In this document: positions 1 through 35,344 of the stretch, in pieces
Layout: the number at the start of each line of letters is the position of its first letter
Position numbering within the stretch: the stretch's first letter is position 1
Origin: an uncultured Pelagibacteraceae bacterium
GTDB taxonomy: Bacteria > Pseudomonadota > Alphaproteobacteria > Pelagibacterales > AG-422-B15
Reading direction: 5' to 3'
Assembly: GCA_902554325.1 (NCBI GenBank)
Contig: CACDOH010000010.1
Location: 1 to 35,344, forward strand
Length of the DNA: 35,344 nt
Notes under the pieces: generated by a model
Database searches by the model: none
Told to the model about the DNA's origin: nothing
The model's input: the letters and a program-made list of their open reading frames with translations, nothing else
Translations under genes and position numbers: made by a program

Positions 1-1
1 T

Positions 2-982
2 TATTTTCTATTAATTTTGTTTTCGGCGTATCTTTTTGCAAATGGGTGTAGCCAATTAGATATAGTTCCAAATGAAACAGACCCTCGAACAGTCATTGTG
101 GGTGATAATGTCAATGACAGAGCGCTTAGTTATAGAACAGGCGACAACAAGCCTACTTTTCGAGAATTAGTTTTAGGTGGCGATGGTGGATTAATCAACT
201 ACAACACTTCAGAAACAATTACGGTTACTTATTCCGATACACTAAATAACGGAATGGGTTTAACTATCGCTCATGACTTAACATCAGCGGCTCATGCTTC
301 TGCAATCATTCTTGATACTGGCATGGGTTCACTAACATTTGGTGCAGGTCAAAAAGGTGACTCAGCTCTTGATAAAGTTGATACATCTACAGCTTGTTTC
401 AGTATGTTCTGGTGTTCAAACGCTTACAGCACAACTGGTGGTGGTGGAACATATAACGATGGTGACTCAGACTCCGACGAGTCAATCAGATATACATCTC
501 CATCAATTAATGGCTTCACAATTCAAGCTTCTCATGGTTTAGAGAGTTCTGGAGATGTGCTAAGTGTTGAATCATTAGGTGTTACTGGTTCAATCATGGG
601 TGCAACTGTTAAAGCTGGTTTTGCTGACATTGACTATGACCAAAGTGGTGGAAGTACAAAAGTTGACGCAACACCTTCTATGTATGCAGTCGGTTACTCA
701 ATTGCTGGTTTAGACCTAGGTTATGCAGTGTACGACTCTGATGACAGCACAAGCGCTGAGGAAACTCAGTACGGTGTTGGTACATCTCTAATGGGTATGT
801 ACGTTGGTGCTCAATTTGGTGCACATGACTCAACTGGTAACGACATTGACTATATGACTTTATCAGCGATTAAAGACATGGGTCCTGCTCAGTTCTCTTA
901 TGAGTACATTGAGACAGACGTAGCTAACACGACAACTGGTGATAGTGATATACATGTCTTCGCTTACCAAATCGGATTCTAA
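2..982 (+). CDS. Outer-membrane porin, 5' truncated by window edge
   Basis: This is a general-porin-like beta-barrel that would sit in the outer membrane and pass small solutes. The frame is open to the first base. The first codons read YFLLILFSAYLFA and then NGC, which looks like the tail of a signal peptide, so the true start lies upstream; the in-frame TTG at 17 would cut through the leader. The mature part has alternating beta-strand patterning, glycine- and serine-rich loops around residues 130-160, and a C-terminal FAYQIGF ending in Phe, the usual outer-membrane insertion signal. Two Cys (in STACFSMFWCSN) could form a disulfide in a loop. It resembles Gram-negative porin family members (Porin_4 type) of Alphaproteobacteria. 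A strong terminator follows directly, so it is probably the last or only gene of its transcript. Family call is fairly sure; substrate unknown. Confidence 0.8.
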   Translation, partial: YFLLILFSAYLFANGCSQLDIVPNETDPRTVIVGDNVNDRALSYRTGDNKPTFRELVLGGDGGLINYNTSETITVTYSDTLNNGMGLTIAHDLTSAAHASAIILDTGMGSLTFGAGQKGDSALDKVDTSTACFSMFWCSNAYSTTGGGGTYNDGDSDSDESIRYTSPSINGFTIQASHGLESSGDVLSVESLGVTGSIMGATVKAGFADIDYDQSGGSTKVDATPSMYAVGYSIAGLDLGYAVYDSDDSTSAEETQYGVGTSLMGMYVGAQFGAHDSTGNDIDYMTLSAIKDMGPAQFSYEYIETDVANTTTGDSDIHVFAYQIGF

Positions 983-1014
983 GTTAAGTTAATTTAACCT
1001 AACTTAAAATTTAT

Positions 1015-1051
1015 AAAACACCCTGCGCCTAATTGCGTGGGGTGTTTTTTT
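1015..1051 (+). terminator. Rho-independent terminator after porin
   Basis: An inverted repeat pairs AACACCC with GGGGTGTT, with an inner GCGC/GCGT pairing around a short AT loop, followed by a run of T. It starts about 33 bases after the porin stop codon and ends 16 bases before the yggS start, so it isolates the porin transcript. Confidence 0.88.
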
Positions 1052-1067
1052 ATGTTAAGGCAATAAC

Positions 1068-1715
1068 ATGTACAAAGAATTTATGTCCACATTTCATAAA
1101 GCTGTTCTTGCAGCAGGCAGAGATATCGAAGAAATTAATCTTATTGCTGTAAGCAAAAGAAAGCCTATTAAAGCTATTGATCAAGTTTACAAGGCGGGGC
1201 AACTTTCGTTTGGCGAAAATCAAATTCAAGAAATTGAACGTAAGTGGCCAGATTTTAAAAAGGAAAATTCAAATAGCCAACTGCACTTTATTGGAAATAT
1301 TCAAAGCAGAAAAGTTGGATCCATCCATGAAAATTGTGAAGTTATTCACTCTCTCGATCGAATAAAGGTAGTTAAGCTATTTGCCGAAATTGAAAAGCTC
1401 AAAAATGTGAGAAGACAATACTTTATTCAGATTAATACGGGAAATGAGTCACAAAAATCAGGTGTCATCCTCTCAGATGCTAACAAGTTTATTAGTGAGT
1501 GCTTAGAAAGCTATAATTTAAATATAGTGGGGTTAATGTGCATTCCCCCGCTCAATGAAGATCCTAAAGAACATTTTTTGATGTTAGCTGACATGGCTAA
1601 GAATTTTAATCTTTCATCACTCAGTATGGGCATGTCCAATGATTTTCATATAGCATTAGAATGTGGAGCTACCCATATTCGTATTGGAACAAAAATCTTT
1701 GGGGAAAGAAATTAA
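1068..1715 (+). CDS. yggS: Pyridoxal phosphate homeostasis protein (YggS/PLPBP family)
   Basis: This is a cytosolic PLP-binding protein of the YggS/PROSC family, which buffers pyridoxal phosphate and has no known catalytic activity. The 215 residues are close to the usual 220-235. PLP is expected on Lys30 in LIAVSKRKP. Other family signatures are FGENQIQE near residue 68, LHFIGNIQSRK near 92, SLSMGMSNDFHIALECG near 185-200 and the C-terminal IRIGTKIFGERN. The start is 16 bases after the porin terminator. The gene converges on the L,D-transpeptidase and the two stop codons overlap by four bases (TTAA). A YggS gene beside an L,D-transpeptidase and a winged-helix regulator is an arrangement I associate with Alphaproteobacteria. 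Confidence 0.93.
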   Translation: MYKEFMSTFHKAVLAAGRDIEEINLIAVSKRKPIKAIDQVYKAGQLSFGENQIQEIERKWPDFKKENSNSQLHFIGNIQSRKVGSIHENCEVIHSLDRIKVVKLFAEIEKLKNVRRQYFIQINTGNESQKSGVILSDANKFISECLESYNLNIVGLMCIPPLNEDPKEHFLMLADMAKNFNLSSLSMGMSNDFHIALECGATHIRIGTKIFGERN

Positions 1716-2206
1716 TCTTTGATTACAATGGTTGAGTCGGCAGTTAAATTGGTTGCAATTTCAATTAATGCTTCTTTCTCTATAGCAATACAACCCTCAG
1801 TTCCTAAAAAATCAGGTTTAGCGACGTGCAAGAAAATAGCACTACCACGCCCTGGTATAACGGGAGATGTGTTATAGTTTAAGACGCATATAATATCATA
1901 GATATGATCATCTCTATATAAATGCTCAGCACTTTCTTTAAACGGAAATTGAATATACTGATTATACAAATCACTTTTTTGATCATCGCACCAGCCGTCA
2001 TTTTTGTTAATAATTGAGGAGTCAATAATAAATTTCATATTGCTTAATCTGTCACCCCTATAATAAATTTTATCAAAATGAAAAGTTCCAATCGGAGTTG
2101 ATAAATCGCCTTCTCGTTTATTACTAGTTAACCCATTGAGCCCTAATGCACACTGTAATTGCTCTCCTTTTACAAATAAATGATTATTTCTTACCAATAA
2201 CTCCAT
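1712..2206 (-). CDS. YkuD-family L,D-transpeptidase without signal peptide
   Basis: The protein has a YkuD (L,D-transpeptidase catalytic) domain over nearly its whole 164 residues. The active-site signature is IFLHVAKPDFLGTEGC, giving His127 and the nucleophile Cys139 (HxnTEGC, where the common form is SHGC). An N-terminal REGDLSTPIGTF segment (32-43) is the typical start of the domain. Known family members crosslink peptidoglycan stem peptides or attach proteins to it, in the periplasm. I see no signal peptide, and upstream in-frame codons reach a stop at 2228-2230 with no alternative start, so the leaderless form appears real. The start lies 25 bases from the divergent regulator gene. Role in wall crosslinking is inferred from the family. 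Confidence 0.85.
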   Translation of the reverse strand: MELLVRNNHLFVKGEQLQCALGLNGLTSNKREGDLSTPIGTFHFDKIYYRGDRLSNMKFIIDSSIINKNDGWCDDQKSDLYNQYIQFPFKESAEHLYRDDHIYDIICVLNYNTSPVIPGRGSAIFLHVAKPDFLGTEGCIAIEKEALIEIATNLTADSTIVIKD

Positions 2207-2231
2207 AGATGGTATTATAAAGAGTATTTAT

Positions 2232-2891
2232 ATGGGCAAAAGTACAATTCCATTTATTTTTGAAAATGCTTACCTCAATAATATATTTGTCGAAGCTGCA
2301 AGTTGTGCAAATGTATCAAAATTATTTTGTTTTCAAAATTTCACCCTTGAGAAACTAAAAAAAAACAACCCTATGATTTTGGTAACAGATAGCTCTTCTT
2401 TACAAAAAATAGTAAGCCAAGATATTAAATCTGATAGTATTTTCTTGGTGAACGAGTCAAGTCAAGAAAGTGTTATTTCAGAAATTTCATCTGAGGTGAT
2501 CACTATAAATATACCATTTAAAATGAGCGATTTTTATCGAATAGTGGAAAATTATTTGATTCAAATAGACATCAATAACAAAAGAATAATTAAATACAGA
2601 AACTTCTCTTATGACCCATCTACAAGAAAACTGATGAATCAATCTACATTTTTAAGATTTACTGAGAAAGAAAGTCAAATTTTTAATTGCTTAATGAAAA
2701 ATACTGATTCCTACATAACAAAGAAAGATCTTCTGAATAAAGTATGGAGTTATGGAGATGGAATTGATACGCATACTTTGGAAACGCATATATATGCCCT
2801 AAGAAAAAAAATAGACTCAAAACTTAATATAAAAGAACTGATCATGTTCGAGGAAAAAAAAGGCTACTATATTAATAAAGAAATTTTATAG
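2232..2891 (+). CDS. OmpR/PhoB-type winged-helix regulator with degenerate receiver
   Basis: Residues 120-219 are a clear OmpR/PhoB DNA-binding domain: FTEKESQIFNCLM (alpha-1), the KKDLLNKVW segment, a recognition helix around 180-195 (THTLETHIYALRKKID) and the wing EEKKGYYI. Residues 1-110 have the beta-alpha rhythm of a receiver: MILVTDSSS with Asp53 at the phosphoacceptor-like place, IFLVNESS as beta-4, ITINIPFKMSDFYRI as beta-5/alpha-5. The paired N-terminal acidic residues and the usual KPF lysine context are not evident, so phosphorylation control is doubtful. It is divergent from the L,D-transpeptidase gene with only 25 bases between starts, which suggests, but does not prove, that it acts there. 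No sensor kinase is nearby. It ends three bases before the convergent glutamine-synthetase-like gene. Confidence 0.85.
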   Translation: MGKSTIPFIFENAYLNNIFVEAASCANVSKLFCFQNFTLEKLKKNNPMILVTDSSSLQKIVSQDIKSDSIFLVNESSQESVISEISSEVITINIPFKMSDFYRIVENYLIQIDINNKRIIKYRNFSYDPSTRKLMNQSTFLRFTEKESQIFNCLMKNTDSYITKKDLLNKVWSYGDGIDTHTLETHIYALRKKIDSKLNIKELIMFEEKKGYYINKEIL

Positions 2892-2894
2892 TGA

Positions 2895-4253
2895 TTATAC
2901 GTTTAAAAGAAGATGTTCTCTTTCCCAAGCACTAATCACATTTTGGTAAGCATCATGTTCAGTTTGTTTGATTTCTGTATATAAAGTAACAAACTCCTTG
3001 CCTAAGCTATCAGACAATTCATTGCTCACTTTCAGTCTTTTTAGTGCATCGGGGAGATATTTTGGTATATTGTGTCTTCGTTCAAAAGCGTCGCCGGCAA
3101 TAGGCTTTTCAGGTTCTATCTTTTCTTGTAAACCAAGTAAACCACACGCTAATGATGCTGCGATTGCAAGGTAAGGGTTTGTATCAGAACCTGGTATTCT
3201 ATTTTCTACGCGACGCGATATATTCTGGGAAGTGGGAACCCTAAAGGCCACAGTTCTATTTTCGATTCCCCAGTGGGTATTGATTGGAGCTGAAGCATCA
3301 ATTACAAACCGTCTATATGAGTTAACGTAAGGTGCAAACAATAGCATGGCATCCGGTAAGTATGTTTGTAAACCGCCAATAAAATAAAAAAACTCTTTTG
3401 AATTATTTCCTTCTTCATCAGAAAATAAATTACTTCCTGTCTTTGCTGAAACTAAGTTTTGGTGAATGTGCATTGAGCTGCCTGGCTGACCTTGATACGG
3501 TTTCGCCATAAAAGTTGCATGAATGTTATGTTTTAAAGCAACTTGTCTAACTGCTCTTTTAAACATAAAGGCCTGATCAGCTAAAGCTAGAGGATCACCG
3601 TGGTTCAAATTTATTTCTATCTGAGAAGGTCCTGACTCATGGACCAGTGTATCAACCCCAATATTCATTAATTCGCAATAATCGTAAATATCGTCTGTTA
3701 ATTTATCAAATTCATTAACAGCATCAATACCAAAAACTCTACTTCCAGTTTCCCTTCTTCCAGATTTTCCAATGGGGGTTTTTAATGGTAAATCAGGATC
3801 TAAATTTTGCTCACAAAGATAGAACTCTAATTCTGGTGCAACGACTGCTTGAAGTCCTTCATCACTTAATTTCTTAATAATATTTTTTAAAACTTGTCGA
3901 GGTGCTAACTTAGATGGTTCGCCTGAAGGGTAGTTGAGATCACATATTATTTGTGCTGTGGGCTCTTTATTCCATGGAATTTTTCTAATTGTTGAAAGAT
4001 CTGGCGCCATAAAAAGATCTTCTTCAACGTAATCAATAACTTCACTTTGATAAACCCACTTGCCTGATACTGTTTGTCCAAAAACAGAGTCTGCCAGCCT
4101 TAAGCTTTGCTCCTCAAATGATTTGACAAATCTTTCAACAGGCAAGATCTTCCCCTTGGATGAACCTGCCATGTCTGGAAAAATACATTCTACTTCCGAA
4201 ATTTTATTTGACCCAAGCCATTGCTTGAGTTCACTAATTGAACTGACCGTCAT
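2895..4253 (-). CDS. Glutamine synthetase-family ligase (PuuA/GlnT-like)
   Basis: This 452-residue protein carries the glutamine synthetase fold: an N-terminal beta-grasp domain (about 1-105) and a catalytic domain with metal-binding PELEFYL (140-146), the SGPSQIEINL segment, SSMHIHQNL, NRTVAFRVP and ENRIPGSDTNPYLA. The family makes gamma-glutamyl amides from glutamate, ATP and an amine. The adenylylation motif NLYDLP of housekeeping GlnA is absent, and the sequence reads closest to gamma-glutamylputrescine synthetase and GlnT-type paralogues. The amine could therefore be a polyamine or other alkylamine rather than ammonia; this is inference. It starts 38 bases after lolA in the same direction and may share the ftsK transcript. 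No polyamine catabolic neighbours are present to support putrescine. Confidence 0.88.
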   Translation of the reverse strand: MTVSSISELKQWLGSNKISEVECIFPDMAGSSKGKILPVERFVKSFEEQSLRLADSVFGQTVSGKWVYQSEVIDYVEEDLFMAPDLSTIRKIPWNKEPTAQIICDLNYPSGEPSKLAPRQVLKNIIKKLSDEGLQAVVAPELEFYLCEQNLDPDLPLKTPIGKSGRRETGSRVFGIDAVNEFDKLTDDIYDYCELMNIGVDTLVHESGPSQIEINLNHGDPLALADQAFMFKRAVRQVALKHNIHATFMAKPYQGQPGSSMHIHQNLVSAKTGSNLFSDEEGNNSKEFFYFIGGLQTYLPDAMLLFAPYVNSYRRFVIDASAPINTHWGIENRTVAFRVPTSQNISRRVENRIPGSDTNPYLAIAASLACGLLGLQEKIEPEKPIAGDAFERRHNIPKYLPDALKRLKVSNELSDSLGKEFVTLYTEIKQTEHDAYQNVISAWEREHLLLNV

Positions 4254-4291
4254 AAATTAAATAATGAAAACTTTTTTCAACCTGCCTGTAA

Positions 4292-4876
4292 TTAGTTAAC
4301 TTTATATCTAACTACGAATAAATTTTGGGATATAAATATATTCTTTTTGATCTTTGTAAACTCTAAAACAGTTTTATTATCCAATTCATCAAAAATCTCC
4401 CATTTTTCAAGCTCCATAGTATCTTTGTTGAAAGTAAGAATAACTCTACTCATATTACTATCATTTTTAACACCCGCCATAACTTCATAGTTGAATTCGT
4501 TTTCAATAGCATAATTAACCTTAAATTCCTGTTCAATGTCTAGGTCATTGGAGAGAAGTTTTTTAAGAGGGTTGCTTCCTATTGCATAGCTGTCAATTTG
4601 AAAGCCTTTCTTATCAACTATACGCAATAGTGTTTTATTAGTAACAATATCTTCGTTTTTATTCGTATAAACAAACTTAGATTGATATGGCTTTAAAAAG
4701 TAAAATTTCCCATTCTCTAAGTGGCCATCAGAGTCTATTTGTGTGAATTCACCAGACATTGTCTTTATATTATTCCAACCAGTTTGAATTTTAGAAATAA
4801 TTAGATCAGTCTCAGCAAAAGATATCTGCCAAGGAAAGAAAGCTAAAATTAGTGAAATCGAAATGCGGAGCATCAA
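4292..4876 (-). CDS. lolA: Outer-membrane lipoprotein carrier LolA
   Basis: LolA is the periplasmic chaperone that carries lipoproteins from LolCDE to the outer membrane. The 194 residues begin with a signal peptide (MMLRISISLILAFFPWQISFA, cleavage near residue 21). The body has family features: MSGEFTQIDSDGHLENGKFY near 40-60 and YQSKFVYTNK, as in the usual 'F.Q..G....G.f.l..P...rf.Y' pattern, followed by alternating strands. The start overlaps the ftsK stop by four bases (ATGA), a sign of translational coupling. The ftsK-lolA pair is conserved in Proteobacteria. Confidence 0.93.
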   Translation of the reverse strand: MMLRISISLILAFFPWQISFAETDLIISKIQTGWNNIKTMSGEFTQIDSDGHLENGKFYFLKPYQSKFVYTNKNEDIVTNKTLLRIVDKKGFQIDSYAIGSNPLKKLLSNDLDIEQEFKVNYAIENEFNYEVMAGVKNDSNMSRVILTFNKDTMELEKWEIFDELDNKTVLEFTKIKKNIFISQNLFVVRYKVN

Positions 4877-7152
4877 TTAGTAAATTTATCGTAATTTATT
4901 TCTCTTTTGCCCACGTGATTAGCTGAACTGATGTATCCCTGCTCCTCTAATTGATCCATTATTCTTGCAGCACGATTATAGCCAATTTGAAGTTTACGTT
5001 GGAGCAAGCTTGTAGAGGCTTTACCCTCTCTTGAAATGATATCTATTGAGTCACTAAATAACGCATCTTTATCATTGTCTGATAGCGTATTATCATTATC
5101 ACTAATTTCTTCCTCTTCTTTTGTAATCTCATCATCATATTCAGGTTGACCTTGTCTCTGTAGTGATTTGACAATATTTTCAATTTCATTGTCGGATATA
5201 AACGGTCCGTGAATTCTTGTTGTTTGTCCCCCTGCCGTCATCATCAGCATGTCACCTTTGCCAAGCAATCTCTCGGCACCCTCTTCTCCAAGAATGGTTC
5301 GACTGTCAAATTTGGAACTTACTTGAAAACTTATTCTGCTTGGAAAATTTGCCTTGATCGTTCCAGTGATTACATCGACACTTGGTCTTTGGGTGGCCAT
5401 AATTAAATGTATCCCTGCTGCTCGTGCCATCTGAGACAATCGTTGAATTGTATGTTCAATTTCTTTTCCAGCAACCATCATCAAATCTGCCATTTCATCA
5501 ACAACAACAACAATGAAAGGCATTTTTTTATTTTCGATTTCTACTTTTCTCGTTTCTGGCTGGCCTGTTTCAGGATTAATTCCTGATTGAATAGATCTTA
5601 TGATTTTTTCAGAATTATTTATAGCGTCAACAATGCGGATGTTATAATTTTCTATATTTCTTACGCCTAGAAGAGACATTTTTTTGTATCTAGTTTCCAT
5701 TTCCCTAACAACCCACTTTAAAGCAGTTATTGCTTTTTTGGGGTCTGTTACAACAGGTGTAATTAAATGAGGGACACCCTCGTAAACTGAGAGTTCCAGC
5801 ATTTTTGGATCTATCAATATAAATTTGCAATCATCAGGTGAATGTTTGTACAAAATTGAGGTAATCATAACATTTATGCCAACAGATTTACCCGAACCTG
5901 TTGTTCCCGCGATCAACAAGTGAGGCATATTTTCAAGATTCGTAAATACCGCATGTCCACTTATATCTTTCCCCAAAGCTAAAATTAAATTTTTCTCGTT
6001 TGAGACGAATTTTTCATTTTTAAATAATTCACTTAAGTAAACAGGGTTTTTACTTGAGTTTGGTATCTCTATGCCAATGACATTTTTTCCAGGTATAATT
6101 GCTACTCTAGCTGACATGGCGCTCATATTTCTTGCAATATCATCAGACAAAGAGATAATTTTAGAGGCTTTAATTCCTGGTGCAGGCTGTAACTCATACA
6201 TAGTTACAATTGGACCAGGGGATACCTGAATTATCTCCCCTTCAATTTTAAAATCGATAAGAACATTTTTAAGTTTTTCTGCGTTGATTTTTAGTTCTTC
6301 CTGGTTAGCCAATGTTTCTGTTTTATATTCAGGTCGTGTAAGAATATCAATCCCAGGTGCCTGGTAATTTAAATCATCAACAAATATTTCATTTTGTTCT
6401 TCAACCAGAACCTCCTTCTTTTCTTTATTTACGAAATCGCTGACAGGCTTATCTCGCATTTCATCAAAATTAATTTTTGGCTCAAGTTTTTGATTATCAA
6501 TTGTTTGATCAGCTGCTTTTCTACTTAACAAAGAATTAAAATTGAAATATTTTTTTAAAAATTCCAGTTTAGAAGCCGGTGCAGCGATAAAATTAAATAT
6601 TACTGCTAAAAAAAGATAAATATTACTCCACTCGTTTGCACTCAAACCCATGGTTCCGTAGAACAGAAGTAAAAATGCAGTAAATAGAAACAGTACGAAA
6701 ATATAAAAAATATAACTATTTTCTATAAGTCCAGAATTTGTTAGAAGATTTACTAGTTGGCTAGCTATTAATCCATTTTGGAATGATAGCTGAATTAGTT
6801 CTGAGAAAGTCGATGCGGTGATGACCATTAGTGGCAACAAAAACAAATTTAGCGCAAACAGACTCATTTTTTTTGTAAAGAAAATTTTATAAGACCAGCT
6901 GATCAAAACAGGACAAATCAATAAACTAAAGTAGCCAAACAATTGAAGAAGAAAATCAGAAACATTTGCTCCTGCGTGACCTCCAAGATTGGTTACCTCA
7001 GAACTATTTAAATTATTCAGGCTTGGATCAAAAGGAGAGTGGCTTATGACAGAGATGAATACAAAAACACATAGAGTAGCAATTAATAATCCTGAAAACT
7101 CCAATGCACGATTGATTGCAAATATTCTTAATGAATCAGGTAAAAGTTTCAT
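4873..7152 (-). CDS. ftsK: DNA translocase FtsK
   Basis: FtsK is the septal ATP-driven DNA pump that clears the chromosome terminus and activates XerCD at dif. The 759 residues include four or five N-terminal membrane segments between about 18 and 192, a short acidic linker (about 195-270) and the motor. Walker A is GTTGSGKS at 416-423, and Walker B lies in the VVVVDEMADLM region. RLSQMARAAGIHLIMATQRP and SRISFQVSSKFDSRTILGE follow. The last 65 residues form the winged-helix gamma domain that reads KOPS (LLQRKLQIGYNRAARIMDQLE). The linker is much shorter than in E. coli FtsK, as in SpoIIIE-like and many alphaproteobacterial forms. It is the first gene of ftsK-lolA(-GS-like) and is divergent from the UbiH-like gene. 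Confidence 0.97.
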   Translation of the reverse strand: MKLLPDSLRIFAINRALEFSGLLIATLCVFVFISVISHSPFDPSLNNLNSSEVTNLGGHAGANVSDFLLQLFGYFSLLICPVLISWSYKIFFTKKMSLFALNLFLLPLMVITASTFSELIQLSFQNGLIASQLVNLLTNSGLIENSYIFYIFVLFLFTAFLLLFYGTMGLSANEWSNIYLFLAVIFNFIAAPASKLEFLKKYFNFNSLLSRKAADQTIDNQKLEPKINFDEMRDKPVSDFVNKEKKEVLVEEQNEIFVDDLNYQAPGIDILTRPEYKTETLANQEELKINAEKLKNVLIDFKIEGEIIQVSPGPIVTMYELQPAPGIKASKIISLSDDIARNMSAMSARVAIIPGKNVIGIEIPNSSKNPVYLSELFKNEKFVSNEKNLILALGKDISGHAVFTNLENMPHLLIAGTTGSGKSVGINVMITSILYKHSPDDCKFILIDPKMLELSVYEGVPHLITPVVTDPKKAITALKWVVREMETRYKKMSLLGVRNIENYNIRIVDAINNSEKIIRSIQSGINPETGQPETRKVEIENKKMPFIVVVVDEMADLMMVAGKEIEHTIQRLSQMARAAGIHLIMATQRPSVDVITGTIKANFPSRISFQVSSKFDSRTILGEEGAERLLGKGDMLMMTAGGQTTRIHGPFISDNEIENIVKSLQRQGQPEYDDEITKEEEEISDNDNTLSDNDKDALFSDSIDIISREGKASTSLLQRKLQIGYNRAARIMDQLEEQGYISSANHVGKREINYDKFTN

Positions 7153-7186
7153 GTTTATACCTTTAATAAATAATTGACATATTCTG

Positions 7187-7216
7187 TTGGCAATTGATTC
7201 ACATGTCTATTATATA
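7187..7216 (+). promoter_or_regulatory. Candidate sigma-70 promoter for UbiH-like gene
   Basis: In the 104-base spacer between the divergent ftsK and UbiH-like starts, TTGGCA (7187-7192) and TATATA (7211-7216) lie 18 bases apart, about 40 bases before the ATG at 7257. A perfect TTGACA at 7174 has no good -10 at standard spacing on this strand. The region is AT-rich, so chance matches are likely. Confidence 0.3.
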
Positions 7217-7256
7217 GCTTCTACAATAATATAACGAAAAAATATTTTTATAAAAA

Positions 7257-8417
7257 ATGAACTATGATTTTATTATATATGGTGGGGGTATATCCTCGGA
7301 AATAGCTGCATTGGCGCTTGCAAAAAACAACTTCAAAGTGTGCTATATTAAAAATCAAACTACTCAAAAGACTGACTCTAATTTAGTTACTTTTTTATCC
7401 TTGGGTTCTGTAAACTACTTATATAGTGTTATTAACGATCCTTTAGAGCTCAGCAAATTTACTGATATAGAGAAAATTACTTGTCACTTAGCAAGTGCTA
7501 AAAAGGGTTCAAGTATAACATTTGATCACGAACCCAATTCTACAATGGGAAAGATTATTCCAAACAAAATTATTAGTGATCAATTATTCTCAAGTCTAAA
7601 AGATAATGTAAATATTGATATTTTATCTAAAACTAAATCGATACGCAAAGAAGTACATTCAAACAAAGTGTCAATAGTTGTTGACGAGCAAAATGAAATA
7701 TCTGCCAGAGTTTTAATTTTATCGATTAATGATAAAAATTTATTAGATCAAAATAATATTAAATTTATTTCTCAAGATTTAAACCAAACAGCTCTTTCAA
7801 TGAACGTTCAGGGTGATTTTAAAATTCAGAATCATGCATTTCAAATTTTTACATCTAGCGGACCACTAGCATTCTTACCTTATTCTCATAACAAAGCATC
7901 TTTAGTCTGGTCGTTAAAAAATGGTTCAAAGGAGCTTAATTATGAAAAAAGCAAATTAGAAAATAAAGTAAATAGTTATTTTGAAAAAGAAATTGGCATA
8001 TTAAAGATTGAAAATATCGAAACTCATGAATTGAATTTTCTTTATGCAAAAAAACTTTATCACGGGAATACAGTTATTATGGGAAATATTGCTCATAATA
8101 TTCATCCAATAGCTGGACAAGGCTTAAATTTAAGTATTAAGGATATTTCTTTATTCGTAGAGATAATTTCAAAATATGCATCCTTAGGTTATGAAATTAA
8201 CAACAGAATGGCATTTAAAGAATTTAATGAAGTTAGAAAAATAGATAATGCAGCATATTCTTTCGGAACTTTAGCGTTGGACAAAATTTTGAAGAGCAAG
8301 AATACCTACTTGGGTATGTTAGTGAATATGGGAGTAAAAGTTTTAAACAAAAATAATTTTTTAAAAAGCAAGATTATTAAAAACGCGACGGGTGGTGAAA
8401 GTTTTAAAGCTCTCTAG
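7257..8417 (+). CDS. UbiH/COQ6-like FAD monooxygenase, divergent
   Basis: The gene position (divergent from ftsK-lolA) and the segment MGNIAHNIHPIAGQGLNL (275-292) identify the UbiH/UbiF/COQ6 family, flavin hydroxylases of the ubiquinone ring. The protein has 386 residues, about the usual length. Key cofactor motifs are altered. The N-terminal dinucleotide motif reads YGGGISSEIA, so the third Gly of GxGxxG is Ser. The middle motif expected as ADGxxS reads LSINDKN (155-161). The GD of the C-terminal GDAAH motif is GN (276-277). The HPIAGQGLNL core is intact. It may be an active but divergent enzyme or one with reduced flavin binding. The stop codon overlaps that of the convergent LON-domain gene by four bases. 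Confidence 0.8.
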   Translation: MNYDFIIYGGGISSEIAALALAKNNFKVCYIKNQTTQKTDSNLVTFLSLGSVNYLYSVINDPLELSKFTDIEKITCHLASAKKGSSITFDHEPNSTMGKIIPNKIISDQLFSSLKDNVNIDILSKTKSIRKEVHSNKVSIVVDEQNEISARVLILSINDKNLLDQNNIKFISQDLNQTALSMNVQGDFKIQNHAFQIFTSSGPLAFLPYSHNKASLVWSLKNGSKELNYEKSKLENKVNSYFEKEIGILKIENIETHELNFLYAKKLYHGNTVIMGNIAHNIHPIAGQGLNLSIKDISLFVEIISKYASLGYEINNRMAFKEFNEVRKIDNAAYSFGTLALDKILKSKNTYLGMLVNMGVKVLNKNNFLKSKIIKNATGGESFKAL

Positions 8418-9061
8418 TGCAATTGATCACTTTTTTCACCAGGAGAGTCAAATATATACGACTGATAAAGTGCTTCTAAAACATGACTTCTTGTAATAAT
8501 TGTTTTTGATTCAAGAAGTAATTGTTTTTCTTCAGCAGTAAAAGGAACAAGAATTCCTGAATAATTTATAAGTTGCTCTGTAGGCGTATCTTTTATTATT
8601 TCCCAATCAGCCATTATTTTTCTAATTTCAAGGTATTTTTTTACTAGAGCCAAAAGCTTTGATCGATCAATTGAGTCTACGTGTTGAGGTTTAAGATCAG
8701 ATTCATACGTGTCGTAATATGGTATAATTTGTCGATAAGGTGTGGTTGTGTTTAATTCTTCTTTGACTTCAAATCTGATGGTTCCTGATAAAGTAATCAG
8801 GTATCGATTATCCTCAGCTTCATTGAATGTTGATATTCTACCTAAGCAACCAACTTTTTTTAGGGTTTTTTCGCCTGGTTTACTGGGTTGTATCATCCCT
8901 ATAACACGGCCAGGTGAGGCCAATGCATCGTCAATCATTTGAACATACCTTGGTTCAAAGATATTTAAAGGCAGTTGAGTACCTGGAAAAAGCACAGCCC
9001 CAGTTAAAGGAAATATTGCAACTTTCTTAGGTAGAAGCTCGATATCTGTAGATTTGATCAT
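8414..9061 (-). CDS. LON substrate-binding domain protein
   Basis: The 215 residues match the stand-alone N-terminal domain of Lon protease: VAIFPLTGAVLFPGTQLPLNIFEPRY (spanning about 14-39) is the diagnostic opening, followed by GRVIGMIQP and a GCLGRISTFNEAEDNRYLITLSG stretch. No AAA or protease domain is present. Such short LON-domain proteins are common in Alphaproteobacteria, usually as unlinked helpers of unknown function, possibly recognising protein substrates. It is single-gene on the minus strand, with its start 91 bases from the tRNA-Gly gene. Confidence 0.88.
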   Translation of the reverse strand: MIKSTDIELLPKKVAIFPLTGAVLFPGTQLPLNIFEPRYVQMIDDALASPGRVIGMIQPSKPGEKTLKKVGCLGRISTFNEAEDNRYLITLSGTIRFEVKEELNTTTPYRQIIPYYDTYESDLKPQHVDSIDRSKLLALVKKYLEIRKIMADWEIIKDTPTEQLINYSGILVPFTAEEKQLLLESKTIITRSHVLEALYQSYIFDSPGEKSDQLH

Positions 9062-9111
9062 TTGTATAAACTTTATACTATATTAATTCATTTATAAATA
9101 ATCCCCTTTTC

Positions 9112-9139
9112 TTGAAAAACAAGGCTTTTTACTTTAGAA
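9112..9139 (+). promoter_or_regulatory. Candidate promoter for tRNA-Gly
   Basis: TTGAAA at 9112-9117 and TTAGAA at 9134-9139 are separated by 16 bases, and the -10 box ends 13 bases before the tRNA. Position fits a stable-RNA promoter, but the match to the -10 consensus is imperfect. Confidence 0.4.
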
Positions 9140-9152
9140 CCGTTTTATTAAC

Positions 9153-9227
9153 GCGAGTGTAGCTCAGTGGTAGAGCGAAACGTTGCCAACGTTTAGGTCG
9201 AGGGTTCGACTCCCTTCACTCGCTCCA
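9153..9227 (+). tRNA. tRNA-Gly (anticodon GCC)
   Basis: A full cloverleaf can be folded by eye. The acceptor stem pairs GCGAGTG (9153-9159) with CACTCGC (9217-9223). A GCTC/GAGC D stem surrounds AGTGGTA. The anticodon stem AAACG/CGTTT encloses the loop TTGCCAA with anticodon GCC (9185-9187). The T arm is GAGGG-TTCGACT-CCCTT. The discriminator base is T, as in bacterial tRNA-Gly, and the 3' CCA is encoded (9225-9227). It is read in the same direction as the FkbM-type gene that starts 21 bases after the CCA. Confidence 0.97.
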
Positions 9228-9248
9228 TGAGCAACAATTGCAAAAATT

Positions 9249-10010
9249 GTGAGATTATTTAATCAAAAGAAAATTGAGCACTTTATAAAAAAAACTATAG
9301 GCCTTAGTGAGCCTAACCTATTAAAACGACGAGCCAAAAGATATCTCGTTAAAAATACTGAAAAAGAATTAGGTTTATTACCTGGTCTTGTTGATAGAGA
9401 TAAAGCATCAATTGATATTGGAGTTTATAGAGGAGTTTATTCTTATTTTTTGTCTGATTTGACCGAGTATGTCTATTCCTTTGAGGCTAATACTCTTTTG
9501 CAAAATAAATTAATTAATGCCTTTGAAAATAAGAAAAATGTTAAAATTGAAAATCTTGCTCTTTCCTCAAGTAGTGGAACAGCTGAGCTTAGGGTTCCCA
9601 TCAGAGATGCTAATGCAGACTATGATGATGAACAAAAATATGAATTAGGTATTGCAACTATACACTCTAAAAATAAATTAAATAACAAGAATTACGAAAC
9701 AATAAAAAATATAAAAAAAATAACTTTAGATGAGTATAACTTTCTTCATAAAATAGGTTTTATCAAAATAGATGTCGAAGGACATGAACTTGAAATTATT
9801 AGAGGTGGTAAAAATTTTCTTGAACACCACAAACCTGTCATGTTGATTGAGATTGAAGAAAGGCACGCAGGAAAAAGCCCAATGGATATAATCTATGAAA
9901 TTTGTTCACATGGTTATAAATGTTTTATTGTTAATGAAAAATTAAAATTGATAGAGTTATCAAACCCATCAAAAATTAGTAACAATAACTTCATTTTTAA
10001 GCCAAAATAA
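9249..10010 (+). CDS. FkbM-family SAM-dependent methyltransferase
   Basis: The 253 residues contain the FkbM methyltransferase core: SIDIGVYRGVYS (54-65) as the glycine-rich SAM loop, YSFEAN with Glu79 as the ribose-binding acid, and IKIDVEGHELEIIRGG (172-187), the most recognisable FkbM block. Family members O-methylate sugars, polyketides or lipids, and in bacteria often act on surface glycans; the substrate here is unknown. The start is taken as GTG at 9249, because an in-frame stop lies at 9228-9230 and there is no ATG in between. No clear ribosome-binding site precedes it. It begins 21 bases after the tRNA and may be on the same transcript. Confidence 0.85.
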   Translation: MRLFNQKKIEHFIKKTIGLSEPNLLKRRAKRYLVKNTEKELGLLPGLVDRDKASIDIGVYRGVYSYFLSDLTEYVYSFEANTLLQNKLINAFENKKNVKIENLALSSSSGTAELRVPIRDANADYDDEQKYELGIATIHSKNKLNNKNYETIKNIKKITLDEYNFLHKIGFIKIDVEGHELEIIRGGKNFLEHHKPVMLIEIEERHAGKSPMDIIYEICSHGYKCFIVNEKLKLIELSNPSKISNNNFIFKPK

Positions 10011-10053
10011 ATAATTCACATACAGAATTACTTTATTTGTATATTGTTAAAAT

Positions 10054-11397
10054 ATGAGAGCTTCACCATTAGCCAGGTATTCATGGTCGATGTTTGACTG
10101 GGCAAATCAACCCTTTTATACATTGATAACAACATTTGTATTTTCATATTATTTCTCTCAGGTATTCATCGCAGATGATGTCCGTGGTCCAGAGCTTTGG
10201 GGCTATACACAAACCATTGCTGGATTATCTGTAGCTTTATTAAGTCCTATACTTGGTTCTATTGCCGATTTAAGAGGTAATCGGAAACCATGGATCATGT
10301 TTTTTTCAATCGTATTTGTTATTTCTATGTGCTTTCTTTGGTTTGCTCTCCCTGGTGCCCCCAATGGTGTTTGGTTAATAATGATCGCAATGACTGCTGC
10401 CACCGCAGCAATCGCATTCGCTGAAGTTTTTAACAATGCTATGCTTCCCTCGATTGAAACAGAAGATAAGGTTGGTTATCTTAGCGGATTAGGCTACGGC
10501 CTTGGTTATTTTGGAGGGTTGGTAGCATTAATTCTCTTTTTAATTTTTTTTGTAAATGCTGAAGTTCCTCCATTTGGATTAGATGCGGAAACTTTTGAAA
10601 ATATAAGAATAGTGGGACCAATAGGTGCTTTTTGGTATGCATTGTTTATTGTTCCATTTTTTTTATTTACCCCCGATGTAAAGTCTATTCAAATATCAGT
10701 TATCAATTCAATAAGACAAGGTCTGCAAAATTTTTTTAATACACTTCGAAAAGTTAAAGATTTTAAAAACGTCATCACATTTTTGTTTGCGCGGATGTTT
10801 TATCAGGATGCTCTTAACGCCATGTTTATATTTGGAGGCATTTATGCAGCTCAAGTTTTGGATTGGGGTTTTCAAGAGCTACTTATACTCGGGATTATTG
10901 TAAATATTTTTGCTGCCCCCGGTGCAATTCTGGGTGGATGGTTTAATGATAAAATTGGCGCTAAAAGAGTTGTCATGATTTCTGTATTAGGACTCATGGT
11001 CACGTCTGTTATGGCAGTATCTATAACAAGAGACACTTTATTTTTTGTTATCCCAATTGATACTTATTCTTCTACTATAAATGAATACACGTTTGGTCTT
11101 TATGAATCTATGGGAGAGGTTTTTTATGTCGTAGTAGTTATTTTTCTTGGAACATTTTCAGGTCCCGCTCAAGCTGCCTCAAGAGCCCTAATGTCTAACA
11201 TAGCGCCAAGAAAATATATTACTGAATTTTTTGGCTTGTTTGCTTTCGCGGGCAAGGCTACCTCGTGGTTAGCGCCGGCGATAATTGCTTTTTTAACCGC
11301 TTACTATGAAAGTTTAAGAATTGGGATGGGTGCAATAATTGTATTTACTATAATCGGCTTAATAGCTTTAATGTATGTCAAGGAAACTAGAGAATAA
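10054..11397 (+). CDS. MFS transporter, UMF1/Atg22-like
   Basis: This is a 447-residue integral membrane protein with about 12 hydrophobic segments. The opening RYSWSMFDWANQPFYTL followed by FVFSYYF is diagnostic of the UMF1 (Atg22-like) branch of the major facilitator superfamily. GSIADLRGNRKPW (about 68-80) is the MFS loop 2-3 motif, and GGWFNDKIGAKR is its counterpart in the second half. Yeast Atg22 exports amino acids from the vacuole; bacterial substrates are mostly unknown. It starts 43 bases after the FkbM gene and ends five bases before the convergent purH stop. Confidence 0.88.
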   Translation: MRASPLARYSWSMFDWANQPFYTLITTFVFSYYFSQVFIADDVRGPELWGYTQTIAGLSVALLSPILGSIADLRGNRKPWIMFFSIVFVISMCFLWFALPGAPNGVWLIMIAMTAATAAIAFAEVFNNAMLPSIETEDKVGYLSGLGYGLGYFGGLVALILFLIFFVNAEVPPFGLDAETFENIRIVGPIGAFWYALFIVPFFLFTPDVKSIQISVINSIRQGLQNFFNTLRKVKDFKNVITFLFARMFYQDALNAMFIFGGIYAAQVLDWGFQELLILGIIVNIFAAPGAILGGWFNDKIGAKRVVMISVLGLMVTSVMAVSITRDTLFFVIPIDTYSSTINEYTFGLYESMGEVFYVVVVIFLGTFSGPAQAASRALMSNIAPRKYITEFFGLFAFAGKATSWLAPAIIAFLTAYYESLRIGMGAIIVFTIIGLIALMYVKETRE

Positions 11398-11401
11398 GTT
11401 T

Positions 11402-12967
11402 TTAATGTCTAAAATGTCTTATCCCAGTAAATACCATCGATATGCCTGCATCTTCTGCTGCTTTAATAACCTCATCATCTTTAACAGAGCCGCCTGGCTG
11501 AATAACCGCCGTAGCCCCTGATGATATCGTGAGTATGAGACCGTCAGCAAAAGGAAAAAAAGCATCAGAGGCAACGACTGAATCTTTTAGAGAATTTTCA
11601 TCACAGCTTTCCATTTCACTATTTTTTTGCGATGCAATTTTGGCACTATCAACTCTGCTCATCTGACCTGCACCTATGCCAATTGTCTTTTGATTTTTTA
11701 CATAAATGATCGCGTTTGATTTAACGTGTTTACACACTTTGAATGCAAACAACATATCATCCATTTGGTCACTCGTTGGTTCTTTCTGAGTAACAATTTT
11801 TAAATCTGATTTTTCAGTAAGTTTAGTATCACTTGACTGAACGAGAATACCTCCTTCGATACTTTTAAAGTTTTTTGAAATGTGTTTCTCATGCATAGAA
11901 GGCAAAACTAAAATACGTAAATTATTTTTTGTTTTAAAAATCTTCTCTGCTTCATCACTGATTCCAGGCGCAATGATAACTTCAGTAAATATTTTAATAA
12001 TTTCTTTTGCGGTATCTTCATCAATCATTTGGTTAGCAGCAATAATTCCGCCAAAAGCACTTGTGGTATCACATGAGAATGCCTTTAAGTATGCATCGCT
12101 TAATGAACTTGCACTTGCAACACCACAGGGGTTTGCATGTTTGATGATCGCAACAGTTGGAACATTTTGATCAAATTCCTTGATTAATTGTAGAGCCGCA
12201 TCAGAGTCGTTGATGTTATTATAACTCAGTTCTTTTCCTTGCAGTAACGTTGCATAAGGAATACCTGATTGGTGTTGTGATGATTTATAAAGTCCAGCTG
12301 ATTGATGAGGGTTTTCACCGTAGCGAAGTGTTGATGATAATTTACCTGCTGATGAAAAATTATTAACCTGATCACTTTGATCTCGATGAAACCAATTGCT
12401 GATCATCGAGTCGTAATAAGCAGTCATTGAAAATGTCTTGGCAGCCAACTTTTTCCTAAAGCTCAAAGTCGTTGATCCTTTGTTTTCCTTCATCTCACTG
12501 ATCATATTTGCGTAATCATTTACGTCAGTAACCACCGTCACAAACTTGTGATTCTTTGCAGCTGAACGCAACATTGCTGGTCCGCCAATGTCTATATTTT
12601 CGATGCAAATTTCCTCATTTTCTTGAGTATTTATGGTCTCTTCAAAGGGATAAAGATTAACAATGATCAAATCAATATCTTCAATGCCATGCTCAGTTTG
12701 AGACTGAACATGACTTTTATCATCTCTCTTAGCCAGTAATCCTCCATGTACATTGGGGTGTAATGTTTTAACACGTCCATCCATCATTTCTGGAAAATTA
12801 GTTAGTACAGATACATCCATGACGTCCACACCCATATCAGCAATGGCTTTTGCAGTGCCACCTGTTGATACAATCTTCACTCCATGTTCTTGTAGTGAGC
12901 GAACAATTTCTTCTAAACCTGATTTATCTGAAACAGATATCAGAGCAGTTTTTATTTTGACGTCCAA
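11402..12967 (-). CDS. purH: Bifunctional AICAR transformylase/IMP cyclohydrolase PurH
   Basis: PurH performs the last two steps of IMP synthesis: formylation of AICAR with 10-formyl-THF, then ring closure. At 521 residues it has the standard length. The N-terminal MGS-like cyclohydrolase domain (1-150) holds STGGTAKAI (34-42) and GGRVKTLHPNVHGG-type DGRVKTLHP (63-71). The transformylase domain begins near 200 (STLRYGENPHQ, 212-222) and carries the catalytic Lys276-His277 in IIKHANPCGVAS. It starts one base after the rpe stop, so rpe and purH form an operon. The formyl donor connects it to folD at 29252. Confidence 0.97.
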   Translation of the reverse strand: MDVKIKTALISVSDKSGLEEIVRSLQEHGVKIVSTGGTAKAIADMGVDVMDVSVLTNFPEMMDGRVKTLHPNVHGGLLAKRDDKSHVQSQTEHGIEDIDLIIVNLYPFEETINTQENEEICIENIDIGGPAMLRSAAKNHKFVTVVTDVNDYANMISEMKENKGSTTLSFRKKLAAKTFSMTAYYDSMISNWFHRDQSDQVNNFSSAGKLSSTLRYGENPHQSAGLYKSSQHQSGIPYATLLQGKELSYNNINDSDAALQLIKEFDQNVPTVAIIKHANPCGVASASSLSDAYLKAFSCDTTSAFGGIIAANQMIDEDTAKEIIKIFTEVIIAPGISDEAEKIFKTKNNLRILVLPSMHEKHISKNFKSIEGGILVQSSDTKLTEKSDLKIVTQKEPTSDQMDDMLFAFKVCKHVKSNAIIYVKNQKTIGIGAGQMSRVDSAKIASQKNSEMESCDENSLKDSVVASDAFFPFADGLILTISSGATAVIQPGGSVKDDEVIKAAEDAGISMVFTGIRHFRH

Positions 12968-12968
12968 T

Positions 12969-13625
12969 TTAATGGCCTCTTAATTTTTCAATATTATTTG
13001 CGTATTCACCTGGACCACCTTTGAATGTCGTGGTGCCAGCCACAATCATGTTTGCTCCAGCGTCAATGACTGATTGAATATTTTCAAAATTGATTCCCCC
13101 ATCAATTTCTAATTCAATTTCTCTACCCGATTGATCAATTTCTTTTCTAAGATTTTCAAGTTTATCAAGAGCCGTTGGAATAAATTTTTGTCCACCAAAA
13201 CCTGGATACACACTCATCACCAAAATAAGATCCAACTGACTCATAAATGGTTTCACTACTTCCCACTCTGTATCGGGATTAATCGCAAGTCCTGCTTTCA
13301 CATTCAACGATTTTATTTTATCAATGCAAGCTTGCGTATCGTCATTGGCTTCAGGGTGAACGGATACAATATCAGCTCCCGCTTCGACAAACTTTTCAAT
13401 GTATGGTTGAACAGGATCAATCATTAAATGAACATCAAAAGGCAGTGATGATTTATTTCTGATTGATTTTACAATATCGGGTCCAATAGTTAAGTTTGGA
13501 ACAAAGTGACCGTCCATGACATCAACATGAATATAGTCAGCTCCTGCTTTGGTGATGTTGACGACTTCCTCGCCCAATGATGAAAAATCAGATGCTAGTA
13601 TCGAAGGTGATATTTTAACCGACAT
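12969..13625 (-). CDS. rpe: Ribulose-phosphate 3-epimerase
   Basis: Rpe interconverts ribulose 5-phosphate and xylulose 5-phosphate in the pentose phosphate pathway. It is a TIM barrel of 218 residues, the usual size. Metal and catalytic positions are visible: His33 and Asp35 in YIHVDVMDGHFVPN, His66 in FDVHLMI, and the phosphate-binding VMSVYPGFGGQKF, EIDGGIN and VAGTTTF segments. It is first in the rpe-purH operon and is divergent from the small SDHAF4-like gene, with 99 bases between starts. I see no riboswitch in that spacer. Confidence 0.96.
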   Translation of the reverse strand: MSVKISPSILASDFSSLGEEVVNITKAGADYIHVDVMDGHFVPNLTIGPDIVKSIRNKSSLPFDVHLMIDPVQPYIEKFVEAGADIVSVHPEANDDTQACIDKIKSLNVKAGLAINPDTEWEVVKPFMSQLDLILVMSVYPGFGGQKFIPTALDKLENLRKEIDQSGREIELEIDGGINFENIQSVIDAGANMIVAGTTTFKGGPGEYANNIEKLRGH

Positions 13626-13724
13626 GTTTAAGAAGCATTATTTCTCTGTATAACAGAAACCCCATTTGTTTCCCACTATTTTTCATGCTTTGATAACTCA
13701 AAATTTAAGATTAAATTAAGTACA

Positions 13725-13877
13725 ATGAGCGATAAAAAAACTGAGGTTGAGGATACAGAAGACAAGAAATCTGCCTCAAAACTCCCTAAAAAGAAAAAGG
13801 AAATAGGCGGCACTGATGGTCCTGAACCAACCCGCTTTGGCGATTGGGAGAAAAAAGGAATTACCTCAGACTTCTAA
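13725..13877 (+). CDS. SDHAF4/DUF1674-like succinate dehydrogenase assembly factor
   Basis: This 50-residue ORF opens with a charged Lys/Glu-rich stretch and ends in GGTDGPEPTRFGDWEKKG (28-45) plus ITSDF. That C-terminal block is the hallmark of the DUF1674/SDHAF4 family (pattern GPEPTRYGDWE.KG...DF), found in mitochondria and Alphaproteobacteria. In eukaryotes SDHAF4 binds flavinated SdhA and helps assemble complex II while limiting radical formation; the bacterial role is inferred from that. The ATG start is the only one in frame near the conserved part. It runs opposite to rpe and ends 12 bases before the convergent cytochrome c gene. No sdh genes lie in the window. Confidence 0.87.
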   Translation: MSDKKTEVEDTEDKKSASKLPKKKKEIGGTDGPEPTRFGDWEKKGITSDF

Positions 13878-13889
13878 AAGTGGAGTCTT

Positions 13890-14345
13890 CTATGACCCAA
13901 ATCTATTTTCATAAACTTCTTTGATTTCGTTTGGCCATACTTCTTTCATATACGATACCAATTCCCAAACCTCCTCATCAGAAAGACCTGAGTTGCCAAG
14001 CATCTTTCCCTCATAATTTGGATCAAAACTTGTGAAGCCATATTTTATGACTCTGTATAAATATACTGGCGAATGATGCCATGTATGAGCTGTACCATTT
14101 AACGGGGGCGCAAGTCGATGCCCGTCGTCGTCAAGTTGATTTTGCCATCCAACTTGACCTTGTAAATTTTTGCCGTGGCACGATGCGCAATTATTTTGAT
14201 AGAGAGATACGACAGCAGGAGATGTCTGTGCATTAACCATATCAATTCTACTCTGTGTATTATTGTTATCGGGCATCATCATGAAATATAAGCCAACGAT
14301 GATAATTACGGTCATCAATATGTAGAGCGAATTTTTTCTAGTCAT
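13890..14345 (-). CDS. Membrane-anchored class I c-type cytochrome
   Basis: The 151 residues begin with an uncleaved-looking hydrophobic anchor (about 7-24), which would place a single haem domain in the periplasm. Haem is bound through CASCH (Cys53, Cys56, His57), and Met115 in YEGKMLGNSG is the likely sixth ligand. The C-terminal LSDEEVWELVSYMKEVWP helix is typical of class I cytochromes c. It resembles small electron-transfer cytochromes, not an oxidase subunit. It is the last gene of the minus-strand run from tsaD, 56 bases after the cupin stop. Its redox partner is unknown. Confidence 0.88.
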   Translation of the reverse strand: MTRKNSLYILMTVIIIVGLYFMMMPDNNNTQSRIDMVNAQTSPAVVSLYQNNCASCHGKNLQGQVGWQNQLDDDGHRLAPPLNGTAHTWHHSPVYLYRVIKYGFTSFDPNYEGKMLGNSGLSDEEVWELVSYMKEVWPNEIKEVYENRFGS

Positions 14346-14401
14346 ATCTAATTAAGTAATTTGATAAACATCAACATCAAGAAGTTTTTTTTAAGGGCTA
14401 T

Positions 14402-14815
14402 TTAAAGCCGCTGATCAAATTTAGACGGCTTCCAATCCTTGGGAGCAAGCTCTAAATCTTCAAATTGAAATGCAGGCGCAACCGTACAACCAATCAAGCT
14501 ATAAGAACCAGTAGACTTCAAAGCAAACCAAGTGCCTTTTTCAACAGTATACATAAAATTATTATTGGACCCAATTTCATCAATCTGAAATTCTACTCCG
14601 TCTTTTGAGGTGTATACGTTGAGAGGACTACCAGAGTAAAAGTGTAATGTTTCTGTTTTTGTTATTCTGTGCCAATGAGAATTTTCATGTTCTTCTAATA
14701 AAAAATATATATGAGTAACATCGTCATTTCTAAAGACCTCAACATAATGTCCACCCTCAGGATGAGGTTCCATTTTGTGTTCTTCTATTAAATTTTTTAT
14801 AAGTTGTTTATCCAA
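14402..14815 (-). CDS. DUF985 (Cupin_5) family protein
   Basis: The 137 residues match the DUF985 cupin family. The opening LIEEHKMEPHPEGGHYVEVF (9-28) is the signature, followed by THIYFLLEEHENSHWHRI, ETLHFYSGSPL and GCTVAPAFQFEDLELA. His47, His49, Glu55 and His58 are in the place of cupin metal ligands. The fold is a single beta-barrel; enzymatic function is not established for the family, though sugar-nucleotide epimerase-like cupins are structural relatives. The start overlaps the upstream hydrolase gene by 19 bases, implying translational coupling. Confidence 0.88.
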   Translation of the reverse strand: MDKQLIKNLIEEHKMEPHPEGGHYVEVFRNDDVTHIYFLLEEHENSHWHRITKTETLHFYSGSPLNVYTSKDGVEFQIDEIGSNNNFMYTVEKGTWFALKSTGSYSLIGCTVAPAFQFEDLELAPKDWKPSKFDQRL

Positions 14816-15834
14816 TTGCTTATTTCCTTAATATAAAATTCATCAAGTTCAGGATTGAGAAATCCTACAATAAAATGTTGGGTGATATCTTTCTCGCCTG
14901 ACTCAATAATTACTATTTTACTTTTTTTATTTCCCCATTTATTTAGTCTTTTTTCAGTTTCATAAGAGTTTAAAACGTCATCGTCATAGTCAAAAAATGA
15001 TAATGCTGGAATTTTATTTTCTGAAAAATCTTTTTCTGCAACAGCACTCATGATGCGACCTCCTTCTACTCCATCAGATGTCTCAAATACATTTGTAGAA
15101 TACTTAGTACAATCATATTTTTTTTGATCATTTATGTAATCATTGCAATCTAGATTTATTTTATCAAGAAAAGACATTGCATAAAACCACATGCTATAAT
15201 TTTTGACTGTACCGGCATAAGCTGGGGCAAAAAGAACTACTCCATGTAGATCCTTTGATAACTCATTATCAAAAGAAGCCGCTGTGGTAAGTGCACCTCC
15301 AAGAGAAAAGCCAATTAAAATAACTTTATTACCTATTCTTTTAGCAATTTCTATTGCTTCCGATGTATCGTTTAAATAATTCTCTGCACTCATCTGCTTT
15401 GAACCAGGATATTCACGACCATGGCCTGATAACCTTGATAAGAAAATATTGGCATCAAGTTCCTTCGATAACTTATCGAAAAATTCTTTTTGTTGAAAAT
15501 TAGTTGTACTAAAGCCAGGTAAAAAAGCGATAGCAATGTCCGTCTTATTTTTTTCTTCATTCGACCATATTATTTTTTTTTGTGCTTCTTCAGGGACATC
15601 TCCAAGACTTATCTCTGAGTTTTTAAGATAGCTATCAAGATCTATGTCACTCGGTACGTATACTTCTTTAAAGTTTAGGTCGGATTTCCCTAACAGAGAT
15701 GCAATATTAAAAATCCAAATTACGATTAATGTAACAATGATCCCTTTTATAAATGACAACCAAAGATAGGCGTAGTTGGATAATGCTAATTTATTTTGTA
15801 TCCTTAATAGATATTTTTTATGAAAGTTGATCAC
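14797..15834 (-). CDS. Membrane-anchored alpha/beta hydrolase
   Basis: The 345 residues contain one N-terminal membrane segment (about 28-48) and then an alpha/beta-hydrolase domain. The oxyanion region is IAFLPGFS (102-109), the nucleophile elbow is GFSLGG with Ser177, a plausible acid lies in FDYDDD (281-286), and His320 in DITQHF is the likely base. By the positive-inside rule the domain probably faces the periplasm, because the short Lys/Arg-rich N-terminus (residues 1-20) should remain inside. The family includes carboxylesterases and lipases; the substrate is unknown. It overlaps acs upstream by four bases and the cupin downstream by 19, so the three are tightly coupled. An ester hydrolase releasing acetate beside acetyl-CoA synthetase is possible but speculative. 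Confidence 0.8.
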
Positions 15835-17771
15835 TTATTCATTCGATTGTCGATTAAATCATCGACTACTGCTGGTTCAGCTAAAGTAGATGTATCGCCA
15901 AGATTGCTGTATTCATTTTCTGCAATCTTTCTTAAAATTCTTCTCATTATTTTTCCAGAACGAGTTTTTGGAAGACCAGGTGCCCATTGAATAAGATCTG
16001 GAGATGCAATAGGTCCAATTTCTTTTCGAACCCAAGCAACCAACTCTTTATATAATTCATCAGAAGTTTCTTCGCCTGCGTTTAAGGTTACATAAGCATA
16101 AATTCCCTGACCTTTGATGTCATGAGGATAACCAACAACAGCGGCTTCACTGACTTTTGGATGCGCAACCAAAGCCGATTCAACTTCCGCTGTTCCCATA
16201 CGGTGACCGGATACATTAATCACATCATCAACCCGTCCGGTGATCCAATAGTAACCATCTTCATCACGCTTACATCCATCACCGGTGAAATACTTTCCAT
16301 CAAATTGAGAAAAATAAGTTTCAATAAATCTTTTGTGATCACCGTATACGGTTCTCATTTGTCCTGGCCAAGAATCTGCAAGACACAATGATCCTTCACA
16401 AGCGCCTTCTAATATATTTCCTTCAGCATCCATGATCTCTGGTTGAATACCAAAGAAAGGCTTCGTTGCTGATCCTGGTTTTTGAGCAATAGCGCCAGGA
16501 AGAGGTGAAATTAAGATGCCTCCCGTTTCTGTTTGCCACCACGTATCGACGATGGGACATTTCTTTTCGCCGACGATATTATAATACCACATCCAGGCTT
16601 CTGGATTGATCGGCTCACCCACAGTACCGAGTAATTTAAGAGAAGACCGACTAGTTTTTGTTACCGGTCCTTCGCCCTCGCGCATGAGTGCGCGAATAGC
16701 TGTAGGTGCTGTGTAGAAAATATTTACTTTATGTTTATCAACCACTTCCCAAAATCTAGATGCACTTGGATAATTAGGAACCCCTTCAAACATCACAGTA
16801 ATAGCGCCATTTGCAAGTGGCCCATATACAATGTAACTATGTCCTGTGACCCAACCAACGTCAGCCGTACACCAATAAACATCGCCTGGTTTGTAATCAA
16901 ATACATATTGATGTGTCATGGATGCATACACCATGTAACCCCCAGTAGTGTGCATCACTCCTTTTGGTTTTCCTGTAGAGCCCGATGTATAAAGAATAAA
17001 TAAAGGATCCTCTGCACTCATTTCTTCTGGTGGACAATCACCCGATGCATCACTTAATAATTCATGATACCAAACATCGCGGTCATCATGCCAATCGATT
17101 GCTCCACCTGTTCGCTTGACAACAATACAATGTCTCACACCACCCGAAATGTTGATGGCATCGTCTGTATTCTTTTTTAATGGAATTGGTTTACCACCTC
17201 TTAACCCTTCATCAGCTGTTATGACAATATCTGATTTACAATCACTGATGCGTCCTGCAAGCGAGTCAGGAGAAAAGCCGCCGAACACGACTGAGTGAAT
17301 AGCACCAATGCGTGTGCAGGCAAGCATAGCGTATGCCGCCTCAGGAATCATTGGCATATAGATCGTTACACGGTCACCTTTTTTTACACCGAGGGATTTC
17401 ATGCCATTTGATAATTTTGAAACTTCTTTATGAAGTTCATTATAAGTAATGTGTTTTGAATCTTTTGGGTCATCACCTTCCCAAATGATGGCTGTCTGAT
17501 CCCCTTTATCTTTTAAATGTCTATCAATACAATTGGCGGACGCATTAAGAGCACCATCTTCGTACCATTTGATTGAAAAACTATCTTTGTTGAATGAAAC
17601 ATCCTTCACTTTTGTATACGGCTTCATCCATTCTATACGTTTGCCGTGTTCGTTCCAAAAATCTTCATTGTTGTTGAATGATGTCTCATACCACTCATTA
17701 TACTTATCTTGATTTATCTGGGCGTTGGCAGACCAATCGGCACTGACATCAAATTTTTCATTATCGCTCAT
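15831..17771 (-). CDS. acs: Acetyl-CoA synthetase
   Basis: Acs activates acetate to acetyl-CoA through an acetyl-AMP intermediate. Its 646 residues match the E. coli enzyme in length. The adenylate-forming signature is [11 protein letters not shown] (261-271). Further landmarks are the WWQTETGG acyl-pocket motif, [16 protein letters not shown], and the hinge and CoA region [15 protein letters not shown]. The C-terminal [11 protein letters not shown] contains Lys607, the catalytic lysine that Pat-type acetyltransferases modify in other bacteria. WWQTETGG and the length argue for acetate and not propionate or longer acids. It lies 12 bases after the EVE gene and overlaps the hydrolase by four bases. 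Confidence 0.96.
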
Positions 17772-17783
17772 AGACCAAATATC

Positions 17784-18200
17784 TTATTTGATACCACCTA
17801 GATTGCAAATAATAGTCCAGGACTTCTTATCGATGGGCATTACGGATAATCGCGATTGTTTGACTAATGCGAGATGATTAAGTCTTTTGTCATCTTTAAC
17901 TTGAGTGAGATTTACTCTTTTTTTTAGCGGTTTCACTGCGCTTACGCTCACCATACCAAAACGTTCAGACTTATCTGTTGGATCAGGGTGATACTCTTTA
18001 ACAACTTTGACAATGCCCACAACATCACGCTCTTTTACCGAATGATAAAAAAAACAAAGGTCACCTTTTTTCATTTTTTTCATGTTGTTGGATGCTTGAT
18101 AATTACGTACTCCATCCCAACCTTCACCTTTAGCACCAGCCTTAACTTGCTGTTCCCAGGACCATGTCTCAGGTTCAGATTTCATTAACCAATATTGCAT
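17784..18200 (-). CDS. EVE domain protein
   Basis: The 138 residues are a complete EVE domain: YWLMKSEPETWSW at the N-terminus, GWDGVRNYQASNNM (about 28-41), KKGDLCFFYHS and the VVGIVKVVKEYHPDPTD strand pair. EVE is related to PUA/ASCH/YTH folds that read modified bases in RNA or DNA. The stand-alone version is common in Proteobacteria and its ligand is unknown. It starts one base before the gpsA stop codon region ends, so it is part of the tsaD-gpsA transcript. That neighbourhood, with the tRNA-modification gene tsaD, would fit an RNA-related role but is weak evidence. Confidence 0.9.
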   Translation of the reverse strand: MQYWLMKSEPETWSWEQQVKAGAKGEGWDGVRNYQASNNMKKMKKGDLCFFYHSVKERDVVGIVKVVKEYHPDPTDKSERFGMVSVSAVKPLKKRVNLTQVKDDKRLNHLALVKQSRLSVMPIDKKSWTIICNLGGIK

Positions 18201-18201
18201 A

Positions 18202-19200
18202 TTATTCTCTCGTTATAGGTCTATTTAAAAGTTCTTGGATCGCAAGATCAATATTTTTTTTTCGATACAAGACTCTATATACAGCTTCATTAATAGGTAA
18301 ATCCAATTTTTCTCTATCCGCAAGTTTTTTTAATGCCCGAACAGTAAATACTCCTTCTGCGATTGAAAACTTTTTTTGAATAATTTCGTTTAATGTTTTT
18401 CCTTTTGCTAAATCAATTCCAAGAGAAAAGTTTCTGGATTCTTTAGAAGAACATGTAAGAAATAAATCGCCCATACCTGAGAGGCCAGCGAGTGTACTTT
18501 TTTTTGCATTCATTGATTTTGCAACCGTTGTTATTTCTGCAAAACTTCTTGAAATGATTGAGGCGACCGCATTATCTCCGTATTTTTTTCCAACAACAAT
18601 ACCACTAGCTATGGCGTATATATTTTTTAGTGCACCCGCAATTTGTGATCCTATAATGTCATTGGATAAATAAGGTCGTAGTGTTGGTGACTTAATGAGG
18701 TTTGCAATTTTTTTTGAAACTTCTTCACTTTTTGAAGCGACAGTCGTTGCAGCGGGTAATCCTTTTGCAATTTCTGCAGCAAAGTTTGGTCCCGAGATAA
18801 TTGCAATTTTATTTTTTGGAAATATCGAAGTTACAATTTGGCTTGGCAATTTCAAGCTGTTCATTTCAAGTCCTTTTGAACAACAAACAAAAATTGTTTT
18901 TTCATTTAGTGAATTTTTTAATTTACTCAAAACCCCAGAGAGATATTGAACGGGAATCACTAAAAATAATATCTCACACTCAGAAACATTATTGATTTCT
19001 GTCGTACAATTTATTTTTTTACTTAATTTAATTTTCGGCAGAAATCTCTTATTTTCTCTATACTTTTCAATGTTATCGCAGACACTTTTTTCTTTGGCCC
19101 AGAGTTTTACATGTTGCTTTTGCGATAATATATTGGCAAGAGCTGTACCCCATGCGCCAGCTCCAATGACACCAATTTTAAACTCATTTTTATTCGCCAA
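18202..19200 (-). CDS. gpsA: NAD(P)-dependent glycerol-3-phosphate dehydrogenase
   Basis: GpsA reduces dihydroxyacetone phosphate to sn-glycerol 3-phosphate for phospholipid synthesis in the cytosol. The 332 residues have the Rossmann motif GVIGAGAWGTALA (10-22), the conserved SKGLE (108-112), IISGPNFAAEIAKGLP (134-149) and the catalytic Lys192 in GALKNIYAIASG. The C-terminal helical domain includes GLSGMGDLFLTCSS, another family signature. The start overlaps the tsaD end by 11 bases. The tsaD-gpsA pair, divergent from hemC, is a familiar alphaproteobacterial arrangement. Confidence 0.96.
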   Translation of the reverse strand: MANKNEFKIGVIGAGAWGTALANILSQKQHVKLWAKEKSVCDNIEKYRENKRFLPKIKLSKKINCTTEINNVSECEILFLVIPVQYLSGVLSKLKNSLNEKTIFVCCSKGLEMNSLKLPSQIVTSIFPKNKIAIISGPNFAAEIAKGLPAATTVASKSEEVSKKIANLIKSPTLRPYLSNDIIGSQIAGALKNIYAIASGIVVGKKYGDNAVASIISRSFAEITTVAKSMNAKKSTLAGLSGMGDLFLTCSSKESRNFSLGIDLAKGKTLNEIIQKKFSIAEGVFTVRALKKLADREKLDLPINEAVYRVLYRKKNIDLAIQELLNRPITRE

Positions 19201-20272
19201 CGACTCTTTTTCCTTTCATGAATAAAGCATCTTTATCAAGAGGCCATCTTGGTCTTGGTTTGAAATCAAGTTTGTTAAACAAATTTCTTTCAAATCTCTC
19301 TATTCCTGCAAGCGCAATCATGGCCCCATTATCAGTACAATATTTTATGGACGGAAACAGAAATTCACATTGATGAGTTGATTCTAATTTTCTAAGCGCA
19401 CCGCGAAGACTTTTGTTGGCCGCAACACCACCTGCAACAACAATTTTTGTAGTGTCATTAGATTTATTAATATTTTTAAAATGCGCAATAGCATGGCGAG
19501 CTTTGGTAGACAAAATTTTGTTTATAGTTTTTTGGAAAGAGGCTGACATATCTCTTTTAAATTTTTCAGTACACTTATTTTCTGCAACAACATTAGCCAC
19601 CGCTGATTTGAGACCGGCAAAAGAGAAGTGACAATTTCTTTCATTGATCAGGGGTAATGGCAACTTGTATTTATTTTCATCTCCTTCTTTGGCATATTTT
19701 TCTATTTCAGGCCCACCTGGATATTCCATTTTTAAAAGACGCGCAGTTTTGTCAAATGCTTCTCCTAAGGCATCATCGATGGTTGTGCCAATGCGTTTAT
19801 AACTATTAAATTTTTTGATTACTGTAAATTCAGTATGTCCGCCAGACACTAATAATAAAAGATATGGAAAATCAATTTTTTGTTCGAGCTTAATGGACAG
19901 AGCATGGCCTTCTAAGTGGTTCACTGCAATGAAAGGTTTTTTTAGTGATGAGGCCAGTGTCTTTCCAGCGACAACGCCTACCAACAGCCCACCCAGCAAA
20001 CCTGGTCCTGCTGTTGAGGCAATGGCATGAATACTGCGAAATGTAATTTTTGCCTTATCAAGAGACATTTGAATTAACTTATGAATGACATCTGAGTGAG
20101 CTCTCGCAGCAAGCTCTGGGACAACCCCCCCGTAATCTTTATGAACATCGAGCTGAGATTTTACAATGTTTGAAAGGACTTTAATCTTATCTCCTGTCTT
20201 CTCTACGACTGATACTGATGTTTCATCACAACTGGACTCGATCCCAAGGACCCTGATTTTTTTCATAGTCAT
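19190..20272 (-). CDS. tsaD: tRNA t6A37 threonylcarbamoyltransferase TsaD
   Basis: TsaD transfers threonylcarbamoyl from threonylcarbamoyl-AMP to A37 of tRNAs reading ANN codons. In bacteria it works with TsaB and TsaE, neither of which is in this window. The 360 residues are an ASKHA-fold protein: IESSCDETSVSV (11-22), GGVVPELAARAH (48-59), the metal-binding NHLEGH with His119 and His123, LLLVSGGHTEF, and the C-terminal CTDNGAMIA. The first codons read MTMKK, so a start at the second Met would be equally possible. It is the first gene of the seven-gene minus-strand run that ends in the cytochrome c gene. Confidence 0.97.
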   Translation of the reverse strand: MTMKKIRVLGIESSCDETSVSVVEKTGDKIKVLSNIVKSQLDVHKDYGGVVPELAARAHSDVIHKLIQMSLDKAKITFRSIHAIASTAGPGLLGGLLVGVVAGKTLASSLKKPFIAVNHLEGHALSIKLEQKIDFPYLLLLVSGGHTEFTVIKKFNSYKRIGTTIDDALGEAFDKTARLLKMEYPGGPEIEKYAKEGDENKYKLPLPLINERNCHFSFAGLKSAVANVVAENKCTEKFKRDMSASFQKTINKILSTKARHAIAHFKNINKSNDTTKIVVAGGVAANKSLRGALRKLESTHQCEFLFPSIKYCTDNGAMIALAGIERFERNLFNKLDFKPRPRWPLDKDALFMKGKRVVGE

Positions 20273-20296
20273 AATTAATAAAAATCCAGTTAAATT

Positions 20297-20306
20297 AAGT
20301 ATACTT
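20297..20306. promoter_or_regulatory. Palindrome in tsaD-hemC divergent spacer
   Basis: AAGTATACTT is a perfect 10-base palindrome lying 25 bases from the tsaD start and 58 bases from the hemC start. It could be an operator for one or both genes. In AT-rich DNA a match of this size is not rare, so this is only a candidate. Confidence 0.2.
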
Positions 20307-20363
20307 TAAGTGTTATATCTTTAATTATAAACCTAACGTAGAAAATGTTCGATATTTTAATGT

Positions 20364-21329
20364 ATGTCTGAATTGCATAAAATTGTAGTAGGGATTCGCA
20401 GCAGCAACTTATCCAAATCCCAGACTAATCTCCTGATTCAGGAATTGCTCAAACAAGACTCAAAATTGAATAAAGATATCTTCAATATAAAGACAATCAA
20501 AACAACTGGAGATGTCCATAATACGCATCGATTAGACCAAATTGGAGGAAAAGGTCTTTTTATTAAAGAAATTGAGGAACAAATCATATCTGGTAAAATT
20601 GATATTGGCGTACATTCAATGAAAGATGTACCTGCTCAGGAAGCTTATCCAGATCTTGATATTATTTGCTGGATGCAAAGACATAAATCAAACGACGCAT
20701 TAATAAGCAATTCAGGAAAAAGTTTTATGGACTTACCAGCGGGTAGTGTAATTGGCACCAGTTCTATTCGCCGTCGCTCGCAAGTTTTGAGTTTACGAAA
20801 AGATTTATCAATCAAGTTACTAAGAGGCAATGTTGATACACGCATTCAAAAACTGAGAAATCATGAATATGATGCTATCATATTAAGTCTTGCAGGATTA
20901 GCTCGATTAAATTTAGATCATTTAGTTACTGAAGTATTAGATCATAATTTATTTTTACCAGCAGCCTGTCAGGGAGCTGTAGGGGTACAGGCTCTTAAAA
21001 GAAGTGAGGTAAAACAAATATTCGCACCTATTAATGATCTTAAAACTCAAACAGAGTGCATCGCTGAACGAAGAGTTTTAAAAAATATAAATGCAAACTG
21101 CAACAGCCCTGTTTCAATTTATGCGAACATCAACAAAAATAAAATAATGCTTAAATTTGAAATATTTGATCATCAAGGAAATAAAATCTTTGAAAAATTA
21201 AAGGAAGATTTGAAAGAAAACTATTTGAAGTTATGTGATGAACTTAGTGGGGAGATCATTAATGACTTAGGTCAAACAAAAATAAATGAATTGGACAATT
21301 TAAAAAGTGATTTTGATTACACGCCCTAG
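20364..21329 (+). CDS. hemC: Hydroxymethylbilane synthase (porphobilinogen deaminase)
   Basis: HemC joins four porphobilinogens into hydroxymethylbilane for haem synthesis. The 321 residues show IRSSNLSKSQT (11-21), the catalytic Asp88 in HSMKDVP, GTSSIRRRSQ (131-140) with LLRGNVDTR (152-160) for the pyrrole chain, and Cys246 in NANCNSPV, which carries the dipyrromethane cofactor. It overlaps hemD by 23 bases. The usual R-rich substrate-binding loop is present, so activity is expected. Confidence 0.97.
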   Translation: MSELHKIVVGIRSSNLSKSQTNLLIQELLKQDSKLNKDIFNIKTIKTTGDVHNTHRLDQIGGKGLFIKEIEEQIISGKIDIGVHSMKDVPAQEAYPDLDIICWMQRHKSNDALISNSGKSFMDLPAGSVIGTSSIRRRSQVLSLRKDLSIKLLRGNVDTRIQKLRNHEYDAIILSLAGLARLNLDHLVTEVLDHNLFLPAACQGAVGVQALKRSEVKQIFAPINDLKTQTECIAERRVLKNINANCNSPVSIYANINKNKIMLKFEIFDHQGNKIFEKLKEDLKENYLKLCDELSGEIINDLGQTKINELDNLKSDFDYTP

Positions 21330-22020
21330 AAAAAAATCTTTAGAGTTTCAAAAAAGATTAGAAAAATTTAAAATTAATTCTGAGATACAAGAGCTATCAA
21401 AGTTTAAAATCTCTAAAAGACAAGTTTCTTTATTTGATTCTGTAATACTTATTACTAGTCCAAGAACTCTAGACTACCTTGTCAAAACTAAAACTTTAGA
21501 AAGCTGTAAAAAAAATAAATTTATAGTCATTGGGAAAAAAACAACTCAACATCTGAAAAAACTGGGGTGTAAAAAAATACTGATTTCTGCAAAAGATAGC
21601 GCTGACTTAATCAATAAATCTAAATCTATAATAAGTGAAAGAAGTGAAGTGCAATTTTTAAGTTCTAATGTGTACAATAAAGAACTTGTTAGATCTTTAA
21701 AAAAGATGAAATATAAAATTACATTAATTAAAGTTTATGAGACAATTAAAGTCAAAAAATTAAAAAAATCAGTTATAAAGAACTTAAAGAATAATAAATT
21801 CTCTACTGCTGTATTTTTCTCAAAGTTTTCATTTAAGGTTTTTCTCAATCTCTGTAAAATGGAGAAGATTTCAAAATCTTGTCTTAAACATATACAATAT
21901 ATATGTGTCAGTCAGCGTGTTGGCGAATTTGCTGAAAAAACAGGCTATAATGTTCATTATGCAGCCAACCCATCAGAACAAGCAGTATTTGATTTACTTA
22001 GAAATTTGAAACTAAGATAA
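21307..22020 (+). CDS. hemD: Uroporphyrinogen-III synthase
   Basis: HemD closes hydroxymethylbilane to uroporphyrinogen III with inversion of ring D. The family is poorly conserved in sequence; this call rests on the position directly after hemC, the length (237 residues) and the opening ILITRPRKKSLEFQKRLE, typical of the family. Further support comes from VILITSPRTLDYL, FIVIGKKTTQHLKKLG and AVFFSKFSFKVFL in the expected order, and the C-terminal NPSEQAVFDLLRNL. The start is GTG at 21307, inside hemC, which suggests coupled translation. It is very lysine-rich and AT-rich compared with its neighbours. Confidence 0.9.
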   Translation: MILITRPRKKSLEFQKRLEKFKINSEIQELSKFKISKRQVSLFDSVILITSPRTLDYLVKTKTLESCKKNKFIVIGKKTTQHLKKLGCKKILISAKDSADLINKSKSIISERSEVQFLSSNVYNKELVRSLKKMKYKITLIKVYETIKVKKLKKSVIKNLKNNKFSTAVFFSKFSFKVFLNLCKMEKISKSCLKHIQYICVSQRVGEFAEKTGYNVHYAANPSEQAVFDLLRNLKLR

Positions 22021-22104
22021 TAAATCATTAAATTACAATGATTAAGCCCAAATTTAGTGTTTAATAAATAAATTTTATACTTTTATAAAAGCACCTTTAA
22101 TTGC

Positions 22105-22134
22105 TTGACTAAACTTGTTTTATTCAGTTGAATA
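22105..22134 (+). promoter_or_regulatory. Candidate promoter of DUF1302-DUF1329 operon
   Basis: TTGACT (22105-22110) and TGAATA (22129-22134) are 18 bases apart, about 45 bases before the DUF1302 ATG. The 158-base spacer between hemD and this gene is one of the longest in the window and otherwise shows only AT-rich sequence, including the palindrome TTTTATAAAA at 22081-22090. Confidence 0.35.
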
Positions 22135-22163
22135 GGCAAATTAATAAATTGTATTAAGTACAT

Positions 22164-22171
22164 AAGAGGGG
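22164..22171 (+). promoter_or_regulatory. Strong ribosome-binding site of DUF1302 gene
   Basis: AAGAGGGG lies seven bases before the ATG at 22179. It is one of the clearest Shine-Dalgarno sequences in the window, where many genes have none, and fits high expression of an abundant envelope protein. Confidence 0.6.
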
Positions 22172-22178
22172 AATTCAT

Positions 22179-25013
22179 ATGTCACGAAACACTATTTTTA
22201 GTTCATTTGTAAAGTGTCTATTTGTTATATCACTTTTTCAAATGTCTACCATTACTGTTAAAGCTGAGCAGGTAACGCTTGGTGGATTTACAGGAACTCT
22301 AACGACAACTGTGTCATCTGGTCTTGCTATGAGAACAGAAGCTAATGATTGTAAACTTATTTCAGGAGATTCATTAGATCCTGATGGTGCAGGTTTGGAA
22401 GACAGATCATCATTTACAGCTTATGTTGGATATACTGCTGATGATGGAAATGGTGGTTGTAATGTTTACGAAACTGATACATTTGGCAACACGTCATCAA
22501 AAACTATGTCAAGAGTTAACTCAAACCAGGATGATGGTAAATTAAACTTTGGTAGAGGTGACATTTTTGATGGTGGTAACACGCTATCACTAAGTTATTT
22601 TGGTACAAATAGTGGTGGTGTAAGTCTTAACCTATCTGGTACAGCTTACTACAACGCGGCATTAAATCTCAACGATGCAGGTTTCAAGGCATTTACTTCT
22701 GACCAAAAAGATTATTTTGAAAACCAATACAAACTTGGTAACGCTTACATCAGTGCCCCTCTTGATGATAATGTAAGTATTACACTTGGTAATTACATTC
22801 AGTCACAAGGTGTGACAGCTCTTTTACCTATTGGTGTGAACGTTGTTAACCCAGTGAACCTTCCTCTATTACGTTCACCAGGCGCACAATTAAAAGATGC
22901 ATTGCTTCCTCAAGCCATGATCGGTATGACAGCATTCCTTGATGGAGGTATAACTCTAGATGCTTACTATCAACTTGAACAAAAAGAAGTTGAAATTGAT
23001 GCAGCTGGATCGTTTTATGGTAGTGACTTTGTTGGCAAGTATTCAAATACAGACTTGATGAATTCACCAAACTACAGAGAGGATAAAAATATTCCTTTTG
23101 CTGGAAACTATCACGACGCGGCAACATGCTTCTCTGACGGTATAACTGGTCAATGTATTGACTCTCAATTATGGGCTGGACTCGAAACTGATGGTTCCGG
23201 TGTGCCAACTGCTAGTGGAGAAAGCGCTGGTTACTTAAACTATTATGGACTCGGTGCTGGTGGAACAGCTGACTTACTTGCAGGTTGGAACTTATTAAAC
23301 AATTATAATATTTCTCTTGTATCAGATGCTACTGATCTTGACAGCTTAATTACTAATTCATTGGCTAGTGCAGCTGGTGCAACGACCTTAATTTCTGGAC
23401 CGGGTGCGCAAAATTTTGCTGTCACTTTAACTGATGACCAAATTAATGGTTCACTATTAAGACTATACACTCAGTGGAGAGGTGTTGGTGCAACTTCTGG
23501 TTTGGTATCTGTAGCACGTGCTGCTGACGTCGAAGCCGATGATAGCGGTCAGTACGGTTTGAACTTATCAGGATACATTGATGATCTTGGTCAAGGAGTT
23601 GAGTGGGGACTGTATTTTAATAACTCGCACTCAAATGCCCCAAGAGTAAGATTCTTATCAATAGCTGATGGATATGCTTCCACACTTTATTCAATGTATG
23701 CCATTCAGGATGGAGCTAAAGATTACGTAGACGGTCAGGACCCTACTGCGTTTGAACAGTATCAAGCATCTGTTGCTTATGGCGCATTAATTTGTGGAGT
23801 TGTTTATAAAGGCTTAGCTGGAGCAGCGGCCCCTTATGGTACTTTCTCAAATGCAGCTGCTGGAAGTTCAACAGCATCATATTTGCATGATCCTGAAAAA
23901 TGTTATGCAACTATAGATACAATGGCTACAGCTGGTGGAGAAGATATCTATGCAGCTCAAATACTTGGTCTAACAGAAACTATGCATAAAAGTGAGGCTG
24001 CTGCAGTTACTGCAACTAAATTAGCTGCCCATGCACAAGCTACAGGCGCAACTAATGGTGCTATAGCAACTCTTGGATTTGGTAACGCTGCTAGATATCA
24101 GCTTTACTATCCTGAGGACATTCAAACATTCGGTGCTTCACTTTCAACTGGAGTGGGTTCGTGGGTAACAAACTACGAAATTGCTTACAGACCTGACTTC
24201 CCGTTCCAAATCGCAGTACCTCAATTATTGTTAAATGTTTACGACTCAACTGGTGGTACTATGATTCAGAACTTAACTAGCTTTGCTGGAGCTACTACTG
24301 CTCAACAAGTAGCAATCGCTTCTGCTAATGGTGTATCACTCAATAAATGGTCATCTCAACCTAACTGTGATATCTCATCTGCAACTGGTGAAATGTCTAC
24401 AGTAATGTCTGGTTATGCAGTTTGTGATGGAACAGCTGAGTTCGATGCTTGGTCGTTCGATTTCAATGCAGCTAGATCATTTACTGGTTCAGACCCGATT
24501 GCTAAAAACGCAGGTGCTGATGGTGGTTTTGTTCTTATAGAAATCGGTGGGGTTTACATACCTGATATAGATTCAAAACAAGGACTGGTTTCTACAAACC
24601 ATCAATCCTTCGGACATGATAATTATGGTGGAGGATGTTTAGACATTGCAGGTACATCTAAATTAGCGGTGCAGAGTAACGCACTTTTTGGTGATGGTTA
24701 TTGTGAAAATTCATCAGAGGCTGATAACTTAGCAATGACCAGTCGCGTAAGAGCTGGCTTGAATTACTTTAACTTCAATAATACTCCGTGGACTTTCTCA
24801 CCATCATTTGGCTTAAACTACGACTTCCTTGGTAATGGAGCTTCATCGTTAGGTGGATATGTTGAAGATGAAATGAGCCTTACACTTGGTAGTTCTTTCA
24901 CCAACGGTGGAACGTCTGTATCATTAAACTATGTTGCTGAACTTGGTGATTATCAAGACAACTCTGCTTCTGACAGAGATTATCTGTCAGCAACTTTATC
25001 ACATGCATTTTAA
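22179..25013 (+). CDS. Large DUF1302 outer-membrane-type protein
   Basis: The 944 residues begin with a signal peptide (cleavage near Ala29) and read as a DUF1302 protein. GKLNFGRGDIFDGG (120-133), then GVNVVNPVNLPLLRSPG (219-235), LPQAMIGMTAFLDGGITLDAYYQ (spanning about 243-265) and GQYGLNLSGYIDDLGQGVEWG (457-477) match the family's ordered motifs. The C-terminal 90 residues are amphipathic strands ending in HAF, consistent with an outer-membrane barrel. It is longer than the 550-700 residues I expect; insertions rich in Ala, Gly and Thr lie around 330-450 and 500-640. Ten mature-region Cys fall in five successive pairs (58/94, 317/326, 539/575, 730/749, 820/842). DUF1302 proteins usually pair with DUF1329, as here, and are suspected of handling lipids or hydrophobic compounds; molecular function is not known. 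Confidence 0.85.
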   Translation: MSRNTIFSSFVKCLFVISLFQMSTITVKAEQVTLGGFTGTLTTTVSSGLAMRTEANDCKLISGDSLDPDGAGLEDRSSFTAYVGYTADDGNGGCNVYETDTFGNTSSKTMSRVNSNQDDGKLNFGRGDIFDGGNTLSLSYFGTNSGGVSLNLSGTAYYNAALNLNDAGFKAFTSDQKDYFENQYKLGNAYISAPLDDNVSITLGNYIQSQGVTALLPIGVNVVNPVNLPLLRSPGAQLKDALLPQAMIGMTAFLDGGITLDAYYQLEQKEVEIDAAGSFYGSDFVGKYSNTDLMNSPNYREDKNIPFAGNYHDAATCFSDGITGQCIDSQLWAGLETDGSGVPTASGESAGYLNYYGLGAGGTADLLAGWNLLNNYNISLVSDATDLDSLITNSLASAAGATTLISGPGAQNFAVTLTDDQINGSLLRLYTQWRGVGATSGLVSVARAADVEADDSGQYGLNLSGYIDDLGQGVEWGLYFNNSHSNAPRVRFLSIADGYASTLYSMYAIQDGAKDYVDGQDPTAFEQYQASVAYGALICGVVYKGLAGAAAPYGTFSNAAAGSSTASYLHDPEKCYATIDTMATAGGEDIYAAQILGLTETMHKSEAAAVTATKLAAHAQATGATNGAIATLGFGNAARYQLYYPEDIQTFGASLSTGVGSWVTNYEIAYRPDFPFQIAVPQLLLNVYDSTGGTMIQNLTSFAGATTAQQVAIASANGVSLNKWSSQPNCDISSATGEMSTVMSGYAVCDGTAEFDAWSFDFNAARSFTGSDPIAKNAGADGGFVLIEIGGVYIPDIDSKQGLVSTNHQSFGHDNYGGGCLDIAGTSKLAVQSNALFGDGYCENSSEADNLAMTSRVRAGLNYFNFNNTPWTFSPSFGLNYDFLGNGASSLGGYVEDEMSLTLGSSFTNGGTSVSLNYVAELGDYQDNSASDRDYLSATLSHAF

Positions 25014-25031
25014 TTAAGGGAAGGTAGAATA

Positions 25032-26261
25032 ATGTATAAAATGAACATTAAAAAACTAATAATAACACTAACGTCTGTGTTGGCATTTTCAGTATCGTCT
25101 GCATCTGCTGACGGACATATTAAATACTCTGTTACATCAGACAATTATTCAGAATATGCTGATATGTTAACTCCAGGTATGATAACTATGTTTTCTGCTT
25201 ACCCTGATACTTTCCGAATGGATGTATATGAGTCTGGTGGTAGATGTACAATGGACTCATCTATCATGGCCATTAGTAATTCAAATGGTACTATGATTAA
25301 CGATAATGAGGGACTTGAGTTGCCAAATATGGGGCAAATACCTTTTCCTGATCCCTCTCACGCTCAACACTATGTATGGAATTACAGAATGTTTGCAGGA
25401 TCAGTTAGTGCAGTTGATAGAATACAAACTTCAGCTCGTGTAACTGCTGATGGAGCTATAACGACAGGTCAACAGGAAACTTCAATTTCTTTTCCTGTAA
25501 ATCCAAATACAAAAACAATGTATGCAGATAAGAATATATTTGCATTGTTTATGCAAAAGAACTTAGGCCCACCAAGAACTGCGGGTACAGTGACACTCGT
25601 GCATGACTTCATAGATAGCTACATGCAACCGCGTAAAGCTTGGCAATACAACCCGGCTACTCGTAGAGTAAGAAGAGCACCAGATATTTCTTATGACTCA
25701 CTTACAGCTGCAGGTGGCGGTATTCAAACGATCGACTCTTATGGTGGCTTTAATGGTGCACAGGACAAGTATGACTGGTCTTATGAGGGCATGAAAAAAA
25801 TGATCGTTCCTAATAATAACGATATGCTTGCAGACTCAACTCTTGAAAATACTTTTGTACCTAATCATCCAAATCCGGATGTTGTTCGTTTTGAGGAGAT
25901 GGACGCTCATATTATCCATGCACAACTAAAACCTGGTCAAAGGCATCTATATGAGTCTAGAACTTTCTACTTCATGGATGGTAACCCAGGAATGCTTCTT
26001 TATCATGACATGTATGATGGCAATGGTGATTTAATGCGCGCAAGTTTCCAAACAACTGTTCAAGGTAACATGGGTGGTCAAGGTCTAGAAGACACTACAT
26101 GTAACCCTCAAGGTGAATATACTTTTGACTTTGCAACGAGAACTTATGTTGGAACTAACTTGTTTGGTCCTGCAATGCAACCTCGCGGAGCAATCTATAA
26201 TGGTGAAGAAAAAGCAGTTAGCTTCTATACACCAGATGGTCTCAGAAGATACGCAAGGTAA
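25032..26261 (+). CDS. DUF1329 periplasmic protein (LolA/LolB-like fold family)
   Basis: The 409 residues start with a signal peptide (cleavage near Ala26). The diagnostic DUF1329 core is present: MQPRKAWQYNPATRRVRRAP, then ISYDSLTAAGG, YGGFNGAQDKYDW and KKMIVPNN (about 196-275). Later segments include HIIHAQLKPGQRHLYESRTFY and DGNGDLMRASFQ. The family is grouped with LolA/LolB-type lipid-binding half-barrels and travels with DUF1302, so a periplasmic carrier role for a hydrophobic ligand is plausible but unproven. The first ATG at 25032 is favoured over the second (four codons on) because AAGG lies seven bases upstream of it. Two mature Cys are present. It is 18 bases after the DUF1302 stop and is followed by a strong terminator. 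Confidence 0.88.
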   Translation: MYKMNIKKLIITLTSVLAFSVSSASADGHIKYSVTSDNYSEYADMLTPGMITMFSAYPDTFRMDVYESGGRCTMDSSIMAISNSNGTMINDNEGLELPNMGQIPFPDPSHAQHYVWNYRMFAGSVSAVDRIQTSARVTADGAITTGQQETSISFPVNPNTKTMYADKNIFALFMQKNLGPPRTAGTVTLVHDFIDSYMQPRKAWQYNPATRRVRRAPDISYDSLTAAGGGIQTIDSYGGFNGAQDKYDWSYEGMKKMIVPNNNDMLADSTLENTFVPNHPNPDVVRFEEMDAHIIHAQLKPGQRHLYESRTFYFMDGNPGMLLYHDMYDGNGDLMRASFQTTVQGNMGGQGLEDTTCNPQGEYTFDFATRTYVGTNLFGPAMQPRGAIYNGEEKAVSFYTPDGLRRYAR

Positions 26262-26290
26262 AGTACTTTACCTCTAATAAAACTTAACAT

Positions 26291-26324
26291 AAAACCCGAC
26301 TTGAATTTTTTAAGTCGGGTTTTA
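26291..26324 (+). terminator. Rho-independent terminator after DUF1329
   Basis: A perfect 12-base stem pairs AAAACCCGACTT (26291-26302) with AAGTCGGGTTTT (26312-26323) around a nine-base loop, followed by T-rich sequence. It begins 30 bases after the DUF1329 stop and ends only 17 bases before the next start codon, so the downstream gene has little room for its own promoter. Confidence 0.9.
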
Positions 26325-26340
26325 ATTTATTGAAAACAAT

Positions 26341-27471
26341 ATGTTGCGCATACTATCCATCTTATTCACTTTTTTATTTCTCAATGTAAGTTCAGTCTCT
26401 TCATCGAACTTTAACTATGGATCAGGTTTTGCAGCTAAATCAGTGCTAGCATCGCAGTCTCTAATTAATGCAATGGATAAAGTCGATAATAGAATTTATG
26501 CAGTCGGAGAGCATGGAATAATTTTGTATTCAGATGATTTTGGTGACAGTTGGGTTCAAGCTGAAAGTGTGCCCTATACAAGCACATTGACTGATATCAG
26601 TTGCTCAAGTAAGCAATCGTGCTGGGCAACTGGTCATGATGCAACCATTCTTCATTCAAACGATTTTGGCAAAACCTGGATCAAGCAATACGAAGATTTA
26701 GATTGGGATGCACCACTACTTTCAATACATATGTTTGATGATAAGGAGGGAATTGCAATAGGTGCGTTCGCCCTTTCGTTAAGAACAGAAGATGGAGGTC
26801 AGACATGGGGATACTTATTTCTTGATGATGATGAGTTCCAACCTCATCTAAATTTTACCTACGCTGATGCTCAAATTTGGAGGAAGTCAGCTCAAAATGA
26901 AGTTTATGCTGTAGGAGAGTTAGGAAAATATTATATTTCAGATGATAGAGGGTTAAACTGGCTTGCAGTAAATACTTCTTACGATGGTTCATATTGGGCG
27001 GGAATAAAAGTTGATGATGGACAGTCTCTTCTTCTAGGGATGTCTGGTAATCTAACCCTAATTACACAGTATGGACAAGATGAGAAAATACCAGGTGATG
27101 CAATTACAACATTAGCTTGTTATGAAAGTGGTTATTTTTCAGGTGAATGTAAGACTCTAGGTTTTAAAAAGTTATATATAGGTTCAAAAAATAGTTTAAC
27201 TAATGCTGTTACTCTTGATGACGGACGTATTGCAATGAGTGGCAATGGAGGAGCGATTTCAATAATTGATCTATATAGAAAAAAAAATATTGAAACATGT
27301 GTGAGGTCTGATCGTTTAAGTAATACCTCTGTTGTATATTTAGGAAGTGATGAATTTTTGCTAGCGGGAGAGAATGGTTTTAGAAAGCATAGTATGTCTG
27401 AATGCTATAATAATTATTCATCAGAAGACTCAAGTTCTCAGGATAGTTACTTTAAATTAGATTTAGGATAA
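26341..27471 (+). CDS. Ycf48/BNR-repeat beta-propeller protein, exported
   Basis: A signal peptide (MLRILSILFTFLFLNVSSVSS) is followed by a repeat protein of 376 residues in total. Four Asp-box motifs are visible: SDDFGDSW, SNDFGKTW, TEDGGQTW and SDDRGLNW. Each is preceded by a strand such as YAVGEHGIILY, WATGHDATILH or YAVGELGKYYI, and two further partial repeats lie near the C-terminus (AMSGNGGAIS, LAGENGFRKH). This is the Ycf48/Hcf136-like seven-bladed propeller family. In non-photosynthetic proteobacteria such genes neighbour DUF1302, DUF1329 and MMPL permease genes; the role may be scaffolding in the periplasm. No Shine-Dalgarno sequence is obvious. It is one base from the SDR start, so it heads the downstream run. 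Confidence 0.85.
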   Translation: MLRILSILFTFLFLNVSSVSSSNFNYGSGFAAKSVLASQSLINAMDKVDNRIYAVGEHGIILYSDDFGDSWVQAESVPYTSTLTDISCSSKQSCWATGHDATILHSNDFGKTWIKQYEDLDWDAPLLSIHMFDDKEGIAIGAFALSLRTEDGGQTWGYLFLDDDEFQPHLNFTYADAQIWRKSAQNEVYAVGELGKYYISDDRGLNWLAVNTSYDGSYWAGIKVDDGQSLLLGMSGNLTLITQYGQDEKIPGDAITTLACYESGYFSGECKTLGFKKLYIGSKNSLTNAVTLDDGRIAMSGNGGAISIIDLYRKKNIETCVRSDRLSNTSVVYLGSDEFLLAGENGFRKHSMSECYNNYSSEDSSSQDSYFKLDLG

Positions 27472-27472
27472 A

Positions 27473-28243
27473 ATGGGGCGGGTACAGGACAAAGTTGCAA
27501 TTATCACTGGTGCAGCTTCTGGACTTGGATTTGCTGCAGCTCGTATGCTTCTCAAAGAAGGAGCAAAAGTAGTATTAACTGACGTAAATCGTGAAGTATT
27601 AGACTCAATGCCAGATCGCTTGAATGATTTTAGTCAGTCTCAATTCCAAACTTTATATCATGATGTAACTCAAGAAGACTCTTGGGTTGAATTAATAAAT
27701 AAAGCAGAGAACGATCAAGGAAAAATAAATATTTTAGTAAATAGTGCTGGGATTAGTTTAGGTGCTGATGTTGTGTCAACTGATTTTGATGTTTGGAAAA
27801 AAGTACACAACGTAAATCTTGATAGTGTTTTTCTTGGCAGTAAGTATGCAGTTCCAATAATGGGTAAATATGGACATGGTTCCATTATTAATATTTCGTC
27901 AATTTCTGGTATTGTTGCGGGGTGGAATACAGCTGCCTATAATTCATCTAAAGCAGGCGTACGTCACCTCTCTAAATCAGTAGCTCTATTTTGTGCTAAA
28001 AAAGGTTATGATGTGAGATGCAATTCAATTCATCCTGCCTTTGTAAATACGCCCATTCTTGACCCAATAAAGCAAGCTTTTGGTGAGGCTGAAGCTGTTG
28101 CTAAATTATCAAGGCAAATTCCAATGAATAAGATTGGTGATACAGATGACGTCTCTTACGCCATTTTATATTTGGCATCAGAGGAGTCTAAATTTATGAC
28201 AGGGTCAGAGATTGTACTTGATGGTGGCCTAAGCGCAATGTAG
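27473..28243 (+). CDS. Short-chain dehydrogenase/reductase
   Basis: This is a 256-residue classical SDR. The cofactor motif is TGAASGLG (12-19), and Asp37 after the second strand (LTDVN) points to NAD(H) rather than NADP(H). NSAG is at 90-93, and the catalytic residues are Ser142/143, Tyr156 and Lys160 in YNSSK. The PAFVNTPI segment and the C-terminal GSEIVLDGGLSAM complete the fold. It resembles 3-hydroxysteroid or cyclic-alcohol dehydrogenases, but the substrate cannot be read from sequence. AGGA sits upstream of the ATG, inside the end of the Ycf48-like gene. Confidence 0.92.
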   Translation: MGRVQDKVAIITGAASGLGFAAARMLLKEGAKVVLTDVNREVLDSMPDRLNDFSQSQFQTLYHDVTQEDSWVELINKAENDQGKINILVNSAGISLGADVVSTDFDVWKKVHNVNLDSVFLGSKYAVPIMGKYGHGSIINISSISGIVAGWNTAAYNSSKAGVRHLSKSVALFCAKKGYDVRCNSIHPAFVNTPILDPIKQAFGEAEAVAKLSRQIPMNKIGDTDDVSYAILYLASEESKFMTGSEIVLDGGLSAM

Positions 28244-28259
28244 TTTCATAGTCTTAGCT

Positions 28260-28958
28260 ATGAATAAAAAAACTGCATTAATGGTCGTTCATCAACCAAG
28301 ATCAAGCACTGGTGATGTTGGTATTAAATTAAGAAAGCGTGGCTTCACGCTGGATGTCAGAAGACCAGTAATTGGTGAAAAGCTTCCAGAAAATATGGAT
28401 GAGCATGATTTAGCGGTCATCTATGGTGGACCACCGAGTGCTAATGATGATCTTGATTACATAAAATACGAGATAGACTGGATTTCCAAAGTACTCGAGT
28501 CCAATAAGCCGTTTCTGGGAATATGTTTAGGTGCTCAAATGCTGGCTAAGAACCTTGGTGGGACAGTTCAAAAATCCCATGACCTTACACTTGAAATTGG
28601 TTTTTTTGACATTAATCCCACAGGAGACGGTCATAAGATGTTCCAAAGTCAGAAAAAGTTTTTTCAGTGGCACCGAGAAGGTTTTACTGTGCCCCAGTCA
28701 TGCGAAATTCTTGCTAATGGAGATCTATTTAGAGAGCAGGCATTCCGTTATAAAAATGCTTTAGCTATTCAATTTCATCCTGAGGTTAATTTAAAGATGC
28801 ATCTTCGATGGCTATACTACGCAGGCTACATGTTAAAAGAAAAAGGTGCGCAAAATAGACGTGAACAACTTACGCATCGACTTAAACATGGAAAAAAAAT
28901 AAATTTGTGGTTAGACTCTTTTTTAGATAACTACTTATTGAAAGATATTAAAACATGA
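28260..28958 (+). CDS. Class I glutamine amidotransferase (GATase1), stand-alone
   Basis: The 232 residues are one class I amidotransferase domain. The nucleophile is Cys89 in FLGICLGAQ, and the catalytic pair is His173/Glu175 in QFHPEVN. VIYGGPPSANDD (53-64) is the oxyanion-side glycine motif. The relatives are stand-alone GuaA-N-like amidotransferases of unknown acceptor; no synthetase partner is adjacent. It lies 16 bases after the SDR and overlaps yggT by four bases (ATGA). The link with the SDR may be only positional. Confidence 0.9.
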   Translation: MNKKTALMVVHQPRSSTGDVGIKLRKRGFTLDVRRPVIGEKLPENMDEHDLAVIYGGPPSANDDLDYIKYEIDWISKVLESNKPFLGICLGAQMLAKNLGGTVQKSHDLTLEIGFFDINPTGDGHKMFQSQKKFFQWHREGFTVPQSCEILANGDLFREQAFRYKNALAIQFHPEVNLKMHLRWLYYAGYMLKEKGAQNRREQLTHRLKHGKKINLWLDSFLDNYLLKDIKT

Positions 28959-29248
28959 ATTCACTCATCATTCTCTTTGATCAAGTTATCAATCTATATA
29001 CTTGGGTATTGATCATCAATGTTATTTTTAGCTGGTTAATAGCTATGAATATCTTCAATACACAGAACAGAATTATTATTGCTGTATATTATGGAACCAA
29101 AAGATTAACTGATCCGCTGCTTAATCCCATAAGAAATTTTTTGCCAAATCTTAGTGGGATTGATATATCTCCAGTAGTCTTAATTTTGATTTTGTATTTT
29201 ATTAGAAATCTACTATTTGAATATTTTTATATGACGATTGCGTTGTAA
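28955..29248 (+). CDS. YggT family membrane protein
   Basis: This is a 97-residue protein with two hydrophobic segments (about 12-30 and 70-90). NPIRNFLPNLSGIDISPVV between them is the family signature. YggT proteins are associated with cell-division and membrane functions; ionic homeostasis roles have been suggested. It overlaps the amidotransferase by four bases and ends three bases before folD. Confidence 0.9.
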   Translation: MNSLIILFDQVINLYTWVLIINVIFSWLIAMNIFNTQNRIIIAVYYGTKRLTDPLLNPIRNFLPNLSGIDISPVVLILILYFIRNLLFEYFYMTIAL

Positions 29249-29251
29249 ATC

Positions 29252-30139
29252 ATGAATGAAAATAAACTAATTGATGGAAAAAAAATTGCTGCTGATTTGC
29301 GCGCAGAAACTGCCGTTAAGGTAGAGGCATTTAAAAAAGATTTTAACAAAGTTCCAACCCTTGCAGTGGTCTTGGTTGGTGAAGATCCAGCTAGTCAAGT
29401 TTATGTAAAGACGAAAACGAAAATGGCTAAAGAAATTGGTATGGATGTTGAAGACCATTTTTTAGAGACTAGCGTTTCTGAGACTGATTTATTGAAGCTT
29501 ATTGATGACCTCAATAAAGATAACAAAGTGAATGGTATACTGGTTCAATTACCCCTGCCATCACATATAGACTCAAGAGCAATCATCGATTCAATTGATC
29601 CTATTAAAGATGCAGATGGATTTCATGCAGTAAACGTTGGCAGAAACTCCATTGGTGGAGAACTCTTAAACAAGACGTTTACCCCGTGTACTCCTCTTGG
29701 CTGTTATCTAATGCTAAAGAAATCTGTTCCTGATCTAAAAGGGATGCACGCTGTTATTATTGGCAGGTCCAATATCGTTGGGAAACCTATGGCGCAGTTA
29801 CTTTTGGAGGAGTCTTGCACCGTGACTATTGTTCATTCGAAAACAAGAAATATTGAAGAGCTTACTAGACAAGCAGATATTGTTGTTGCAGCAGTAGGCA
29901 GACCACTGATGGTTAAAAAAGATTGGATAAAAGAAGGCGCGATCGTTATTGATGTTGGAATCAATCGTGTTGATCATCCAGAAAATCCAGGCAAGACAAA
30001 ACTTGTTGGTGATGTTGATTTTGATGAAGTATTAAATGTAGCCTCAGCTATTACTCCGGTACCAGGAGGTGTTGGACCTATGACAATCGCATGTTTGTTA
30101 AAAAATACAGTTGACGCTGCCATACGACAGCAACACTAA
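29252..30139 (+). CDS. folD: Bifunctional methylenetetrahydrofolate dehydrogenase/cyclohydrolase
   Basis: FolD oxidises 5,10-methylene-THF with NADP and opens the methenyl form to 10-formyl-THF in the cytosol. The 295 residues contain [14 protein letters not shown] (42-55) with Tyr51 and the catalytic Lys55, VQLPLPSH, the PCTPLGC loop, and the Rossmann motif [25 protein letters not shown] closes the domain. The product is the formyl donor used by PurH at 11402. It directly follows yggT and abuts the convergent argG stop with no base between. Confidence 0.97.
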
Positions 30140-31333
30140 TTATTTTTTCTCTCTTAATCTCAAAGCATTCAATTTAATGAAGCCCTCAGCATCTTTTTGA
30201 GAGTAAATATTATCTGACTCAAAAGTTGCTAGATTAGGATTGTATAAACTCATTGAGCTCTCACGACCTGTAATCATTGTATTGCCTTTATAGAGCTTTA
30301 GTCTCACTTTTCCTTCCACATTTGCTTGAGATTTATCAATCATGGATTGCATCATTTCTCTCTCTGGTGAAAACCAATAGCCATTATAGACTAACTCTGC
30401 ATACTTAGGAGACAGTTCATCTTTCATGTGAGCTGCTTCTTTATCCAATGTGATGCTTTCTATGGCTCTGTGCGCGTGATAGAGGATGGTTCCACCGGGT
30501 GTTTCGTATATGCCCCTCGATTTCATGCCAATGTACCTGTTTTCAACCAAATCGACCCTACCGATGCCATGTTTACCACCCATCTCGTTCAAGGCTTTCA
30601 ACAATTCAAAGGGTGTCATACTTTGACCGTTTAAAGCGCAAGCATCGCCTTGTTTAAACTCAATGGTGATCTCTTCTGGGGTATCGGGAGCATTTTCTGG
30701 TGATACAGATCTTGTATATACATAATCAGGAGCTTCTTCCCATGGATCTTCAAGGACTTTGCCCTCAGCAGAAGAGTGCAAAATATTTTCATCAATACTG
30801 AAAGGCTGTTCACCTCTTTTATCTTTGGCAATCTCAATACCGTGTTGATCAGCGTATTCAACCAAAGATGTTCGAGATGTAAGGTCCCATTCTCTCCATG
30901 GACTGATGATTTTAATATCAGGTTTATGATAATAGTATCCCAACTCAAATCTAATTTGATCATTGCCTTTCCCTGTTGCCCCATGCGATACAGCGTCAGC
31001 TCCTACTTTATTTGCAATTTCAATTTGTTTTTGTGCGATCAAAGGTCTCGCAATAGATGTGCCTAAAAGATAGTAGCCTTCATAAAGTGGATTAGCTCTG
31101 AACATAGGAAAAACATAATCTCGGACAAATTCTTCTTTGAGATCTTCAATGAATATTTCTTTGACACCTTGCTGAGTTGCTTTTTTCTCAACCAAATCAT
31201 AATCTTCATCTTGGCCTAAGTTTGCGGTAAACGTAACGACCTCGCACGAGTAGGTTTCTTTAAGCCATCTTAATATAACAGATGTATCGAGCCCACCTGA
31301 GTACGCAAGAACAACTTTATTTACTTTATCCAT
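30140..31333 (-). CDS. argG: Argininosuccinate synthase
   Basis: ArgG condenses citrulline and aspartate with ATP to argininosuccinate. At 397 residues it belongs to the shorter (type 1) class. The N-type ATP pyrophosphatase loop AYSGGLDTS lies at 10-18. [25 protein letters not shown] and the substrate loop [17 protein letters not shown] are all in place. It overlaps rlmN by eight bases and is third in an ialB-like-rlmN-argG run. Confidence 0.97.
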
Positions 31334-32423
31334 GATTTCTTAGTTCACTTTTTCTTACTTTTATACTTGAGGACTTGAGTTGACCGCATGCAGCCATAAT
31401 ATCTTGACCTCTTGTTTTTCTAACAGGGCTTGCATAACCTGCATTTTTAATGATGTCACTAAATTTCTTAATTTGCTCTTTATCAGAGCATTCATAGGGC
31501 GAATTAGGCCACGGGTTAAAGGGAATAAGATTAATTTTTGCTGGAATCCCTGAAATTAATTTTACCAGTTTACGTGCATCGGCCACGCCATCATTGACTC
31601 CTTTGAGCATCACATACTCGAAAGTGATACGCTTTGCGTTTTTAGCTCTTGGATATTCTCTGCAAGATTTAATTAATTCTTTTAAGGGAAATTTTTTATT
31701 AATTGGAACGATCTCATTGCGTAATTCATCGTTTGTTGCATGCAATGATATCGCAAGCCTTGAATCTACCTCTTCTCCCCATTTCATTATTTCAGGGACT
31801 ATGCCTGATGTACTCAGCGTTATTCTCTTTGTTGATAATTGAATTCCCTCCTTATCGCCCATAATTTCTGCAGCTTGTTTGACATTATTATAATTATAGA
31901 GAGGCTCCCCCATGCCCATGAAAACAACATTTGAAATTTTTCTTCCATGTTTATTGGACCAATCAGATAATTCATCCTTAGCCACGAGTAATTGTGAAAC
32001 AATTTCTTCACTGGTTAAATTACGGACTAACTTTTGTGTACCTGTATAACAAAATGTACAATTCAATGTACAGCCTACTTGTGATGACACACACAGTGTT
32101 CCTCGATTGTCCTCAGGGATAAAAACTGTCTCTATGAGATTTCCATCATTGAGTTTGAATAACCACTTTTGTGTTCCATCAATAGATTTTTCATGTGTTT
32201 GTATTTTTGGCCTTTTAATTTGATAAAATTGAGGGAGTGCTGATCTTAATTCTTTAGAGATCGAACTCATTTTCCCAAAATCAGTCTCACCTTTATTATA
32301 AAGCCAGTGCCATATTTGCTTAGCGCGAAATTTATCTTTTGCTTCAATGAGTTCATTCGCGATCAAAGATTCGTATATCTCCGATTGACTTAGTCCAATT
32401 AAGTCTGATTTTTCATCTGTCAT
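31326..32423 (-). CDS. rlmN: 23S rRNA/tRNA C2-methyladenine methyltransferase RlmN
   Basis: RlmN is a radical-SAM enzyme that methylates A2503 of 23S rRNA and A37 of some tRNAs at C2. The 365 residues hold the cluster motif CTLNCTFC (Cys118, Cys122, Cys125), [12 protein letters not shown] and [10 protein letters not shown], and the methyl-carrying Cys346 in IMAACGQL near the C-terminus. [18 protein letters not shown] is another family block. It sits six bases after the IalB-like gene. The order ialB-rlmN-argG is familiar from Alphaproteobacteria. Confidence 0.97.
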
Positions 32424-32429
32424 GTTTGT

Positions 32430-32948
32430 TTATGAGCAGGCTTCGTCGATCGCCGCTAATGCTTTTGTAAATCCAATGAGTGAATATGTATCTGTTATTT
32501 TTGTTCCTCTGCTTGATATGCTTTTGACTTTGACGCGTGCTCCGTTCTTCATATCTTTTATGAGTTTCTTATCATTTTCGCCGTCTGCTAGCCAGGCTCT
32601 TGATTCAACAGTGAAAAATTTGTAGTTACTGCTATTGATGCTGACTTCAACCATGCTCTTTGGCTTGAAAGTAAATCCAGTATCGACACTAGCTTCATGA
32701 GAGGTCCCATCATCCTGGAAGTTTGTAATCATGAACGCATGTTCCCCACGATTCAAGTCTGAGGGATTGGTCGCAATCGGTTTTGAAATGATGTAGCAAA
32801 TTTTAGACGTCCCATCTTTAAATTCTTTTGCTTGCCACGCTCCACTTTTCCCAAAAGAGCCAAGATGCACAACGTCGATGACTGCAAAAGCATTTATTGA
32901 ACTCAGCAGTAATATTGATAGAATAAGTTTGAAATTAATAAATTTCAT
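32430..32948 (-). CDS. IalB-like (invasion-associated locus B) exported protein
   Basis: The 172 residues begin with a signal peptide (MKFINFKLILSILLLSSINA, cleavage near residue 22). The mature part has the IalB pattern: W38 in GAWQAKEF, ICYIISKP with Cys51, GEHAFMITNF, a TGFTFKP strand and a terminal Cys171 that could pair with Cys51. IalB was named for Bartonella invasion, but the family is widespread in free-living Alphaproteobacteria and the name does not imply virulence. Its 30-base divergent spacer to the quinone-oxidoreductase gene is very short. Confidence 0.85.
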   Translation of the reverse strand: MKFINFKLILSILLLSSINAFAVIDVVHLGSFGKSGAWQAKEFKDGTSKICYIISKPIATNPSDLNRGEHAFMITNFQDDGTSHEASVDTGFTFKPKSMVEVSINSSNYKFFTVESRAWLADGENDKKLIKDMKNGARVKVKSISSRGTKITDTYSLIGFTKALAAIDEACS

Positions 32949-32978
32949 AGTCAGTAATTTATATCGAGTTTCATAATT

Positions 32979-33995
32979 ATGAAAGCAATTGTTTGTAAAG
33001 AATTCGGACCCCCAAGTTCATTGGTTTATGAGGATGTTGAAGTTCCTGAATTAAAAAAAAGTCAAATACTGGTCGATGTGCATGCTGCTGGTGTTAATTT
33101 TCCAGATACTTTAATTATTCAAGATAAGTATCAAGTGAAGCCACCACTTCCTTTTTCACCAGGAGGTGAAATATCAGGAACCATTAGTGCGGTCGGTGAA
33201 AGCATTACTGATTGGAAAGTTGGTGACGAGGTTGTTGCCATGACAGGTTTTGGAGGTTTCAGAGAACAGGTGATTGTCAGTGCTGGACAAATTTATAAAA
33301 AACCAAGCAGCATGGATTTTACTACGGCTTCTTGCTTTACATTAACTTATGGTACATCGCAGTATGCATTAAAAAATCGTGGCCAACTCAAAGAAGGTGA
33401 AACGTTATTGGTTCTTGGAGCGGCTGGAGGTGTTGGTATATCAGCCGTTGAAATTGGTAAAGCTCTTGGTGCTAAAGTTGTTGCAGCAGCGTCATCAGAT
33501 GAAAAATTAGAAGTATGCAAACAGTATGGTGCAGATGAAGTCATTAATTATGGTGGTTATGATTTAACAGACCGTGATCAAGTTAAACAATTTAGAAGTG
33601 AAATCGCTAAAGCTACTGGTGGCAAAGGACCAGATGTTATTTATGATCCTGTTGGCGCTGATTTTACAGAGCCTGCGTTAAGAAGTATTGCATGGAATGG
33701 ACGTTTCTTAGTTATTGGTTGGGCAGCTGGTCATATACCTAAAATCCCAATGAATCTTTATTTGATCAAAGGATGCTCAGCTGTAGGAGTATTCTGGGGA
33801 CAGTTTACAGCTTTAGAGCCACAAAATCATTTGGATAATATGAACCAACTGACGAGCTGGTATGAAGAAGGTAAATTAAAAGCACCGGTTACGGAAGTTC
33901 TCCCACTTGAAAGAGGACAAGAAGCTCTTGAAACAATTCTTGCACGTAAAGCTACTGGTAAAATTGCTCTGACGACTTCTTTCTATCGGCCCTAG
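32979..33995 (+). CDS. NADPH:quinone oxidoreductase-family enzyme (MDR)
   Basis: This is a 338-residue medium-chain dehydrogenase/reductase without zinc ligands. AAGVNFPDTL (36-45) is typical of quinone oxidoreductase and enoyl-reductase-like members. SPGGEISGTISAVG (60-73), the Rossmann motif GAAGGVGISA (147-156), and DVIYDPVGADFTEPALR follow. The C-terminus ends in the usual RGQEALETILARKATGKIAL. The hydride acceptor is unknown (quinone, acyl-CoA or enone). It stands alone between ialB and the autotransporter gene. Confidence 0.9.
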   Translation: MKAIVCKEFGPPSSLVYEDVEVPELKKSQILVDVHAAGVNFPDTLIIQDKYQVKPPLPFSPGGEISGTISAVGESITDWKVGDEVVAMTGFGGFREQVIVSAGQIYKKPSSMDFTTASCFTLTYGTSQYALKNRGQLKEGETLLVLGAAGGVGISAVEIGKALGAKVVAAASSDEKLEVCKQYGADEVINYGGYDLTDRDQVKQFRSEIAKATGGKGPDVIYDPVGADFTEPALRSIAWNGRFLVIGWAAGHIPKIPMNLYLIKGCSAVGVFWGQFTALEPQNHLDNMNQLTSWYEEGKLKAPVTEVLPLERGQEALETILARKATGKIALTTSFYRP

Positions 33996-34064
33996 AAATA
34001 TATCAGATTTTTCTTACTGTATTATTTATTGATTTTATAAAAGTGCAATCACTCAAGCTTAACT

Positions 34065-35344
34065 TTAAAATGCCGTTACAAATTGTATCGCTGTTGAAGT
34101 AAAACTTTCACTTAAAAATGGTGCATCTCGATAATCCAACGATAGTTTGATGTGTTGATTGGGTTGCAGCGTATAAATTGAATATAACCCTGCTTCATAT
34201 CGAGTAGTTTTTAACACCTGTGGGGTAAGCGAAACACTGTTAATGTATTCGCCTGTAGCATTATAACTGCTGATCTTATTGGATAGATCATGTTCAAGTC
34301 CAATATACCCACCACCTAACCACTGGTTTGCTAATTTCTTTTCACCATAAAGATTAAGTTCATTAGTCACAGCGTTATGTTCTACAGAACTATAGGTAAC
34401 AGGAAAATCTACCGCACTGGTCTCTGTATATCCAGAGCGATTTGAATTTTTATAATTTAATTTGGCCACCCCGGTTAAAGCAATACCTTGATAACTAGGT
34501 AGTTCAGTAACAACTTCCAATTGCATACCCTCACTAGCAATGCTACTGCTACCGGTACCAGCTTCAGTATCGGTTAACACATCGCGGGTAATGTTATAAT
34601 TTTCATTATTATAAGCTGCTGAGAGTTTAGCGGTATATTCACGACCAGCATAAGTTCCACTATACGCGGCAAATATTCCCAGTGTAGGCTCGTTACGTGT
34701 ATCTTGATAGTTGCTTGGTAGCTCTTGATCACTTTGGTCGATTAAGCCACCAAGAGATAAATTGGGTTGCAGTTGATAAGCGCCCACTAAGGTATATGCA
34801 CTTTGCGCACTATTGCTGCTAAGTTCATCGTTGTGATTATCACTATCTTGACGTAGTGATAATTGTGCACACACTTTCTTTGCTCCAAAATAATTGCAGT
34901 TCGCATTTAAACTTTGGCTCAGTACATTATTTTTATAATTTAAAATAGAATGTAATTGGGAACCAGTAGTCGCAAGAGCAGTGGTAGTGTTTGTAACATC
35001 CAACATTACATTTCTATAAATAAAAGCTCGACGGCCATCTGTTGAACCTGAATAACCCACAATTACTGAACCATCACTACTAACACCGTAAGCGTAACTA
35101 TATGAACCACCCGTTAATACGCCTAAGCTGGTCATCGTGCCATCAACATATTTAAATGCTCGATTGCCATCTGTTGAACCTGAATAACCCACAATTACTG
35201 AACCATCACTATTAACACCCCGAGCGGTACTAGATGAACCACCCGTTAATACGCCTAAGCTGGACATTTCAGCGTACGAAATTTTATATAAGCTTAAAAA
35301 AAATAAAGAACTCAGAATGATAAGGTTGAGCAATTTTAATATTG
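34065..35344 (-). CDS. Autotransporter with two HAF-type repeats, 5' truncated by window edge
   Basis: The reading frame is open to the window's last base. An in-frame TTG at 35333 could start it, but the preceding codons (ILK) look like the n-region of the same signal peptide, so the real start is probably outside. Counting from that TTG, the leader ends near residue 21. Two 44-residue repeats follow (about 24-67 and 68-108), each with SLGVLTGG, GVxSDGSVIVGYSGSTDG and AF.Y, the HAF extracellular-repeat pattern. Residues from about 155 form an autotransporter-type beta-barrel ending in FVTAF. The passenger is unusually short. Base composition looks less AT-rich than in its neighbours, perhaps from transfer. 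A surface role, such as adhesion, is only inferred. Confidence 0.8.
   Translation of the reverse strand, partial: ILKLLNLIILSSLFFLSLYKISYAEMSSLGVLTGGSSSTARGVNSDGSVIVGYSGSTDGNRAFKYVDGTMTSLGVLTGGSYSYAYGVSSDGSVIVGYSGSTDGRRAFIYRNVMLDVTNTTTALATTGSQLHSILNYKNNVLSQSLNANCNYFGAKKVCAQLSLRQDSDNHNDELSSNSAQSAYTLVGAYQLQPNLSLGGLIDQSDQELPSNYQDTRNEPTLGIFAAYSGTYAGREYTAKLSAAYNNENYNITRDVLTDTEAGTGSSSIASEGMQLEVVTELPSYQGIALTGVAKLNYKNSNRSGYTETSAVDFPVTYSSVEHNAVTNELNLYGEKKLANQWLGGGYIGLEHDLSNKISSYNATGEYINSVSLTPQVLKTTRYEAGLYSIYTLQPNQHIKLSLDYRDAPFLSESFTSTAIQFVTAF
35001..35264 (-). repeat. Tandem 132-bp coding repeat in autotransporter passenger
   Basis: Two direct copies with a period of 132 bases (44 codons). Over the comparable 102 bases I count eight mismatches, seven of them inside a stretch of about 25 bases, while the first 45 bases (plus-strand order) are identical. 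The copies lie in frame, so gain or loss of a unit keeps the protein readable. Confidence 0.85.

Follow-up and report, generated by a model that had tools for sequence, protein, structure and literature searches.

We analyzed a 35,344-nucleotide stretch of DNA (hereafter the window) from an assembly of 1.17 Mb in 37 contigs that is 79% complete. The host is a SAR11-like alphaproteobacterium, and its nearest named relatives, with 97% identical DUF1329 proteins, are single-cell genomes designated 'Pelagibacteraceae bacterium' (Alphaproteobacteria) in NCBI. The gpsA-tsaD and hemC-hemD gene order and a split PntA also agree with placement in Candidatus Pelagibacteraceae, and together with these relatives they speak against an assignment to SAR86. 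ORF calling recovered three envelope genes in the order DUF1302, DUF1329 and Ycf48/BNR propeller, at precisely the coordinates first given for them and with strong Pfam scores. The features of the region are as follows:

21328..24778, no strand: hemD and most of DUF1302, a block without nucleotide match to the related locus L157 (blastn, protein identities, AU test)
22165..22172, + strand: Shine-Dalgarno sequence AGAGGGGA of the DUF1302 gene, read from the sequence, 6 nt ahead of the ATG
22179..25013, + strand: DUF1302 outer-membrane protein (AmeA-like), 944 aa; PF06980, E=4.7e-77, residues 22-944
25032..26261, + strand: DUF1329 periplasmic protein (AmeB-like) with a predicted LolA fold, 409 aa; PF07044, E=1.3e-81
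26290..26324, + strand: predicted intrinsic terminator in the DUF1329/propeller gap; 16 pairs and a T-rich tail, the best terminator-like site of the region
26341..27471, + strand: Ycf48/BNR propeller (AmeC-like), 376 aa; PF14870, E=2.4e-15; solved Ycf48 chains, E=3e-14
27473..28243, + strand: SDR oxidoreductase, a conserved neighbor starting 1 nt past the propeller stop; PF13561, E=5.6e-59
28260..28958, + strand: class-I glutamine amidotransferase (GATase), the end of a five-gene set conserved in the window's family; PF00117, E=1.2e-19

The N-termini of all three envelope proteins resembled Sec signal peptides when judged by eye, as the earlier note had read them. It had also proposed that the three genes are kept together, and this was borne out: the order DUF1302-DUF1329-BNR-SDR-GATase was retained in 20/20 loci of the window's family, these being the loci with the longest, near-full-length DUF1302 ORFs, and the GATase lay 3' of the SDR in those inspected family loci that extend that far. 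Domain counts across the family (n=53 genomes) were 46 for DUF1302, 50 for DUF1329 and 46 for PSII_BNR. Within the order, DUF1302 was found in 36 genomes, all belonging to the window's family, and in 0/157 genomes from other families.

A single-sequence search of solved structures returned nothing matching DUF1302 or DUF1329, and a profile search gave weak LolA-like matches only. The structure model of DUF1302, built from 36 sequences (pLDDT 71, pTM 0.75), had its best structural match among OprD/Occ porins (OccK2, Z 21.4, 3.5 A over 311 residues). Identity to these porins was 8-12% at Z of about 21, and Pfam calls DUF1302 alone. In the model, about 18 strands form a porin-type barrel; the protein ends in Phe and has two very long loops (residues 266-443 and 496-640), much longer than those of OprD/Occ porins; the strand order suggests that these insertions lie in extracellular loops. 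The DUF1329 model (pLDDT 84) was LolA-like across residues 108-409, with Z 19.3 to 9tp6 (LolA3) and Z 18.0 to 4z48, a DUF1329 structure. With folds modelled and co-occurrence counted, neither the unrelated folds nor the scattered occurrence that the earlier note had named as evidence against a common system was found.

These genes are the AmeABC set of an AmeABCD-type transporter, a known kind of system, with the permease unlinked. AmeABCD of Castellaniella defragrans is a tetrapartite RND transporter with the HAE3 permease AmeD, and its deletion lowered monoterpene tolerance and raised Nile Red accumulation (PMC6394551). As in the window, it includes a DUF1302 outer-membrane protein, a DUF1329 protein of the LolA superfamily and a COG4447/Ycf48-like protein (membership in COG4447 was judged here through PF14870, E=2.4e-15), together with an HAE3 RND permease. 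The propeller scored 52.5 bits against the Ycf48 photosystem II assembly factor model NF010237, far below its cut-off of 326. Several differences were evident: the DUF1302 protein of AmeABCD has 605 aa and lacks the two extra long loops of the 944-aa protein described here, the SDR and GATase genes follow the set in the window, and the permease of the window's genome lies at a separate locus. Since all four genes of the AmeD lineage are stated to form one cassette (PMC6394551), we class the present system as a variant.

No RND/MMPL gene was found in the window near the three genes, and the earlier note had supposed that the permease was elsewhere or absent. The former proved correct, the latter not. 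Searching the window's own genome by protein family and by individual protein revealed MMPL domains, including an 895-aa AmeD-like HAE3/MMPL protein on another contig (G000:C4:34492-37176); the permease was also unlinked in the relatives compared. This C4 protein matched the HAE3 model TIGR00921 with E=4.8e-55, though below the model cut-off of 352 bits. When the MMPL protein of an annotated DUF1302-DUF1329-YCF48-MMPL cassette (P. aeruginosa plasmid pPAMH19) was used as query, the C4 protein was recovered with E=6e-126 and the next paralog with 2e-12. Two other MMPL paralogs were considered as partners and set aside: one of about 810 aa at a contig edge (C24) and one of about 762 aa that adjoins a LolA-like gene in relatives; both gave far weaker matches and fell outside the AmeD-like tree. 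The C4 permease gene adjoins, and is divergent from, a gene for an AurF-like diiron oxygenase.

The occurrence of DUF1302 and AmeD-like permeases was strongly associated in Fisher tests that counted genomes as independent of phylogeny. At the class level (241 genomes), 32 genomes had both, 8 had DUF1302 alone, 4 had the permease alone and 197 had neither; the corresponding numbers for the order (198 genomes) were 32, 4, 5 and 157. Both were missing from 157/157 genomes of the order outside the window's family. Among the exceptions, G067, G094 and G012 had a permease without DUF1302, and f14 genomes had DUF1302 without a permease. We consider it probable, at roughly 60%, that the window encodes the outer half of a trans-envelope transporter of the AmeABCD type, split over two loci, with the C4 permease as partner. 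The genes themselves, their folds (as models), the conserved gene order and the co-occurrence with the permease directly support this assignment. From these we infer physical interaction of the parts, a cargo, a direction of transport and a role for the SDR, as follows. DUF1302 would act as a substrate-selective outer-membrane porin, and DUF1329, with its LolA fold, would shield a hydrophobic or acyl compound while carrying it through the periplasm. The proton-driven HAE3/MMPL permease would move this compound between the inner membrane and the surface. The Ycf48-like propeller, of which less would be needed, may help in assembly or act as an adaptor. The permease, the carrier and the porin would hand the cargo to one another; by analogy with AmeD, outward movement or membrane extraction is most likely. 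The SDR would probably act in the cytoplasm, where it would oxidize or reduce the cargo in its alcohol or ketone form. Another DUF1329 of the genome, an orphan, resembles the DUF1329s of cassettes more closely than the window's own copy does, so the C4 permease might use either carrier.

Two alternative functions were weighed against this transporter. First, the porin-carrier pair might import a hydrophobic nutrient on its own, with DUF1302 admitting it, DUF1329 carrying it and the cytoplasmic SDR starting its breakdown, while the C4 permease has another job. DUF1302-DUF1329 pairs without Ycf48 or MMPL occur in aromatic-degradation clusters, for example in Zoogloea, and in some genomes of the class (L071 and L078); the porin-type fold of the DUF1302 model is also consistent with import, and loss of DUF1329 in Delftia hampers growth on phenanthrene according to a study cited in PMC13101534. 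We regard such import as unlikely, as DUF1302 co-occurs strongly with the AmeD-like permease at the levels of both order and class, and the propeller is retained at the window locus as it is in permease-bearing cassettes. Second, the system could ship an endogenous envelope lipid to the outer membrane in an HpnN- or Lol-like manner and not handle an external compound. The LolA fold of DUF1329, the inclusion of the hopanoid transporter HpnN among HAE3 permeases (PMC6394551) and the housekeeping-like presence of the genes in nearly all family members all fit this proposal. It appears still less likely than import: the C4 permease scored 57.3 bits against the HpnN model TIGR03480, whose cut-off is 751.85, and characterized relatives affect growth with external hydrophobics.

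Other relatives of the system are consistent with an envelope function in handling hydrophobic substrates, as first suggested for these genes. In Pseudomonas putida, the DUF1302-DUF1329 pair PP_0765/PP_0766 and the RND pair PP_2018/PP_2019 are at separate loci (PMC10866462), and the two loci share a Tween 20 fitness phenotype, with contacts predicted. There, as here, the DUF1302-DUF1329 pair is genomically apart from the permease; the difference is that a periplasmic protein adjoins the P. putida permease, whereas in the window's genome the propeller stays with DUF1302-DUF1329 and the permease adjoins the AurF-like gene. With AmeABCD and PP_0765/0766-PP_2018/2019 already published, the suggestion that the window holds an undescribed system does not stand. 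The 'Nanopod' cluster of the Desulfobacterota ORM2a, for which a link to benzene has been proposed, has DUF1329, YCF48-related and MMPL genes together (PMC13101534), that is, with a linked permease.

Both arrangements were observed in other Alphaproteobacteria: linked cassettes, for example, in L072, L075 and L069, and the split form in L079-L081, L083 and L085. In the permease tree, the C4 protein belonged to a 19-row clade with support of 100 that included 18 unlinked permeases and 1 linked permease. Several permeases of this clade, from five families, were divergent beside an AurF-like gene (PF11583), whereas no linked permease was so placed. Split-type DUF1302s, including those of the window's family, had two long loops of about 107-178 and 133-188 residues (the loops of L085 were longer, and the two L079 proteins were exceptions), compared with about 52-75 and 10-36 residues for the corresponding loops of linked-type DUF1302s. 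The propeller tree separated the split rows from the others, though weakly (support 65). In the trees of DUF1302 and DUF1329, which had long branches, the window's family did not group with other split-type alphaproteobacteria. Sequence comparison thus supports a probable single origin of the split state through the permease tree and the DUF1302 loops and weakly through the propeller tree, but not through the DUF1302 and DUF1329 trees. The nearest homologs of the C4 permease were likewise unlinked, and the majority came from alphaproteobacteria with genomes of 2-4 Mb. The earlier note had attributed the split to genome streamlining; as the split permeases form one clade whose members outside the window's family reside in genomes of about 1.7-3.8 Mb, streamlining did not create it.

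The SDR was likewise confirmed as a conserved neighbor, with 65-81% identity in more distant family members and about 50% identity in three unrelated split-type alphaproteobacterial families. Its nearest solved structures were R-specific alcohol dehydrogenase and 3-alpha/20-beta-hydroxysteroid dehydrogenase, and it scored 329.9 bits against the equivalog NF005473 (PRK07069), slightly below the cut-off of 339. Because its start lies immediately past the propeller stop, the propeller and SDR look translationally coupled. High expression had been predicted from the strong ribosome-binding site; the Shine-Dalgarno sequence is present, but high expression of the whole unit was not supported, given the conserved terminator ahead of the propeller gene. 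The position of this terminator was identical in 19/19 aligned sequences, one of which (L165) carries a paired change, and analogous hairpins of different sequence occur at the same spot in gammaproteobacterial cassettes. With a strong terminator at this point, the three genes do not simply form one expression unit, and cells may make more porin and carrier than propeller and products of the genes downstream of it. Such an excess fits the ORM2a proteome, in which DUF1329 was far more abundant than the YCF48-related and MMPL proteins (PMC13101534).

The terminator and an apparent replacement of the hemD-DUF1302 block between near-identical relatives had not been noted in the first reading. By blastn, the window and L157 were 88% identical up to 21327 and 91% identical from 24779 on, with no match between. 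Protein identities to L157 were 89% for hemC, 30% for hemD, 34% for DUF1302, 94% for DUF1329, 92% for the propeller and 96% for the SDR; L159 presented the reverse case (DUF1302 81%, DUF1329 79%). Compared with the window's genome, the permease, DUF1329 and DUF1302 were 98%, 95% and 33% identical in G015 and 98%, 91% and 47% identical in G013. Across the compared loci, a set of non-independent pairs in which one locus pair is the same sequence twice, identities of DUF1302 and DUF1329 had a Spearman correlation of 0.01 and those of DUF1329 and the propeller one of 0.79. AU tests, for groups picked after data inspection, rejected the exchanged groupings in both directions (p about 1e-62 and 1e-7). 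The simplest reading of these sequences is that the block was replaced in place, presumably via homologous recombination. Hypervariability of the porin gene is also unlike a housekeeping lipid exporter and speaks against shipment of an endogenous lipid. Islands in which surface structures are replaced have been described before (PMC4033161, PMC3782348). We tentatively suggest, as a possibility somewhat short of even odds, that the DUF1302 porin is a swappable surface module of an otherwise constant Ame-type transporter, recombined between conserved flanks in this SAR11-like family because it is a phage receptor or determines substrate range, with its periplasmic and inner-membrane partners kept constant. 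We hypothesize that phage pressure drives the swapping.

DUF1302 and DUF1329 are still of 'unknown function' in Pfam, though fitness and deletion data connect both with how cells handle hydrophobic compounds. The split form of Alphaproteobacteria narrows the search for the cargo by providing a candidate permease, a conserved second locus (AurF-like plus MMPL) and a conserved SDR. That these streamlined marine bacteria have an Ame-type system, when the 157 genomes sampled from other families of the order lack it, suggests that they occupy a niche with a hydrophobic substrate. In-place swapping of DUF1302 suggests that phages may drive the diversification of this porin as well as of the O-chain in SAR11-like cells.

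A second DUF1329 gene occurs apart from the cassette in the genome of the window organism (G000:C1:100830-101912, corresponding to L086:8813-10093, minus strand). This orphan copy is kept across the family (loci L179-L189), and its neighbors are an N-formylglutamate amidohydrolase-like gene and an alpha/beta-hydrolase gene. The cassette DUF1329 proteins of other bacteria were nearer to the orphan than to the cassette copy of the window (25032-26261). The family's cassette DUF1329 lacks an N-terminal segment of approximately 50-60 residues (LGxxLTPxGAxKAGN...IPxWxGG), which is found in DUF1329 copies of other bacteria.

Together with hemD, the DUF1302 gene forms a putative recombination hotspot (window 21328-24778, compared with L157, L158, L159, L160, L163, L175 and L176), in which DUF1302 alleles of nearly identical relatives are only about one third to one half identical; the genes flanking hemD/DUF1302 on the downstream side retained at least 90% identity among the same relatives. 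Genome G005 had a second DUF1302 of 1144 aa (L104:8647-12081, minus strand), adjoined by neither a DUF1329 nor a propeller gene. At the end of the window, an autotransporter-type beta-domain protein (PF03797, 34065-35333, minus strand) carries two near-identical N-terminal repeats (SLGVLTGGSSS...SDGSVIVGYSG).

A complete DUF1302-DUF1329-YCF48-MMPL cassette was detected on a P. aeruginosa plasmid (L237, NZ_LN809998.1 17470-32561), flanked by sterol-desaturase/SDR genes on one side and a mercury-resistance operon on the other. In relatives, the gene for a LolA_like protein (PF17131) shares a locus (L091:7991-12271) with those for a 762-aa MMPL and for a 396-aa protein that has no assigned family. 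This locus was not found in the window organism's own, incomplete genome; it resembles the TOL_3187/TOL_3188 locus of Thalassolituus, which is induced on C28 alkane (PMC6304351). The unlinked AmeD-like permease gene is divergent from an AurF-like diiron oxygenase gene (L034:5071-9180), close to a sensor-kinase/regulator gene pair that appeared, by eye, RegB/RegA-like. The AurF-permease adjacency recurs in four further family codes (f4, f10, f104 and f44).
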